From the NCBI RefSeq assembly GCF_016765655.2, contig NZ_CP086109.1:62001-126000 (forward strand): DNA of 64,000 nucleotides. The letters are read 5' to 3'. Within the stretch, counting starts at the first letter, position 1; the number at the start of each line of letters is the position of its first letter. Shown in pieces: positions 1-64,000 of this stretch. The notes under the pieces are model-generated. The model saw only the letters and a program-made list of their open reading frames with translations. It was not told where the DNA came from and ran no database searches. This DNA comes from Skermanella mucosa. Lineage in GTDB: Bacteria; Pseudomonadota; Alphaproteobacteria; Azospirillales; Azospirillaceae. Made by a program: the position numbers and the translations under genes.

Positions 1-140
1 GCGTCGCGGGCCGCGGGCGATCGTTCGCGCCGGTAGGCCTCGCCCAGCGCCCGGATGAAATCGGGGGGATGGAAATAGGAAATGTATTGCAGCGCATCGG
101 CGATGCTGTCGATGAAGTCGTCCTGGCGAATGACGGTCAC
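1..140 (-). CDS. Fumarate hydratase class I, N-terminal part (cut by window edge)
   Basis: Only the first 46 or so codons are present; the gene runs off the left edge. The start is GTG at 140, overlapping the stop of the PAS gene by four bases (GTGA). The peptide contains ADALQYISYFHPPDFI followed by RALGEAYRRE, which I recognise as the conserved N-terminus of iron-sulfur class I fumarases, catalysing reversible hydration of fumarate to malate. The Fe-S cysteines lie beyond the window, so a related class I hydro-lyase such as tartrate dehydratase is possible. The overlap suggests co-translation with the PAS protein. Confidence 0.75.
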   Translation of the reverse strand, partial: MTVIRQDDFIDSIADALQYISYFHPPDFIRALGEAYRRERSPAARD

Positions 141-724
141 GGGTTCTTCCTTCCATCGTCCGGCCAAGGGGGCCTGGGAGCGGGGTGCAATCCCTGGACG
201 ACCTGCCATACCACCCGGCCGTCCTCCCGCCGGTCCTCCCGCACCGGGAGCGTGATCCGGTGGAAGGCCAGGAAGTCCTTCGCCGCCGGGGAATAGAGCC
301 GGTCAACCACCGGCCGGCGCTCGCTCACCGCCCGGCGGAGCACCTCCAGCACGGGCGCCGCGACCCGCGGGTCCAGGTCGGACATGCGGCGCCCTGTCCA
401 TTCGTGCCCGGTCAGCGCGACGATGTTGGTGCCGTCCAGCCGGACCATGAAGTCGGCCCCGCCGTCCAGTTCCTCGTAGATCGCCAGCCAGCCGAGCCAG
501 GGCCGGAGCGCGAAGGCGTCGAACCCGGCGCGCCGCGGAACTTCCCCGGAAGGGCACTTGGAGTACCAGAACTGGAGCAGGCCGGCGATAAACGGATGGA
601 GTTCTTCCAAGATCCTCTCCGGACAGGGGCGGCGCGATGATGAGGCGCCATCCTGCCGGAAGGCAAGCACGACTTCGGGACGAGGCCCGCCCCCCCAAGT
701 CCTTCCCTCAAGGATTCCCCCCAA
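137..724 (-). CDS. PAS_5-type PAS domain protein
   Basis: 195 residues if the TTG at 724 is used; GAGGGAAGGAC lies directly upstream of it. From about residue 45 the pattern is that of the PAS_5 family common in alphaproteobacteria: a Trp-rich start (LLQFWYSKC), ALRPWLGWLAIYEEL, DFMVRLDGTNIVALTGHEWTGR, then DLDPRVAAPVLEVLRR. These proteins are usually single-domain putative sensors with no known ligand. The first 40 residues are low-complexity and partly derive from a duplicated 23-bp sequence, so the true start may be the GTG at 670. It overlaps the downstream fumarase start. Function unknown. Confidence 0.65.
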   Translation of the reverse strand: MGGILEGRTWGGGPRPEVVLAFRQDGASSSRRPCPERILEELHPFIAGLLQFWYSKCPSGEVPRRAGFDAFALRPWLGWLAIYEELDGGADFMVRLDGTNIVALTGHEWTGRRMSDLDPRVAAPVLEVLRRAVSERRPVVDRLYSPAAKDFLAFHRITLPVREDRREDGRVVWQVVQGLHPAPRPPWPDDGRKNP

Positions 725-739
725 GTCCTTCCCTCAAGG
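691..739. repeat. Direct repeat, 23 bp x2, period 26
   Basis: Two identical 23-bp copies (691-713 and 717-739) are separated by three bases. The first copy lies in the extreme 5' end of the PAS ORF; the second covers the stop codon of the periplasmic binding protein gene and the SD/TTG of the PAS ORF. Read on the minus strand each copy contains GAGGGAAGGACTTG, an SD followed by a TTG, so the duplication has also duplicated a possible start site, in a different frame. Confidence 0.85.
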
Positions 740-1561
740 CCCCTTTACCGGGCCGGTGGCGGCGATTTCCAACCCGTACTTTCCCAGTATCCGGGCCAGC
801 GACCCGTCCGCCTCCAGCCGGTCCAGGACCGCCTCGACCGCCTCGACCGTCGCCAGGTCGGACCTGCGCAGCGCTATGGCCGCGTCGTAGTCCAGCGACG
901 GATCGATGCCGACGCCCTTCACGGCGTCGATCGTCCCGTCACCGGTGTGTTTCCGGTACCAGCCGAGGCCGGGCAGCGAGACCACCCCGGCGTCGGCCTC
1001 TCCCCCCGCCACCGCCGCCAGGATCTCGGCATCGGTCGTGAAGCGGACCCGGACCGGAATTCCCCGCTCGTTGAGCACGTAATGGGCCCAGGATCCGCTC
1101 GGCACCGCCACGCGGCCGGCGCGGAGATCGTCCAGGCCCCGGATATCGTCCCGGGAGACGGGGGCCACCAGGACGAAACGCACCGGCAGGTAGGGGCGCG
1201 TCAGCAGCCGCGGGAAACGCCGCGCCGCGGGCGCGGTCCCGGCCTCGGCGCGCTCCGCCGCGTCCTCGGGAAGGCTGGCGGCCGACATGAAGGCGTCGCA
1301 GCCGGTCCGGCCCGCATATTCCTTGCTCTTGATCCAGGTGACCTTGAAGTCCAGACCCAGCCCGCGCGCGATCTCCTCGCCCAGTTCGAGCTGGAATCCC
1401 GGCGGTCCCGGCTCGCGGCTGGAGAACGGCAGGGCGTCGGGCGCCGCGCAGATCTCGAAGCGGCCGGCGCGGCGCATGTCTTCCAGCGTTCCGGCGGACG
1501 CCGTGCCGGAGACGGCCAGCGCGACGCAGCCCGCCGTCATCCAGTCTGGCCGGGCTCTCAT
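734..1561 (-). CDS. Periplasmic substrate-binding-type protein, MxaJ/XoxJ-like
   Basis: 275 residues. The ATG at 1561 overlaps the stop of the cytochrome gene (ATGA), which fixes the start although the frame stays open further upstream. The N-terminus is a signal peptide ending near SGTASA. The body is an SBP_bac_3-type fold: EDMRRAGRFEICAAPDALPFSS, FQLELGEEIARGLGLDF, LDDLRAGRVAVPSGSWAHY, and a C-terminal helix LEADGSLARILGKYGLE. Proteins of this kind follow the PQQ dehydrogenase and cytochrome genes in mxaFJG and xoxFGJ clusters, where they are thought to help activate the dehydrogenase. That context makes MxaJ/XoxJ more likely than an amino-acid transporter subunit; no ABC permease is nearby. 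Confidence 0.75.
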   Translation of the reverse strand: MRARPDWMTAGCVALAVSGTASAGTLEDMRRAGRFEICAAPDALPFSSREPGPPGFQLELGEEIARGLGLDFKVTWIKSKEYAGRTGCDAFMSAASLPEDAAERAEAGTAPAARRFPRLLTRPYLPVRFVLVAPVSRDDIRGLDDLRAGRVAVPSGSWAHYVLNERGIPVRVRFTTDAEILAAVAGGEADAGVVSLPGLGWYRKHTGDGTIDAVKGVGIDPSLDYDAAIALRRSDLATVEAVEAVLDRLEADGSLARILGKYGLEIAATGPVKGP

Positions 1562-1944
1562 GACTTCTGCTCCGGCCCGGCGCGCAGCGACAGGATATAG
1601 GCCGCCAGCTCCCAGATCTCCTCCTCGCTCAGCGTGTTCTTCCAGGGCGGCATGACCAGCGCGCCGCGCTTCCTGCCGTTGGCGATGACGGTGAAAAGGG
1701 CCGCCGGCGTCAGGTCGGCGCGCCGCTGCAAGGTGGCGCCCTTGCCGCCCGAACCGGCGTAGCCGTGGCAATAGACGCAGCTCTGGTTGAACCGCGTCGA
1801 GCCCTTCTCGATGGACTCGGGCGCCTCCAGGTCGATGCTCGGAACCGGCTCGGCCGCTGCCGGCGCCCCGGGGAACGCGGCCAGCAGCCCGGCCAGGGCG
1901 AGCCCGCGCAGTTCGGGCCGGAGGGAGTTTCGTGTCATGGGCAT
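1558..1944 (-). CDS. Periplasmic c-type cytochrome, electron acceptor of the PQQ dehydrogenase
   Basis: 128 residues: a signal peptide (LALAGLLAAFPGAPAAA), one haem c attachment motif CVYCH (about residue 56-60), and a probable axial methionine in VMPPW (about residue 97), followed by the C-terminal helix EEEIWELAAYILSL typical of class I cytochromes c. It lies between the PQQ dehydrogenase and the MxaJ/XoxJ-like gene, overlapping the latter by four bases. The inferred role is to accept electrons from PQQH2 in the periplasm, as XoxG/MxaG do. An alternative start two codons further in (MTRN) cannot be excluded. Confidence 0.85.
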   Translation of the reverse strand: MPMTRNSLRPELRGLALAGLLAAFPGAPAAAEPVPSIDLEAPESIEKGSTRFNQSCVYCHGYAGSGGKGATLQRRADLTPAALFTVIANGRKRGALVMPPWKNTLSEEEIWELAAYILSLRAGPEQKS

Positions 1945-1979
1945 GATGATCGTGTCCGACGTAGTGGGATGCGACGATC

Positions 1980-2011
1980 CGGGCCGGCGCCCTGATCCAC
2001 GCGCCGGCCCG
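1980..2011 (-). terminator. Intra-operon hairpin between dehydrogenase and cytochrome genes
   Basis: Perfect 11-bp inverted repeat (CGGGCCGGCGC, 1980-1990, and GCGCCGGCCCG, 2001-2011) with a 10-base loop, in the 90-bp gap after the dehydrogenase stop. There is no following T-run, so it may stabilise the upstream message or cause partial termination rather than end the transcript. Confidence 0.6.
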
Positions 2012-2034
2012 TCCTGCGGAAGGTCTTGCCGCTC

Positions 2035-3726
2035 TCAGTCCAGCGCGAAGACGACCATCGCCGCCCCGCCCTGCAGCTCCTTCACGCGCGGGAACACGCT
2101 GGCCATGAAGCCCGGGGCCAGCGACCCCCAGCCGCTCGGGACCGCGATGTACTGCTTGCCGTTCACGGCATAGCTGATCAGGCCGCTGCGGATGCCCGAC
2201 CCGGTCCGGAACTGCCACAGCACGGAACCGTCGTCGGCGTCATAGGCCCGGACGACTCCTTCCGGATCGCCGTTGAACACCAGCCCGCCGCCGGTGGTCA
2301 GCACGCTGCCCAGGCCGGGGATCGGATAGTCCACGGTCCATTTCCGCTCGCCGGTGATCGGGTCGCGGGCATCCAGGCGGGCGCTGGCCTTGCGGCCCGG
2401 CGGCGGCACCGCCTCCAGCTTGTCGACGCCCAGGTAAAGTCCGGCGATGCCCAGCTTGGACGGGTCCTGCTTGCCGGGGACGGCGATCTGGCAGACCTCC
2501 ATGGCGTTGGTGTACCAGAGTCCGGTCTTGGGATTGTAGGCGCCGTGATTCCAGCTCCGCGTGCCCAGCAGGTAGGGGCACACCAGGTTCTCCTTGCCGA
2601 ACTCCAGGGGGCGGCGGTCGATCAGCTCGCCGGTCCTGGGATCGATGGTCTTGACGAAATTGTAGGTCTCGCTGAGCGGCCAGACATTGGCCAGGGCGCC
2701 GGTCGCCTTCTCCATCACGAAGACGAAGCCGCTCTTGTTGAGATGGACGATCAGCTCCCGGCCGCCGTCCTCCACCACCAGCGCCTCGTAGGCGCTGTCA
2801 TAGTCCCAGGTGTCGTGCGGGATCTCCTGCCGGTGCCATTTCAGCTTGCCGGTCTTGGGATCGAGCGCCAGCAGGCTTGCGGTGTACAGGTTGTCGCCCT
2901 TGCGCCCGTCCCCGTAGAAGTCGGGTGCCGCGTTGCTGGTGCCGATGAAGATCGTGTCGGACACGGGATCGTAGGTCCCGGGCATCCAGGCCCCGCCGCC
3001 GCCGACGTCGCCGGTATCGCCCGGCCAGCTCTCCTCGCCCTGCTTGATCGTGTCGAAGGTCCAGGCCTTCTCGCCGGTCGCGGCGTTGACCGCGAAGATC
3101 TTGCCCCGCTGTGGCTGGTCGCCGCCGGTCGTGCCGCCGACCAGCACGTCGCCGGCCAGCACCGGGGGCGAGGAGAACAGGCAGCCGGAACACTTGGCCT
3201 GGTCGACCAGCCGGGTGGACCAGACCTCCTTTCCGGACAGACTGTCCACGGCGACGAAGCGCCCGTCCATGGTCCCGATATAGACCCTGCCGTTGCCGAC
3301 GGTGACGCCGCGGCTGGCCGAGGCGTAGAAGCTCTCGTAGGCGAGCGGGTCGATCTGGGGCTGGTAGTGCCAGATCTGCTCGCCGGTCGCGGCGTTCAGG
3401 GCGAAGACGTTGTTGTTCGGCCCGATATAGTACATCACGCCGTCGACCACGATCGGCGTCGCCTGGAGCCCCATGGTGATGTCGCCGGGCTGGTGGATCC
3501 AGGCGACCTTCAGGTCCTTGACCGTCCTCTTGTCTATCTGGTCCAGCGGGCTGTACCGCCAGGCGTTGGAAGTGCGGTGGTATTGCGGCCAGTCCTCGGG
3601 GTTCTCGGTTCCCGGGGCCGGCGCCTGGGCCAGCGCCGCGGGGCCGCCGCCGATCACGGCAAGGCCGAGGGTGAGCAGCCACAACCCCACGCCCGTCCGC
3701 CTGCGCAGTTCTCCGTGCAGCTTCAT
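2035..3726 (-). CDS. PQQ-dependent alcohol dehydrogenase, lanthanide-type metal site
   Basis: 563 residues with a signal peptide ending near ALAQA; periplasmic eight-bladed propeller with repeated AATGExxW-type tryptophan motifs (112-119, 215-222). Metal and catalytic residues can be aligned: N265 in GTSNAAP, catalytic D308 in HDTWDYDS, and D310 two residues later. That second Asp is the extra ligand that marks lanthanide-dependent XoxF/ExaF-type enzymes (Ala in calcium MxaF). The usual metal-binding Glu appears as D203 (TTGGDQPQRG). The vicinal Cys-Cys before the PQQ-contacting RG motif is missing (SFYASASRG, about 132-140); a separate C179-x-x-C182 pair occurs instead. GGGAGGAAACC precedes the ATG. 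Substrate (methanol, ethanol or another alcohol) cannot be read from the sequence. Confidence 0.85.
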   Translation of the reverse strand: MKLHGELRRRTGVGLWLLTLGLAVIGGGPAALAQAPAPGTENPEDWPQYHRTSNAWRYSPLDQIDKRTVKDLKVAWIHQPGDITMGLQATPIVVDGVMYYIGPNNNVFALNAATGEQIWHYQPQIDPLAYESFYASASRGVTVGNGRVYIGTMDGRFVAVDSLSGKEVWSTRLVDQAKCSGCLFSSPPVLAGDVLVGGTTGGDQPQRGKIFAVNAATGEKAWTFDTIKQGEESWPGDTGDVGGGGAWMPGTYDPVSDTIFIGTSNAAPDFYGDGRKGDNLYTASLLALDPKTGKLKWHRQEIPHDTWDYDSAYEALVVEDGGRELIVHLNKSGFVFVMEKATGALANVWPLSETYNFVKTIDPRTGELIDRRPLEFGKENLVCPYLLGTRSWNHGAYNPKTGLWYTNAMEVCQIAVPGKQDPSKLGIAGLYLGVDKLEAVPPPGRKASARLDARDPITGERKWTVDYPIPGLGSVLTTGGGLVFNGDPEGVVRAYDADDGSVLWQFRTGSGIRSGLISYAVNGKQYIAVPSGWGSLAPGFMASVFPRVKELQGGAAMVVFALD

Positions 3727-4152
3727 GGTTTCCTCCCGAAAGGATCGTCATTTTTTCGCTGGCCGGCGGCGCTGGGCACCGCCCCCGGTCGGATTGGGTA
3801 CAATGCAACCGAGATGCCAGCGGACGGAGGAGGAGCCGCACCATATCTTGGGCGCTGATAATATTTCGCCCCAATATATCGGCAAGTAATCTGGAACAGG
3901 TGGCGCATTCCGAAGCGTCACTTGTCGCAGGGAAACGCCCCGGCAGGCGGGTCCCGGTGCCGTCTTGCGACACCCCGCGCGACCATCTGGACTATAACCC
4001 CCGGTTGCTTGACCCCCCAGCCGGCCCGCAAGCACTGTCACAATGTGGAGTTGTGCCGCCAACGGCATCCGTTTTCATCCCACGGCGCATCTCCCTCCAC
4101 TCGCATCGTCAGGAAATGCCGTTCAAGGGCGGCGCCTCGGGGGAACCACTTC
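3727..4152. other. Divergent intergenic region, PQQ dehydrogenase / RTX subtilase
   Basis: About 426 bp without a convincing gene. It holds the AT-rich patch at about 3840-3895 with the leftward promoter described separately, and the leader of the rightward RTX subtilase. Open frames crossing it on both strands are overhangs of the flanking genes and lack family features or a Shine-Dalgarno sequence. Confidence 0.6.
3858..3885 (-). promoter_or_regulatory. Candidate sigma70-like promoter for the PQQ dehydrogenase operon
   Basis: On the minus strand TTGCCG (3885-3880) and TATTAT (3863-3858) are 16 bp apart inside an unusually AT-rich patch of a GC-rich region. Transcription would start near 3850, giving a leader of about 120 bases. 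The stretch 3857-3880 is also an imperfect inverted repeat (GATAATATT / AATATATC), a possible operator. Confidence 0.45.
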
Positions 4153-7100
4153 ATGATCATTCGCGACGACCGCGAACAAGCCGGACAGGTCGATATCGTT
4201 CCCGACGAGATCATCGTCAAAATCTCGCCCGACGCCACGCAGGAGGAAATCGAGCAGGCAAGGGACAGCCTCGGCGCCACGCTTGTCGAGGCGACGGCGA
4301 CCCTGGGGCTGGAACGCTGGTCGCTCCCGGAGGACCCGTCCGACAAGGGCTTCGATCTCGGAAGCGGTTTCGACCTGGGCAAGGCGCTGGACAGGCAGGC
4401 GCCCGGCGGCGCCATAGAGTACATGCAGGCGAACCGCATCTACTCCGTTTCCCAGACCGTGCCGAACGATCCGGACTTCGGCCTGCTGTGGGGCCTCGAC
4501 AACCAGGGCCAGGACGGCGGCGTGGCCGACGCCGACATCGACGCCCCGGAGGCGTGGGACCAGGAGACCGGGTCCGGCACCGTCGTCGCGGTGATAGACA
4601 CCGGCATCGAGCTGCCGCATCCCGACCTGGATGACAACATCTGGTCCAATCCCGGCGAAATCGCCGGGAACGGCGTGGACGACGACGGCAACGGCTATGT
4701 CGATGACATCAGCGGCTACGACTTCGTGAACGAGGACGCCGACCCGACCGACGACTATTTCCACGGCACCCATGTCGCCGGCACGATCGCGGCGGAAGGC
4801 GACAACGGTGTCGGCGTGACCGGCGTCGCCTGGGACGCCCGGCTCATGGTGGTCAAGGCCTTCGACTCCGCGGGCTTCGGCAACGAGTTCGACATCATCC
4901 AGGCGATCGAATACGCGGCGCTGGAAGGGGCGGACATCTCGAACAACAGCTGGAGCGGCTACGACTTTTCCCAGGGCGTCCATGACGCGGTCAGGCTGGC
5001 GGGCGAACAGGGCCAGCTTTTCGTGGCGGCGGCCAGCAACGAAACCAGCGACAACGATTCCTTCCCGGCCTATCCGGCAAGCTTCGACCTCGACAACATC
5101 GTCTCCGTCGCGGCGACGACCGCGTCCGACACCCTGGCCTCGTTCTCGAACTACGGGGCGACGACGGTCGATCTGGGCGCCCCGGGCGAGAACATCTACA
5201 GCACCTTCACCGGGGGCGGCTACGGCTACCTGAGCGGCACGTCGATGGCCACGCCCCATGTCAGCGGAACCGCGGCGCTCCTGCTGTCCCGGAATCCCGA
5301 CCTCTCGACCGGGGAGCTGAAGGCTCTCCTGCTGGACACCGTCGACCCGGTGGCGGACCTGGCGGGCCGTACCGTCACGGGCGGCCGCCTGAACGCCGCC
5401 GCGGCGCTCGCCGCGAGCGGCCCCCCGGTCGAGATCACCGGCACCGACGAGGACGACGATCTGACCGGGACGGCGGGCCGCGACATCATCCGGGTATTGG
5501 ACGGCGACGACACGATCCAGGGCCTCGGGGGATCGGACCGGATCTTCGGGGGCGGCGGAAGGGACCTCGCGGCCGCCGGCGCCGGCAACGACACGATCCA
5601 CGGCGGCTCGGGGAACGACAACCTCCTGGGCGAGGAAGGCGACGACACGACGTTCGGCGATGACGGAGCCGACGCCCTCTTCGGCGGGTCCGGCGACGAT
5701 ACGCTGGACGGCGGCGACGGCGCGGACCGCGTGCTCGGCGAGGCCGGCAGCGACACCGTCGACGGCGGCGGCGGAAACGACCTGATCGATGGCGGCGGCG
5801 GCGACGACCGGATCGCCGGGGGCGACGGGAGCGACGCGATGAACGGCGGCGGCGACGCCGATTCCCTGTCGGGGGACGCCGGGGCCGACCTCCTCGCGGG
5901 CGGCGTCGGGAACGACACGCTCGACGGCGGCGACGGGGCCGACAGGCTGGTGGGCGCCGATCCCGCCTCGGCGGGTTCGGCGGGCAGGGGCGAGATCGAC
6001 GGGCTGACGGGCGGCTCCGGCAGCGACACGTTCGTGCTGGGGACCGGGGAGGGCACCTTCTACGAGGACGGCGATCCCCTGACCACGGGCGAGGACGACT
6101 ACGCCAGGATCGAGGATTTCGACGACGGCGAGGACCGGATCGAACTGACCGGCACGCGCGACGACCATGTGCTCGATCTCTACCGCGCGGCCGACGGCAC
6201 TCTGAAGGCCGACCTGATCCACGACCCGGGCGACACCGCGCGGGGCGACAAGGTCGGCCAGGTCCAGAGGGTCGATCGCGGCCTGACGCTCGACGACCCG
6301 GCCTTTTCCTTCCTGGGAACCGCCGCGGCCGCCACGCCGGCTTCGGCCGTCGCCGTCATGGCAGCCGTCATGGCCGCTGCGGAACAGGGCGGAGATGGCG
6401 CGGACGATCCCGTCCAGCCCGCGGCGGTCCCCCTCCCGGTCGAGCTGTTCGACGGGGGCGGATTCCTGTGGGACATCTGGCAGGACGGATCGATCCTCGA
6501 CGGCTCGTCCGACGCCTATGACGGAGGCATGGCCCTGAGCGGCTTTCCGTTCCAGGAGACCGCCGAAACGGAAGAGGACGGACGCGAGATCGTCATCGGG
6601 CCGGGATCGCCGGAAGGATCGGAGGGTATCTCCGTCACCCGGAAGATCTTCGTTCCCGGCGACCAGTCCTGGGCGCGGTTCCTGGAGGTCGTCACGAACA
6701 CCGGCGCCGTCACGGCGACCCATGCGGTCAACATCGTGACCAACTTCGGATCCGACTTCGAAACCGGCATCGTCGGCACGTCGAGCGGCGACGCGGTTTT
6801 CGACCCCGCGGACCAGTGGGTCGTGAGCGACGACCAGGACGGCACCGGGGACCCCACCCTCCTGCACGTGATCCGGAGCGCGGACGCGCCGGCTCCGTCA
6901 TCGGCGTCCATCAGCGAGGACTTCCTCGATTTCACCTACGACCTGACCCTGGCCCCGGGCGAATCCAGGATCGTCATGCATTTCGCGTCGCAGAACCCCG
7001 ACCAGGCCGCCGCGCTCGCGCAGGGGCCGGTGCTCGCTTCCGCGGACATGGGGGCGCTGGCCGGACTGAGCGACGAGGAGATATCCCGGATCGTCAATTT

Positions 7101-7947
7101 CGACGCCTTCATGCCCGAGCCGGTGGTCGGCACGGACGGGAACGACCTGCTGTCCGGGACGGACCGGCGCGACGTCATCGACGGCCGCGGGGGCGACGAC
7201 CTGATCCAGGGCCTGGGCGGGAACGACCGGCTGTCGGGCGGGTCCGGCGACGACGTGCTCGCCGGGGGGACCGGAAACGATCAGCTCGACGGCGGCAGCG
7301 GGGACGACGCCCTCGGCGGCGACGAAGGCGACGACACCCTGGACGGGGACGAGGGATCGGACGACCTGGCCGGGGGAGCCGGCGACGACACGCTGCGCGG
7401 CGCTTCGGGCGATGACCGCATGCTGGGCGGCGATGGCGACGACCTCCTGGAGGGCGGTGCCGGAACGGACGTGGCGAACGGCGGTACCGGCGACGACACG
7501 ATCCGGGGCGACGGCGGCGACGATCGCCTCCAGGGCGCCGCCGGCGACGACACCCTCGAAGGCGGCGACGGCGGCGACAGGCTCGTCGGGACCGCCGCGG
7601 TCGCCGGCACCTTCGGCACCGGGGAGACGGACGTGATGACCGGCGGGCCGGACGGCGACGTGTTCGTGCTCGGCGACGGCGAGCGCGTCTTCTACGACGA
7701 TCTGGACGCGACCACGCCGGGCGAGAACGACTACGCGCTCCTGACCGACTTCCGGAGCGCCGCCGACAGGATCGAGCTGACCGGCACGGCTGATCTCTAC
7801 CGGCTGGATTTCTTCGCGCCGTCGGGCGGCATCTTCAGCGCCGCCCTGATCCACGACACCGACGAGGCACGCGGGGAACTGGTCGCGATCCTCCGGGACG
7901 TGCCGACGAGCCTGAGGCTGGACGATACCGGCTTCCTTTTCGTCTGA
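4153..7947 (+). CDS. Secreted RTX subtilisin-like serine protease
   Basis: 1264 residues from the ATG at 4153 (CGGGGGAACC upstream); the frame is open 77 codons earlier but that part is not protein-like. Residues 1-105: acidic propeptide-like segment (IVPDEIIVKISPDAT). Residues 106-420: S8 subtilase domain with D149 (VIDTG), H204 (HGTHVAG) and S364 (GTSMATPHV). Residues about 431-605: first block of glycine/aspartate RTX nonapeptides. About 605-980: spacer with a beta-rich domain (WDIWQDGS, FVPGDQSWARFLEV). About 985-1150: second RTX block, then a C-terminal DRIELTG-type segment. There is no Sec signal, as expected for a C-terminally targeted type I secretion substrate; no type I secretion genes are in the window. 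Extracellular calcium-dependent protease is the inferred role. Confidence 0.88.
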   Translation: MIIRDDREQAGQVDIVPDEIIVKISPDATQEEIEQARDSLGATLVEATATLGLERWSLPEDPSDKGFDLGSGFDLGKALDRQAPGGAIEYMQANRIYSVSQTVPNDPDFGLLWGLDNQGQDGGVADADIDAPEAWDQETGSGTVVAVIDTGIELPHPDLDDNIWSNPGEIAGNGVDDDGNGYVDDISGYDFVNEDADPTDDYFHGTHVAGTIAAEGDNGVGVTGVAWDARLMVVKAFDSAGFGNEFDIIQAIEYAALEGADISNNSWSGYDFSQGVHDAVRLAGEQGQLFVAAASNETSDNDSFPAYPASFDLDNIVSVAATTASDTLASFSNYGATTVDLGAPGENIYSTFTGGGYGYLSGTSMATPHVSGTAALLLSRNPDLSTGELKALLLDTVDPVADLAGRTVTGGRLNAAAALAASGPPVEITGTDEDDDLTGTAGRDIIRVLDGDDTIQGLGGSDRIFGGGGRDLAAAGAGNDTIHGGSGNDNLLGEEGDDTTFGDDGADALFGGSGDDTLDGGDGADRVLGEAGSDTVDGGGGNDLIDGGGGDDRIAGGDGSDAMNGGGDADSLSGDAGADLLAGGVGNDTLDGGDGADRLVGADPASAGSAGRGEIDGLTGGSGSDTFVLGTGEGTFYEDGDPLTTGEDDYARIEDFDDGEDRIELTGTRDDHVLDLYRAADGTLKADLIHDPGDTARGDKVGQVQRVDRGLTLDDPAFSFLGTAAAATPASAVAVMAAVMAAAEQGGDGADDPVQPAAVPLPVELFDGGGFLWDIWQDGSILDGSSDAYDGGMALSGFPFQETAETEEDGREIVIGPGSPEGSEGISVTRKIFVPGDQSWARFLEVVTNTGAVTATHAVNIVTNFGSDFETGIVGTSSGDAVFDPADQWVVSDDQDGTGDPTLLHVIRSADAPAPSSASISEDFLDFTYDLTLAPGESRIVMHFASQNPDQAAALAQGPVLASADMGALAGLSDEEISRIVNFDAFMPEPVVGTDGNDLLSGTDRRDVIDGRGGDDLIQGLGGNDRLSGGSGDDVLAGGTGNDQLDGGSGDDALGGDEGDDTLDGDEGSDDLAGGAGDDTLRGASGDDRMLGGDGDDLLEGGAGTDVANGGTGDDTIRGDGGDDRLQGAAGDDTLEGGDGGDRLVGTAAVAGTFGTGETDVMTGGPDGDVFVLGDGERVFYDDLDATTPGENDYALLTDFRSAADRIELTGTADLYRLDFFAPSGGIFSAALIHDTDEARGELVAILRDVPTSLRLDDTGFLFV

Positions 7948-7985
7948 GGCCGCGTCCGATCAGCTCGCATCGCCGCAGGAAACCG

Positions 7986-8969
7986 TCAGGAGAATCCGGC
8001 GACCGGATGGGGCACATAGTGCTCCTCCAGCGCCGCGATCTCCTCCGGCGACAGCTTGACGGAGAGCGCCGCGACGGCGTCCTCCAGGTGGTGCGGCTTG
8101 GAGGCGCCGATGATCGGCGCCGTGACCGCGGGCTTGTGCAGAAGCCACGCCAGCGCGATCTGCGCCATCGGGATGCCGCGCGCCTTGGCGATCCGGCCCA
8201 CGCTCTCGACCACCTTCCGGTCGGCGTCCTCGGCCGCCCGGTAGAGCGTCTTGCCGAATTCGTCCGTCTCCGTGCGCCGGGTGGGTTCGGCCTCCCACTC
8301 CCGCGTCAGCCGGCCGCGCGCCAGCGGGCTCCACGGGATCACGCCGATGCCCTCCTCCCGGCACAGGGGCAGCATCTCGCGCTCCTCCTCCCGGTAGAGC
8401 AGGTTGTAGTGGTCCTGCATCGTGACGAAGCGCGTCAAGCGGTGCCGGTCGGCCAGGTGGAGCGACTTGCAGAACTGCCAGGCGAACATGGAGGATGCGC
8501 CGATATAGCGCGCCTTGCCGGCCTTCACGACGTCGTGGAGCGCCTCCAGCGTCTCCTCGATCGGCGTCGAATAGTCCCAGCGGTGGATCTGGTACAGGTC
8601 GACATAGTCGGTCCCCAGCCGGCGGAGGCTGGCGTCGATCTCCGTCATGATCGCCTTGCGCGACAGGCCGCGGCCGTTCGGCTCCTTGCGCATGGGGCCG
8701 TGCACCTTGGTGGCGATCACCACCTCGTCGCGCTTGGCGAAGTCGCGCAGCGCCCGGCCGACGATCTCCTCGCTCGATCCGGCCGAATAGACGTTGGCGG
8801 TATCGAAGAAGTTGATGCCCAGTTCCACCGCGCGCTGGAGGAAGGGCCGGCTCTGCTCCTCGCCCAGCGTCCACGGGTGCGTTCCCCTGTCGGGCTCGCC
8901 ATAGGTCATGCAGCCCAGGCACAGGCGCGACACTTTCAATCCGGTCCGGCCGAGATTGACATACTCCAT
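7986..8969 (-). CDS. Aldo/keto reductase
   Basis: 327 residues from the ATG at 8969 (AAAGGATCGATC upstream), rather than ten codons further out. Typical NADPH-dependent AKR barrel: start MEYVNLGRTGLKVSRLCLG, GINFFDTANVYSAGSSEE with catalytic Asp and Tyr, VVIATKVHG with the Lys, YQIHRWDYSTPIEETLEAL with the His, and the cofactor loop GVIPWSPLARGRL and PIIGASKPHHLEDAV. It is closest in feel to the YajO-type bacterial AKRs acting on small aldehydes. It converges on the RTX protease gene with only 38 bp between stops, and diverges from an aldose epimerase gene, so a carbohydrate-derived substrate is possible. Confidence 0.88.
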   Translation of the reverse strand: MEYVNLGRTGLKVSRLCLGCMTYGEPDRGTHPWTLGEEQSRPFLQRAVELGINFFDTANVYSAGSSEEIVGRALRDFAKRDEVVIATKVHGPMRKEPNGRGLSRKAIMTEIDASLRRLGTDYVDLYQIHRWDYSTPIEETLEALHDVVKAGKARYIGASSMFAWQFCKSLHLADRHRLTRFVTMQDHYNLLYREEEREMLPLCREEGIGVIPWSPLARGRLTREWEAEPTRRTETDEFGKTLYRAAEDADRKVVESVGRIAKARGIPMAQIALAWLLHKPAVTAPIIGASKPHHLEDAVAALSVKLSPEEIAALEEHYVPHPVAGFS

Positions 8970-9109
8970 GATCGATCCTTTCAGAGGCTTCGTGGTCACC
9001 CGTCAGGACCTGAACAACTTCGGGCCGCACTCTGGCGCAACGCCCCGCGTTCGGCGATACGTATGGACCAGTTTCCTGATCGGGTTCATCAAAGCGGGGG
9101 ATCGCCACC

Positions 9110-9985
9110 ATGGATCGGCACCAAATCGACAACGGGCGCGTCAGCGCCGTCATCAAGGCCGACGGGGCCGAACTCTGCTCGCTGCGCATCGCGGATGGGA
9201 CCGCTGACGGCTGCGAGCTGCTCTGGCAGGCCGGTCCGGTCTGGCCGCGCCACGCGCCGGTGCTGTTTCCCATCGTCGGCCGGCTCAAGGGCGACCGCCT
9301 GACCCATTGCGGCACGGACTATCCGATGACGCAGCACGGCTTCGCCCGCGATCGCCGCTTCGCCTGGGTCGATCATGGCCCGCACTCCTGCCGGCTGTCC
9401 CTGGCGGACGATGCGGAGACGCGCAGGCGCTATCCCTTCGCCTTCCGGCTCGACGTCACCTACGCGCTGGACGGCGATTCCCTGCTGGTCAGCCACCTGG
9501 TGTCGAATCCGGGACCGGAGGAGCTTCCGGCCTCGCTCGGCGCCCACCCGGCGTTCCGCTGGCCGCTCGCCGACGGCATTCCCAAGGATGCCCACGAGAT
9601 CGAGTTCGACGCGGACGAACCCGCGCCGGTGCGCCGGATCGACGGCGGCCTGCTGAAGCCGGAGGCATTCCCCACCCCGATCCGGAACCGGCGGCTGCCC
9701 CTGGACGCCTCCCTGTTCGCCGAGGACGCGCTGATCCTGGACCATCCGGCGAGCCGCTCGGTGCGCTACTCCGCCCCGGGAGCGCCGGCGATCGAGGTTT
9801 CATGGTCCGGATTCGAGCAGCTCGGCCTGTGGTCGAAGCCGGGCGGCGATTTCCTCTGCATCGAGCCCTGGCACGGCTTCGCCTCGCCGGCCGGCTTCGA
9901 CGGTCCCTTCTCCGCCAAGCCCGGCCTCATGCGCATCCCGCCGGGCGGTCAGCGGGAACTGAGCTACCGAGTCACCTTTTCGTGA
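9110..9985 (+). CDS. Aldose 1-epimerase family protein (LacX/YeaD-like mutarotase fold)
   Basis: 291 residues in the galactose-mutarotase-like superfamily: VIKADGAELCSLRI, GRLKGD, MTQHGFARDRRF with the catalytic-site His, SLGAHPAFRWPL with the second His, LWSKPGGDFLCIEPWHG with the C-terminal Glu. These enzymes interconvert alpha and beta anomers of free or phosphorylated sugars in the cytoplasm. It faces away from the aldo/keto reductase, sharing a 140-bp promoter region. The substrate sugar is not readable. Confidence 0.85.
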   Translation: MDRHQIDNGRVSAVIKADGAELCSLRIADGTADGCELLWQAGPVWPRHAPVLFPIVGRLKGDRLTHCGTDYPMTQHGFARDRRFAWVDHGPHSCRLSLADDAETRRRYPFAFRLDVTYALDGDSLLVSHLVSNPGPEELPASLGAHPAFRWPLADGIPKDAHEIEFDADEPAPVRRIDGGLLKPEAFPTPIRNRRLPLDASLFAEDALILDHPASRSVRYSAPGAPAIEVSWSGFEQLGLWSKPGGDFLCIEPWHGFASPAGFDGPFSAKPGLMRIPPGGQRELSYRVTFS

Positions 9986-10289
9986 CAGCGCCGCCTCCTG
10001 AATGCCGCATTACCGCCTGAAATATGACTCAGCCGGATTTATGCAATGGAGTTATCTAAGGGGAGACTGAAAACAGGGATGTATTGAGAATATTGAAACT
10101 GCACACGTTCTGGGCATCAGCGGAAAAAAATAACGTAGAAGAAGCGATGTTCCCGGTGTCCGGAGAGCCCCGTCTTTACTGCCGCTGAAGGCGGGGCCGG
10201 TCACTTCTCCTTATTCCCTGCTGGACTGTCGTCCCTTCTTGCCGGTTCCCGGCGCCTTCTCCATGCCCTGACGTCATAAAGGTGCGTTC
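9986..10289. other. Intergenic region upstream of the beta-helix RTX gene
   Basis: 304 bp without a gene. The part at 10015-10150 is clearly AT-rich compared with its surroundings and probably carries the promoter of the RTX gene, but I could not choose one pair of hexamers. At 10168-10196 an imperfect 9-bp inverted repeat (CCCCGTCTT / AAGGCGGGG) can form a hairpin; it has no good T-tail. Confidence 0.5.
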
Positions 10290-12176
10290 ATGCCTTCAAA
10301 TCCCGCGAAACTCTGGGACGCCCCGGTCCTCAAGCCGAACCACACGGTCATCGACCTGGACAAGACGGGATCCAGGACCCTGTGGACGTTCGACAGCGAC
10401 GAGGACGTGCTCTTCATCGCTTCGGACGAGGTGAGGGAACTGGATCGGCTCCAGACGACCGGCGGGAACAACATCGTCGTGATCGGCGGCAAGTTCGAGC
10501 CGACATCCCACAGTTCCGCCGCCGGCACCCTGAACTTCACCCAGGTCAACGGGTCCGTCTTCGTCGAGGGCGTCCACATCGACCACCGGCACGCCGACGG
10601 CAAGGACGCGATCAATTTCTACAGCGCGGCAGGCAAGAACGCCGACTTCATCCTGCAGAACTCCCTGATCGAGAACGTGCAGGGGACCTGGTCCGGGGTC
10701 CACGCCGACATTTTCCAGCCCCAGGGTCCCACCGGCGATCTCAAGTTCTACAACGTCACGGGCACCACCACCTACCAGGGCCTGTTCCTCCAGCCCAAGA
10801 ACCCGATAAAGTCCGTCACGCTCGAAAACGTCGAGATGAAGAAGCTGCCCGGCGGCGACGACGAGACCTGGCTGTACTTCTTCGCCCAGCCCGACGACCG
10901 GAAGTATCCGATCTCCCTGGAGAACGTCTTCGTCACCGAGCAGCCGGGCCAGCAGGCCGAGTACGACTCCGTCTATCCGTCGGCGTGGCTGGACGGCGCG
11001 GTCCGGGACGGCGACAGCATCACCTTCCCCAACCTTCCCTACGAGGGATCGATCGAGATCGGCGCCGGCAACTTCATCTCGGCCGGCGAAGTCGGGCTGA
11101 ACTATGACCGCTCGATCTACGGAAACGGAGAACTCGCAGCCTCGGGCGGGTTCAGCGGAAACGATTCGGATGACGAATTCGACGGCGGCACCGACGGCAA
11201 CCTCGTCAACTACGGCTGGGTCAAGTCGGCCGTCACCGTCGACCTCGCCGCGGGCGAGGCGAGCGGCGGAAGCGGCAACGACCGTCTCAACGGCATCGAC
11301 GACGTGATCGGGTCGACCTATTCCGACCGCCTGACCGGCAACGGGTCCGCCAACACGCTCGTGGGCAACGGCGGCGACGACATCCTGGCCGGCGCGGCCG
11401 GCGCGGACTACCTGAGCGGAGGCGCGGGCGACGACACCCTCGACGGCGGCACCGGAGCCGACAGGATGCTCGGCGGCAGCGGCGACGATACTTTCACCGT
11501 GGACAATGCTGGCGACCGTGTCGAGGAACGCGACGGGGACGGCACCGACACCGTCCTGTCCTCCATCACCTGGACCCTCAAGCCGTTCGTCGAGAACCTC
11601 ACGATCACCGCCACCGCGGGGGCGACGGGCTGGGGCAACGGGGCTGCCAACGTGATGCGCGGCGGCGCCGGGCCGGACAAGCTGCACGGAATGGGCGGCA
11701 ACGACGAACTCTCCGGCGGCACCGGCAACGACCACCTGTACGGCGGCAACGGCGACGATGGTCTCGACGGCGGGGCCGGCACGGACATCCTGAAGGGCGG
11801 CGCCGGCGACGACGACCTGACCGGCGGGGCCGGCATGGACCGACTCTACGGCGGTGCCGGGGCCGACCGCTTCATCTATCGGTCGGCGGACGACAGCGAG
11901 CCCGGCTGGGGCGAGCGGGACGGCATCCAGGATTTCAACCGCGGCCTGGACAGGATCGACCTGACGAGGATCGACGCCGACACGACGTCGGGCGGCAACC
12001 AGCCCTTCGCCTATATCGGCGGCGCATCCTTCGACGGGGATGCCGGCCAGCTCAGGTCGTCCAAGTTCGGCGGTTTCCAGCTCGTCCAGGCCGACATGAC
12101 CGGCGACGGCGAGCCTGACTTCGAGATCCAGATCTCGGGCAGCGCTCCGGTCGACCGGGGTGCCTTCCTGCTCTGA
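10290..12176 (+). CDS. RTX protein with N-terminal beta-helix-like domain
   Basis: 628 residues, strongly acidic, no Sec signal. Residues 1-270 read as parallel beta-helix rungs (INFYSAAGKNADFILQNSLIENV, GDLKFYNVTGTTTYQGLFL, KSVTLENVEMKKL), the fold of pectate lyases and carbohydrate-binding surface proteins, but no catalytic triad is obvious. About 285-395 and 455-540 are RTX glycine-rich repeats (GGAGDDTLDGGTGADRMLG), and the C-terminus (YGGAGADRFIYRSADDS, GIQDFNRGLDRIDLTRID) is the serralysin/M10-type C-terminal module used in type I secretion. AAAGGTGCGTTC precedes the ATG. Probably exported and calcium-folded; a role on polysaccharide is an inference from the fold. Confidence 0.8.
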   Translation: MPSNPAKLWDAPVLKPNHTVIDLDKTGSRTLWTFDSDEDVLFIASDEVRELDRLQTTGGNNIVVIGGKFEPTSHSSAAGTLNFTQVNGSVFVEGVHIDHRHADGKDAINFYSAAGKNADFILQNSLIENVQGTWSGVHADIFQPQGPTGDLKFYNVTGTTTYQGLFLQPKNPIKSVTLENVEMKKLPGGDDETWLYFFAQPDDRKYPISLENVFVTEQPGQQAEYDSVYPSAWLDGAVRDGDSITFPNLPYEGSIEIGAGNFISAGEVGLNYDRSIYGNGELAASGGFSGNDSDDEFDGGTDGNLVNYGWVKSAVTVDLAAGEASGGSGNDRLNGIDDVIGSTYSDRLTGNGSANTLVGNGGDDILAGAAGADYLSGGAGDDTLDGGTGADRMLGGSGDDTFTVDNAGDRVEERDGDGTDTVLSSITWTLKPFVENLTITATAGATGWGNGAANVMRGGAGPDKLHGMGGNDELSGGTGNDHLYGGNGDDGLDGGAGTDILKGGAGDDDLTGGAGMDRLYGGAGADRFIYRSADDSEPGWGERDGIQDFNRGLDRIDLTRIDADTTSGGNQPFAYIGGASFDGDAGQLRSSKFGGFQLVQADMTGDGEPDFEIQISGSAPVDRGAFLL

Positions 12177-12192
12177 GCTGTCCGCGCCCCCG

Positions 12193-12350
12193 TCAATCGA
12201 ACAGCTGTCCCTCGGCCCGGTAGTCGATCGCGTTCATCCTGTCCTCGACGGTCTTGACGCCGGGCCGGCGAGCGCGGCGGCACCCCCCGCCCCCTTCAGG
12301 AACCCGCGCCGCGGGATACCGTCGGTCGTGACGGATTCCAGGCGGTCCAT
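12193..12350 (-). pseudogene. Tat-signal mini-ORF, probably frameshifted
   Basis: A well-formed start (GGAGGGAGAAGGCC then ATG at 12350) opens a 38-residue ORF ending at 12234 with the twin-arginine signal PRRGFLKGAGGAAALAGPA. Right after the signal the frame reads SRPSRTG and stops, while another frame continues with GVKTVEDRMNAIDYRAEGQLFD to a stop at 12193. A one-frame shift near 12260-12270 would join them into a secreted protein of about 52 residues. Either this is the remnant of a Tat-exported protein, or a genuine mini-protein, or a sequencing indel. No redox partner gene is adjacent. Confidence 0.5.
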
Positions 12351-12470
12351 GGCCTTCTCCCTCCGGCAGTCGCGATCCGACCCGTTTTCCAGGGATCGTA
12401 ACGCTGGCGAAGGAGGCCTGTCGCCGTCTCGACGGGTGCATGGCGTCGGTACACGGAAGTGCTTCGACGC

Positions 12471-12842
12471 CTACTCCTTGAGCGCGCGCATGGCTGCGTC
12501 AGGTTCCCGGTCGATGATGCGGAGCAATGTTCTCGCCGGACCTTCAGGAACGCGGCGCGATTGCTCCCAGTTCCGCAGCGTGGCTACGCTGATATCGAAC
12601 GTCCGCGCGAACCGTCCCTGGGACAGGCCGGTCTTCGCCCGGATCGCGGCCACGTCCATCGATACGCTCGTGCGCGCCTCTCCCCTCTCGATCTTGGCCA
12701 TCAGCTCCGGCCCGGATAGAGGCTCGATCTCCGCTTCCTCCTCGGCGGCGCCCGTGTCCGCGTCGTACGCTTCCTTGAGCCGGTCCAGGTCGGCACGGGC
12801 CTGCCGCCGGGCCTCTTCAGCCGTGAAGCGCCTGATAGACAT
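12471..12842 (-). CDS. XRE-type helix-turn-helix antitoxin (partner of the BrnT toxin)
   Basis: 123 residues; AAGGAGATCCGCG precedes the ATG at 12842, which lies inside the last 26 bases of the toxin gene. The N-terminal half is charged (FTAEEARRQARADLDRLKEAY); the C-terminal half is a Cro/C1-like helix-turn-helix, IRAKTGLSQGRFARTF and ISVATLRNWEQSRRVPEGPA, as in many antitoxins that neutralise the toxin with one end and repress the operon with the other. Order toxin then antitoxin fits BrnT modules, although classical BrnA has a ribbon-helix-helix. Confidence 0.85.
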   Translation of the reverse strand: MSIRRFTAEEARRQARADLDRLKEAYDADTGAAEEEAEIEPLSGPELMAKIERGEARTSVSMDVAAIRAKTGLSQGRFARTFDISVATLRNWEQSRRVPEGPARTLLRIIDREPDAAMRALKE

Positions 12843-13086
12843 CGCGGATCTCCTTCTTCGCGGGCCATGATGAAATGATGCGCCGGACGTCACCCCGCAG
12901 CGTGTAAACGACGACGAGGACAAATCCCTGAGTCCGACCGACGGCGACGACCCGGCGCTCGCCATAATTCCTTCGGTCATCGTCCCATTCCAGGATCGGC
13001 CCGTCGAAGATGCCGGACGCGAAGGCGAAGTTGTACCCCCGCTCACGCAGACATCTGTCGCTCTTCGCTTCGTCCCATTCGAACAT
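12817..13086 (-). CDS. brnT: BrnT family toxin (RelE-like ribonuclease)
   Basis: 89 residues matching BrnT from end to end: MFEWDEAKSDRCLRERGYNF, ASGIFDGPILEWDD, RRNYGERRVVAVGR, FVLVVVYTLRGDVRRIISSWPAKKEIR. BrnT is a RelE-fold ribonuclease that inhibits growth when free of antitoxin. There is no Shine-Dalgarno before the ATG and the predicted -10 box sits only five bases upstream of it, so translation may be leaderless. Two direct operator-like repeats cover the promoter. The 3' end overlaps the antitoxin start. Confidence 0.88.
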   Translation of the reverse strand: MFEWDEAKSDRCLRERGYNFAFASGIFDGPILEWDDDRRNYGERRVVAVGRTQGFVLVVVYTLRGDVRRIISSWPAKKEIRDVYQALHG

Positions 13087-13091
13087 GATAC

Positions 13092-13128
13092 ATCATGCGC
13101 CAACGGCGTATATGCGTCAATGGCGTAT
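13092..13128 (-). promoter_or_regulatory. Promoter/operator of the BrnT toxin-antitoxin operon
   Basis: On the minus strand TTGACG (13120-13115), a 17-bp spacer and CATGAT (13097-13092) form a sigma70-like promoter placing the transcription start at about the toxin ATG (13086). Two near-identical 15-mers, GCGCCAACGGCGTAT (13097-13111) and GCGTCAATGGCGTAT (13114-13128), 13 of 15 identical and 17 bp apart, overlap it and are likely antitoxin-binding sites. Confidence 0.6.
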
Positions 13129-13136
13129 GATCCTGA

Positions 13137-15107
13137 TCAGCTCCCGCCCGCCGCCTGCAGGAAGCTCTCCGCCTCCTCGCGGCTCTCGTATATATGTGGG
13201 GCGACGTCGCGGCGGCTCAGGGCGTCGCCCAGCTTCATGTGCAGGAAGGCGCTCGTGGTGTAGCGGCTGACGTCGCTGTAGAAGCGGTCCATCAGCCCCT
13301 TGACCATGTCGGTGTAGTCGTCCAGCACTTCCGGCAGGATCACGAAGTTGTCGTAGTTGACGATGGCGCGGACCTTGCGGCCGAGCGGGGCCAGGTGGTT
13401 CTCGACCGCGCGGCGGATCTTCGCCACCTCGTCCGGGCTGCGGACCACGTAGCCCTCCAGGTTGATGAAGAACAGGTCGGCCTTGGGGTCCAGCACGAAG
13501 CGGGACTCCAGCGGCAGGCTCAGCCATTCCTCCCGGTAGCGCATGGGCTGGGTGCGGAACAGGCGGCCATCCATCGGCTTCGGCTCCTCCCGGATGATCG
13601 GGCGGAACGCCATCCGGTCCAGGATGTCCCGCTCCAGGTCCAGGCCCGGGGCGATCTCGGTCAGCACCAGCCCCTCGGGGCAGAGGCGGAAGACGCAGCG
13701 CTCCGTGACATAGAGCACGGGCTGCCCGCGCTCGCCCGCCAGCCGGCCGCTGAAGGTGCGGTGCTCGACCTCCTCGACGAACTTGGGCACGTCCCCGGCC
13801 GCGAAGGTGCCGAGGAAGACGACCTTCTTGGCGTTCTGGCTGATGTTGATGAAGCCGCCCGCCCCGGCCAGCCGGCTGCCGAACTTGCTGACATTGACGT
13901 TTCCCGCCCGGTCCACCTGAGCCATGCCGAGAAACGCCACGTCCAGCCCGCCCCCGTCGTAGAAGTCGAACTGGGCCGGCTGGTCGACCAGCGCCTGGAT
14001 GTTGCGGGCGGCGCCGAAATTCAGCCCGCCAGCCGGCAGGCCGCCGATCGTCCCGGGCTCCGTGGTCAGCGTGATGAACTCGATCATCCGCTCCTCGTTG
14101 GCGACGCTGGCGACACCCTCCGGCATGCCGATGCCCAGGTTGACCACGCCGTTGGCCGGCAGCTCGAACGCCGCCCGCCGGGCGATCACCTTGCGCGGCC
14201 CCATCTCCATCACCGGAACGTCGCCGATCGGCACCCGGATCTCCCCGGCGAAAGCGGGATCGTAGCGGGTCGCGAAGGTCTGCCAGTGCTCATCGGGCGG
14301 CGCCACCACGATGCAGTCCACCATCACGCCGGGGATGCGCACTTTGCGCGCATCCAGGCTGCCGCGGTCGGCGATGCGCTCGACCTGAACGATCACCACG
14401 CCGCCGGAGTTGCGCGCCGCCGTGGCGATGGCCAGCGCCTCCAGGACCAGCGCCTCCTTCTCCATGGTGACGTTGCCGTCGGGATCGGCGGTGGTGCCGC
14501 GCAGGATGGCGACATCGATCGGAAAGGCCTTGTAGAACAGGTAATCCTGGCCCAGCAGAGTGATCGGCTCGACCAGATCCTCAGTCGTGCGGTCGTTGAT
14601 CTTGCCGCCGCCGTGGCGCGGATCGACGAAGGTGTCCAGGCCGACCCGCGTGATGCAGCCGGGCTTGCCCGCCGCGATGTCCCGGAACAGGTGGGAGATG
14701 ACGCCTTGCGGCAGGTTGTAGGCCTCGATGCTGCCGTCGATCGCCAGCTTCTGGAGCCGCGGGCACAGGCCCCAGTGCCCGCCGACCACCCTTCGCACCA
14801 GCCCCTCGTGCCCCAGATGGTTCAGCCCGCGCTCCTTGCCGTCGCCCTGGCCGGCGGCATAGACCAGCGTCAGGTCGCGCGGCCGGGCATGGGCCTGGAA
14901 ATGGCGCTCGATCCCGACCGCGATGGCCTCGGCGAACCCGATTCCGACGAAACCGCCGGTCGCCACCGTGGCGCCGTCGCGGATCAGGCGTACGGCGTCC
15001 TCCGCAGATACGATCTTGCCCCGGGCAGCCATCGGCGCGCCCGACGGCGACGGCCCGCCGCCAAGAAGGGGATGGCCCGCAGAACCGGGAGTCATCTGTT
15101 TCGCCAT
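13137..15107 (-). CDS. Acyl-CoA:acetate/3-ketoacid CoA-transferase, fused A+B with C-terminal extension
   Basis: 656 residues from the ATG at 15107 (GGGGAGGATGTGCT upstream). Class I CoA-transferase with alpha and beta halves in one chain: [25 protein letters not shown]-type start, then a second half with [19 protein letters not shown] and [15 protein letters not shown], the Glu in the latter aligning with the covalent-CoA glutamate of YdiF-like enzymes, followed by [18 protein letters not shown]. The last 120 or so residues ([30 protein letters not shown]) extend beyond the roughly 520-residue YdiF type. It would exchange CoA between short acyl-CoAs and acetate or 3-ketoacids. No beta-oxidation gene lies next to it. 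Confidence 0.85.
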
Positions 15108-15243
15108 AGCACATCCTCCCCGTCGTTTTTTATTTGCCGAGTCCTGGACGGCCCCGGCGGGCATGCCGCAGCCGAGCAACCAACCCTTCATAAATGTCAT
15201 TGGTGCCTTGGGAGGAATTTAAACCGACCTTGCGGCCCGAAGG

Positions 15244-15555
15244 CTACCTGTTCCCGTGCCGGTAACCGAAACTTGATCCGAAACCGGGCGTGGTGAATCC
15301 CGAGCTGAAGCCCGGCGTCGTCCAGCGCCGGGCGCCTAAGGACTGGGATTGCCGCCGATCATAGAGGGGCCGTTGCCGGTCGAAGCGGTCCACCCGGCCC
15401 CGATAATGCCGCTGCCCCGCCGGAGGGATGATGATCACCGTCGATCCGGGCGGCGCCACGACGACGGAACCCGCCCGCGACCTGTCGCGCGCCTCGGCCG
15501 ACAGGGGGGCCAGCAGCATTGCACCGAGACAAAGGGCGACCAGAGAGCGCATCAT
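15244..15555 (-). CDS. Small secreted Arg/Gly-rich protein of unknown function
   Basis: 103 residues from the ATG at 15555, placed by a perfect GGGAGGTGAA Shine-Dalgarno; the longer frame upstream is not protein-like. Signal peptide MMRSLVALCLGAMLLAPLSAEA, then a short hydrophobic strand AGSVVVAPPGSTVIIIPP and a tail rich in Arg, Gly, Phe and Tyr with a repeated TTPGF motif (TTPGFSSGFTTPGFGSSFGY). I do not recognise the family. It may be an envelope or surface peptide. Confidence 0.65.
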   Translation of the reverse strand: MMRSLVALCLGAMLLAPLSAEARDRSRAGSVVVAPPGSTVIIIPPAGQRHYRGRVDRFDRQRPLYDRRQSQSLGARRWTTPGFSSGFTTPGFGSSFGYRHGNR

Positions 15556-15617
15556 TTCACCTCCCGCGGCCCCGCATCCGTGTACCGGCCGCTTCAGGAC
15601 ATCTGGTGACGGGCCGC

Positions 15618-15647
15618 GCCGAATACCATGGTGCCGAATACCATGGT
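15618..15647. repeat. Perfect 15-bp tandem duplication
   Basis: GCCGAATACCATGGT occurs twice head to tail (15618-15632, 15633-15647), in the gap between the divergent small secreted protein and VOC genes. The second copy completes a TACCATGGTA palindrome. Confidence 0.9.
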
Positions 15648-15689
15648 AATGAAGCCCCGTCACGCATGCCGCCAAGGGAGGACGCCGCA

Positions 15690-16172
15690 ATGGCGCAGGA
15701 CGAAGACGCACCGACCGCCCCCGCCCTTTCCGGAGCCCTTCACCATGTCAGCCTGCCCGTCCGCGACGCGGCGCGCTCCGCCGCCTTCTATCGGGATGTC
15801 CTGGGCCTGGAGCGGATCGACCGCCCGGACTTCGATTTCCCGGGCGCCTGGTTCTCCCTCGGCCCGGGCCAGCTCCACCTGATCCAGGACACCGGCTCGA
15901 CCTTCCGGGAGGACAAGCCGGTCAACGCGCGCGACATCCATTTCGCCATCCGCGTCCGGAGCTACCGGGCCGCCCTGCTCCACCTGATCGCCCGGGGCTA
16001 CCGGAAGGAGGGCACCCCGGGCGCCGGCGCGCTGAACGGCATCAAGGTCAGTCCCACGGCGACCGCCGGGTTCCCCCAGATCTACCTGCTCGATCCCGAC
16101 CGCAACGTGATCGAGATCAACGCCGAAAGCCTCGACATCGGGGAGGACGAAATCGCCCGCCTGCTGGAATGA
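15690..16172 (+). CDS. VOC family (glyoxalase-like) protein
   Basis: 160 residues from the ATG at 15690 (AGGGAGGACGCCGCA upstream). Vicinal-oxygen-chelate fold in two halves: LHHVSLPVRDAARSAAFYRD and LGPGQLHLIQ, then ARDIHFAIRVRSYRAALLHL and FPQIYLLDPDRNVIEINAE. Candidate metal ligands are the His of LHHV, His of DIHF and the Glu of IEINAE. Lactoylglutathione lyase, fosfomycin resistance and ring-cleavage dioxygenases share this fold; none is singled out by the sequence. Confidence 0.8.
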   Translation: MAQDEDAPTAPALSGALHHVSLPVRDAARSAAFYRDVLGLERIDRPDFDFPGAWFSLGPGQLHLIQDTGSTFREDKPVNARDIHFAIRVRSYRAALLHLIARGYRKEGTPGAGALNGIKVSPTATAGFPQIYLLDPDRNVIEINAESLDIGEDEIARLLE

Positions 16173-16220
16173 AGCCCGATCAGGTCCCGCATTCCGGCGG
16201 TGCCCACGTCTCCTGGGCCG

Positions 16221-16994
<774 letters not shown>

Positions 16995-17060
16995 TGCTAC
17001 GATTCAGTCCTTCTATCCCGATGATCATGGAGGCTACGGTCTTGCGCTGGAGCGGCCGGT

Positions 17061-17525
17061 TCAAGTTGCGGCGGCCTTCAACGCCGCCTCGGCTTGTCGG
17101 CGCGGATCCGCGCTCGCGGAGATCGCATCGTACCGTCCGAAGTCGCCGCGCAGGGCCTTCAGGGCATACCGCTCGCGGTCGATCTCCGCCGTGGTGCGGA
17201 CGCCCAGGCGCCGAAACACCGGGACCGGCGGGCACCAGCCCTGGAGGGCGTGCTGGAGCAGGAAGCCGGTCACGACGGCGGGCAGGACCAGGAAACGGCG
17301 GTCCACGAAGGCCCCCAGCAACGTACCCGTCAGCGCGAGCGTCGCCGCGTTCGCCTCGAGCGTGCGCTCGATGTCCCACTCGCGGTCGAGCTCTTCGAGG
17401 CGGCGGCCGATCTGCCCCGGGTGCTCGGCGTGGTAGCGCACGCTCTCCTCGATTTCGGAGGCGACGCGGCGGTTGAATTCTTCGGACGTGGCGTTCTCCA
17501 CGCGGGATGCGGTGGCGGGCAGCAA
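17061..17525 (-). CDS. DUF2892-type inner membrane protein
   Basis: 154 residues from a TTG at 17525 supported by GAGGAGGGAGCC. Residues 1-50 are soluble and acidic (EEFNRRVASEIEESVRYHAEHP). Then two hydrophobic segments (ATLALTGTLLGAFV; FLVLPAVVTGFLLQHAL) lead into QGWCPPVPVFRRLGVRT, the conserved end of DUF2892/YgaP-like membrane domains, and a charged C-terminal tail. Function unknown. It precedes the DUF1264 lipoprotein gene by 66 bp on the same strand, so the two may be cotranscribed. Confidence 0.7.
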   Translation of the reverse strand: MLPATASRVENATSEEFNRRVASEIEESVRYHAEHPGQIGRRLEELDREWDIERTLEANAATLALTGTLLGAFVDRRFLVLPAVVTGFLLQHALQGWCPPVPVFRRLGVRTTAEIDRERYALKALRGDFGRYDAISASADPRRQAEAALKAAAT

Positions 17526-17712
17526 GGCTCCCTCCTCTGCCGGTTATGGTGAGCGATGCCGGGGCGACCGTATCCGATCGCGGGCGGCGCTGACTTTCCC
17601 ACAAACATTAGAAACGACTGAAGTGTTCCACTCCCGTCGAGGGGACGAGGTTCCATAGGGCCGTGAGGTTTCCAGATGACCTCGACGGCCCCGGAAATTC
17701 GCTTCGGCCGCT

Positions 17713-18885
17713 TCAGCCCGCCGGCCGGAACACGATCGCCACCGGCGTGATCGACCGGGTTACGTTCCCGGTGGGCGTCAGCCGTCCGGTCTCCCGGTCG
17801 ATCCGGAACTGCACGATGTCGTCGCCCTTCTGGTTGGCGACATAGAGCCAGGTTCCGCCCGGGTCGATGGCGAAGTTGCGCGGGAAGGCGATGCCGGCCG
17901 TGGTATGCCCGATCGGCGACAGCAGCCCGCTGGAAGGGTCGATCCCGAAGGACGCGATGCTGTCGTGCCCCCGGTTGGAGGCGTAGAGGAACCTGCCGTC
18001 GGGATGCACCGCGATCTCGGCGGTGCTTTGGGGACCGGAATAGCCGGCCGGTTCGGTCCGCACGGTCTGGAGCCCGCGGCCGAGCTCGCCGGTGGCCGGG
18101 TCGTATTCCAGGGCGGTGATGGTCGCGTCCAACTCGTTCAGGACATACAGGATGCGCCCGTCCCGGTGGAAAGCCACGTGCCTCGGGCCGGCCCCGGGCG
18201 CCATGGACGCCTCGCTCACCAGGGACAGCCCGCCGCCCTCCAGCCGCAGGATCTGAACCTTGTCGATGCCCAGGTCGGCCGTGGCGATGTACCGGCCGGC
18301 CGGATCGAAGGTGACCGCATGCGGGTGCGGCGCCTCCTGGCGCTCCGGGTTGGGGCCGCTGCCCTTGTTCATGAACTCGCCGCTCGCGGGACCGAGCCTG
18401 CCGTCCGCCTCGATCGGCAGGGCGACGAAGTTGCCACCCATGTAGTTGGCGACCACCAGGTGCCGTCCCGAAGGATCGACCGCCAGGTGCGCCGGGATGT
18501 GGCCCACCACCGACTGCCGGTTCAGCAGGGAGATGGTCCCGGTCTCGGGGCTGATGGCGTAGGCCTCCGCCGAGCCCGCCCTGCTCCCCCCGTAATCGTC
18601 GATCTCGTTGACGGCGTAGAGGAAACGCCCCGACGGATGGAGCGCCACGAAGGACGGGTTGGCGCTCGGCACCTGCTGGATCAGCGTGAAGGCGCCGGTA
18701 TCCGGATCGACCCGGAAAACCGAGAGCCCGACGGGATTGTCGCTGCCCCCGCCGGGCGGGTCCTTGGTGTAGGAGCCGACATAAGCGTATCGTGCCATGG
18801 TCCTGCCTGAAGCGAGTTCGGGAAACGCCAAGATGGCCGAAGCACCCGCTGCGGACACCATGAACTGGCGGCGGTCGATCTGCAT
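17713..18885 (-). CDS. Lactonase family protein (YbhE/6-phosphogluconolactonase-type propeller) with signal
   Basis: 390 residues; GGGAGGAACGACC precedes the ATG. The start MQIDRRQFMVSAAGASAILAF looks like a twin-arginine signal. The rest is the seven-bladed Lactonase (PF10282) propeller: YAYVGSYT, GLSVFRVDPDTGAFTLIQQV, PSFVALHPSGRFLYAVNE, HPHAVTFDPAGRYIATADLG, GPRHVAFHRDGRILYVLNELD, FPRNFAIDPGGTWLYVANQ. Homologues hydrolyse (phospho)gluconolactone. Position as last gene of the sugar ABC operon, behind a Gfo/Idh/MocA oxidoreductase, suggests hydrolysis of an aldonolactone, here in the periplasm if the signal is real. Confidence 0.8.
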   Translation of the reverse strand: MQIDRRQFMVSAAGASAILAFPELASGRTMARYAYVGSYTKDPPGGGSDNPVGLSVFRVDPDTGAFTLIQQVPSANPSFVALHPSGRFLYAVNEIDDYGGSRAGSAEAYAISPETGTISLLNRQSVVGHIPAHLAVDPSGRHLVVANYMGGNFVALPIEADGRLGPASGEFMNKGSGPNPERQEAPHPHAVTFDPAGRYIATADLGIDKVQILRLEGGGLSLVSEASMAPGAGPRHVAFHRDGRILYVLNELDATITALEYDPATGELGRGLQTVRTEPAGYSGPQSTAEIAVHPDGRFLYASNRGHDSIASFGIDPSSGLLSPIGHTTAGIAFPRNFAIDPGGTWLYVANQKGDDIVQFRIDRETGRLTPTGNVTRSITPVAIVFRPAG

Positions 18886-18908
18886 GGTCGTTCCTCCCGT
18901 TTTCTTTT

Positions 18909-19895
18909 CTACTTGGAACCTGCCTTGAACAACGCCTCGATGACGCGGAGGTTCGCCACCGCATCCTCCAGCGGATAGTCCGGCGCCAGCCCGCCCCTCA
19001 GCAGCCGGGCGAAATCGGCCGCCTGGAGGGCGTACTGGTCAACGACCTCCATGTCCTCCGCCACCGCGGAGGCGTCGGCGTGCCGGCTTCCGTCGTCGAC
19101 CATTATCCGGCAGGGCCGGTCCGGCGGCGCGTTGAACGGGATCAGCACCTCGATCCGCCCCCGGCTTCCCAGGCAGTGGACCCGCTGGTAGGGCACCATC
19201 CGGGTCGAGACGGTGAAGCTCGCCTGCCCTCCCCCGGGAAACGCCATCAGGGCGGAGGTCAGCACGTCGATCCCCATGTCCGGATCGCGCTCGACCAAGG
19301 CCGCGACCCGCTCCGGCTCGGCGCCGAACAGCCAGCGCGCCAGCATGACGGGATAGCAGCCGATATCGTAGAGCGCGCCGCCGCCCTGCTCCGCGCTGTT
19401 GCGGATATTGGCCGGATCGGCATTGTGGTAGCTGAAGGTGCAGGTCATCGCCAGCAGCGCCCCGATCCGCCCCTCCCGGATCAGCTCGCGGACCCGTAGC
19501 CACTGGGGATGGTGCCGGACCATGAAGGCTTCCTGGATCAGCCGGCCGGTGCGGTCGCGCGCGGCGACCAGCGTTTCGGCCTCCGCCGCGGTCAGCGCCA
19601 GCGGCTTCTCGCACAGTACGTGCTTGCCGGCCTCGGCGGCCCGGATCGCCCAGGGCACATGCTGGTCGTTGGGCAGCGGGATATAGACCGCTTCCACGGC
19701 ATCGTCGGCCAGCAGCGCCTCGTAGCCGCCATGGGCCTTCGGAATGCCCAGCCGCGCGGCGCAGGCCTCCGCCCGGCCGGCATCGCGGGACGCGATCGCG
19801 ACCACCTCGGCGGTATCGGTGCGGCGGAAACCGGGTATCACCTTCTCGACGGCGATCTTCGCGGTGCCCAGAATACCCCAGCGTACGGGTTCCAT
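18909..19895 (-). CDS. Gfo/Idh/MocA family oxidoreductase
   Basis: 328 residues from the ATG at 19895 (GGGAGGGAAGGCCGTC upstream). Rossmann start RWGILGTAKIAVEKVIPGF, AVYIPLPNDQHVPWAIRAA, and the family's catalytic HVLCEKPLAL; then the substrate-domain signature GGGALYDIGCYPVMLARWLFG. The closest-feeling subgroup is D-xylose/glucose 1-dehydrogenase and glucose-fructose oxidoreductase. It lies between the ABC ATPase and the lactonase genes, so oxidation of an imported or released aldose to its lactone is a reasonable inference. No signal peptide, so cytoplasmic. Confidence 0.82.
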   Translation of the reverse strand: MEPVRWGILGTAKIAVEKVIPGFRRTDTAEVVAIASRDAGRAEACAARLGIPKAHGGYEALLADDAVEAVYIPLPNDQHVPWAIRAAEAGKHVLCEKPLALTAAEAETLVAARDRTGRLIQEAFMVRHHPQWLRVRELIREGRIGALLAMTCTFSYHNADPANIRNSAEQGGGALYDIGCYPVMLARWLFGAEPERVAALVERDPDMGIDVLTSALMAFPGGGQASFTVSTRMVPYQRVHCLGSRGRIEVLIPFNAPPDRPCRIMVDDGSRHADASAVAEDMEVVDQYALQAADFARLLRGGLAPDYPLEDAVANLRVIEALFKAGSK

Positions 19896-19933
19896 GACGG
19901 CCTTCCCTCCCTGAGTTTTTCGTTCTTTCTTTG

Positions 19934-19995
19934 CCACAGATGACGGCGATGGGCTCAGATGAATGCTTATCTTCGTCCATCGCCGTCATCTGTGG
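19934..19995. repeat. Long palindromic intergenic repeat (CCACAGATGA type)
   Basis: A perfect 19-bp inverted repeat, CCACAGATGACGGCGATGG at 19934-19952 and its complement at 19977-19995, with a 24-base loop; with one bulge the pairing extends into the flanking TTTG/CAAA. It lies between the ABC ATPase and the oxidoreductase genes. T-runs are on the wrong side for a simple terminator of either strand. The CCACAGATGA core resembles a widespread class of bacterial intergenic palindromes. Confidence 0.8.
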
Positions 19996-20026
19996 CCAAA
20001 AAACAGAAGCCGAACACTCCGAAGCT

Positions 20027-21127
20027 TCAGCCCAGCCGCCGGCCGTCCTCCGGATCGAACAGCGACACCCGTCCCCCGTCCAGCATCACCGGCAGCGGCG
20101 CGTTGCGCTCGATCCGCTGGTTCGGCGCCATGCGGGCGGTGACCTCCCCCGCCCCGGTGGCAAGCAGAACATACATGTCGGGGCCGGTCGGCTCGGCCAT
20201 GATCGGGCGCGCCTCGAACGATCCCCCGCCGCCGCCCTCGGCGATGCGGATATGCTCCGGCCGGAAACCGAGCGTGATCGGCCTGCCCTCCCCCGACCCC
20301 GAGGGCGGCGCCAGCCCCGGCAGCGGGATCGTGGCCCCGCCGCAGACCAGCCCGACATGGTCGCCCGCCGGCCCCAGCCGCCCCTCCAGGAAGTTCATGG
20401 TCGGCGCCCCCACGAAGGACGCGACGAACCGGTTGGCCGGCCGGTCGTAGACCTCCTCCGGGCTGTCGCACTGCTGGATCCGCCCCTGGTCCATCACGAC
20501 GATCCGGGTCGCCATGGTCATCGCCTCGATCTGGTCGTGGGTGACATAGACCATGGTCCGCCCCACCCGCTCGTGCAGCCGCTTCAGCTCGATCCGCATG
20601 TCGGCGCGCAGCTTGGCGTCCAGGTTGCTGAGCGGCTCGTCGAACAGGAAGACCTTGGGCTGCCGCACCAGCGCGCGGCCGATCGCGACACGCTGCTGCT
20701 GGCCGCCGGACAGCTCGGACGGACGCCGGTCCAGCAGGTGGCCGATCCGCAGGAGCTGGGCGACCTCCGCCACCTTGCGCTCCACCTCGGCCTTCGGCGT
20801 TCCCCGCATGCGCAGGCCGAAGCCGATGTTCCGGCGCACCGACATGGTCGGGTAGAGCGCGTAGGACTGGAACACCATCGCGATGTCCCGCTCGTCCGGC
20901 TCCAGCTTCGTCACGTCCCGGCCGCCGATCAGGATGCGCCCGCCGGTGATCGGCTCCAGCCCCGCGATCATGTTCAGCAGGGTGGACTTGCCGCAGCCCG
21001 ACGGCCCCAGCAATACCAGGAACTCGCCGTGCTCCACCTCCAGGTTCAGGCCGTCGATGATGGTCAGGTGGCCGTAGCTCTTGCGAACGTCTTCGAGCGT
21101 CACGCCGTTCATGGGTTGGGTCCTCAT
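20027..21127 (-). CDS. Sugar ABC transporter ATPase (UgpC/MsmK type)
   Basis: 366 residues. Walker A GPSGCGKST, Q-loop MVFQSYALYP, signature LSGGQQQRVAIGRAL, Walker B VFLFDEPLSNLDAKLR, switch His YVTHDQ; then the C-terminal MalK-like regulatory (TOBE) domain with ITLGFRPEHIRIAE. This is the ATPase of the CUT1 carbohydrate importer encoded with the two permeases and binding protein. The ATG at 21127 overlaps the permease stop (ATGA); a second ATG at 21112 with GAGGACCCAACCC upstream is equally possible. Confidence 0.9.
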   Translation of the reverse strand: MRTQPMNGVTLEDVRKSYGHLTIIDGLNLEVEHGEFLVLLGPSGCGKSTLLNMIAGLEPITGGRILIGGRDVTKLEPDERDIAMVFQSYALYPTMSVRRNIGFGLRMRGTPKAEVERKVAEVAQLLRIGHLLDRRPSELSGGQQQRVAIGRALVRQPKVFLFDEPLSNLDAKLRADMRIELKRLHERVGRTMVYVTHDQIEAMTMATRIVVMDQGRIQQCDSPEEVYDRPANRFVASFVGAPTMNFLEGRLGPAGDHVGLVCGGATIPLPGLAPPSGSGEGRPITLGFRPEHIRIAEGGGGGSFEARPIMAEPTGPDMYVLLATGAGEVTARMAPNQRIERNAPLPVMLDGGRVSLFDPEDGRRLG

Positions 21128-21963
21128 CCTTTGACGGCGCCGGCGGCGATGCCGCGCACGAACAGGCGCCCGGAAAACAGGTAGACCAGGACGGTCGGAA
21201 GGGCCGCGAGCATCGTCGCCGCCATGTTGACGTTGTATTCCTGCTCGCCGAACTGCGATCCGACGAGGTTGTTGAGCGCCACCGTCACCGGCTGGCTGCC
21301 GCGACCGCTGAAGGTCAGCCCCAGCAGGAAGTCGTTCCAGATATAGGTGAACTGGAGGATCACCGCGACCGCGAACACCGGCAGCGAGAGCGGCAGCATG
21401 ATGTGCCAGAAGATCGCCAGGAACCCGGCCCCGTCGATCCGCGCCGCCTTCATCAGGTCCGCCGGCACCGACTGGAAGAAGTTGCGGAACAGCAGGGTCA
21501 CGAAGGCCAGCCCCCAGACCACGTGGACCAGCACCAGCCCCGGCACGGTGCCGAACAGCCCCAGCTCCCGCACCAGCACGATCATCGGGTAGAGCGTCAC
21601 CTGCGGCGGGATGAACAGCCCGATCAGCACCGCCGCGAACAGCAGGTTGGCGAAGCGCAGCTTCCACAGGCTGAGCGCGTAGCCCGTCAGCGAGCCCAGC
21701 CCGACCGACAGGAACAGCGCCGGGAACACGATGACGAAGGAATTGACGAACTGCCCCGACAGCCCGCCGCTGCCCCCGTCGCGCCCGCCCCAGGCCTTGC
21801 CCCACGCCTCCAGCGTCGGGGCCCGCGGCAGGGCGAACAGGCTGCCGCCGCGGATCTCGTCCATCGGCTTCAGCGAGGTGGAGAACATGATCAGCAGGGG
21901 CGCCATCATGGCGAGCGCCGCCGTGCCGAGCAGCAGATACAGGACGACCCGCTGGTAGCGCAT
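21124..21963 (-). CDS. Sugar ABC transporter permease (CUT1, MalG-like)
   Basis: 279 residues, six membrane segments: VVLYLLLGTAALAMMAPLLI near the start, VNSFVIVFPALFLSVGLGSL, and the conserved ABC-binding EAA loop LMKAARIDGAGFLAIFWHIMLPLSLP. Its start overlaps the stop of the upstream permease (TGATG), and its stop overlaps the ATPase start. It forms the transmembrane pore with the other permease. Confidence 0.9.
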   Translation of the reverse strand: MRYQRVVLYLLLGTAALAMMAPLLIMFSTSLKPMDEIRGGSLFALPRAPTLEAWGKAWGGRDGGSGGLSGQFVNSFVIVFPALFLSVGLGSLTGYALSLWKLRFANLLFAAVLIGLFIPPQVTLYPMIVLVRELGLFGTVPGLVLVHVVWGLAFVTLLFRNFFQSVPADLMKAARIDGAGFLAIFWHIMLPLSLPVFAVAVILQFTYIWNDFLLGLTFSGRGSQPVTVALNNLVGSQFGEQEYNVNMAATMLAALPTVLVYLFSGRLFVRGIAAGAVKG

Positions 21964-22910
21964 CACCGTGCCCCCCGGCTCTTGTGGATTTCCCGGTACA
22001 GGTAGGGGCCGATCACCGCGACCACGGTGCACAGCATCATGAAGGCGCCGGCGGCGCCCAGGCCCAGCTCCTGCCGGTTCAGGATATGGTCGACCACGAA
22101 CCGCGCCGGCAGGTCCGACGCGAAGCCCGGCCCGCCGCCGGTCAGTGCCACGACCAGGTCGAACGACTTCATCACCAGCGCCGACAGCAGAACGAAGACG
22201 GTGAAGAACACGGGCCGCAGCATCGGGGTGACGATGTCCGTATAGACCCGCCAGGTCGGTATGCCGTCGATCCGGGCGGCCTTCCAGACGTTGGGATCGA
22301 CGCCCCGAAGCCCCGCCAGGAACAGCGCCATGCACAGCCCGACCTGCTGCCAGATCCCGGCGATCGCCAGGGTATAGATCGCCCGGTCCGGCTGGACGAT
22401 CCAGTTGAAGACGAACCCTTCCCAGCCCAGGTCCCGCACCGCGTCCTGGATGCCGAACACCGGGTTCAGCATCCATTGCCAGATCAGGCCGGTCACGATG
22501 AACGACATGGACAGCGGCAGCATGAACACCGTCCGGAAGAACCCCTCGGCCCGGACGCCCCGGTCGATCATGATCGCCAGCGCATAGCCCGCGACCGTGC
22601 AGCCCGCGATGAACAGCGTGCCGTGGATCGCCAGGTTCTCCATGGCGGTCCACCAGCGGGCGCTGGCGAACAGCCGGCGGTACTGGTCGAACCCGACGAA
22701 ATCATAGACCGGCAGCAGGCGCGACCGGGTCAGCGAGATCACGAAGGTCCAGACGATGAAGGCGTAGAAGCAGACGATCGTGATGACCGCCGCCGGGATC
22801 AGCGCGATCCGCGCCGCCGTCATGGGCGCCAGCCGCCATCGGGGCCGGACGGCCGGCGCGCCGCCCTCGGCCATCAGGATCGCCGGCCGGCTCTGTTCTG
22901 CATGGGACAT
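21963..22910 (-). CDS. Sugar ABC transporter permease (CUT1, MalF-like)
   Basis: 315 residues, six membrane segments beginning ARIALIPAAVITIVCFYAFI; EAA loop VWKAARIDGIPTWRVYTDIVTPMLRP. Conserved features of CUT1 permeases include FFRTVFMLPLSMSFIVTGLIWQW-type TM3 and the LTGGGPGFASD periplasmic loop. It follows the binding protein gene by 63 bp and overlaps the next permease by three bases. Confidence 0.9.
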   Translation of the reverse strand: MSHAEQSRPAILMAEGGAPAVRPRWRLAPMTAARIALIPAAVITIVCFYAFIVWTFVISLTRSRLLPVYDFVGFDQYRRLFASARWWTAMENLAIHGTLFIAGCTVAGYALAIMIDRGVRAEGFFRTVFMLPLSMSFIVTGLIWQWMLNPVFGIQDAVRDLGWEGFVFNWIVQPDRAIYTLAIAGIWQQVGLCMALFLAGLRGVDPNVWKAARIDGIPTWRVYTDIVTPMLRPVFFTVFVLLSALVMKSFDLVVALTGGGPGFASDLPARFVVDHILNRQELGLGAAGAFMMLCTVVAVIGPYLYREIHKSRGAR

Positions 22911-22973
22911 GGATGCTCCATCGCCGGCCCGGACGATCCCGGGCCGGTCAAGCGATCGGAAGGCGGGGCGCCC

Positions 22974-24230
22974 CTACCGGGCGTCCTCGACGGTCTGCAC
23001 GAACAGGCTGCGCCCCTGTTCCGGCGTCATGGAGGGACTGTTCCAGAACTGCGAGATGGCGTCGTCGATCGCCCCGGAGACGGCGCTGGAGACGCCGAAC
23101 AGCCCGGTGCTGACCAGATGGGTCGCAGGGTCCTTGATGGTGGCGATCGCCAGCTTGGCGCAGCTGTCGAAGCCGGGATCGGTCACGTCGGTGCGCACCG
23201 GGATCGAGCCCTTGCGCCGGTTGAAGGCGATCTGGACCTGCGGGTCCATGATGACCTCGGCCATCAGCTTCTGGGCCGCCTTGACCTGCGGGTCCGACGT
23301 GGCGCCGAACGAGAAGGCGTCCACCGCCATGATGTAGGCGGCGTCCTTCGCCGGGGCCAGCATGCAGCCGACGGTGGTTCCCGGCTCGATGCCGGCCGCC
23401 ACCAGCTCGCCCTTGGCCCAGTCGCCGGTGAACTGGAAGGCCGCGTCGCCGCGCATCAGCATCGCGGTCGCCTCGTTCCAGCGGCGGCCCGGGCTGCCCT
23501 CGTCCACGAAGCCGCGAAGCGCCGCGAAGGTGCTGAACGCCTCCAGCATCGCGTCGGAATTCATCGCCGCCTTGTCCAGGTCGCCGTAGACCCTGGCGTA
23601 ATGCTCGCGCCCGCCGACGCCGAGCAGCACCGTGTTGAACAGCACCCGCTCCTGCCAGGGCTGGCCGCCCAGGGCGATCGGCGTCACGCCCGCCGCCTTC
23701 AGCCTCCCGGCGGCCTCCAGGAATTCCGGCCAGGTCTTGGGCACGGCGACGCCGGCCTTCTCCAGCACGGCGGTGTTGTAGAACATCCAGTTCTCGCCGT
23801 GGATGTTCAGCGGGGCGGCGATATACTTGCCGTCTTCCTTGGCGATCCGGGCGATCAGGGGCGGCAGGACCGCGTCCCAGTTGCCGGCCGCCGCGACCTG
23901 CTGGACGTCGCCCACGAAGCCCTGCGCCGCCAGTTCCTTGAGCTGTTCGCCGACCGAGAACTGGAAGATCGCGGGAGCGTCGTTGCCGATCATGCGGTTG
24001 ACCGCGGCCGCCCGGGCATTGGCGCCGCCGGCGATCGGGGTGTCGTTCCAGGTCCCGCCGCGCGCCGTGAAAGCGGAGCGGACCTCGCCCAGGGCGGCGG
24101 ACTCGCCCCCCGACGTCCACCAGTGCAGCACCTCGGCCGTCTGGGCCGTGGCCGCCGGCGCCGCGAGCCCGGCCGCCACCGCGACCGCCAGCCCCGCCCC
24201 GAATCCCGTCATCAGCATGGAAACACGCAT
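22974..24230 (-). CDS. Sugar ABC transporter substrate-binding protein (CUT1)
   Basis: 418 residues with signal peptide AVAVAAGLAAPAATAQ; first gene of the operon (CCAGGGAGGGTCGGG before the ATG at 24230, three codons outside which the frame is not protein-like). Body is SBP_bac_1: AEVLHWWTSGGESAALGEV, APAIFQFSVGEQLKELAAQG, NWMFYNTAVLEKAGVAVPKTW, AAFQFTGDWAKGEL. This HWWTSGGE type is typical for glucose or glucoside binding proteins of Rhizobiales/Rhodospirillales. With the divergent GH1 gene, beta-glucosides or glucose are the likely ligands. Confidence 0.88.
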   Translation of the reverse strand: MRVSMLMTGFGAGLAVAVAAGLAAPAATAQTAEVLHWWTSGGESAALGEVRSAFTARGGTWNDTPIAGGANARAAAVNRMIGNDAPAIFQFSVGEQLKELAAQGFVGDVQQVAAAGNWDAVLPPLIARIAKEDGKYIAAPLNIHGENWMFYNTAVLEKAGVAVPKTWPEFLEAAGRLKAAGVTPIALGGQPWQERVLFNTVLLGVGGREHYARVYGDLDKAAMNSDAMLEAFSTFAALRGFVDEGSPGRRWNEATAMLMRGDAAFQFTGDWAKGELVAAGIEPGTTVGCMLAPAKDAAYIMAVDAFSFGATSDPQVKAAQKLMAEVIMDPQVQIAFNRRKGSIPVRTDVTDPGFDSCAKLAIATIKDPATHLVSTGLFGVSSAVSGAIDDAISQFWNSPSMTPEQGRSLFVQTVEDAR

Positions 24231-24262
24231 CCCGACCCTCCCTGGTTCGATCCGCGTTATGG

Positions 24263-24278
24263 ATCGTAACGTTTCGAT
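24263..24278. promoter_or_regulatory. Probable LacI-family operator 1
   Basis: ATCGTAACGTTTCGAT, a near-perfect 16-bp palindrome centred on CG with the AACGTT core typical of LacI/GalR sites. It sits 33 bp upstream of the binding protein start in the divergent promoter region. Confidence 0.7.
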
Positions 24279-24363
24279 TTTCGGTAAGTATGACCTTGTG
24301 CCGAGGGATGTCAATCCCGAAATGATCCTTGCCAGTCCCGGCACCCCGGCGCTACGATCAAAA

Positions 24364-24377
24364 TCGTAACGTTACGA
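24364..24377. promoter_or_regulatory. Probable LacI-family operator 2
   Basis: TCGTAACGTTACGA is a perfect 14-bp palindrome (AATCGTAACGTTACGAAATT in context), 47 bp upstream of the beta-glucosidase start and centred 100 bp from operator 1. The shared TCGTAACGTT half-site argues that one regulator, most simply the LacI protein encoded two genes away, binds both. Confidence 0.75.
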
Positions 24378-24423
24378 AATTCGAACGCGCCGCAGCGGCG
24401 CGCCAGACCGGGAGGGTTCCGCG

Positions 24424-25764
24424 ATGCTTCGTTTCCCCGAGGGGTTCGTGTGGGGAGTGTCCACGTCCAGCTACCAGATCGAGGGGGGAGCGCCGGACGA
24501 CGGGCGCGGTCGCAGCATCTGGGACACCTACTGCGCCACGCCCGGCAAGGTGGCCAACGGCGACGACGGCTCGGTCGCCTGCGACCATTATCACCGCTAC
24601 CCCGAGGATCTGGACCTTCTGCGGACGCTGGGCGCTTCGGTCTACCGCTTCTCGATCATGTGGCCCCGGGTGATGCCCGAAGGCACCGGCCGGCTGAACG
24701 AAAAGGGCCTCGACTTCTACGACCGCGTGGTCGACGGCCTGCTGGAGCGCGGCCTGCGCGCCTGGCCCTGCCTGTACCACTGGGACCTGCCCCAGGCGCT
24801 CCAGGACCGGGGCGGCTGGACCAACCGCGACAGCGCCTCCTGGTTCGCCGACTATGCCGCCGTCATGGCCCGGCGGCTGGGCGACCGGGTCGAGAAGTGG
24901 GTGACCTTCAACGAGCCCAGCGTCTCCGCCTGGATCGGCCACGAGGAGGGCCGGCACGCGCCGGGCCTGACCGACCCGCGGGCCGCCGTGCGGGCGGCGC
25001 ACCACATCAACCTGGCCCACGGCCGGGCGGTCGCGACGCTGCGCGACCTGACGCCTCGGGCCGGCGTCGGCTTCGTCCTGCCGATCCACAAGGCCCGCCC
25101 CCTGCCCCGCTTCGCCGAACGCGACGCCCATCTGGCCGATTTGTTCGAGGACAAGTGGAACGGCGTGTTCCTGGACCCGGTCTATTTCGGCCGCTACCCC
25201 GCCTCGCTGGCCGACCGCTTCGCCGAGCACGTCGCCCCCGGCGACCTGGAGGAAATCAGCCGCCCCGTCGATTTCCTCGGCGTCAACCACTACTTCCCCA
25301 GCTATGTGGAGGCGGCGTCCGGCGAGGCCTGGCCGTTCCGCCATGCCGAGCCGCCGTTCTATTTCCGCCGGACGGAGATGAACTGGGCGATCGACGGGCG
25401 GGCCTTCTACGAGGCCCTGATGATCCTGAAGCACCGCTACCGCAATCCGCCGGTCTACGTGACCGAGAACGGCGGCGCCTTCCTCGACTGCGTTCAGGCC
25501 GACGGCCGGGTGGACGACCAGGACCGCATCGCCTACTACAAGGACTATCTCGCCAACCTGCACAGGGCCATGGCGGAAGGGGCCGACATCCGGGGCTTCA
25601 TGCCCTGGTCCCTGCTCGACAACTTCGAATGGGCGCGCGGCTACGACAAGCGGTTCGGCCTGGTGCATGTCGATTACCGCACCCAGAAGCGCACGCCCAA
25701 GGCCTCTTTCGACTTCATGCGCGCCGTCATCGCCGGCAACGCTTTGCCCGGGGGCCAGTTCTGA
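24424..25764 (+). CDS. Beta-glucosidase, glycoside hydrolase family 1
   Basis: 446 residues, the usual length for bacterial GH1. Start LRFPEGFVWGVSTSSYQIEG; acid/base E164 in TFNEPS; nucleophile E348 in YVTENGGAF; ending signature PWSLLDNFEWARGYDKRFG with the aglycone/glucose-binding Trp and Glu. No signal peptide, so it would hydrolyse imported cellobiose or aryl-beta-glucosides to glucose in the cytoplasm. GGGAGGGTTCCGCG precedes the ATG. Divergent from the ABC operon and followed by its presumed LacI regulator. Confidence 0.95.
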   Translation: MLRFPEGFVWGVSTSSYQIEGGAPDDGRGRSIWDTYCATPGKVANGDDGSVACDHYHRYPEDLDLLRTLGASVYRFSIMWPRVMPEGTGRLNEKGLDFYDRVVDGLLERGLRAWPCLYHWDLPQALQDRGGWTNRDSASWFADYAAVMARRLGDRVEKWVTFNEPSVSAWIGHEEGRHAPGLTDPRAAVRAAHHINLAHGRAVATLRDLTPRAGVGFVLPIHKARPLPRFAERDAHLADLFEDKWNGVFLDPVYFGRYPASLADRFAEHVAPGDLEEISRPVDFLGVNHYFPSYVEAASGEAWPFRHAEPPFYFRRTEMNWAIDGRAFYEALMILKHRYRNPPVYVTENGGAFLDCVQADGRVDDQDRIAYYKDYLANLHRAMAEGADIRGFMPWSLLDNFEWARGYDKRFGLVHVDYRTQKRTPKASFDFMRAVIAGNALPGGQF

Positions 25765-25806
25765 GCTATGCGGAAGGCCAACGGACACGGTGCTGGAGGA
25801 CTAGGC

Positions 25807-26853
25807 GTGACGGCGAGGCGGCAGGCCAATCTCAAGACCCTGGCGGACCACCTCGGCCTGTCGGTCACGACCGTCTCGCGCGCCCTGAAGGACGGGCCGG
25901 AGGTGCGGCCGGAAACCATCGCCCGGGTCAAGGAGGCCGCGGCCTCCTTCGGCTACGTTCCCAACATCGGCGGTATCCACCTGCGCACCGGCAGGACGAT
26001 GAAGGTCTGCTCGATCCTGTTCGCGCCCGAGGTCGGCGACTACGGCGATCCGGGCTTCCTGGCCCAGGTGGAAAGCCTGTCGGCGGGGCTGGAGGTGTCC
26101 CACTACAACCTCCTCGTCCTGGCCCAGACCGGCAGGCAGACGCCGCTGGAAGCCGTGCGCAAGGTGTATGAGCAGCGCATGGCCGACGCCGTCGTGTTCT
26201 CCCGGACCCTGCCGCTGGACGAGCGGGTGCGCTACTGCCTGGAACGCGACTTCCCCTTCGTCAGCTTCGGCCGGACCGAGCTCCAGACGCCCCACGCCTA
26301 TGTGGACCACGACGACGAGGGGGCCGTGTTCGACGCGGTGACCCGCCTCGCCGCCGAGGGCCACCGGCGCATCGCCCTGATCAATCCCTCGGGCGGCCTG
26401 ACATATCTCGGCTACCGCATGCGGGGCTACCAGCGCGCCCTGGCCGAGGCCGGCCTGCCCTGGGACCCCGCCCTTTCCGTGGTGGCCGACCTCTCGGTGC
26501 GGGCGGCGCGCGAAGCGGCCCGGCGCCTCGTGACCGAGGGCAAGTCGGCCACCGCTATCATCTGCGCCAACCAGATGTCGGTGGTCGGCGTGCTCGAAGG
26601 GCTGATCGGCTGCGGCGTGGACACCATCCGCGACGGGTTGCCGGTGGTGGGATTCGGCGGCATGCCGTTCCGCATGCTGTCGGAGCAGAAGGTGATCTAC
26701 TACTACCAGCCCCAGCGCCGCGTCGGCGAGATGCTGGCCCACCACACCCTTGCCCTGCTGGAGGGCAGGCCCGCGGAAAGCCTTGCCACCGTCCTTCCCT
26801 ATGTCCGCATCGACGACCTCCGCCGCTTCCGCGACGAGGACGACATGGCCTGA
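25807..26853 (+). CDS. LacI family transcriptional regulator of the beta-glucoside locus
   Basis: 348 residues from the GTG at 25807, which has the ideal GGAGGACTAGGC before it; the ATG at 25768 is less likely. N-terminal HTH NLKTLADHLGLSVTTVSRAL, hinge region RVKEAAASFGYVPN, then the periplasmic-binding-protein-like effector domain (VCSILFAPEVGDYG, VDHDDEGAVFDAVTRLAAEGHRRIALINP, GLPVVGFGGMP). It follows the GH1 gene by about 42 bp and likely represses both divergent units through the two palindromes until a sugar binds. Confidence 0.92.
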   Translation: MTARRQANLKTLADHLGLSVTTVSRALKDGPEVRPETIARVKEAAASFGYVPNIGGIHLRTGRTMKVCSILFAPEVGDYGDPGFLAQVESLSAGLEVSHYNLLVLAQTGRQTPLEAVRKVYEQRMADAVVFSRTLPLDERVRYCLERDFPFVSFGRTELQTPHAYVDHDDEGAVFDAVTRLAAEGHRRIALINPSGGLTYLGYRMRGYQRALAEAGLPWDPALSVVADLSVRAAREAARRLVTEGKSATAIICANQMSVVGVLEGLIGCGVDTIRDGLPVVGFGGMPFRMLSEQKVIYYYQPQRRVGEMLAHHTLALLEGRPAESLATVLPYVRIDDLRRFRDEDDMA

Positions 26854-26952
26854 GACCGGGCCGGCCGAAAACATCCGAACAGGTCTGTAGATCAAACCGC
26901 ATTCTCCTGGTTGAATGCCGCGCAGGAAAGAATGATCGAACCGGAGGCAGCG

Positions 26953-27525
26953 ATGACCATGAATCCTACGGCCCGCCCGGCCGAAACCATGTCCGGGAAG
27001 CCGGCGCTCGACACCAGCAGGGTGGCGTACCAGCTTCCCCAGCCGACCGGCATGATGCCGGACATCTTCTCCGCCGGCGTCCTCGACCTGGATGGCGGCG
27101 ACGAGCGGGACTGGGTGCCGCAGTCGGACGACGTGTCGTTCAAGCCGCTCGTGCTCAGCGTCAGCCAGGGATACTACGTCAATATCCTGCGGGTCCGCTC
27201 CTCGGGCATCCTGTCCCGCCACCGCCACAGCGGGCCGGTGCATGCGATCACGCTGCGCGGCAAATGGCACTATCTGGAGCATGACTGGGTCGCCACGGCC
27301 GGCGACTACGCCTTCGAGCCGCCGGGCGAGACCCATACCCTGGTGGTGCCGGAAGGCGTCGAGGAGATGGCCACGCTGTTCCATGTCACGGGCGGCTACA
27401 CCTATGTCGATCCCTACGGCAAGGCGCTTGGCTACGAGGACGTCTTCACCAAGCTGGAGAATGTCCGCCGCCACTACGAGCGGATCGGCCTGGGTGCGGA
27501 CTACGCGAACCGCTTCGTTCGGTAG
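26953..27525 (+). CDS. Cupin protein of the 2,4'-dihydroxyacetophenone dioxygenase type
   Basis: 190 residues from the ATG at 26953 (CCGGAGGCAGCG upstream). Double-stranded beta-helix core: VNILRVRSSGILSRHRHSGPVHAITLRGKWHYLEHDW with candidate iron ligands in SRHRHSGPVH, then GDYAFEPPGETHTLVVP with a further His, and MATLFHVTGGYTYVD. This arrangement is that of the DAD family of C-C cleaving, Fe(II)-dependent cupins. Substrate unknown; the neighbours give no aromatic pathway, so the enzyme name should be read as a family label. Confidence 0.7.
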   Translation: MTMNPTARPAETMSGKPALDTSRVAYQLPQPTGMMPDIFSAGVLDLDGGDERDWVPQSDDVSFKPLVLSVSQGYYVNILRVRSSGILSRHRHSGPVHAITLRGKWHYLEHDWVATAGDYAFEPPGETHTLVVPEGVEEMATLFHVTGGYTYVDPYGKALGYEDVFTKLENVRRHYERIGLGADYANRFVR

Positions 27526-27661
27526 AGCGGTTTCCGACCGGGTCGACCCGCCTGTTCCGGCCGGGACAAGCTGATCTGGTACCGCTCCAGGGGCCGGGCG
27601 TGCCGAATTCGCTCTTCTCCTGTTTGATCCGGCATTTCCGGCTAACAGGAAAGGAACCAGG

Positions 27662-27877
27662 ATGACGGACGATCGGAAGGCGGCACCGGGATCGAAGCAG
27701 CGGAACACGGAACCGGCGGAGGTCCGGAAACCCGCGATCATCGCCGGCTCCGGGCGCGGCGGCCTCAGCGGAGGGGCCGATCCGGGATCCACGGGCGCCG
27801 GCATCGCCGGCGGCGACGTCGATGTGGCGGGTATCGGCGGAAAGGCCACCCGCCCGGCGCGGGATTCCGGAAGGTGA
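27662..27877 (+). CDS. Small Gly/Ala-rich hypothetical protein
   Basis: 71 residues preceded by GGAAAGGAACCAGG. The first half is charged (MTDDRKAAPGSKQRNTEPAE), the second Gly-rich (GGADPGSTGAGIAGGDVDVAG). I recognise no domain; it looks disordered. The strong ribosome-binding site is the main argument that it is real. Confidence 0.5.
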   Translation: MTDDRKAAPGSKQRNTEPAEVRKPAIIAGSGRGGLSGGADPGSTGAGIAGGDVDVAGIGGKATRPARDSGR

Positions 27878-28074
27878 ACGGAAGCTTCTAAGGACATTAT
27901 TCCTTTACAAAGTCCCGCTACACTGCCTCCGGCGCTTCGGTGCCGGATCTTTGAACCGTGGATAAGAGAAGCCCGCCGACGGCCCGGCAAGGACGCCGCC
28001 ATCACGAATCATGACAAATGCGTCCTTGCCCGGGGGAGGGGGTGTCGTCATTCCGCCGGGACTGATGGCCGCGG

Positions 28075-28866
28075 CTACCGCTTGTCCTTGCCTGGCTCCG
28101 CCATCCGGCGGTGCATTCCGGCCAGGACGCCCGACGGCGTCACCGACGCGATGGCCGTCTGAAGCTTGTTGTGCCAGCCGCTGACCACGTCGCCCTCGCC
28201 CTTCATCATCGCCTTGAAGCCGGTCTTCGCGACATCGGCGGGATCGTCCTTCTTCTGCTGTCCGACCTTGGTGTCCATCATGTCGGCCCGTTCGAAGAAA
28301 TCGGTCTCGGTCGCTCCCGGCATCAGGCAGGTCACCGTGATGCCGGTGTCCTTCAGCTCGTGGCGGAGCGCGAAGGAGAAGCTGTCCAGCATCGCCTTGG
28401 TGCCGTTGTAGACGGCTTGGTACGTGCCCGGCATGAAGCCGGCGATCGATCCGGTGATCAGGATGCGGCCCTGGCCCCGGGTCCGCATGTCACGCCCCAC
28501 CTTGTGCAGCAGGTAGAGCGTGCCGGTGACGTTGGTGTCGATCACGTGCCGGATATCGCCGAAATCCTGGTCCAGGAAGCCCTTGCCCAGGCCCCGGCCG
28601 GCATTGGCCAGCAGCGCGTCGACCGGCCGGCCCCTGATCGCCGCGCAGAGCCGGTCCACTCCCTCGATGGTCGCCAGGTCCGCCTCGACCGCATCGACCG
28701 CGGCACCCATCTGCCGCAGCTTCTGGGCCGCTTCGTTGATCCGGGGCTCGTCGGCGGCGACGATCAGGTCGAAGCCGTTCCGGACGCATTCCTCCGCCAG
28801 TTCGTAGCCGATGCCGGTCGAGGCGCCGGTGACCACCGCCAGGGGTTTCGTCGTTTGGTCGGCCAT
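28075..28866 (-). CDS. Short-chain dehydrogenase/reductase
   Basis: 263 residues. Cofactor motif VVTGASTGIGYELAEE, NAGRG, catalytic Ser in ITGSIAGFMP, and Tyr/Lys in YQAVYNGTKAML. The insertion and tail (RADMMDTKVGQQKKDDPADVAKTGFKAMMKGEGDVV) are those of the general SDR subfamily COG0300 (DltE-like), acting on unknown carbonyls. It stands alone on its strand. Confidence 0.85.
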   Translation of the reverse strand: MADQTTKPLAVVTGASTGIGYELAEECVRNGFDLIVAADEPRINEAAQKLRQMGAAVDAVEADLATIEGVDRLCAAIRGRPVDALLANAGRGLGKGFLDQDFGDIRHVIDTNVTGTLYLLHKVGRDMRTRGQGRILITGSIAGFMPGTYQAVYNGTKAMLDSFSFALRHELKDTGITVTCLMPGATETDFFERADMMDTKVGQQKKDDPADVAKTGFKAMMKGEGDVVSGWHNKLQTAIASVTPSGVLAGMHRRMAEPGKDKR

Positions 28867-29221
28867 GAGGTCCTGCCTTTCTTCGATTGCATGGATGCCG
28901 GGGCTTCAACCGCGGGCGGGATGGCAGGGTTCCTGTCCCGCGAACGGACCGGGGCGTCATGACGTTTGCTGACATTCGCGGCCGCTACGGCATGTCGGCA
29001 CCGTCTCCGAACGTCGGCACCGCTATCACGATTGATGACGTATGCGGCTCTTACGGGGGGGCGTCATTCTCCCGCACGCCTGAATCGGATCGTCTCGGCG
29101 ATTGGCGCGTTTCCTCCCCTGTCGGCGCTGCCGCCCCACTTGGACCCGCCCGCCGGGCCTGGCGGCGTCGATCCCATGGCCGGGGAGTTCACGAAGCCAT
29201 AACGGGAGGAACAATCGAGCA
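28867..29221. other. Divergent intergenic region SDR / Nramp-like transporter
   Basis: 355 bp with no convincing gene. The rightward gene has GGGAGGAACAATCGAGCA directly before its ATG. I found no clear riboswitch or terminator shape; a GTCGGCACCG decamer occurs at about 28994 and 29013 with no obvious meaning. Confidence 0.5.
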
Positions 29222-30640
29222 ATGAGCAGTACGACGGCAACCACCGAGACCTATCCGGTCATCGATGACGATCCCTACCACCTCACGCCGGAAGGGATCA
29301 TGGAGCCCCCGGTCGGGTGGGCGCACAGTCTCAAGCATCTGGGGCCGGGGCTTATCCTCAGCGCGTCCATCGTCGGCTCGGGCGAGCTGATCGCCACCAC
29401 CACGCTCGGCGCCCAGGCGGGGTTCGCCCTGCTCTGGATGGTCATCTTCAGCACCCTGGTCAAGGTGGCGGTCCAGGTCGAACTGGCGCGCTGGACCATC
29501 TCCACGGGTCAGCCGGCCCTGACAGGCTACAACAAGGTGCCGCCCAAGATCGGCCGGGTCGGCTGGATCAATCTCCTCTGGGTGCTGATGGCGCTCTCCA
29601 AGATCCTCCAGATCGGCGGCATCGTCGGCGGAACGGCGGCGGCCCTCAGCATCCTCATGCCGCTGGGCGGCGATCCGCTCGGCACCCTGTCGCTGACGAT
29701 CTGGACGGCGATCGTCGCGGTGTCGGCCATAGCGTTCCTCTACTCCAACAAATACAGCCTGATCGAGCGGGGCGCCGTGCTGCTGGTCGTGGTGTTCAGC
29801 ATCGCCACGATCGTGATCGCGGTCGGCCTGCCCTTCACGCCTTACGGCTACAGCACCTCCGACATCCTGGGCGGGCTCGCCTTCGCGGTGCCGGCCGGCA
29901 CCATCGGCGCCGCCATCGCCATGTTCGGGATCACCGGCGTCGGCGCCGACGAGCTGACCTTCTACACCTACTGGTGCGTCGAGAAGGGCTACGCCCGCTA
30001 TGTCGGCCCGGCCGACGGCAGCGAGGAATGGGTCCGCCGGGCCAACGGCTGGATCAGCGTGATGTACAAGGACGCCTTCGTGTCCTGGCTGATCTACACC
30101 TTCGGCACGCTGGCCTTCTTCATCATGGGCGCCGCCGTGCTGAAGCCCCAGGGCCTCGTGCCCCAGGGCAACGAGATGATCGTCACCCTGTCGCGCATGT
30201 ATACCGACACGCTGGGCGAGGGCGTGGCGATCCTGTTCCTGGTCGGCGCCGTCGCCGTGCTGGGCTCGACCCTCTGGGCCGCCGTGCCGAGCTGGTCGCG
30301 CATGTATGTCAACTTCCTCTCGGTCATCGGGCTGGTCGACTGGCAGAACACGCAGTCCCGGATCAAGTGGATCCGCGTCTTCACCGTCATCCTGCCGATC
30401 CTGTGGGGTGCCGCCTACCTGTTCATCCGCTCGCCGGTGCTGATGGTCCAGATCGGCGGCGTCATGACCGGGATCTTCCTGCTGGGCGCCGTGGTGGCGG
30501 TCTGGTACCTGCGCCGGACGGAGACCGACCCCCGGATCTACGGCGGCGGGCTGTTCAACGTCGTCCTGGTGATCAGCAGCGTCGCCATCGTGCTCCTCGG
30601 GGTCTACACGGCGCTGAACGTCTTCGGCGTCTTCAAATGA
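29222..30640 (+). CDS. Nramp-family-related transporter with non-canonical metal site
   Basis: 472 residues, about 11 membrane segments. The N-terminus LGPGLILSASIVGSGELIATT aligns with Nramp TM1, but the metal-binding DPGN is replaced by GSGE (residues 52-55). TM6, which normally carries MPHNLFLHS, reads MFGITGVGADELTFYTYW. The overall architecture and the LGPG start are those of the Nramp (PF01566) superfamily, so this is a divergent branch that may carry another ion or molecule. It precedes an SLC13-type transporter, separated by a large palindrome. Confidence 0.75.
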   Translation: MSSTTATTETYPVIDDDPYHLTPEGIMEPPVGWAHSLKHLGPGLILSASIVGSGELIATTTLGAQAGFALLWMVIFSTLVKVAVQVELARWTISTGQPALTGYNKVPPKIGRVGWINLLWVLMALSKILQIGGIVGGTAAALSILMPLGGDPLGTLSLTIWTAIVAVSAIAFLYSNKYSLIERGAVLLVVVFSIATIVIAVGLPFTPYGYSTSDILGGLAFAVPAGTIGAAIAMFGITGVGADELTFYTYWCVEKGYARYVGPADGSEEWVRRANGWISVMYKDAFVSWLIYTFGTLAFFIMGAAVLKPQGLVPQGNEMIVTLSRMYTDTLGEGVAILFLVGAVAVLGSTLWAAVPSWSRMYVNFLSVIGLVDWQNTQSRIKWIRVFTVILPILWGAAYLFIRSPVLMVQIGGVMTGIFLLGAVVAVWYLRRTETDPRIYGGGLFNVVLVISSVAIVLLGVYTALNVFGVFK

Positions 30641-30651
30641 GGTGAATGCCG

Positions 30652-30712
30652 CGGGCCGGGACGATCGGGGGCCTGGGTTGTTGAGCTAGGCCCATACCGC
30701 CGTCCCGGCCCG
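30652..30712. terminator. Nested palindrome between two transporter genes
   Basis: Perfect 12-bp arms CGGGCCGGGACG (30652-30663) and CGTCCCGGCCCG (30701-30712) enclose a second 6-bp pair GGGCCT (30669-30674) and AGGCCC (30688-30693). This can fold into a long two-stage hairpin in the transcript just after the Nramp-like stop. No U-tract follows; it may end 17 bases before the SLC13 start and could attenuate it. Confidence 0.6.
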
Positions 30713-30728
30713 TTCCACTTGAGAGAAA

Positions 30729-32501
30729 ATGACTCTTCACCAGGGTTTCGCCTTCGCCATCGTCCTCGCGATGATGGCGCTTTTCGTCTGGGGAAGGCTC
30801 CGGTACGACGTCGTCGCCATGCTGGCCCTGTTCGCTTCCGTCGCGGCCGGCATCGTCCCGGCGGAGGATGCCTTCTCCGGCTTCGGCGACGAGGTCGTGA
30901 TCATCGTCGCCGCGGCCCTGCTGGTCAGCGCCGCCGTCGCGAAATCCGGCGTGACCGAGCGGCTGATGCAGCCCCTCGCCCCCTACCTGCGCACGACCCG
31001 GTCGCAGGTCTTCGTCCTGGTCCTGGCGGTGATCGTGCTGTCCACCTTCATCAAGAACGTGGGCGCCCTGGCGATCCTGATGCCGGTGGCGTTCCAGATC
31101 GGCAAGCGGACTGGGACGCCGCCCTCCCAACTGCTGATGCCGCTGTCCTTCGGCTCGCTGATGGGCGGGCTGATCACCATGGTCGGCACCTCGCCCAACA
31201 TCATCGTCTCCCGCGTGCGGGAGGAGATCGTCGGCCAGCCTTTCCAGCTGTTCGACTATGCGCCGGTCGGGCTCGGCATCGCCGCCCTGGGGCTGGCCTG
31301 CATCACCCTGACCTACCGGCTGCTGCCCAGCGACCGGCGGGGCGGCGCGTCCCTGGACGCCGCGATCAACATCGAGAACTACGTGGCCGAGCTTCGCGTG
31401 CCGCCCGGCTCGCCGCTGGTCGGCACCGTCGCCCGCGACGTGACCGCCCTGGCGGAAGGCCCGGCGACCCTCACCACCGTGGTCCGCGAGCGGTTCCGCC
31501 GCTACAAGCCGACGCCGATGCTCCGCCTCCAGGCCGGCGACGTGCTCCTGCTTGAGGGGGAGCCGGAGGCGCTGGAACGGGTGGTCGCCCGCGGCGGGCT
31601 GGAACTTGCCGGACAGGACGCCGGGGCCGCCGCCGACGGCGACACCGTCGGTACCATCGAGGGCGTGGTGACCGGGGACTCCGCCCTGGTCGGCGAGACG
31701 CCGGCCCACATCGACCTGCGCGGCCGCTACCAGGTCACGCTGCTGGCGATCAGCCGGAGCGGCCAGCGGATCACCCAGAGGCTGCGGTCGGTCCGTTTCC
31801 AGGCCGGCGACGTGGTGGTGCTCCAGGGCCGCTTCGACGTGCTGCCGGACAGCCTTACGGCGCTCGGCATCCTGCCCCTGGCCGAGCGCGACCTGGCGCT
31901 GGGGCGCGGGCGGCGGCGCTGGCTGCCGATCCTCGTCCTGGCCCTGGCCATGGCCGCCGTGGCCCTCAAGCTGGCCCCGGTCGCCTTCGCCTTCTTCGGC
32001 GCGGCGCTGGCCCTGCTCCTGACCCGGACGCTGTCCCTGCGCGACGCCTACGAGTCGGTGGAATGGCCGATCCTGATCCTGCTGGGCGCCCTGATCCCGG
32101 TCAGCGAGGCGGTTCGCACCACCGGCGCCACCGACCTGATCGCCGGCTGGCTGTCGGTGGCCGCGGGCGCGCTGCCGCCGATGGGGGCGCTCGGCCTGAT
32201 CCTGGTGGTGGCGATGGCGGTGACGCCCTTCCTCAACAACGCCGCCACCGTGCTGGTGATGGCCCCGGTCGCCGCCAGCTTGGCCGGGAAGCTGGGCCTC
32301 GCCCCCGACCCTTTCCTGATGGCGGTGGCCCTGGGTGCGGCCTGCGATTTCCTGACGCCGTTCGGCCACCAGTGCAACACGCTGGTGATGGGTCCCGGCG
32401 GCTACCGGTTCGGCGACTACTGCAAGCTGGGAATGCCGCTGTCGGCCCTGGTGATCGCCGCCGGCATCCCCCTCATCGCGCTGGTCTGGCCCCTCGGCTA
32501 G
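30729..32501 (+). CDS. SLC13-family anion/sodium transporter with TrkA-C domains
   Basis: 590 residues. Membrane half 1 (LFASVAAGIVPAEDAFSGFG, STFIKNVGALAILMPVA, GGLITMVGTSPNIIVS), a cytoplasmic insert of two TrkA-C/RCK-C-like repeats (ENYVAELRVPPGSPLVG, LQAGDVLLLEGEPEALERV; YQVTLLAISRSGQRI, RFQAGDVVVLQGRFDVL), then membrane half 2 (LLGALIPVSEAVRTTGATDL, LNNAATVLVMAPVA, PFGHQCNTLVMGPGGY). This is the ArsB/SLC13-like type that moves sulfate, phosphate or dicarboxylates with Na+. The transported anion is not evident. Weak Shine-Dalgarno (GAGAGAAA). Confidence 0.85.
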   Translation: MTLHQGFAFAIVLAMMALFVWGRLRYDVVAMLALFASVAAGIVPAEDAFSGFGDEVVIIVAAALLVSAAVAKSGVTERLMQPLAPYLRTTRSQVFVLVLAVIVLSTFIKNVGALAILMPVAFQIGKRTGTPPSQLLMPLSFGSLMGGLITMVGTSPNIIVSRVREEIVGQPFQLFDYAPVGLGIAALGLACITLTYRLLPSDRRGGASLDAAINIENYVAELRVPPGSPLVGTVARDVTALAEGPATLTTVVRERFRRYKPTPMLRLQAGDVLLLEGEPEALERVVARGGLELAGQDAGAAADGDTVGTIEGVVTGDSALVGETPAHIDLRGRYQVTLLAISRSGQRITQRLRSVRFQAGDVVVLQGRFDVLPDSLTALGILPLAERDLALGRGRRRWLPILVLALAMAAVALKLAPVAFAFFGAALALLLTRTLSLRDAYESVEWPILILLGALIPVSEAVRTTGATDLIAGWLSVAAGALPPMGALGLILVVAMAVTPFLNNAATVLVMAPVAASLAGKLGLAPDPFLMAVALGAACDFLTPFGHQCNTLVMGPGGYRFGDYCKLGMPLSALVIAAGIPLIALVWPLG

Positions 32502-32546
32502 GCCCCGCCCATAGGACATGGGTCCGCAAGACACAGGAAGGAAACC

Positions 32547-32987
32547 ATGAAGGTCGCCGACTTCATGACCCGCCACGTGGAGTTCGTCGAGCCCGACGCC
32601 ACGATCCAGGAAACCGTGATCCTGATGGGAGAGCTGGACGTCAGCGCGCTGCCGCTGGGCAGTCCGGCGGACCTGAAGGGGATCATCACCGACCGTGACA
32701 TCCTCTTCCGCGTCGTGGCGGAGGGCAAGGACCCGAGGCGCACCCGCGTGGCGGAGGTGGCGACCCGGCTGGTCTTCACCTGCCGGCCGGACGACACGCT
32801 GATCACCGCCATGGACCTGATGGCCTCCCACAATATCCGGCGCCTGGCCGTGGCGGAGGGAGGCGCCGGCGTCGTCGGCTGGCTGACCCTCTCCGACGTC
32901 TCCCGCCGGCTGCTGGTGGAAAGCGAGGTGGTCCAGAGCGGGCTGCGCGACCTCACCGACCGGCTGAGCGGAAACGATCCGGCCTGA
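32547..32987 (+). CDS. CBS-domain pair protein
   Basis: 146 residues made of two CBS motifs: KVADFMTRHVEFVEPDATIQE, LKGIITDRDILFRVVAEGKD, then VAEVATRLVFTCRPDDTLI, MASHNIRRLAVAEGGAGVVGWLTLSD. Such free CBS pairs bind adenosyl nucleotides and regulate partners. It follows the SLC13 gene by 45 bp (ACAGGAAGGAAACC before the ATG), so a regulatory role on that transporter is possible. Confidence 0.88.
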   Translation: MKVADFMTRHVEFVEPDATIQETVILMGELDVSALPLGSPADLKGIITDRDILFRVVAEGKDPRRTRVAEVATRLVFTCRPDDTLITAMDLMASHNIRRLAVAEGGAGVVGWLTLSDVSRRLLVESEVVQSGLRDLTDRLSGNDPA

Positions 32988-32990
32988 CGG

Positions 32991-33584
32991 TCAGGCGGAG
33001 GAGCGGAAGCGCTGCTCCAGGCTCGCCACCAGCTCGTCCGAGAGCTGCAGGCGGGCCGCCAGGTAGCGCAGGTAATGGTGGTTGACGGGGTTGCGCCGAT
33101 CGACCGCCATCAGCGAGGCGGCATAGAACAATGCCGCCGTCTGCACGTCCCGCACGTCGCGAAGCACCTCGTTCAGCGGCTTCGGGTTTTCGAGCGCCGC
33201 GTCCAGCGCGCCCCGCCCCGCCACGTCGGGATTCACCAGGGACAGCATTCCCTCGATGCGTTCCCGCTCCCGCCCGTCGTACCCGCCGTCGGCCTGCGCC
33301 GCCGCGACCATGGCCCGGATGAACAGGTCCGCCTGGGGCCGGTCCAGCCGGCGCAGGTCGAGGACGAAGGGGAACAGGAGCTGGTAACGGTTCCTCAGCC
33401 AGGCCAGCAGGACCTTCTCCGACAGGATGCAGACCAGCCCGGGGTCCGGCCCGGCGGGTTCCGCCGCCTCCGCCGGCGGGGTCGCCGCGGGCACCGCCGG
33501 AGAAGGCGGCGGCTCCTCCTCCGGCCCGCCGCGCCCGAGGGCGGACCGGACCAGCGTGCTCAGGAACTCCCCGGCTCCGCTCAT
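32991..33584 (-). CDS. DUF533/TerB-like protein
   Basis: 197 residues from the ATG at 33584, which overlaps the response regulator stop (ATGA). Residues 1-55 are Pro/Ala-rich linker; the rest is the TerB-like helical fold: FIRAMVAAAQADGGYDGRERERI, with the acidic ADG motif, and FYAASLMAVDRRNPVNHHYLRYLAARL. DUF533 proteins are membrane-associated in enterobacteria; here no transmembrane helix is visible. Its coupling to the kinase and regulator genes suggests a part in the same signalling route. Confidence 0.75.
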   Translation of the reverse strand: MSGAGEFLSTLVRSALGRGGPEEEPPPSPAVPAATPPAEAAEPAGPDPGLVCILSEKVLLAWLRNRYQLLFPFVLDLRRLDRPQADLFIRAMVAAAQADGGYDGRERERIEGMLSLVNPDVAGRGALDAALENPKPLNEVLRDVRDVQTAALFYAASLMAVDRRNPVNHHYLRYLAARLQLSDELVASLEQRFRSSA

Positions 33585-33944
33585 GGCGCCGAAGCCAGCG
33601 CCGCGTCGATCTGCGAGAGCAGGCGGGAGAAGTCGATCGGCTTCGGATGATAGTCGTCGCACCCGGCCTCCAGCGCCTTGTCCCGGTCGCCCGACATGGC
33701 GTGGGCGGTCAGCGCGATCAGCGGGACCCGGGCGGTTTCCGGGTCGGCCTTCAGGGTGCGGGCGGCGGTCCAGCCGTCCATCACCGGCAGGTTCATGTCC
33801 AGCAGGACGACCTCGGGCCGCTCCAGGCGGGTCTTGTCCACGCCCTCCTGGCCGTCATGGGCCAGGATCACGTCGTGGCCCCGGCGCTTCAGGCGGCGCG
33901 ACAGGAAGTCCCAGATCTCTTCATGGTCTTCGACCAGCAATATC

Positions 33945-33952
<8 letters not shown>
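33581..33952 (-). CDS. Single-domain response regulator
   Basis: 123 residues, receiver domain only: acidic pair ED in ILLVEDHEE, phospho-acceptor D52 in VVLLDMNLPVMDGW, Thr in LIALTAH, Lys in YHPKPID. DivK/CheY-like proteins of this sort relay phosphate or act by protein contact. It overlaps the upstream hybrid kinase gene by eight bases and the downstream DUF533 gene by four, so the three are translated as a unit. Confidence 0.92.
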
Positions 33953-37244
<3,292 letters not shown>

Positions 37245-37292
37245 TCAGGAGGGGCTCGCTTTGATGGTGTCGGGTACCTGCTTCAACAGCTT

Positions 37293-38033
37293 TCAGGCGT
37301 CTTCATCCTCCGCCAGCAGATCGATGACGTGCTTCGCCACCAGTTCCGAGGATTGCGGGTTCTGGCCGGTGACCAGCCTGCCGTCCACGACGGCGAAAGG
37401 CTGCCAGTCCGGCCCCCGGTCGAACCGGGCTCCCAGCTCCTTCAGCCGGCTCTCCAGCAGGAAGGGAACCGTCTTGGCGAGGCCGACCGCCTCCTCCTCG
37501 GTATCGGTGAAGGCGGTGACCCGGCGGTCCTGGACGAAGGGGCGGCCGTTCAGCATGGTGACGCCGGTCAGGCAGGCCGGGCCGTGGCAGACCGAGGCGA
37601 CGACCTTCCCCTGCTCGGCGGCGGCGACGATCATCTCCGCCAGCTTCGCGTTGCCCGGATAGTCCCACATGGTCCCGTGGCCGCCCGGCATGAACAGGGC
37701 GGCGTAATCCTCGCCGGCCAGCTCGTCGATCGCCGACGACGTCCGGGCGAGCCGCATGGCGTCCTCGTCCGCCAGGAATCGCCGGACGGACTCCGGGACC
37801 TCCTGCTGCTCCGCGGGTTCCTCGCCGGTCGAGCTTCCGGCTTCGGCAGGGATGCTGGCCGGATCGAACGGGATCTCGCCGCCCCGGATGGAGGCGAGCA
37901 TCACGGTCAGGCCGGCGTCCTTGAGGGCGTAATAGGGCGTCGACAGCTCCTCGAGCCACAATCCGGTCTTCTTGCCGGTATCGCCCATCTGCGAATGGGA
38001 CGTGGTGATGATCAGGACCCGCTTGGACGGCAT
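37293..38033 (-). CDS. DJ-1/PfpI family protein (Hsp31/class I GATase-like)
   Basis: 246 residues from the ATG at 38033 (GGGAGAGCCGTC upstream). KRVLIITTSHSQMG, GLWLEELSTPYYALKDAGLTVMLAS, YAALFMPGGHGTMWDY and the nucleophile elbow VVASVCHGPACLTG with the reactive Cys, then LVTGQNPQSSELVAKHVI. This length and the GLWLEELS motif point to the type 1 glutamine amidotransferase-like group with Hsp31/glyoxalase III relatives: protein or glyoxal detoxification. Exact activity unproven. Confidence 0.88.
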   Translation of the reverse strand: MPSKRVLIITTSHSQMGDTGKKTGLWLEELSTPYYALKDAGLTVMLASIRGGEIPFDPASIPAEAGSSTGEEPAEQQEVPESVRRFLADEDAMRLARTSSAIDELAGEDYAALFMPGGHGTMWDYPGNAKLAEMIVAAAEQGKVVASVCHGPACLTGVTMLNGRPFVQDRRVTAFTDTEEEAVGLAKTVPFLLESRLKELGARFDRGPDWQPFAVVDGRLVTGQNPQSSELVAKHVIDLLAEDEDA

Positions 38034-38210
38034 GACGGCTCTCCCAGGTTGGACGGTGAAGACATAACGGAACAATTCCGGACGGTTTTGGGCCGGTCGG
38101 GTCCGGGGGAAATTTTTGTGAACGGGAGCAACGTGACGGTCCGGCCACGGGCATGTTGAAAAAGCCCCTTGATTTCTTAGTCCGAATCAAATGTGAGGAG
38201 CTTGAACATC

Positions 38211-39977
38211 GTGACGGCAGCCCTTGAGAATCGGCCCGGCCTGTCCCGAGACGGCGACTTCCCTCTCGGCTCCCCGGTAGGCACGCTCGCCGGGTACCCC
38301 ACCAAGGCGCCGCACCGGCCGGAGCCCGCCGTCCGGCCGCAGTCCGACGTGGCGGTGGATTGCGGCTGGGGCCGGCTGATCCTGGGCCAGACCTTCGGTG
38401 ATCCCGCCGACATCGTCGCGGCCTTGCGGGCCGAGGAACCGGGACGGCGCGATATCGCGGCTTACGTCACCGAACCCCATGTGATGCTGGCGCTGGCCCC
38501 GCAGGAACTGTTCCTCGATCCCTCGCACACCTTCCGGCTGAATCTTGCCGCCTCGCATCCGGACGAGCGGGTGCCGGTCGGGTTCACGGTGAGGCCGCTG
38601 GAGACGGCGGCGCAGATCCAGGAGGCCAACCGCATCTATGCCGCCCGCGGCATGCTGCCGGCTCCCGAAGTCTTCCTCCTGGCGCACCGGGATTGCTCGC
38701 ACCTGAGCTACCTGATCGCGGTGGACGGCCAGGACGGCAGCGTGATCGGCACGGTCGGCGGGATCGACCATGTCGAGGCGTTCGGCGACCCGGAGGACGG
38801 CTCGTCCCTGTGGTGCCTGGCGACCGATCCCCAGGCAGCCTATCCCGGCATCGGTGAATGCCTGGTTCGCGCCATGGCCGACAACTTCAGAATGCGCGGC
38901 CGGGCCTTCATGGACCTGTCCGTCATGCACGACAATGCGTGCGCCATAGCGCTCTACGAGAAGCTGGGCTTCGTCCGCGTCCCGGTCTTCTCGATCAAGA
39001 CCCGCAACGCGATCAACGAAAAGCTCTTCATCGGGCCGCAGACCGAGCCCCCGCTCAACCCCTACGCCACCATCATCATCAACGAGGCCCGCCGGCGCGG
39101 CATCGCGGTGGAGGTGCTGGATGCCGAGACCGCCTGCTTCCGGCTCGGCTTCGGCGGCAGGTCGATCGTCTGCCGGGAAAGCCTGTCGGAGCTGACCAGC
39201 GCCGTGGCGCTGAGCCTCTGCGACGACAAGGCGGTCACCCGCCGAGCCCTGGAGAAGGCGGGGCTGCGAGTGCCGCCCCAGCGCCGGGCGGGCGATCCGG
39301 CGGACGACGAGGCTTTCCTGGCCGAGCACGGCCGCGTGGTGGTCAAGCCGGCGCGCGGCGAACAGGGCAAGGGCATCACCGTGGACGTCCGCTCGGCCGA
39401 GGCGATGGAGCGGGCGATCGCCTCGGCGCGGGCCCATGCCGACACGGTCCTGCTCGAAGCCTTCAGGGAAGGCCACGACCTCCGCGTCGTGGTGATCGAC
39501 TACAAGGTCGTCGCCGCGGCGATCCGCCGCCCGGCCGAGGTCACCGGTACCGGCAAGCACACGATCGCCCAGCTGATCGAGGCCCAGAGCCGGCGGCGCG
39601 CCGCCGCTACCGGCGGCGAGAGTCGGATCCCGCTCGACGACGAGACGGAGAGGTGCGTGCGCGACTGCGGCCACGGGCTGGACGACGTCCTGGCCGAGGG
39701 GGAACGGCTGTTCGTGCGCAAGACCGCCAACCTGCATACCGGCGGCACGCTGCACGACGTGACGGCGGCCCTGCATCCCGCCCTCGCGAACGCTGCCGTG
39801 GCGGCGGCGAGGGCGCTCGCGATCCCGGTGGTCGGCCTCGATTTCCTGGTACCCGATCCGGCCGGACCGGACTACGTGATCATCGAGGCCAACGAGCGGC
39901 CCGGCCTCGCCAACCACGAGCCTCAGCCGACGGCCGAACGTTTCGTCGACCTGCTTTTCCCGCAGACGGCCATATGA
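38211..39977 (+). CDS. ngg: N-acetylglutaminylglutamine synthetase (GNAT + ATP-grasp)
   Basis: 588 residues from the GTG at 38211 (TGAGGAGCTTGAACATC upstream). Residues 1-100: family-specific start with CGWGRLILGQTFGDP and DIAAYVTEPHVMLALAPQELF. About 105-270: GNAT acetyltransferase (GIGECLVRAMADNF, ALYEKLGF). About 290-585: ATP-grasp like cyanophycin synthetase (CDDKAVTRRALEKAGL, GRVVVKPARGEQGKGI, VVGLDFLVPDPAGPDYVIIEANERPGLANHEPQ). Ngg makes the osmolyte N-acetylglutaminylglutamine amide together with the AsnO amidotransferase, which is usually adjacent but absent here. A salt-stress role is inferred from the family. Confidence 0.85.
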   Translation: MTAALENRPGLSRDGDFPLGSPVGTLAGYPTKAPHRPEPAVRPQSDVAVDCGWGRLILGQTFGDPADIVAALRAEEPGRRDIAAYVTEPHVMLALAPQELFLDPSHTFRLNLAASHPDERVPVGFTVRPLETAAQIQEANRIYAARGMLPAPEVFLLAHRDCSHLSYLIAVDGQDGSVIGTVGGIDHVEAFGDPEDGSSLWCLATDPQAAYPGIGECLVRAMADNFRMRGRAFMDLSVMHDNACAIALYEKLGFVRVPVFSIKTRNAINEKLFIGPQTEPPLNPYATIIINEARRRGIAVEVLDAETACFRLGFGGRSIVCRESLSELTSAVALSLCDDKAVTRRALEKAGLRVPPQRRAGDPADDEAFLAEHGRVVVKPARGEQGKGITVDVRSAEAMERAIASARAHADTVLLEAFREGHDLRVVVIDYKVVAAAIRRPAEVTGTGKHTIAQLIEAQSRRRAAATGGESRIPLDDETERCVRDCGHGLDDVLAEGERLFVRKTANLHTGGTLHDVTAALHPALANAAVAAARALAIPVVGLDFLVPDPAGPDYVIIEANERPGLANHEPQPTAERFVDLLFPQTAI

Positions 39978-40006
39978 CTGATCACTTCAGACCGGAAGGC
40001 ATCCTC

Positions 40007-40510
40007 ATGGAAACGATATATCGACCGCAGGGTACCGGAGACGTCATGTTGCGCGGCCTCCTGGCCGGGGTCGCAGGCGTCGCCGCGATGACGCTGGCGG
40101 AGAAACTGGAGCAGGCGGTGACCGGCCGGCCCAACTCCTATGTCCCGGCCCATACGCTGGAACGCCTGCTCGGCCTGCCCGAAAGGCCGGACAGGGAGCG
40201 GCTCGGCCTGAACTGGACCATGCATTGGGGCCAGGGCATCCTGCTGGGTGCCGTGCGCGCCCTGATGGCCCGGCACGGCATCCGCGGCCCGGTCGGTTCC
40301 TTCATTTTCCTCAATCTCAGGCTGATCAACGATCAGAGCCTGGAAAACGCGACCGGCGTCGGCGCCCTGCCTTGGACCTGGCCGAGGGACGAACAGGCGA
40401 TCGACCTCCTGCACAAGGCGGTCTACGCCTACGCGACCGGCCTTGTGGCCGACCGCTTGGTGGAGCTGGACGATGCGTCGCGGGAGGGCCGGTCGGAGCA
40501 GGCCCCTTAG
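40007..40510 (+). CDS. Conserved hypothetical membrane-associated protein
   Basis: 167 residues from the ATG at 40007 (CCGGAAGGCATCCTC upstream); an ATG at 39974 overlapping the ngg stop is an alternative. One or two hydrophobic segments (VMLRGLLAGVAGVAAMTLAE; WGQGILLGAVRALMARHG), then IRGPVGSFIFLNLRLIND and AIDLLHKAVYAYATGLVADRL. I have seen this layout in unnamed proteins but cannot assign a family. It follows ngg closely and is likely cotranscribed. Confidence 0.6.
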   Translation: METIYRPQGTGDVMLRGLLAGVAGVAAMTLAEKLEQAVTGRPNSYVPAHTLERLLGLPERPDRERLGLNWTMHWGQGILLGAVRALMARHGIRGPVGSFIFLNLRLINDQSLENATGVGALPWTWPRDEQAIDLLHKAVYAYATGLVADRLVELDDASREGRSEQAP

Positions 40511-40646
40511 GTTCACGGGTCCGGCGGTCCCGCCCGCGGCAGCGGGAGCGCCGGAGTGTGCCGCCAATGCTGCGATCCCATGAGACGACAGGGGCACATC
40601 GCCTGTTGCAGTTTCCGGTATCAGCAATAATTCCGGTTTTGTCGAC

Positions 40647-41747
40647 ATGGCCGCAGACAAGGGTGCTCCACAGAACCGCAGCGTGGTCCAGGCCCAGCCC
40701 AACCTGGAGAGCTGGCCTTTCGTCGCGGTCGTCCAGGCATCCCATACGCCGACCACACTCACCGACCCCCGCCTGCCCGACAACCCGATCATCTTCGCCA
40801 ACGATGCCTTCGTGCGGCTGACCGGCTATGGGCGCGACGAGATCCTGGGGCGCAACTGCCGCTTCCTCGGCGGGCCGGATACGGACCGGGAGGCCAGCAA
40901 CGCGGTGCGCAACGCCGTCGAGGAGGCGCGCGCCGTCAGCATGACGCTGCTGAACTACCGGAAAGACGGCTCACCGTTCTGGAACCAGCTCCATGTCAGC
41001 CCGATCTTCGACGAGGTCGGCATGCTGGCCTATTTCGTCGGATACCAGCACGACGTCACCGCACAGGCCGAAGCGGAACGGGCGCTTCGCAACGCCCGGC
41101 AGGAGCTTGAGGAACGATTGGCCGAACGCGAGCGCCTGATCCTCGAAATCCATCACCGGGTCCGCAACAACCTCCAGACCATCGTCGGGCTTCTCAACCT
41201 GGAAGTCGGGCGCGGCGATCCCCGGCTGCGGCAGCAGTTCAACCTGATCACGCAGCGCATCCGCGTGCTCGGCAGCATCCATGAGCAGCTGGAGCGTTTC
41301 AACCAGTGGACGGCGATCGATTTCGGCCGGCATCTCGAGGAAACCTGCGGGGTGCTGGGGACCCTTTTCGAGGAACGGGTCGCGATCCGGGTCGATGCCG
41401 ATCCCTTCATGTGCGACATCCAGGCGGCGGTGCCCCTGGGCCTGATCGCCAACGAACTGATCGCTGCCAGGATCGAGCGCATCATCAGAATCGGATTGGC
41501 GGAGCACGGCACGATCCAGGTGGTCTTCAGGCATCGCCGGCAGGACGACACGATCGAACTGGCGATCAGTGACACGGGACGCGGGGACGGCCCGATGCCT
41601 TCCGGGGAGATTTTCCCTGCCGGCGATATCGTGGACGTACTGGTCGAGCAGCTCGGAGCCGAACTGACGGTCGACCCGGCGGCCGGCTGGACAGTGAAAT
41701 TGACCGTGCCCCGTTCGGCCCTGGACCTGCATTCCGTAGAACCCTGA
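40647..41747 (+). CDS. LOV-domain sensor histidine kinase (HWE/HisKA_2 type) with degenerate ATPase domain
   Basis: 366 residues. About 25-138 is a LOV domain: NPIIFANDAFVRLTGY, GRNCRFLGGPDTD with photo-adduct C71, NYRKDGSPFWNQLHVSP with flavin Asn residues, and YFVGYQHDVT with the flavin Gln, so blue-light sensing is likely. HisKA_2 follows: LILEIHHRVRNNLQTIVGLL with H169/H170. The ATPase domain keeps LGLIANEL but the following N-box, normally VTNALKHAF, reads IAARIERII, and the G2 loop is lost (PAGDIVDVLVEQLG). The kinase may be inactive or act by dimerisation. Convergent with the next hybrid kinase (17 bp between stops). Confidence 0.87.
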   Translation: MAADKGAPQNRSVVQAQPNLESWPFVAVVQASHTPTTLTDPRLPDNPIIFANDAFVRLTGYGRDEILGRNCRFLGGPDTDREASNAVRNAVEEARAVSMTLLNYRKDGSPFWNQLHVSPIFDEVGMLAYFVGYQHDVTAQAEAERALRNARQELEERLAERERLILEIHHRVRNNLQTIVGLLNLEVGRGDPRLRQQFNLITQRIRVLGSIHEQLERFNQWTAIDFGRHLEETCGVLGTLFEERVAIRVDADPFMCDIQAAVPLGLIANELIAARIERIIRIGLAEHGTIQVVFRHRRQDDTIELAISDTGRGDGPMPSGEIFPAGDIVDVLVEQLGAELTVDPAAGWTVKLTVPRSALDLHSVEP

Positions 41748-41764
41748 CGCCGTCGAACCGCCGG

Positions 41765-43606
41765 TCAGGCCGCGCTGCAGATATCCTTCACGAGGGCCTT
41801 CAGCTTGTCCCCCAGGACCGGCTTGTGAACCAGATGGCAACCGGATTTCTCCGCCTCCGCCAGCCGGTCCGGCGAGGTGTCGCCCGTCAGCAGGATCGCG
41901 GCCCTCGTGCCGTGACGGCGGGCGATGGCGACGGCCTCGGTGCCGCGCTGGCCATGGCCCAGCGTGTAATCGGCGATCACGAGGGTCGGCGGGGCGTCGA
42001 GCCCGGACAACAGGATTTCCATCTGGTCCAGGGTGCGGACGGCATGGACGCCGAGACCCCACGAAGCCAGCATCAGCGCCATCGCCTGCAGGACCAGCGG
42101 CTCGTCGTCGATCACCAGGGCCGACGACCCCGCCAGGATATCGCAGGCGACGCCGCGGACGGCGGCGGCGGGAGCGGACTCATCGCCCGCGAAGGGCAGG
42201 CAGAGCGAGAAGACCGAACCCCTCCCCACTTCCGAGGTCACGTCGATCCGGGTTCCGAGCAGCTGCGAAACCCGGCGCGCCGTGGCGAGGCCAATGCCGA
42301 ACCCTCGGGAATGGTCGTGCGCCTTGTCGTCGATCTGATAATAGTCGTCGAAGATGCGGCCGAGCTCCTCGGGCGCGATGCCCTGTCCGGAGTCGCCCAC
42401 CTCCAGGACGACCTGCCCGTCACGGACACGGGAGTACACCGTCACGCCGCCCTCCAGCGTGTATTTGATCGCATTGGAGACGAGATTGCGCAGGATTAGC
42501 TCGACCAGCAGGGGATCGGACCGGACCGCCAGGTTTACGGGCGGCATGTGCAAGCGGAGACCGGCCGTCCGGGCCGGCCCCTGGAACTCGCCATGAAGGC
42601 GCTGGAGCAGGTCGTCGAGGTCGAAGACGCGCGGCTCGGCCCGGACGATGCCGGCGTCCAGCCGCGCCACCTCAAGCAGCCCGTTCAACATTCCCGTCAG
42701 GTTTTCGAGGCTGTTGGCAAGCGGTTCGACCAGCTCGCGTTCGCCCGGACCAAGCTGCCGCCGCATCAGCAGGTCGAGGAACAGGTTGGCCGAGGTGACG
42801 GGCTGGCGAAGATCGTGGCTGACGGACGCGAGGAACCGCGACTTCGCCCGGCTGGCCTCCTCGGCCTCGTCCCGCGCCCTGCACAGGGCCTCCTCGGCGA
42901 GCTTCAGGTCCGTCACGTCCAGGTTCAGTCCGGTGATGCGGACAGGACGGGCCTGGCCGTCGCGGAGGATCTGGCCCCGCCCCTCCAGCCACCGGATACC
43001 CTTGTGCGGGTGCGTGATCCGGTATTGCAGGAAGAAGTCGCCGGAACCGCTGGTGAGGACCTCCTGCAGGATCCGGTCCGATTCCGCGCGGTCTTCAGGG
43101 TGGATGCTCTCCAGCCACCGCTCCCGCGACGGTATGGTGGTGTGGGGGTCGAAGCCGCAGAGATCCAGGAAACTGTCGGACCAGGTCAAGTCGCCGGTGT
43201 CGATCCGCCAGTCCCAGGTTCCCGCCCCGGCATAGCGTTGCGCCATGGACAGGAGCCGTTCGCTCTCCTGGATCTCCAGGGTACGATCCGCGACCCGATG
43301 TTCCAGGTCCTGGTTGGCGCGGACAAGCTCGTCGTTCGAAGCGGTCAGCTCCTCGATGAGGATCTGGAGCTCCTCCTCCATGACGATCCCCGCGGCATGC
43401 GCCTCGCGGGCATTGTCCTCCACTTGCTGCGACAGGGAATCAAGCAGCATTGCCTGTTGCTCGAGCTTCCTGTTGGCATGCTCCAGTTCCAGTGTCTTCG
43501 CTACCAGAAGCGTCTTTACCCTGTCGAGCTCTATTGAAAGCTGGGCAGCCTCCTCACGCGCATCTTCGGCAATCGCGAGGGCATGCTCGACATCATGATC
43601 GATCAT
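41765..43606 (-). CDS. Hybrid sensor histidine kinase (coiled coil-PAS-HK-REC)
   Basis: 613 residues from the ATG at 43606 (GGGAAGGGCTG upstream). About 5-130 is a long coiled coil (ELEHANRKLEQQAMLLDSL); 140-255 PAS/PAC (GTWDWRIDTGDLTWSDSF, RITGLNLDVTDLKLAEE); HisKA with H264 in FLASVSHDLRQPVTSANLF; HATPase (LVSNAIKYTLEGG, VGDSGQGIAPEELGRIF, GFGIGLATARRVSQLLG); receiver with D546 in TLVIADYTLGHG and Lys in LVHKPV. No membrane segment. The receiver lies after the kinase, as in enzymes that need a phosphotransfer partner. Tail-to-tail with the LOV kinase. Confidence 0.92.
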   Translation of the reverse strand: MIDHDVEHALAIAEDAREEAAQLSIELDRVKTLLVAKTLELEHANRKLEQQAMLLDSLSQQVEDNAREAHAAGIVMEEELQILIEELTASNDELVRANQDLEHRVADRTLEIQESERLLSMAQRYAGAGTWDWRIDTGDLTWSDSFLDLCGFDPHTTIPSRERWLESIHPEDRAESDRILQEVLTSGSGDFFLQYRITHPHKGIRWLEGRGQILRDGQARPVRITGLNLDVTDLKLAEEALCRARDEAEEASRAKSRFLASVSHDLRQPVTSANLFLDLLMRRQLGPGERELVEPLANSLENLTGMLNGLLEVARLDAGIVRAEPRVFDLDDLLQRLHGEFQGPARTAGLRLHMPPVNLAVRSDPLLVELILRNLVSNAIKYTLEGGVTVYSRVRDGQVVLEVGDSGQGIAPEELGRIFDDYYQIDDKAHDHSRGFGIGLATARRVSQLLGTRIDVTSEVGRGSVFSLCLPFAGDESAPAAAVRGVACDILAGSSALVIDDEPLVLQAMALMLASWGLGVHAVRTLDQMEILLSGLDAPPTLVIADYTLGHGQRGTEAVAIARRHGTRAAILLTGDTSPDRLAEAEKSGCHLVHKPVLGDKLKALVKDICSAA

Positions 43607-43862
43607 CAGCCCTTCCCGGCGATCCGGTGGCTCCGGAAATCGGTGGTTTCGCGCCGATAAAGAGGCCTCGTCGGATCTTGCGGGCAATTAATTGAATCTT
43701 CTCATTGCAACGAACAGACAGGACCGAGCCGTATCAGCACCCAGCTAACGAACAACCATGACTGGAAAGGTTTCCCGATCGGAGCTCAAGCCAATCGGCG
43801 TATACCGATGGGACGGATGCACCTGCCCGGAATAGGCATAAGGCGGCTGCGGAAAGCCCGCG

Positions 43863-44630
43863 TCACAGGACGGCCACCATTCCGCCGTCGACATAGATGA
43901 TCTGGCCGTTGACGTAGTCGGACGCCGGCGAGGCCAGGAACACGACCGTGCCGACCAGCTCGTCGGGACGGCCCCACCGCCGGGAAGGCGTCCGGCCCTT
44001 TACCCAGGCATCGAAAGTCGGGTTGTCCATCAGGGCCTGGTTCATGTCGGTCATCATGTAGCCGGGGCCGATGGCGTTGGCCTGGATTCCGGACTCGGCC
44101 CATTCCGCCGTCATGGCGCGGGTCAGCATCTTGATCCCGCCCTTGGCAACCGTGTAGGGCGCGATGGTTGCGCGGGCCAGGTCGCTCATGAGGGAACCGA
44201 TATTGACGATCTTGCCCCGGCCGCGCGGGATCATGCGGCGGGCCGCCTCGCGCCCGATCACGAAGGCGCTGGTCAGGTTGATCTCGATGACCCGGCGCCA
44301 TTCCTCGGTCGAGAGGTCGACCATGGGCTTGCGCAGCTGGATCCCGGCATTGTTGACCAGGATATCGACCTCGACGCCCTGCCGGTCGAGGGCGTCGAAA
44401 GCCGCCGCGACCGCCGCTTCGTCGGTCACGTCGAACTGGGACTCAAGGACGGTGTGGCCGCCGGCCCGCAAGGCCGATGCGGCGGCGGCGAGGCGGCCGG
44501 CATCGGAGCCGTTGAGGATCACGGCGGCCCCGGCCTCGGCCAGCCCGCGCGCCATGGCATTGCCCAGGCCTCGGGACGATCCGGTGACGAGGGCCGTGCG
44601 GCCGGTGAGGTCAAAAAGCGTCTTCGACAC
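43863..44630 (-). CDS. SDR, gluconate 5-dehydrogenase-like
   Basis: 255 residues. LFDLTGRTALVTGSSRGLGN, AVILNGSDAGRL, ILVNNAGIQLRKPMVDL, Ser in VNIGSLMSD, Tyr/Lys in PYTVAKGGIKML, GPGYMMTDMNQALMD, and the ending YVNGQIIYVDGGM. This pattern is that of Gno/IdnO gluconate 5-dehydrogenases (5-ketogluconate to gluconate with NADPH). It is the nearest gluconate-handling enzyme to the lactonase locus 25 kb away; 3-oxoacyl reductase activity is the alternative. Confidence 0.8.
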   Translation of the reverse strand: MSKTLFDLTGRTALVTGSSRGLGNAMARGLAEAGAAVILNGSDAGRLAAAASALRAGGHTVLESQFDVTDEAAVAAAFDALDRQGVEVDILVNNAGIQLRKPMVDLSTEEWRRVIEINLTSAFVIGREAARRMIPRGRGKIVNIGSLMSDLARATIAPYTVAKGGIKMLTRAMTAEWAESGIQANAIGPGYMMTDMNQALMDNPTFDAWVKGRTPSRRWGRPDELVGTVVFLASPASDYVNGQIIYVDGGMVAVL

Positions 44631-44674
44631 GAGCGTTTCCAGTATTACTTATCGGTCCGGCCGTCGTGCCCGCG

Positions 44675-45457
44675 TCAAAGCTGAACTTCGACTTCGGCGG
44701 CGACGCGCCAGACATCGTCCTTCGACATGGCACCGACGACTACATAGGTATATCCGTTCTCGTTCCAGTGGCCAACATTGATGCCATGGTGCTTCTCCAC
44801 GGCGAAGGAACGGGAGCTCGGCTCGCCGACCGTGATGCAAAGGGCGACCGGCGCCCCGGCGGAGCGCGTGTAGATCAGCTGGGCGACAGGGTTGCCCGCC
44901 AGGACCAGCATCCGGGCTCCGGCGAAATCCAGCCCCTGGCGTGACAGGTCGGGGACGATCAGCTCCCGGTCCAGCCGGTTGCCCAGCCATTGCTCGATGT
45001 GCGTCTTCCGCGCCGCGGGCACCTCGACCAGATGTTCCTTCTCGCGCGCATAGATGATGTGATACTCGGCGATCTCCTCGAGGATCTCGGCGCTCATCGA
45101 GGCGGCCTCCTGCGACCATCGCCATGCCGCGTCGAAGACGTAATTGCCGCCGATCAGGAGCAGGAGCGATGCGGCGAGAGCATGCCGTCGCCACCGGCTG
45201 TCCGAAAAGGTCCGCAGCAGCGATCGCTTCATCACGGCGGGACGGTCGGGATCCGCCAGGGCCAGGAACCGTTCCGGAGGCGCCCCGAAGCGCTGATCCG
45301 AACAGTGGGTACGCAGCCGGGCGGTAACCGCACGCAGTTCCTCCACCTTTCGGCGCGCGCCCTCGTTCTTGGCAAGGAAGCTGCCGACTTCCGCAAGCTG
45401 ATCGGAGTCCAGCTCACCATCGACATAAGCAGCCAGAAGATCGTCATCGACAACCAT
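44675..45457 (-). CDS. Anti-sigma factor (membrane-anchored, without zinc motif)
   Basis: 260 residues from the ATG at 45457; an in-frame GTG at 45466 overlaps the sigma stop (GTGA) and is an alternative. N-terminal cytoplasmic anti-sigma part (DDDLLAAYVDGELDSDQLAEVGSFL) without the HxxxCxxC zinc motif; one transmembrane helix at about 83-105 (HALAASLLLLIGGNYVF); periplasmic domain with ISY-like end GHWNENGYTYVVVGAMSKDDVWR. It should hold the adjacent ECF sigma factor inactive at the membrane until an envelope signal. Confidence 0.82.
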   Translation of the reverse strand: MVVDDDLLAAYVDGELDSDQLAEVGSFLAKNEGARRKVEELRAVTARLRTHCSDQRFGAPPERFLALADPDRPAVMKRSLLRTFSDSRWRRHALAASLLLLIGGNYVFDAAWRWSQEAASMSAEILEEIAEYHIIYAREKEHLVEVPAARKTHIEQWLGNRLDRELIVPDLSRQGLDFAGARMLVLAGNPVAQLIYTRSAGAPVALCITVGEPSSRSFAVEKHHGINVGHWNENGYTYVVVGAMSKDDVWRVAAEVEVQL

Positions 45458-45462
45458 CGCAA

Positions 45463-45993
45463 TCACCACAACTTCACGATATTGTCCGACCGGGGCGAAG
45501 GCACTTCGATCCGCTTGGCAAGGGCGAGACGTCCGCGGGAAACGCGGCTCATGACCGTGCCGACGCAGATGCCGAGGATTTGAGCCGTTTCCTTGTAACT
45601 GAGACCGTCTATGCATACCAATGTCAACACGCTGCGCTGTTCCTCCGGCAATTGGAGAAGCGCTCGATAGACGGCGTCCAGCATCAACAGGTTCTCGGCC
45701 GCCACAGCCCCTTCCTCGCACTCCACATCCGATGCCTCATCGAGAGGCGCACGGGTGCGGCGGAATGCGCTGCGTTGCTCGTCGATCCAGGCACGATGCA
45801 TGATGCAATACAACCAGCTGTCGAGACGGGTTCCGGAAATCCACTGTTCGGATCGGTCGAGAGCCCGTTCACAGGCATGTTGAACCAAGTCTTCCGCGCT
45901 ATCCAACGAACCAGTTAAGCTGACGGCGAAACGTTTCAACCTCGGATACAGCTGCACCAGATTGCTACGAATGTGGTCTTCTGTTGTTTTCAT
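45463..45993 (-). CDS. ECF RNA polymerase sigma factor
   Basis: 176 residues from the ATG at 45993. Region 2: YPRLKRFAVSLTGSLDSAEDLVQHACERAL and DSWLYCIMHRAWIDEQR; region 4: LPEEQRSVLTLVCIDGLSYKETAQILGICVGTVMSRVSRGR. Short Shine-Dalgarno CTCGGTGAAATA. It overlaps or abuts its anti-sigma gene, and a GGAAT / CGTCT promoter upstream suggests autoregulation. Confidence 0.92.
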   Translation of the reverse strand: MKTTEDHIRSNLVQLYPRLKRFAVSLTGSLDSAEDLVQHACERALDRSEQWISGTRLDSWLYCIMHRAWIDEQRSAFRRTRAPLDEASDVECEEGAVAAENLLMLDAVYRALLQLPEEQRSVLTLVCIDGLSYKETAQILGICVGTVMSRVSRGRLALAKRIEVPSPRSDNIVKLW

Positions 45994-46030
45994 TATTTCA
46001 CCGAGATACACCCGCCCTGCACTGCTGACC

Positions 46031-46057
46031 AGACGATAAAAGGCATGTCCTTATTCC
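46031..46057 (-). promoter_or_regulatory. Candidate ECF-type autoregulatory promoter
   Basis: On the minus strand GGAAT (46057-46053) and CGTCT (46035-46031) are separated by 17 bp, a typical ECF sigma layout, with transcription starting about 30 bases before the sigma ATG. GACGATAAAAGGC here also pairs with GCCTTTATCGTC near 46107-46118. Confidence 0.5.
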
Positions 46058-46154
46058 AGTATGGTAAAGACCCAGAAGAGAATACGCCTTTATCGTCGGC
46101 AGGCGCGGCCGAATCTGGCACGGCAATCCTAGCTTTCTTCCGACGGCAACCCGC

Positions 46155-47837
46155 CTAGAGGCTCGGCAGCACCAGCTTGTGGACGCGCGCCGTCTCCAGC
46201 GCCTCCTCGTAGCCGGCGTCGGCATGGCGCATGACGCCGCTGGCGGGATCGTTCCAGAGCACCCGCTCCAGGCGGGCGGCCGCTTCCGCGGTTCCGTCGG
46301 CGACGATCACCATGCCGGCATGCTGGGAGAACCCCATGCCGACACCCCCGCCATGGTGCAGCGATACCCAGGTCGCTCCGGAGGCGGTATTGAGCAGCGC
46401 ATTGAGCAGCGGCCAGTCGGAGACCGCGTCCGACCCGTCGCGCATCGCCTCGGTCTCCCGGTTGGGCGAAGCGACCGATCCGGAATCCAGATGGTCGCGC
46501 CCGATCACGATCGGTGCCTTCAACTCGCCGCTGGCGACCATCTCGTTGAAGGCCAGACCCAGCCGGTGGCGGTCGCCCAGCCCGACCCAGCAGATCCGGG
46601 CCGGCAGCCCCTGGAAGCGGATCCGTTCGCGCGCCATGTCGAGCCAGTTGTGCAGATGGGGATTGTCGGGGATCAGTTCCTTGACCTTGGCGTCGGTCCG
46701 GAAGATGTCCTCCGGGTCGCCCGACAGGGCGGCCCAGCGGAACGGGCCGATACCCCGGCAGAACAGCGGCCGGATATAGGCGGGAACGAATCCGGGGAAG
46801 TCGAAGGCGTTGGCGACGCCCATCTCCTTTGCCATCTGCCGGATATTGTTGCCGTAGTCCAGCACCGGCACGCCCTGGCCGTGGAAATCGAGCATGGCCT
46901 TGACCTGGATGGCCATGGACCGCTTCGCGGCCGCCTCCACCGCCTTGGGATCGCGCTCGCGCTTCTCCTCCCACTCGGCAAGGCTCCAGCCGGCCGGCAG
47001 GTAGCCGTTCAGCGGGTCGTGGGCGGAGGTCTGGTCGGTGACGGCATCGGGCCGGACCCCGCGCCGCACCAGTTCCGGGAAGATTTCGGCAGCGTTGCCG
47101 AGCAGTCCGACGGAGACCGGCCTGCGGTCGCCCCTGGCGCGCTCGATGATCGCCAGCGCCTCTTCGAGGGTATCGGCCTTGCGGTCGAGATAACCGGTCT
47201 GAAGCCGCATCTCGATGCGCGAGGGCTGGCACTCCACGGCCAGTATCGAGGCGCCCGCCATGGTGGCGGCGAGCGGCTGGGCTCCTCCCATTCCGCCGAG
47301 GCCGCCGGTCAGGATCCAGCGGCCGGCGAGGTCGCCGCCATAGTGGCGCCTGCCCACTTCGACGAAAGTCTCGTAGGTGCCCTGGACGATTCCCTGGCTG
47401 CCGATATAGATCCAGGACCCGGCGGTCATCTGGCCGTACATCATCAGCCCGACCTTGTCGAGCGCGTTGAAATGATCCCAGTCGGCCCAGCGCGGCACCA
47501 GGTTGGAGTTGGCGATCAGGACGCGCGGGGCATCCCGGTGGGTGCGGAACACCCCGACCGGCTTGCCGGACTGGACCAGCAGCGTCTCGTCCTCGCCGAG
47601 GGTCTTGAGGCATTCCACGATGCGGTCGAAGGACTGCCAGTCCCGGGCGGCACGTCCGATCCCGCCATAGACGACCAGCGCTTCCGGCTTCTCGGCGACC
47701 TCCGGATCGAGGTTGTTCATCAGCATCCGCAGCGGCGCCTCGGTCAGCCAGCTCCGCGCGGTCAGCTCCGTGCCGCGCGGGCTGCGGATCTTGCGGGCAT
47801 TGTCGAGCCGGGCGCCGGAAGGAGGAACGGAAGTCAT
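46155..47837 (-). CDS. hutU: Urocanate hydratase
   Basis: 560 residues from the ATG at 47837, which overlaps the hutG stop (ATGA). Full-length urocanase with its NAD-binding and family motifs: [84 protein letters not shown], and the NAD/active-site Cys in [15 protein letters not shown]. It adds water to urocanate giving imidazolonepropionate, step two of histidine degradation. Last gene of hutI-hutG-hutU. Confidence 0.97.
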
Positions 47838-48667
47838 GGGGCTGATCCTTTCTGGCCGTTGGCGGCATCGGCGGCCCAGGCGGCAAGGCGGTGGAGCATG
47901 GGCTTCAGCACGGCGCGAAGCCGCCCGGCCCGAACCGGATCGTAGGTCCAGGGCGGCGCCTCGGCGGCGAGATAGGCACGCTGGGCCAGTTCCATCTGGA
48001 TCGCGTGGACGCCGTCCCCGGGATCTCCGTAATGGCGTGTTATCCAGCCGCCGCGGAAACGGCCGTTGACCACATGGCTGAAGCCCTCCGCCTCGGCGCA
48101 GGCCCGGGTGACGATCTCCTCCGCCTCCGGCGCGCACGAGGCGCCGCCGTTGGTCCCGATGTTGAAGACGGGCAATTCGCCGTCGAATAATCGCGGCACG
48201 ACGGAGCGGATCGAGTGGCAATCGTAGAGCACGACCCGCGGGTGACGCTGCCGCAGCCGCCGGATCTCGGCGGAGAGACCCTCGTGATAGGCGGCGTGGT
48301 AGGGGCGGCGGTCTCGGTCGATCTCCTCGGGCGACGGGGCGGCGCCAGGGCGGTAGAGGGGAATGCCGTCGAATGTCGTCGTCGGGCAAAGCTCGGTGGT
48401 CGCCTGGCCGGGATAGAGGGAGGCTCCGCCGGGATCGCGGTTCACGTCGATGACGTAGCGCGAGACGGTGGCGCGGACCACCGTGGCGTCCAGCTCCCCG
48501 CCGAAATCATACAGGCGGTCGATCCACCAGTCGGTATCCTCCAGTTCCAGCGCGCGGTCGGCAAGCCGGTCCCGCACCGCGCCGGGAATCCGCAGCCCCA
48601 CATGGGGCATGGACAGGATCAGAGGCGCGTCGCCCCGTTCGACGACGGGCAGATCTGCCGCTTCCAT
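47834..48667 (-). CDS. hutG: N-formylglutamate deformylase
   Basis: 277 residues from the ATG at 48667. Zinc amidohydrolase of the FGase family: [77 protein letters not shown]. It releases formate and glutamate from N-formylglutamate, the last step when HutF is used. The stop overlaps hutU and the start overlaps the hutI stop, so translation is coupled through all three genes. Confidence 0.94.
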
Positions 48668-49884
48668 CACCGGCCTCGCCAGACGCGGGAATGGAGGGGA
48701 TTGAAGCCGATGCGGTAGGCCAGTTCCGCCGGCCGGTCGATGTTCCAGATCGCGAGGTCGCACCACTTGCCCGGCGCGATGGTGCCGATCTCGTCGTCCC
48801 GGCCGAGCGCCCGGGCGGCGACGCGGGTGACGCCGGCCAGCGCCTCCTCCGGCGTCAGGCGGAACAGCGTGCAGGCCATGTTGAGGGTGAGCAGGATCGA
48901 CGTAAGCGGCGAGGTTCCGGGGTTCGCGTCGGTGGCGATCGCGATCGGCACGCCGGCCCGGCGGAAAAGGTCCACCGGCGGCACCCTTGTCTCCCGCAAG
49001 GTATAGAAGGCGCCGGGCAGCAGGGTGGCGACGGTCCCGGCCTCCGCCATGGCCGCGGCGTCGGCCTCGTCGGCATATTCCACGTGGTCGGCCGACAGCG
49101 CGCCGAACCGGGCGGCCAGGGCGGCTCCGTGCAGCGGGGAAAGCTGCTCGGCATGGAGCTTGACCGGCAGGCCGAGGGCGCGCGCCGCCTCGAACAGCCG
49201 TTCGACCTCGGGCGGCGAGAAGGCGATCCCTTCACAGAAGGCGTCCACAGCGTCGGCCAGCCCCTCGACCTGGACGGCTGGCAGCATCTCGCCGATGACA
49301 TGGTCCATGTAGCTGCCGCTGTCGGCGAACTCGGGCGGAGTGGCGTGGGCGCCCAGGAAGGTCGTCTCCACCCCCACGTCACGCTCCCGGCCCAGCCGGC
49401 GGGCGGCGCGGAGCTGGCGAAGCTCGGCCGACGTCTCCAGCCCGTAACCGGACTTGATCTCGACCGTGGTGACGCCTTCGGCCAGCAGGGCATCGAGCCG
49501 CGGCAGGGAAGCGCTGACCAGGGCGTCCTCGTCGGCCAGGCGCGTCGCGGTGACGGTCGACAGGATGCCGCCCCCCGCCCTCGCGATCTCCTCGTAGGTG
49601 GCTCCCTGGAGCCGCATCTCGAACTCGGCGGCCCGGTCGCCGCCATAGACCAGATGGGTGTGGCAATCGATCAGGCCCGGCGTGATCCAGCGTCCCGCGC
49701 AGTCGATGATCTCTTCGGCCTCATGGACGGCGGCGGCATCGGACGGTCCGACGAAGGCGATCCGGCCGTCCCGGCACCCGACCGCGCCGTTCTCCAGGGC
49801 GCCGTAGGGCACGGTGCCGCAGGGGTGTCCGGATGCTTCCATGGTCGCGATCCGCGCATTGGTCCAAAGGCGATCCAGCCTCAC
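48667..49884 (-). CDS. hutI: Imidazolonepropionase
   Basis: 405 residues from the GTG at 49884 (AAGGGGATGGCGC upstream); the frame is open further out but family length supports this start. Amidohydrolase metal motif [74 protein letters not shown]. Converts 4-imidazolone-5-propionate to formiminoglutamate. Divergent from hutF. Confidence 0.95.
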
Positions 49885-49929
49885 GCGCCATCCCCTTGTT
49901 CTTGCCGTGGGTGATTTTCTACGGATATT

Positions 49930-49945
49930 GTTATTTACAGTTAAC
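49930..49945. promoter_or_regulatory. AT-rich dyad in the hutI/hutF divergent promoter
   Basis: GTTATTTACAGTTAAC has GTTA/TAAC ends in inverted orientation and is the only AT-rich spot in the 133-bp divergent region. On the minus strand TTAACT-17 bp-TAGAAA could serve hutI. A HutC-type operator is conceivable but its consensus is not matched clearly. Confidence 0.3.
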
Positions 49946-50017
49946 GCCGCTCGACCACCGGTGTCCAGGATTCGCATTCCGGTCCCCCCGGGATATCTCA
50001 AGGAGCTTGTCGGAGAA

Positions 50018-51385
50018 TTGGAGCCAGTCAGGGGATTTTTCGCGGACAATGCCCTGCTCTCCCATGGCTGGAGCCGGGACGTGCTGTTCACGGTCGATGG
50101 CTCGGGAATGGTTTCGAGCATTACGGCCGATGCCGAACGCGGCGATGCCGAACGTCTCGGGGGCGTGGTGGTGCCGGGCATGGCCAACCTTCACAGCCAC
50201 GCCTTCCAGCGCGCCATGGCCGGTCTCGCCGAGCAACGCGGCGACAGCGCCGACAGTTTCTGGACATGGCGGCGCACCCTGTACGGCTTCCTCGACAGGC
50301 TGACCCCCGACGACGTGGAGGTGATCGCGGCCCTGGTCTGCTGCGAGATGCTGGAAGCCGGGTTCACCACCTTGGGCGAGTTCCACTATCTCCACCATGA
50401 TCCGGCGGGCCGGCCCTACGACGACATCGGCGAGGTGGCCGGCCGCATCGTCGCGGCCGCCGCGGCGACCGGCATCGGCCTGACCCTGCTGCCGGTCTTC
50501 TATGCCCATGGCGGGTTCGGCGGAGCGCCGCCGGCGGACGGGCAACGCCGCTTCGTCAACGACCCCGACGGCTTCGCCCGGCTGGTCGAGAGCGCCGGTC
50601 GGCATCTCGAATCTCTTCCGGGCGCCCGGATCGGCATCGCGCCCCATTCGCTGCGCGCGGCGACGGTCGGGGAGATCGAACGGATCCTGCCGCTCGCAGG
50701 CGGCGGGCCGGTCCATATCCATGTCGCCGAGCAGACGCGGGAGGTCGAGGACTGTCTTTCCTGGTGCGGACGGCGGCCCGTCGAGTACCTGCTGGACTCG
50801 CTGCCGGTCGATGGCCGTTGGTGCGCGATCCACGCGACGCACATGACCGTGGCGGAGACCGGGGCGCTGGCGCGCTCAGGGGCAGTCGCCGGCCTTTGTC
50901 CCGAGACCGAGGCCAACCTGGGAGACGGGCTGTTCGACGGGCCGCGCTATCTGGCGGAGGGCGGACGGTTCGGGATCGGCTCCGACAGCCACATCCATAT
51001 CGGCCTCGCCGAGGAGCTGCGGCTATTGGAGTATGGCCAGAGGCTGAGTTCGCGAGGCCGCAACATATTGTGCGCCCCTGGCGCCGGAACGGGTGAGTCG
51101 CTGTTCCGGGCGGCGGTATCGGGAGGCGCCCGAGCGCTCGGGCAGCCGGTTGACGGGCTCCAGGCCGGGCAGCGCGCCGATTTCGTCGTCCTGGACGAAA
51201 CCCACCCTTCCCTGTCGGGCCGGCCGGTCGAGCGGATTATCGACTCCTGGATCTTCGCAGGCGACCGATCCTGCGTGCGCGACGTCCATGTCGCTGGCCG
51301 CCGCGTCGTCGCCGACGGGCACCATGTCGCCCGCGACCGTATAAGGTCGGACTATGTGCGGGTCATGGCCGGAATCCTGGGGTAA
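50018..51385 (+). CDS. hutF: Formimidoylglutamate deiminase
   Basis: 455 residues if the TTG at 50018 is used (AAGGAG 12 bases upstream); a GTG at 49961 would add 19 residues. Family motifs: [108 protein letters not shown]. Deiminates formiminoglutamate to formylglutamate and ammonia, feeding HutG. Divergent from hutI; its 3' end overlaps the PEP-CTERM gene by 34 bp. Confidence 0.92.
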
Positions 51386-52158
51386 CCTGGGAGCTGGCGG
51401 GCGATGCGCCGGCACACGCGTCCGGAGATGCCGAGCAGGGCCAGGGCCGTGATCATCAGGGAGGCCGGCGCGGGTTCGTCGACCGGCACGGCAAGGCTTT
51501 CCAGTGTAGCCGTGTAGCGGAGGACCGTGTCGAAGACCACGGGGCGTTCCGGGGATGGAATCAAGGGAAAGGGACCCGACCCGGAGTCGAAGAAGGTGGA
51601 ACAGCGCGTCTCACCGGTCTGGACGCACTCGGCCCTGTTGGTGCGGTTGAACAGCTCGATATCCCCCTCGCCGGAGGGCAGCACGACCGAGAAATTATAG
51701 AAGAGGCTGTACCTGACGTCTTCCAGCTCCTGGAGTTCGATGAAGGTATTGGGCCCGACGGTTATCGAGGAGGTGAAGAACGGCGGTTCGCCCGGTGCCG
51801 GCGCCGTGACGGTCGCGGTCGTCCGCACCCTTCCCGCCAGGCTGACCTGCGCCGCCCCCCTGCCATCCAGATCAAGGCTGGCGGAGCCCGCGAGGCCGGT
51901 GAGGAATTCTCCCGTCGACACGCCTTCGGAACCGAAGAGGCTGCCCGAAGCGCTGCCGCCACCGGTCGCCGAGCTGGAGACGGTGGGTTCGAAGATGTGC
52001 TCGCTGGAAACAAGGAAATCCGTCGGCACGTTCTCGTACCTCAGCCCGATCACCGGCGTGCCGACGATCGCGGCCCCCAGGAACGGTTCCGAGCGTGCAC
52101 CGGCCGGCGCCGCGGCCAGCATCAGCCACACGAGCGCAAGGGTCTTGGCAAGCTTCAT
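51352..52158 (-). CDS. PEP-CTERM-like exported protein
   Basis: 268 residues from the ATG at 52158 (AAAGGACCGGGGCC upstream). Signal peptide KTLALVWLMLAAAPAGARS, a beta-rich, Ser/Gly-rich body (SSSATGGGSASGSLFGSEG), and near the C-terminus VDEPAPASLMITALALLG followed by an Arg-containing stretch (RVCRRIARQ), which is the shape of a PEP-CTERM sorting signal processed by an exosortase. Here about ten extra residues follow. No exosortase is in the window. Convergent overlap of 34 bp with hutF. Confidence 0.7.
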   Translation of the reverse strand: MKLAKTLALVWLMLAAAPAGARSEPFLGAAIVGTPVIGLRYENVPTDFLVSSEHIFEPTVSSSATGGGSASGSLFGSEGVSTGEFLTGLAGSASLDLDGRGAAQVSLAGRVRTTATVTAPAPGEPPFFTSSITVGPNTFIELQELEDVRYSLFYNFSVVLPSGEGDIELFNRTNRAECVQTGETRCSTFFDSGSGPFPLIPSPERPVVFDTVLRYTATLESLAVPVDEPAPASLMITALALLGISGRVCRRIARQLPGYPRIPAMTRT

Positions 52159-52223
52159 GGCCCCGGTCCTTTCCAATCCAATGCCGGGGGATTATCGTCG
52201 CCATGCTGCGGCATGGCGCGCGC

Positions 52224-52805
52224 TCATCGGTCCATCCCCCGATCCGACAATCCCGCACGGTCAGGCCGGGTCCGCCTGGACCGGAATTCCTCGTCCCAGG
52301 CCCGTTTCATGCGGACGGTCTCCAGCTTCAGGCGCAGGGACTCAAGCCGGTGCAGGCGACTGCGCCGTTCCGCCAGGTCGGTCTCGATGAAGACATGGAA
52401 ATCCGCGACCTCCGGCATGCGGCGGTAGCGGAATTGTTCCCAGACGCAGCGGAACGCCTTGCGCCAGAGGTCCCTGGGCCAAGCGGAGATCACCTCCACG
52501 TCAAGTTCCAGGGCGATCTCGTCCGGCAGCGGAAAACCCCGGCGGGACGCCAGCGAAACCAGGGCCGCCATCACCTCGCCGGGATCGCCGGGCGCCAGGG
52601 CTTCGCGGGCGTGCCGGACCGCTTCCGGCAGGCAATCGATCAGGTCAGGCGGCAGCTCCGGCAGATGCGGCAACGGCTCGTCGGCCCAGGATTCGCTCCA
52701 GGCATGCAGCCGCTCGACCCGCGTTCTGTTCGGCGAGGCCGCCAAGCCGTTCCGGGACCCTGGACGGGAAATCGGAACCACGGTGCGGGCGAGGGTCGCG
52801 GTCAT
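52224..52805 (-). CDS. Replicon-associated hypothetical protein
   Basis: 193 residues; AAGGACCGACGCC before the ATG at 52805. Mostly helical and charged: ERLHAWSESWADEPLPHLPE, VEVISAWPRDLWRKAFRCVWEQFRYRRMPEVADF, then a basic helix RRSRLHRLESLRLKLETVRMK. It overlaps the end of the HTH gene by 161 bp in another frame. I do not recognise a family; its position next to the origin suggests a replication or maintenance role. A later internal start is possible. Confidence 0.55.
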   Translation of the reverse strand: MTATLARTVVPISRPGSRNGLAASPNRTRVERLHAWSESWADEPLPHLPELPPDLIDCLPEAVRHAREALAPGDPGEVMAALVSLASRRGFPLPDEIALELDVEVISAWPRDLWRKAFRCVWEQFRYRRMPEVADFHVFIETDLAERRSRLHRLESLRLKLETVRMKRAWDEEFRSRRTRPDRAGLSDRGMDR

Positions 52806-53541
52806 GGCGTCGGTCCTTGTCGGTGGAAGTTTCGATGGGAGTTTCGGTGGAAGATGGCTTCGGGCCGGAACGGGCCAGCGGCAGCGCGCCCTTGGGTTCG
52901 ATCAGCCAGCGGCGCCAGGCCGCGGACGGATCGGCATACCGGTAGCCTTTGGCTTGGCAGGAGAGAACGAAAGTCTCCGTGAAGGCGGATACGTCCAGGG
53001 CCGGAATCCTGCCGCGAGCCCAGGCGATGTCGGCCGGCGTCGGCAGCCAGCCGTCGGGTATCGTGGAGACATCAGGCGCCGCGGGTTTCCCTTCCGATTG
53101 GATCGAGCTGCGATTTTGCTCTCCCTCGTCTTGAGAGAGAGAGATGATTATTTCGTCGTGATGACTCGTGTCAGCAGGCTTTACAGCGTGGTCAGGTTCT
53201 TTCGACACCGGCTTGATCGCGTCTGCCGCCTGCCGGGCCAAGCCGTCGAGCAGCCGGTACCGACTCGCCCGCTGGCGACCCTCGATGAATTGCCGGTCGT
53301 GCAGCACCACGCCCTCGGATTCGAGTTCCGAGATGGCGGCGTGCACCCAGGCCCGTGACCTGCCGAGGTCGGTCGCGATGGTTTCCTGCCTCACCCAGAT
53401 CCATCCCGCGCGGTCCGCGTATGTGGCGAGGGCGGCGTACACTGCTTTCGCGGCAACCGAGATACCGGGCCGTCGCATGATCGATGCGGCAACAGTTCCC
53501 CAGCGGCTGCCCATGTATTGAGCGTCCATGATCCTGATCAT
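52645..53541 (-). CDS. HTH replication-associated protein (DnaT/phage O-like layout)
   Basis: 298 residues. Residues 10-80: winged HTH_36 type, SIMRRPGISVAAKAVYAALATYADRAGWIW, TIATDLGRSRAWVHAAISELESEGVVL. Residues 100-180: linker. About 185-225: SAFTETFVLSCQAKGYRYADPSAAWRRWLIEP, like the DnaT/DnaD-type domain with FRxWL in primosomal proteins. The C-terminus is low-complexity and lies in the overlap with the downstream gene. Starts at 53541 or the ATG at 53529. It diverges from the iteron region and Rep, so it is probably part of the replicon machinery. Confidence 0.6.
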   Translation of the reverse strand: MIRIMDAQYMGSRWGTVAASIMRRPGISVAAKAVYAALATYADRAGWIWVRQETIATDLGRSRAWVHAAISELESEGVVLHDRQFIEGRQRASRYRLLDGLARQAADAIKPVSKEPDHAVKPADTSHHDEIIISLSQDEGEQNRSSIQSEGKPAAPDVSTIPDGWLPTPADIAWARGRIPALDVSAFTETFVLSCQAKGYRYADPSAAWRRWLIEPKGALPLARSGPKPSSTETPIETSTDKDRRHDRDPRPHRGSDFPSRVPERLGGLAEQNAGRAAACLERILGRRAVAASAGAAA

Positions 53542-54329
53542 TTGCTAAGTTGGTGCAACCCGATAAGATCCACGCGACGGAAACCATGGATTTCCACCTG
53601 CGGGGCGGCTTGCGGGAAGCTGCCGTGACTCTGTTCTGTTCGGGAAGGCGCCTGCAGGGCAGCGCGCCTTGTTTCTAAGATCCGGACTTGTCCATCGTTC
53701 CTCCTGCCATTTTCATGCCTGCGCCGACCAGTCGGAAGGAAAGTCCGGGATCGTGGCAAGCACGATCGGCGGCGCGTTGGTGAAACAGGACGCACATGCT
53801 GGTGAAGATTGACGCACTATTGGCGTGCGCAAGGCTTTCCGCCGGATTCGCGCCTGAAGTGCGTTGAATTTCACCAACTTGACTGGCAAAGGTCGCCGCG
53901 AGTCCTGATTCGTGGAACCGCGCCGATTCTCACCAGTGCCCAGGCGTCCCGCCGCGAAGGTGCCAAGTGCGTCGATTTTCACCATCGCAGGATCCCGACT
54001 GGCCACCTTGGGGACCTGCCGGCCTGTATTGGGCGATATCATCCGCGTCGAATTTCACCGATACCCGATCCCGTCCAGCGTCCCGCGTTGGTGAGAATGC
54101 ACGCGCTTGATCCCGACTTCCGTGACGCTCCGTGTTCTATGGTGAAGGTCGGCGCGGTTGGATCGAGTCTGCGGCGGGTCGTTGGTGAAACTCCGCGCAC
54201 TTTGCCGGCCTGTCGGCGTCGACGGAGCTCCGCCCCGCCAAATGCGTCCATTTTCACCAACCCCGGGGCGATCTTCCTTGGCAGCGGCATGGGCAAAGGC
54301 AAAGATGCGGCAGTCGCAGAGGGATCAAG
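53542..54329. other. Candidate iteron-type replication origin region (oriV)
   Basis: 788 bp without a convincing gene between the HTH gene and rep. It contains ten dispersed 18-bp iterons (annotated separately) and the rep promoter. No consensus DnaA box (TTATCCACA) was found by eye. Frames crossing it on either strand contain the repeats as low-similarity peptide repeats and are taken as accidental. Confidence 0.75.
53777..54260. repeat. Ten 18-bp iterons, consensus TGCGTCGATTTTCACCAA
   Basis: Plus orientation: 53860-53877, 53919-53936, 53968-53985, 54044-54061, 54243-54260. Minus orientation (reading TTGGTGAAA...GACGCA): 53777-53794, 53799-53816, 54088-54105, 54139-54156, 54182-54199. TTCACCA or TCTCACC and the GCG/GCGT end are kept in nearly all copies, the middle varies. 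Start-to-start spacing is about 22 to 76 bp. Such repeats ahead of a rep gene are binding sites for the initiator; the dispersed, two-orientation layout is unusual. Confidence 0.88.
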
Positions 54330-55421
54330 ATGGCTCGTCATACAAATCCTGGATTGGCCTTGCAGCCGGTCGCGCAGTTCAGTCTCTTCGAGATCGAACG
54401 CGATCAGGATCCATGCACCAACCAGGTCGAGCTTTATGACCTGGCGCCCCGCTGCGTCTTCTACACGAGCGAGAAGGAACGCGTCGGCCCCTACCTGAAG
54501 ACGGTCGAGCGCAACTTCACCCATGCGGGGAAGGCCTACAAGCTGGTGCTGTATCCGGCCCGCGTCCGCCGGGCCGACGGCACCGAACTGGACGTCTACC
54601 CGAGCGAGCGCGAGCAGATCGTGGAAGAGGTCCTGCGCCGGCTGGCGTCGGAAGCCAACCGGATCTGGCTGGAGGAGGACGAACGGCAGCGCGACCGGGT
54701 GATGATGTCCTTCACCGTCAACGAGATCCGGACCGAGTTGAAGCGGGTCGGGCATTCGCTGAACGGTGACCAAGTCCGGGAGGCGCTGGAAGTGCTTCAC
54801 CGTTCGGTGATCGAGATCCGCCAGTGCGGCGTCGGCAAGGACCCGCTGCTGTCGTCGTCAGCGTTTCCCGTGATGATGATCTCCGATGCGCGGAATGCCG
54901 GGGCGAAGACCTACCTGCAGTTCAATCCCCTGGTCGCCCAGGCCATCCGGTCGCTGGAATGGCGCCGCGCCAGCTACGAGACGCTGATGCGGATCAGCGA
55001 CCCGGTGGCGCGATGGCTCTACAAGCGCCTTGCCCTCCGGATGAGATCGACCGACACAGAGATTTCCATGCGCGCCACCGCGATCGCCCAGGACAGCGGG
55101 CTGGTCAATCGCTCCCGTACCCGGGATACGCTGAAGCGCATCACGGAAGCCATGGAATCGCTGGTGGACGCCAACGTCCTGGACGGTTACGCCTGCTCCG
55201 TCGAGAAGGAAGGGCGGCGGCAGGTCGACATCATCTATGACCTGCGCCTGTCCGGTTCGATGCGCGACGAGTTGCAGAGGGCGGACCGCGCCGCCGTCGA
55301 GGCAAAGCGCACGATGAAGAGGATCGCCGGTACGGAGCAGCCCGACCGCTTCCTGCGGGTGGACGGCGACCGGCTTCAGAAGATCCGCCAGGATGAGCGG
55401 AACGCCCTGACCGCAAGCTGA
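54330..55421 (+). CDS. Plasmid/chromid replication initiator protein (Rep)
   Basis: 363 residues from the ATG at 54330 (GAGGGATCAAG upstream). Two winged-helix-like halves: YPSEREQIVEEVLRRLA, VMMSFTVNEIRTELKRVGHSLNGDQVREALEVLHRSVIEI, then YETLMRISDPVARWLYKRLALRM, ISMRATAIAQDSGLVNRSRTRDTLKRITEAMESLV and KEGRRQVDIIYDLRLS. This organisation (two WH domains with an RxxIEI-type strand) is that of iteron-binding initiators of the RepA/TrfA kind. It would bind the ten iterons upstream, open the origin, and probably regulate itself. No parAB is visible in the window. Confidence 0.8.
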   Translation: MARHTNPGLALQPVAQFSLFEIERDQDPCTNQVELYDLAPRCVFYTSEKERVGPYLKTVERNFTHAGKAYKLVLYPARVRRADGTELDVYPSEREQIVEEVLRRLASEANRIWLEEDERQRDRVMMSFTVNEIRTELKRVGHSLNGDQVREALEVLHRSVIEIRQCGVGKDPLLSSSAFPVMMISDARNAGAKTYLQFNPLVAQAIRSLEWRRASYETLMRISDPVARWLYKRLALRMRSTDTEISMRATAIAQDSGLVNRSRTRDTLKRITEAMESLVDANVLDGYACSVEKEGRRQVDIIYDLRLSGSMRDELQRADRAAVEAKRTMKRIAGTEQPDRFLRVDGDRLQKIRQDERNALTAS

Positions 55422-55932
55422 TCCGCCCCTGCCCCGACCGGCATCGCCGTGCCGGAGGATTGGGGAAAGAAGGCGCTTTACGGCATGGTGGCTGATGAAT
55501 TGGTTGTCGGCCCGACCCCGGTGCTATTGTTCCGGCCGAGACATTTGGTTCCAAGCGTTGGCCCACGGCCCAACCTACGATCGACGGTCCGCATCACCTC
55601 CGCCCCGCATTAAACCGTAGGTTGGGCCGTGGGCCAACGCATCGCAGAACATGAGGTGGGGGATCTTCCGTTCCGGCCGGAACGCTATCATGGTTAACGA
55701 GTTCGCAAGGATGCCTGCATACAACGGTATGCTGCGCATTTTTTCGTTGCGTTTCCTCCCTGGACTCGACCCCGCGCGATATCCGCTGCGGGGCAATTCT
55801 TTATAAGCTCTCCAGCAAATTGGCATATTACCTGACGATATTATGCTCTTGTGAACCATTATTCAATATTTGGACGACAAAATTGATGGTAACGGGATGT
55901 AAAATCCTGGTTAGTGATTTATGAGGTTTTAA
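55422..55932. other. Intergenic region rep / chemoreceptor
   Basis: 511 bp. It holds a long palindrome at 55555-55640 (listed separately) and, at about 55795-55930, an AT-rich stretch that is the likely promoter region of the chemoreceptor. Short open frames on the minus strand (for example 55575-55859) show no family features. Confidence 0.55.
55555..55640. repeat. 25-bp perfect inverted repeat (REP-like palindrome)
   Basis: Arms 55555-55579 and 55616-55640 are exact reverse complements over 25 bp, starting GCGTTGGCCCACGG, with a 36-base loop. The ACCTACG/CGTAGGTTGGG ends resemble a widespread proteobacterial intergenic palindrome family. It may terminate or stabilise rep mRNA, or be a mobile palindrome. 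Confidence 0.85.
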
Positions 55933-57984
55933 GTGAATACCCTGACAATGGCTCATCCCAAGGGCATATCCAACCTGTTTTCAAATATGAAAACGCGGAC
56001 GAAGATCTATACAGGTTTCGGTGCCTTGCTTTTACTTTTGAGTGGGCTTGGCGGCGCATTCTGGCTTTCGGCCGAAGACGGTTTGAACAACCTGAACGCC
56101 TATACCGGCCAGTCAGAGATAGCCGTCAGAATTTCTCAAGCGGAAACAAACCTTCTTGAGGCTGAGCTGGCGGTCAGGCGCTTCCTGGCTGCCGGCGATG
56201 AAGCCGACGCCGCCGGCTTCACCGAAAAATGGGCCGGGGTGGATAGCGCCCTGGTCCTGGCCAAAAACCGGATGACCCAGCAGGAAAACATCGGCACGGT
56301 CGAAGATATCCTGTCCTTGAAGAACGCTTATGCCGCCTCCTTCAAGGAAGTCGTCGAGAAGAGCGCGCGGCGCGATGCGCTCGAGGCGGAAATCCTCAAC
56401 GATGTCGGCGTGAAACTGCGCAAGATGCTGACCGAAATGCGCGCGGCGGAGATGGCGGTCGGCAACGGCGCGGTACTCGGCGATCTGGCGCAGGCCAGCG
56501 AGAGTTTCCTGGTCGCCCGGGTCGTCGCTGCCCGATTCCTGGGGCTCAAGAACAAGAGCGAGATTGCACGCGTCATGAAGGAGCTCGACAGCGTGGATTC
56601 GCGCCTTGTCGAACTGGCTGCGCAGCTGATCGCCCCGGAGCAGAGCCGACGGCTGACGGATGTGAAACAGGCTCTGTCGCGCTACGGGCAGGGGTTCGAG
56701 GAACTGGCATCTGTGACCCTGGAAATCGAAGACCGGATCGCGGGTCCCATGACCGATACCATGGCGTTGATCCGACGGAAGGCGGACGACATCCTGGCGA
56801 TAGCAACCGACTTGCAGGCCACGACCCAGACGGAAGCGGTGAACCATGCGGCGAGCGTGCGAATGACGGCTGCCGTGCTTTGCGCTACCGCCGTCATGCT
56901 CGGTCTGGCGCTCGCCTGGTTGATCGCGCGCAGCATCGCCGTTCCGGTCGTCTCCATGACCGATGCCATGCGGCGGCTTGCCGGCGGCGATACCGATGTC
57001 GCGATACCGGCGGTCGGGCGGAAGGACGAGATCGGCCAGATGGCCGGCACGGTGCAGGTCTTCAAGGACAACATGATCCGCACCCGCGAGATGGAGCGGG
57101 AAGCCAGGGAGGCCGAGGTGCGGGCCGCCGCCGAGCGCAAGGCGGCGATGATCCGGCTTGCGGACTCCTTCGAGGCCAGCGTCAAGGGCATCGTCGAGAC
57201 GGTAGCCTCCGCCGCGACCGAGATGCAGAGCACGGCGTCGGTGATGACCCATACCGCGGACACCACCAGCCAGCAGGCGACGGCGGTGGCCGCCGCGTCG
57301 GAGCAGGCTTCGGCCAACGTCCAGACCGTGGCCGCCGCGACCGAGGAGCTGTCCTCCTCCATCGCCGAGATCGGTCGGCAGATCAACAGTTCCAGCCAGA
57401 TCGCCGGCCAGGCGGTGACCGAGGCGGGCCGGACCAACGAAACCATGAAGGTGTTGGTCCAGGCGGCCGGGCAGATCGGCCAGGTGGTCGAGCTGATCAA
57501 CACCATCGCCGGGCAGACCAACCTGCTCGCCCTGAACGCCACCATCGAGGCGGCGCGGGCCGGGGAGGCGGGCAAGGGCTTCGCGGTGGTGGCTTCGGAG
57601 GTCAAGGCCCTGGCGACCCAGACCGCCCGGGCGACCGAGGAGATCCAGGTCAAGGTCAAGGAGATCCAGGGTGCCACCAACGGAGCGCAGGCGGCGATCG
57701 ACGGCATCGGCAGGATCATCGGGCAGATGAACGAGATCACCACGACCATCGCCGCCGCGATCGAGGAACAGGGCGCCGCCACGCGCGACATCTCCTCCAA
57801 CGTCAGCCAGGCGGCGCGGGGCACCGAGGAAGTCTCCTCCAACATCACCGGCGTGACCCAGGCCGCCGGAGAGACCGGAGCCGCGGCATCCCAGGTGCTC
57901 GGCGCTTCCGAAGGCTTGGCACGTGAGGCCGAGAAGCTTCGCGGCGAAGTCGCGACCTTTATCGCCACCGTCCGGGCCGCCTGA
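55933..57984 (+). CDS. Methyl-accepting chemotaxis protein
   Basis: 683 residues from the GTG at 55933 (ATGAGGTTTTAA upstream). TM1 about 27-48 ([20 protein letters not shown]); a helical periplasmic ligand domain about 50-308; TM2 about 311-336 ([21 protein letters not shown]); HAMP about 337-390; a long signalling domain with the hairpin tip [20 protein letters not shown] and [10 protein letters not shown]; no C-terminal CheR-binding pentapeptide. An inner-membrane chemoreceptor; ligand unknown. An ATG at 55987 (MKTRTK) is an alternative start. Confidence 0.93.
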
Positions 57985-57999
57985 CCGGCAGCTGAAAGG

Positions 58000-58033
58000 A
58001 AGAGCTCCGCGCGCTACCCGCCGCGGGGCTCTT
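58000..58033 (+). terminator. Rho-independent terminator of the chemoreceptor gene
   Basis: AAGAGCTCCGCG (58000-58011) pairs with CGCGGGGCTCTT (58022-58033) with one G-U and a 10-base loop, followed by TCGTT, 16 bases after the stop codon. Confidence 0.75.
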
Positions 58034-58281
58034 TCGTTGGTGCTCTTCCAATTCGGAGTCCGTCGAGACTGACGTTCCAGGGCTGCCGATATTCCCGAAT
58101 CCTCTTGTTCAGCTCATGGGCATTTCGCGCTCCTTCCGAAATGCCGGGATTTTCCACCACCGCTCCATCAGCGCGGAAGTCGCTTCGCAATACTGTGATT
58201 GCCACGATTGCAGTCAATTGCCGCCTTGTTTTCGGGGCCGGCGCGACGCTCGGTCGTTCCAAGTCAACTGAGGGTGCAAGA

Positions 58282-58983
58282 ATGGGAAGCGCAGCTGGGA
58301 CTAGGCGGTGGGTCGTCGTCCTGTCCGTCGTGGGGCTCACGGCACTGCCGATAGCATTGGGCGCGGGCCTGATCGACATGCAGGTCGCGCACGCTAAAGG
58401 CGGCTCGGGCGGAGGTGGTGGTGGTGGCGGCGGCGGCGGTGGATCAGGAGGTGGTGGCTCGGGAGGCGGTGGCGGTCATGGCGGCGGCTCCGGCGGAGGT
58501 GGCCACGGCGGTGGATCAGGAGGTGGTCGCGGTGGTGACGATGGTGGCCGCGGATCGGATAGCCGGAGTGCCAGCAGTTCGCAAAGCCGGTCATCTTCAT
58601 CTTCCAACGATCGCGGCCGGTCAAGCGATGACGCCCGCGGCCGGGAGGCCGAAGCCCGGGGCCGCGCCGCCGAGGGCGAGACCGAGGCCCGTGGCCGGGA
58701 GGCCGAGGCCCGGGGCCGCGCCGCCGAGGGCGAAACGGAAGCCCGCGGCCGGGAGGCCGAAGCCCGTGGTCGCACCGCCGAAGGTGAGCAGCATGCCCGG
58801 GGAGCCGACGACGCGGCGCGGTCCGCCGCCCGGACAGAGATCGAGCGGGGAATGGCCGTGGGCACGTCCAGCGCCCGGATCGACGCCTATGGCCGTGCCG
58901 TGCAGGAAGCCGGCCGGATCCAGGACGACACGGCCCGGCGTCAGGCGCTCGACGCAGCCGCTTCCATGCTGACCCATCGCTGA
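58282..58983 (+). CDS. Secreted glycine-rich protein with 18-residue repeats
   Basis: 233 residues from the ATG at 58282 (GAGGGTGCAAGA upstream). Signal/TM segment WVVVLSVVGLTALPIALGAG, then about 45 residues nearly all Gly, Ser and His, an Arg/Ser-rich linker, three tandem copies of REAEARGRAAEGETEARG (about 120-170), and a helical end (SSARIDAYGRAVQEAGRIQDD). The coding DNA carries 54-bp tandem repeats. I do not recognise a family. Probably envelope-exposed; sequence is biased but has a normal start and stop. Confidence 0.6.
   Translation: MGSAAGTRRWVVVLSVVGLTALPIALGAGLIDMQVAHAKGGSGGGGGGGGGGGGSGGGGSGGGGGHGGGSGGGGHGGGSGGGRGGDDGGRGSDSRSASSSQSRSSSSSNDRGRSSDDARGREAEARGRAAEGETEARGREAEARGRAAEGETEARGREAEARGRTAEGEQHARGADDAARSAARTEIERGMAVGTSSARIDAYGRAVQEAGRIQDDTARRQALDAAASMLTHR
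58639..58791 (+). repeat. 54-bp tandem repeat inside the Gly-rich protein gene
   Basis: Copies begin at 58639, 58693 and 58747 (period 54; the third is incomplete and more diverged). Each encodes 18 residues of alternating charge (AEARGR, AAEGE). Confidence 0.9.
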
Positions 58984-59036
58984 CGGGCGGCCAAGGCCGG
59001 ACCTGCATCCCTGCCCCGCAATCCCCTGTCGTCGCG

Positions 59037-59098
59037 GCCCTCGTTCTTCTATGACAGACGCCTTGTCCCGCCGAGGCGGTATCTGGAAGAACGAGGGC
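59037..59098 (+). promoter_or_regulatory. Inverted repeat covering the ycaQ ribosome-binding site
   Basis: GCCCTCGTTCTTC (59037-59049) and GAAGAACGAGGGC (59086-59098), 13 perfect base pairs with a 36-base loop. The right arm contains the GAGGG Shine-Dalgarno of the glycosylase gene (ATG at 59109), so folding would hide it; it could equally be a terminator of the Gly-rich gene. Confidence 0.55.
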
Positions 59099-59108
59099 TT
59101 GATCGCGG

Positions 59109-60320
59109 ATGAAGGCACTGACGCTATCCCGGAACGAGGCGCTGCGGATCGCGCTCGCGGCGCAAGGCTTCGGCAAACCCAGGGCGGCGGGGAAAAACGG
59201 ACCCTGTGACCGGGGCCATCTGGGCCGGGCGGTGAAGCGGGCCGGTCTGCTGCAGATCGATTCCGTCAATGTCCTGGTCCGGGCCCACTACATGCCGCTG
59301 TTCTCCCGGCTGGGTCCCTATCCCCAAAGTCTGCTGGACGAAGCGGCCTGGGGGAAGAAGCGGACGCTGTTCGAGTACTGGGCGCACGAGGCGTCGCTCC
59401 TGCCGCTGGACATGCATCCGCTGCTGCGCTGGCGGATGGAGCGGGCCGCGCGCGGCCAGGGCATCTATGGCAGGCTGGCCCGGATATCGCGGGAGCGTCC
59501 GGAACTGGTGGCTTCCGCGCTGGCGATGGTGCGGGAGCGCGGACCTGTCGCAGCATCCGAACTGGACTCCGATCTCCAGGGCAGGCGCGGCAGCGGCGGC
59601 TGGTGGGGCTGGAGCGACGTCAAATGCGCCCTCGAATACCTGTTCTGGGCGGGCATGGTCACCACGCGGACGCGGCGGGGCTTCGAGCGCCTGTACGACC
59701 TGCCGGAGCGCGCGCTGCCGCGCGCGGTGCTCAACCTGCCGACGCCGGACGAGCCGGAGGCGCACCGGAGACTCCTGGAACTGTCCGGGCGGGCGCTCGG
59801 GATCGCCACGATCGCCGACCTGCGGGACTATTTCAGGCTCGACGCCAACGACGTCAAACCCCGGATCGCGGAACTGGTGGAGGACGGCACGCTCCTCCCC
59901 GTCGATGTCGAGGGCTGGAACCAGCAGGGCTATCTGCACCGGGATGCCCGCCGCCCCCGGCGCATCGAGGCGGCCGCCCTGCTTTCCCCCTTCGATCCGG
60001 TGGTGTGGGAACGCACGCGGACCGAGCGGCTGTTCGGCTTCCGCTATCGCCTTGAAATCTACACGCCGGCGGCGAAGCGGCTCCACGGCTACTACGTGTT
60101 GCCTTTCCTGCTGGGCGACCGTCTGGTGGCACGGGTCGATCTGAAGGCCGAACGGGCTACGGGCACGCTCCACGTGCTGGCCGCCCACGCGGAACCGCAC
60201 GCACCGCCGCACACCGCGGATGCGCTCCTCGCCGAACTGCGCCTCATGTCGGAGTGGCTGGGCCTGGAGCGTCTGGTCATCGTGGACCGCGGCGACCTCG
60301 CTCCGGCCCTGCGGAGGTGA
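59109..60320 (+). CDS. YcaQ-type DNA glycosylase (winged helix, interstrand-crosslink repair)
   Basis: 403 residues, the family length. LLQIDSVNVLVRAHY contains Q49-I-D51, the catalytic Gln-x-Asp of YcaQ (AlkX), versus Gln-x-Gln in AlkZ. Further HEASLLPLD, WWGWSDVKCALEYLFWAGM, FERLYDLPERALP, LLSPFDPVVWERTRTERLFGFRYRLEIYTPAAKR and GYYVLPFLLGDRLVARVDLKAE are all family-typical. It unhooks interstrand DNA crosslinks and alkylated bases. The GAGGG Shine-Dalgarno lies in a hairpin arm. Confidence 0.9.
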   Translation: MKALTLSRNEALRIALAAQGFGKPRAAGKNGPCDRGHLGRAVKRAGLLQIDSVNVLVRAHYMPLFSRLGPYPQSLLDEAAWGKKRTLFEYWAHEASLLPLDMHPLLRWRMERAARGQGIYGRLARISRERPELVASALAMVRERGPVAASELDSDLQGRRGSGGWWGWSDVKCALEYLFWAGMVTTRTRRGFERLYDLPERALPRAVLNLPTPDEPEAHRRLLELSGRALGIATIADLRDYFRLDANDVKPRIAELVEDGTLLPVDVEGWNQQGYLHRDARRPRRIEAAALLSPFDPVVWERTRTERLFGFRYRLEIYTPAAKRLHGYYVLPFLLGDRLVARVDLKAERATGTLHVLAAHAEPHAPPHTADALLAELRLMSEWLGLERLVIVDRGDLAPALRR

Positions 60321-60410
60321 CGACGGAGGGCCGGGGAGAAAAGCGCCGGCGGGTGCCGACGCTCCGTCCAATCGCCTGTTGTCGGTTCGCACAGCCCGAG
60401 TGAGGAGACC

Positions 60411-61733
60411 ATGGCGACCGAAACGATCCGAGACGACATGCTGCCGGGCATGATCGCCCAGGCGGCCGAACCCCTGCCGGACCTGGACGACCCGGATTTC
60501 GCCGCGCCTTTCGATGCGCTCGGCTCGGCGCGGGTGGTCCTGCTGGGCGAATCCTCCCACGGGACGTCCGAATTCTACCGGGCGCGCGCGGCGATCACGA
60601 GACGTCTGGTCGAACGGCACGGCTTCACCATCGTCGCCGCCGAGGCCGACTGGCCCGACGCCGCCCAGATCGACGCCCATATCCGCGACGGGCACCGGCC
60701 GTCCTGCGCCGACGGGCCGCCCTTCAAGCGGTTTCCGACCTGGATGTGGCGGAACCGGGAGTTCACCGACTTGGTCTCCTGGATGCGGGGCTACAACCGG
60801 ACCGTGGCCGATCCCGACGGGAAGGCGGGGTTCTTCGGGCTGGACCTCTACAGCCTGGACGCCTCCATCACGGCGGTCCTGGGATATCTCGACGGTATCG
60901 ACCCGGAGACGGCGCGGGAGGCGCGGCGGCGCTATGCCTGCCTGGAACCGTGGCAGCGCCGCCCGGAAGTCTACGGCCGCGCATCCATGATGGAGGGCTT
61001 CGGGCGGTGCCAGAAGGAGGTGCTGAACGTGCTGCGCGAACTGCTCGACCGGCGGCTGACCTACATGCGGGATGACGGGATCGCCTATTTCGACGCGGAG
61101 CGCAATGCCAGGGTCGTCGCCGCGGCGGAGCGATATTACCGGTCCATGTATTTCGCCGACGAGGACTCCTGGAACCTCCGCGACGAGCACATGGCCGACA
61201 CCCTGGATGCGCTGCTGAAATCGCGTCCCGGCGCCAAGGCGGTGGTCTGGGCCCACAATTCCCACATCGGCGACGCGCAGGAGACCGGCATGTCGGACCG
61301 GGGCGAACTGAACCTGGGTCAGCTCTGCCGCGAGCGCTATGGCGACGACGCGGTGCTGGTCGGATTCGGCACCCATGCCGGCACGGTGGCGGCGGCTACG
61401 GACTGGGACGCTCCGATGGAGATCAAGCAGGTGCTGCCCTCGCGCCCGGACAGCGTCGAGCGGCCGTTCCACGACAGCGGCCTCGGACGGCTGTGGCTGG
61501 ACCTGCGGGCGCAGGGCGACACTGCGTTGCGCGGGAAGCTTGCCGAGCCCCGGCTGCAGCGGTTCATCGGGGTAATCTACCGGCCGGAGACGGAGCGCTG
61601 GAGCCACTATGTCGAGTCCCGCCTGTCGAGGCAATTCGACCACTACGTCTTCTTCGACGAGACGCGGGCCGTGACCGCCCTGCCCGGCCCGCAGGAGCCC
61701 GGAGCCGACGATACCTTCCCCTTCGGGCTGTAG
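60411..61733 (+). CDS. Erythromycin esterase-like protein
   Basis: 440 residues. VVLLGESSHGTSEFYRARAAIT with E47 and H50 and IVAAEADWPD with E78 are the EreA/EreB family's catalytic region; AVVWAHNSHIGDA holds a later conserved His. Many chromosomal members of this family do not cleave erythromycin and their substrate is unknown, so resistance should not be assumed. It starts after GTGAGGAGACC and follows ycaQ by 90 bp on the same strand. Confidence 0.85.
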   Translation: MATETIRDDMLPGMIAQAAEPLPDLDDPDFAAPFDALGSARVVLLGESSHGTSEFYRARAAITRRLVERHGFTIVAAEADWPDAAQIDAHIRDGHRPSCADGPPFKRFPTWMWRNREFTDLVSWMRGYNRTVADPDGKAGFFGLDLYSLDASITAVLGYLDGIDPETAREARRRYACLEPWQRRPEVYGRASMMEGFGRCQKEVLNVLRELLDRRLTYMRDDGIAYFDAERNARVVAAAERYYRSMYFADEDSWNLRDEHMADTLDALLKSRPGAKAVVWAHNSHIGDAQETGMSDRGELNLGQLCRERYGDDAVLVGFGTHAGTVAAATDWDAPMEIKQVLPSRPDSVERPFHDSGLGRLWLDLRAQGDTALRGKLAEPRLQRFIGVIYRPETERWSHYVESRLSRQFDHYVFFDETRAVTALPGPQEPGADDTFPFGL

Positions 61734-61847
61734 GGCGGACGACGCCCGACCGGAGCAGGCGGCGGGAGTCCTGGACTGCGCATCGTCGGCCCGGCTATCA
61801 GGAGAGGTCAGTTCCGTTTTCCCCTGGCCGATCCGGAAAGCCCCAGC

Positions 61848-63095
61848 ATGCCGTTCATTGGGTTCATCGGTGCCAACGCCCGCTGGCTGGCCGGCGGCTT
61901 CCTGCTGTTCTTCTGCTCTTCGCCCGGACAGACCTTTTTCATCTCGCTCTCCGCCGGCGACATCCGCGAAGAGTACGGCCTTTCCCACGGCGCCTTCGGC
62001 TCGCTCTACATGGCGGCGACGCTGGCCAGCGCGCTCACCTTGACGCGCCTGGGGCAGGTGGTGGACCGCTACCGCGCCCGGCAGGTGGTGGCCTTCACGG
62101 TGCCGATGCTGGCCTTGGCGTCGGCCTCCATGGCGCTGTCCGGGCATGTCGCCCTGCTGCTCGGGTCCCTGTACCTGCTCCGCCTGTTCGGCCAGGGAAT
62201 GATGTCGCACACCGCCTTCACCGTGATGGGGCGGTGGTTCTCCGCCCAGCGCGGCCGGGCGGTGTCGTTGACGACGCTGGGCATGAACATGGGCGAGGCG
62301 CTTCTGCCGCTGAGTTTCGTGGCGCTGTCCGGCTCCATCGGGTGGCGCAATGCATGGTGGCTCGTGGCCTTCGCGCTGGTCGCGCTGGCCCTGCCCGCCG
62401 TCACGGCCCTGTTCGCGGTGGAGCGCGATCCGCAGGCATCCGATCCGGTCACCCGCGCCGTCACGGCGCGCGACTGGACCAAGGCGGAAATGTTGCGGGA
62501 TCCCTTTTTCCCGCTCGTGATGCTCGCCATGGCACCGCCGGCCTTCATCGGCAACACCATCTTCTTCCATCAGGTCCACCTTGCGGAACTGAGGGGCTGG
62601 CCGCCGGAGGTCTTCGCCTCCTCCTTCACGCTTTATGCCGCGATGACGATCGTCTTCACGCTGGTGTCGGGACAGCTGATCGACCGGATATCCGGCATGG
62701 CGCTGCTGCCGTTCTACCTGATTCCGCTCGGACTCGGCTGCGTCCTGCTCGGCAGCGGCGGGGAACCCTGGATCTGCTTCGCCTTCATGGCGCTCTACGG
62801 CCTGTCCAACGGCTTCTCGTTCACGCTGTTCGGAGCGCTCTGGCCGGAGATTTACGGTACGAGGCACCTGGGCTCGATCCGGGCCGTGATCATAGCGATC
62901 CTGGTATTCGCGTCGGCGGCCGGCCCCGGCCTCGCCGGGCTGCTGATCGACGGAGGCATCGGCTATCCGTCGCAGGTCGTCGCGATGGGGATCTACTGCC
63001 TGCTGGTCTCCGCGGCGATGATCCCGGTATCGGGCCGGTTGAAGGCACGGCGTACCCGGGCGGCGTCGGGCGTCGCCGGCCCCGGTAGCGCCTGA
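61848..63095 (+). CDS. MFS transporter
   Basis: 415 residues with about 12 membrane segments: FIGANARWLAGGFLLFFCSS, GAFGSLYMAATLASALTLT with loop VVDRYRARQV (the DRxxR motif A), ARLFG-like LLRLFGQGMMSH, and VTARDWTKAEMLRDPFFPLV as the central loop. It looks like the oxalate/formate or monocarboxylate-type efflux/uptake proteins, substrate not evident. Tail to tail with the VOC gene (6 bp apart). Confidence 0.87.
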   Translation: MPFIGFIGANARWLAGGFLLFFCSSPGQTFFISLSAGDIREEYGLSHGAFGSLYMAATLASALTLTRLGQVVDRYRARQVVAFTVPMLALASASMALSGHVALLLGSLYLLRLFGQGMMSHTAFTVMGRWFSAQRGRAVSLTTLGMNMGEALLPLSFVALSGSIGWRNAWWLVAFALVALALPAVTALFAVERDPQASDPVTRAVTARDWTKAEMLRDPFFPLVMLAMAPPAFIGNTIFFHQVHLAELRGWPPEVFASSFTLYAAMTIVFTLVSGQLIDRISGMALLPFYLIPLGLGCVLLGSGGEPWICFAFMALYGLSNGFSFTLFGALWPEIYGTRHLGSIRAVIIAILVFASAAGPGLAGLLIDGGIGYPSQVVAMGIYCLLVSAAMIPVSGRLKARRTRAASGVAGPGSA

Positions 63096-63101
63096 AGCCG
63101 C

Positions 63102-63542
63102 CTACTTGGCGAAAAGCCGCCCCATGTCGGCGAACGCCTTGAATTCGAGGGCGTTGCCGGACGGGTCGTAGAAGAACATGGTCGCCTGCTCGCCGGGCTG
63201 GCCCTTGAAGCGGATGGTCGGCTCGATCACGAAGCGGATGCCGGCATTCCGCACCCGGTCGGCCAGCGCATGGAAGTCCGCCATCGCCAGCACCACGCCG
63301 AAATGAGGGACCGGCACGTCATGACCGTCAACCGGGTTGGTATGGGCCGGGTTGGTATGGGCATCCGCGCGGGAAACGCCGGGGTTGAGATGGGCGACGA
63401 TCTGGTGGCCGAACAGGTCGTAGTCGATCCACTGGTCGGAACTGCGTCCCTCGGGGCAGCCCAGTATTTCCCCGTAGAAACGCCGCGCCGCGTCCAGGTC
63501 GTGGACGGGAAAGGCGAGATGGAATGGCGTGATGCTGTTCAT
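63102..63542 (-). CDS. VOC family (glyoxalase/dioxygenase-like) protein
   Basis: 146 residues. [81 protein letters not shown]: two beta-alpha-beta VOC modules with His and Glu metal ligands. This COG3565-type group is of unknown activity. A 15-bp tandem duplication at 63332-63361 gives the repeat [10 protein letters not shown] in a loop, in frame. Confidence 0.85.
63332..63361 (-). repeat. Perfect 15-bp tandem duplication within the VOC gene
   Basis: CCGGGTTGGTATGGG occurs twice head to tail (63332-63346, 63347-63361), adding five residues in frame. Confidence 0.9.
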
Positions 63543-63602
63543 TGGATCTCCGAAGGCAAGGACGAATGGCCGGGCTGGGCGACCCGGCCATGTCCGGACG
63601 GC

Positions 63603-64000
63603 TCAACCGCCGGCCCGGGCGGGCGCATCATAGCGCAGGCGCCGTTCCACGCCAGGGGTGGCGGCAGGCCCGGGCCGGATGATCAGGAGGCTGTCGAACT
63701 CGGCCGGCGACGGCGGTTCCCAATGGGACCGCATCTGCCGGAGGAGCCATGGGGCGACATGCTTTCCGCCCGCTTCCCCACGGGCCCGCAGGCGATCGAC
63801 AAGCTGCGGTTCGGGAATGTCGAAGATCACGCCCACCCGCTTCCAGCCCCGGGGCACGCGGCCGAGGATCCGGCGGCGCGCCTTGGCCGTGAGGTTGGTG
63901 TTATCGACCACGACATCACGGTCCAGGGTGAAAGCCTCCGCGAGGCGGCGGCGGAACTCCTTGTCGATGATCCTGGAGAAGGTGCGCCATGCCTCGGCAT
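63603..64000 (-). CDS. AAA/polynucleotide-kinase-like ATPase, C-terminal part (cut by window edge)
   Basis: The frame is open from the right edge, so the 5' end with the P-loop is missing; 132 codons are seen. AEAWRTFSRIIDKEF, then DRDVVVDNTNLTAKARRRIL (the walker-B-like DxTN motif of AAA_33 kinases), VGVIFDIPEPQLVDRLRAR, and SPAEFDSLLIIRPG. Members phosphorylate polynucleotides, zeta-toxin-like or other small substrates; which one cannot be told. Confidence 0.75.
   Translation of the reverse strand, partial: AEAWRTFSRIIDKEFRRRLAEAFTLDRDVVVDNTNLTAKARRRILGRVPRGWKRVGVIFDIPEPQLVDRLRARGEAGGKHVAPWLLRQMRSHWEPPSPAEFDSLLIIRPGPAATPGVERRLRYDAPARAGG

Follow-up and report, generated by a model that had tools for sequence, protein, structure and literature searches.

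For iteron plasmids such as F, R6K, and RK2, a review describes origins built of direct repeats that also contain DnaA boxes and an unwinding element (PMC4980987). The IncC iteron is given as a 19-bp repeat, yaTRTGGGNNcgcTGCACG, in a source that counts the IncC origin as having a single DnaA box (PMC7433901). For RctB, the initiator of Vibrio cholerae chromosome 2, the iterons are listed as 11/12-mers with GATC, together with unrelated 39-mers, and ori2 is reported to have a DnaA box (PMC6090056). Large secondary replicons are found in both Azospirillum and Skermanella. According to a recent survey, extrachromosomal replicons hold 59.4% of the DNA of Azospirillum (PMC13342612). We found no published account in the open-access literature searched of how replication starts on the secondary replicons of Azospirillum or Skermanella, or of the origin type described here.

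We analyzed 64,000 nucleotides of Skermanella mucosa DNA (the window), which correspond to bases 62001-126000 of contig C4 (307,911 bp) in an assembly of five contigs and 7.84 Mb. We think it reasonably likely that positions 53542-54329 of the window are the iteron origin (oriV) of a secondary replicon of about 308 kb, helped by a phage-type helicase-loading cassette. The features of the locus are as follows.

52224-52805, minus strand: ORF2, encoding a 193-aa possible helicase loader, overlapping the O-like gene (homologues in relatives)
52645-53541, minus strand: O-like gene, encoding a 298-aa HTH_36 winged-helix protein (Pfam HTH_36, E 1.9e-7; PHROG)
53542-54329, no strand: divergent intergenic region, probable oriV (repeat array, DnaA-box and AT scan, comparison with pSR-3)
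53777-53794, minus strand: iteron 1 (iterons 1 to 10 all from motif search and matrix)
53799-53816, minus strand: iteron 2
53860-53877, plus strand: iteron 3
53919-53936, plus strand: iteron 4
53968-53985, plus strand: iteron 5
54044-54061, plus strand: iteron 6
54088-54105, minus strand: iteron 7
54139-54156, minus strand: iteron 8
54182-54199, minus strand: iteron 9
54243-54260, plus strand: iteron 10
54330-55421, plus strand: rep, encoding a 363-aa initiator, a distant IncC-RepA relative (tblastn, predicted two-winged-helix fold)

The ten repeat copies span 53777-54260, five per strand, with start-to-start steps of 22-76 bp. An earlier sequence-only reading had listed ten 18-bp copies, five in each orientation and 22-76 bp apart; we confirm the positions and find the copies imperfect, each with 1-5 mismatches to the 18-mer of that reading. 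An 18-base search of the window with 3 mismatches returns seven matches, all of them array copies (none in 100 shuffles), and a two-strand motif search at width 18 scores 137.8, compared with at most 56.8 in 10 shuffles, its hits being the ten copies and one weak eleventh. Chance is excluded as the source of the repeats. When the copies are extended, the repeat measures about 20-22 bp and reads approximately AAGTGCGTCGATTTTCACCA; in it, GCG and TCACC are unchanged in 10/10 copies and are spaced about one helical turn apart. A matrix built from the ten copies and scanned over all of C4 gives them 23.5-34.8 and the next best place 18.7 (shuffle maxima 14.5-22.3), and no iteron-like site elsewhere on the contig rises above the shuffle maxima. 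Searching the 7.84-Mb assembly with 2 mismatches allowed gives three matches, all inside the array. Read along the forward strand, the orientations are RRFFFFRRRF, that is, three blocks (reverse, forward, reverse) and an extra copy adjoining rep. A sigma-70 promoter scan found none.

The window Rep is 98.6% identical to the Rep of Skermanella rosea plasmid pSR-3 (tblastn, plasmid records), which is a closed 328,999-bp circle. Over the pSR-3 stretches compared, 74% of C4 aligns at 92% mean identity, which identifies C4 as the counterpart of pSR-3. No exact terminal overlap was found on C4, so its circularity is taken from pSR-3. The pSR-3 annotation outside 100001-106507 and 322901-328999, hypothetical proteins set aside, includes no second replication initiator. 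The window locus is not a repABC replicon: a repA-repB-repC operon is absent beside rep, and none is annotated in the pSR-3 stretches covered. C4 has a chromosome-like base composition (GC 0.6719; mean 0.6723 and range 0.632-0.693 in six 20-kb chromosome samples), and a search of the contig for tRNA genes found none; it is at most a candidate for the chromid-type replicon suggested by the sequence-only reading.

A GC-skew change near the array, proposed as a check by the sequence-only reading, does exist on C4. The contig-wide minimum of cumulative skew is at 108,611 (about 46.6 kb in the window), 8.0 kb or 2.6% of the replicon from the center of the segment holding the array and rep. The iteron origin on a secondary replicon that was suggested earlier is a probable one. 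On three other replicons with such a Rep, the skew minimum is 8.4 kb (2.1%), 9.7 kb (11.7%, with weak skew; G046:C8), and 128 kb (19.9%; G028:C4) from the locus. The minimum is thus close to the locus, and supports an origin there, on 2/4 replicons, and we rejected GC skew as general support.

Rep has no match among the Pfam, NCBIfam, or PHROG families, nor a sequence-profile match to Rep3_N. Relatives of Rep occur in 1299 of 72,556 plasmid records (tblastn); among the matches listed, identity is about 32-99% in Skermanella, Roseomonas, and Azospirillum and about 28% in IncC-like enterobacterial plasmids. RepA of IncC type is 28.5% identical to the window Rep over 80% (E 2e-30); the Aeromonas plasmid record used for the IncC comparison is typed IncC. 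This similarity marks Rep, which had been left unassigned, as a distant homologue of IncC RepA. The AlphaFold model of Rep (pLDDT 83.3, pTM 0.86; alignment of 28 sequences, a subset of the relatives) has as its best PDB fold match domains 2-3 of RctB (E 3.7e-7, TM 0.45 by query length), followed by RepE54 and then pi of R6K. The model therefore supports Rep as an initiator of the two-winged-helix class, as was proposed from the sequence, and this assignment rests on the predicted fold, not on a sequence profile. PDB profile searches with Rep, ORF2, and the O-like protein gave nothing useful. A phage source of Rep was rejected, as there was no phage match.

The two-way layout is widespread among relatives. 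We found an array in both orientations upstream of rep at all 30 loci of a set made up of the window, S. rosea, and 28 Azospirillaceae relatives (two-strand motif search, scores 134-239; shuffles reach maxima of 41-66). A species-level genome collection, which shares genomes with the first set, has it upstream at 47/48 loci, with 10-22 copies each, two or more of them in the less common orientation; the one locus that fails, on a MAG contig (L067), stays under the threshold (73 vs 54). A downstream control passes the same threshold at 5/48 loci, scoring 62-82 compared with 140-355 upstream. The order reverse-forward-reverse, read from orientation strings that omit copies within the gene, is present at 39 of the 48 loci used in the iteron-distance comparison below (one after flipping), or 7/12 clusters at 80% Rep identity. 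The loci are kin, falling into 12 Rep clusters at 80% identity, so these counts are not independent. The sequence-only reading had staked its origin proposal on the repeats being kept at the orthologous locus of relatives that retain rep, and they are kept in 47/48.

That reading also suggested that the layout may define a replicon type of Azospirillaceae, which is too narrow, as Roseomonas, Lichenicola, Methylobacterium, and Microvirga have it too. Methylobacterium (L114) has 6 and 7 copies by orientation, and Microvirga (L113) has 8 and 4 in the 1.5 kb upstream; both are two-way with no cassette detected in the flanks covered, and a strict tie of two-way layout to cassette was rejected on this ground. 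UR115 (L120) has 14 and 2 copies by orientation. In Rhizobium (L119) the 11 copies upstream of rep all point one way, Stutzerimonas (L111) has 11 copies downstream of rep, all one-way, and Halomonas (L110) has no iterons on either side of rep. The Aeromonas IncC plasmid (L109) has 14 copies in one orientation, downstream of repA, which bears out the contrast drawn earlier between this array and iterons that all point the same way.

The O-like gene and ORF2 form a pair that is divergent from rep across the iteron region. This pair, at 52224-53541, is missing from the sequence-only reading. The best PHROG match of the O-like protein is to a phage replication-initiation family (E 7.9e-13), and its PHROG matches are mainly to replication proteins and mainly via the N-terminal part; relatives of the protein also have weaker MarR-like matches. 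An O-like homologue flanks rep in 48/48 relatives and ORF2 in 47/48, the one miss being a cut contig. Across 82 genomes of Azospirillaceae, an O-like gene (among the matches listed, E 3.4e-74 or better) lies divergent within 2.5 kb at 77/80 Rep places, with a median gap of 831 bp; the 80 omit three rows of N-terminal fragments of genes already counted. The three exceptions are an O-like gene 2,561 bp away, a partial Rep copy, and an 813,369-bp contig that begins with rep and has its O-like gene 825 bp short of the other end. The cassette was not detected in the flanks covered at L109, L110, L111, L113, L114, L119, and L120. Compared with pSR-3, Ka/Ks is 0.02 for Rep, 0.32 for the O-like gene, and 0.15 for ORF2, and all three genes look to be under purifying selection.

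ORF2 is predicted to be mainly helical (model from 22 sequences, a subset of the relatives; pLDDT 79.5, pTM 0.71), and its model has no match in the PDB. Relatives of ORF2 match PHROG 9804, of unknown function (best E 6e-7), and have a weak match, with a best E of 0.022, to phrog_2289, "helicase loader"; neither family is matched by the window ORF2 itself. The top matches of a viral fold search with ORF2 are unnamed or uncharacterized proteins. Its role as a helicase loader is thus conjecture, drawn from gene position and a weak resemblance. A tblastn search with the window O-like protein and one Azospirillum ORF2 returned no phage record.

The cassette also occurs beside other initiators. The O-like model matches three places in this genome, on C2, C3, and C4, and ORF2 follows each; the 6.4-Mb C1 has neither gene among the matches listed (E up to 1e-6), where the best 30 of 146 and 37 of 133 candidates were scored. 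On C3 the pair follows, in the same orientation, an RPA-family initiator gene (PF10134, E 2.2e-54) that has two-way repeats (5 and 3) upstream. The pair on C2 is divergent from a Rep_3 initiator gene (PF01051, E 4.1e-10), and between them lie two-way repeats (5 and 6, width 16). S. rosea pSR-1 and A. brasilense p4 have an O-like gene beside a "replication initiator protein A" and two-way repeats, with no ORF2 detected on p4, and Azospirillum TSA2s p1 has the cassette beside another initiator, again with two-way repeats. Judged by these placements, the cassette is not tied to an IncC-RepA-like Rep. The O-like family looks narrow: at E 1e-10 it is found in at least 5 of 152 genomes sampled across the class (up to the best 16 candidates scored per genome), two of them Azospirillaceae, and the 51 plasmid records that match it by tblastn are all from Azospirillum, Roseomonas, Skermanella, or Lichenicola.

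We searched 49 upstream regions of about 850-860 bp each for DnaA boxes and found no exact TTWTNCACA (0.6 expected), a search in which diverged boxes, and any lying beyond these stretches, would be missed; allowing up to one mismatch there are 15 sites, with 14.9 expected. The window region, 53542-54329, has no TTWTNCACA site with one mismatch or fewer and no strongly AT-rich stretch, the best 50 bp being 56% AT, near the start of the O-like gene. In the IncC plasmid, used as a control, there are four exact boxes where 0.1 are expected, and one stretch reaches 80% AT. The window locus fits a DnaA-poor origin. Stutzerimonas and Rhizobium, with no detected cassette, have no exact boxes either (0.1 and 0.0 expected), so the loss of DnaA boxes is not tied to the cassette, and we rejected it as a cassette hallmark.

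The locus may instead be an ordinary DnaA-dependent iteron origin at which the O-like protein and ORF2 regulate copy number or transcription, or are accessory passengers. We consider this unlikely. HTH_36 is a general DNA-binding domain, and the weaker MarR-like matches in relatives count for this reading, but the O-like protein has its PHROG matches mainly among replication proteins. The lack of a proven loader match for ORF2 and the seven Rep relatives with no cassette in the flanks covered are set against a single genome in which the cassette adjoins initiators of three Rep families. The 49 regions without consensus DnaA boxes also speak against it, although box absence alone proves nothing, since the Stutzerimonas and Rhizobium loci are box-free without a cassette.

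Comparison with pSR-3 points to constraint on the repeats. Changed positions number 14/200 (7%) in the iterons and 71/286 (25%) in the inner spacers (Fisher p 2e-7), and the iteron core positions are unchanged at 80/80. The outer spacers, with 41/302 changed (13.6%), changed less than the inner ones, a point against the main reading. Among 48 of 49 loci (L067 was omitted, having no significant motif and no ORF2), distance between iteron matrices correlates with Rep distance at a Spearman coefficient of 0.88 (Mantel p 0.002), with O-like distance at 0.61, and with ORF2 distance at 0.77. The partial correlations at these 48 loci are 0.81 for Rep given O-like and 0.12 for O-like given Rep, and 0.71 for Rep given ORF2 and 0.30 for ORF2 given Rep. 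Restricting the comparison to 12 cluster representatives gives 0.53 for Rep given O-like and 0.05 for O-like given Rep. By these measures iteron sequence tracks Rep more than the O-like protein or ORF2, and it is strongly suggested that Rep binds the iterons. Paired loci within one species, for example those of A. picis (L066 and L092), have different iteron consensuses, as expected of coexisting replicons.

These distances bear on a further possibility, that the repeats are binding sites of the O-like protein, as for lambda O at the lambda origin, with Rep secondary. Lambda O binds iterons of similar size, and the O-like gene flanks the array in 48/48 members of the main group, but the iterons track Rep and not the O-like protein. 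Furthermore, the Methylobacterium and IncC loci have iterons beside rep and no O-like gene in the flanks covered, and the repeats beside the RPA and Rep_3 initiators of this genome differ though both loci have O-like genes. We regard this explanation as very unlikely. It is also very unlikely that the array serves as a partition site (centromere) or Rep-titration site and not as the origin itself: scattered two-orientation repeats resemble some centromeres, and Azospirillum oryzae and Roseomonas mucosa have par genes adjoining the cassette, but parA/parB on pSR-3 are about 21 kb away from rep while the array stays beside rep in 47/48 relatives, and the iterons co-vary with Rep.

Returning to an iteron origin helped by the cassette, we infer a scheme that covers origin activity, Rep binding, roles for iteron orientation, and helicase loading by the cassette. 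Rep would bind the ten 20-22-bp iterons via two winged helices, each of which would read one half-site, GCG or TCACC, one helical turn apart. Iterons of the same orientation would build the initiation complex, with those of opposite orientation on the rep side probably acting in autoregulation and in the pairing of origins (handcuffing). The roles given here to orientation draw on position and on the biology of RctB and of iteron plasmids as presented in PMC6090056 and PMC4980987. The O-like protein and ORF2 may act as a phage-type cassette that helps to bring the DnaB helicase to the opened origin, the step where DnaA takes part at classical iteron plasmids; this is the least certain part of the scheme.

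The same arrangement on the secondary replicons of relatives suggests a little-studied way of starting replication. More tentatively, and as a possibility we would not yet lean on, secondary replicons of Azospirillaceae and some Acetobacteraceae may share one modular, DnaA-bypassing origin plan. At least three interchangeable initiator families (IncC-RepA-like, RPA, and Rep_3) would read two-way iteron arrays, one phage-derived O-like/ORF2 cassette would load DnaB for all of them, and opposite iterons would pair in cis through Rep as a built-in off switch. If true, the phage-type helper shared by different Reps would provide a common, possibly DnaA-independent, loading step for several replicons per cell. 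The O-like gene and ORF2 may also serve as markers for such origins where Pfam, NCBIfam, and PHROGs recognize no Rep.

The locus shares features with several known systems. Similar to the IncC RepA replicon, it has a related Rep and a bipartite iteron in multiple copies; our motif search re-found the IncC iteron as atATaTGGG.acgcTGCACG. The one IncC plasmid examined differs in that its 14 one-way iterons are downstream of repA, whereas those of the window are upstream and two-way, and by iteron location and orientation the window locus is not an IncC replicon. The IncC plasmid also has four exact TTWTNCACA boxes and the 80% AT stretch, neither of which the window region has, and it contains no O-like or ORF2 gene in the 4.9 kb examined. 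V. cholerae chromosome 2 provides the best PDB fold match of the Rep model and, as described in PMC6090056, is a secondary replicon with an iteron-type origin and a regulatory site at the initiator promoter. Unlike RctB iterons, those of the window belong to one 20-22-mer class with no GATC in the ten copies, and there is no consensus DnaA box. F (RepE), R6K (pi), and RK2 (TrfA) similarly combine iterons with a two-winged-helix initiator, RepE and pi being fold matches of the Rep model, but the window iterons are two-way, and neither a DnaA box (consensus TTWTNCACA, about 850 bp) nor an AT-rich unwinding element was found. As in phage lambda O/P, the gene for a winged-helix O-like protein is followed in the cassette by a small partner gene that often overlaps it; the cassette differs in adjoining a plasmid Rep that has its own iterons, with a partner that is a putative loader.

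Just 3′ of rep, the window carries a perfect inverted repeat of 25 bp with arms 36 bp apart, which could be a palindromic mobile element or else act as a terminator:

55555-55579 and 55616-55640, arms of the perfect 25-bp inverted repeat

On the same S. mucosa contig (G000:C4), the GC skew shows a local reversal at about 126000-150000, which produces a second near-minimum at ~150 kb. This stretch may have been inverted or acquired recently.

The O-like/ORF2 pair also occurs on both of the other large secondary contigs of S. mucosa, C2 and C3, beside different initiators. It adjoins a Rep_3 initiator, with separate two-way repeats, at G000:C2:504216-505040 (in locus L192) and an RPA initiator, again with its own two-way repeats, at G000:C3:24340-25089 (in locus L191). 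In another of the compared genomes, an O-like gene with an ORF2 neighbor lies at G012:C7:24071-24874, and a Rep search of that contig found no member of the window Rep's family; the pair there may mark another initiator type.

A single replicon of a further genome (G011:C3 496695-530134) has three Rep copies, of which only one is nearly full-length and the others are partial, along with two O-like/ORF2 pairs, a multiplicity that could reflect replicon fusion. In one Azospirillum Rep clade, a single iteron copy falls within the start of the rep match, 34 bases inside it, at several loci (e.g., L080 and L085).

Histidine-utilization (hut) genes, with names taken from the Skermanella rosea plasmid pSR-3, lie near rep at 46155-51385 of the window. 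Genes of this pathway adjoin rep on an Azospirillum oryzae plasmid as well (8961-15155 of the stretch L117).
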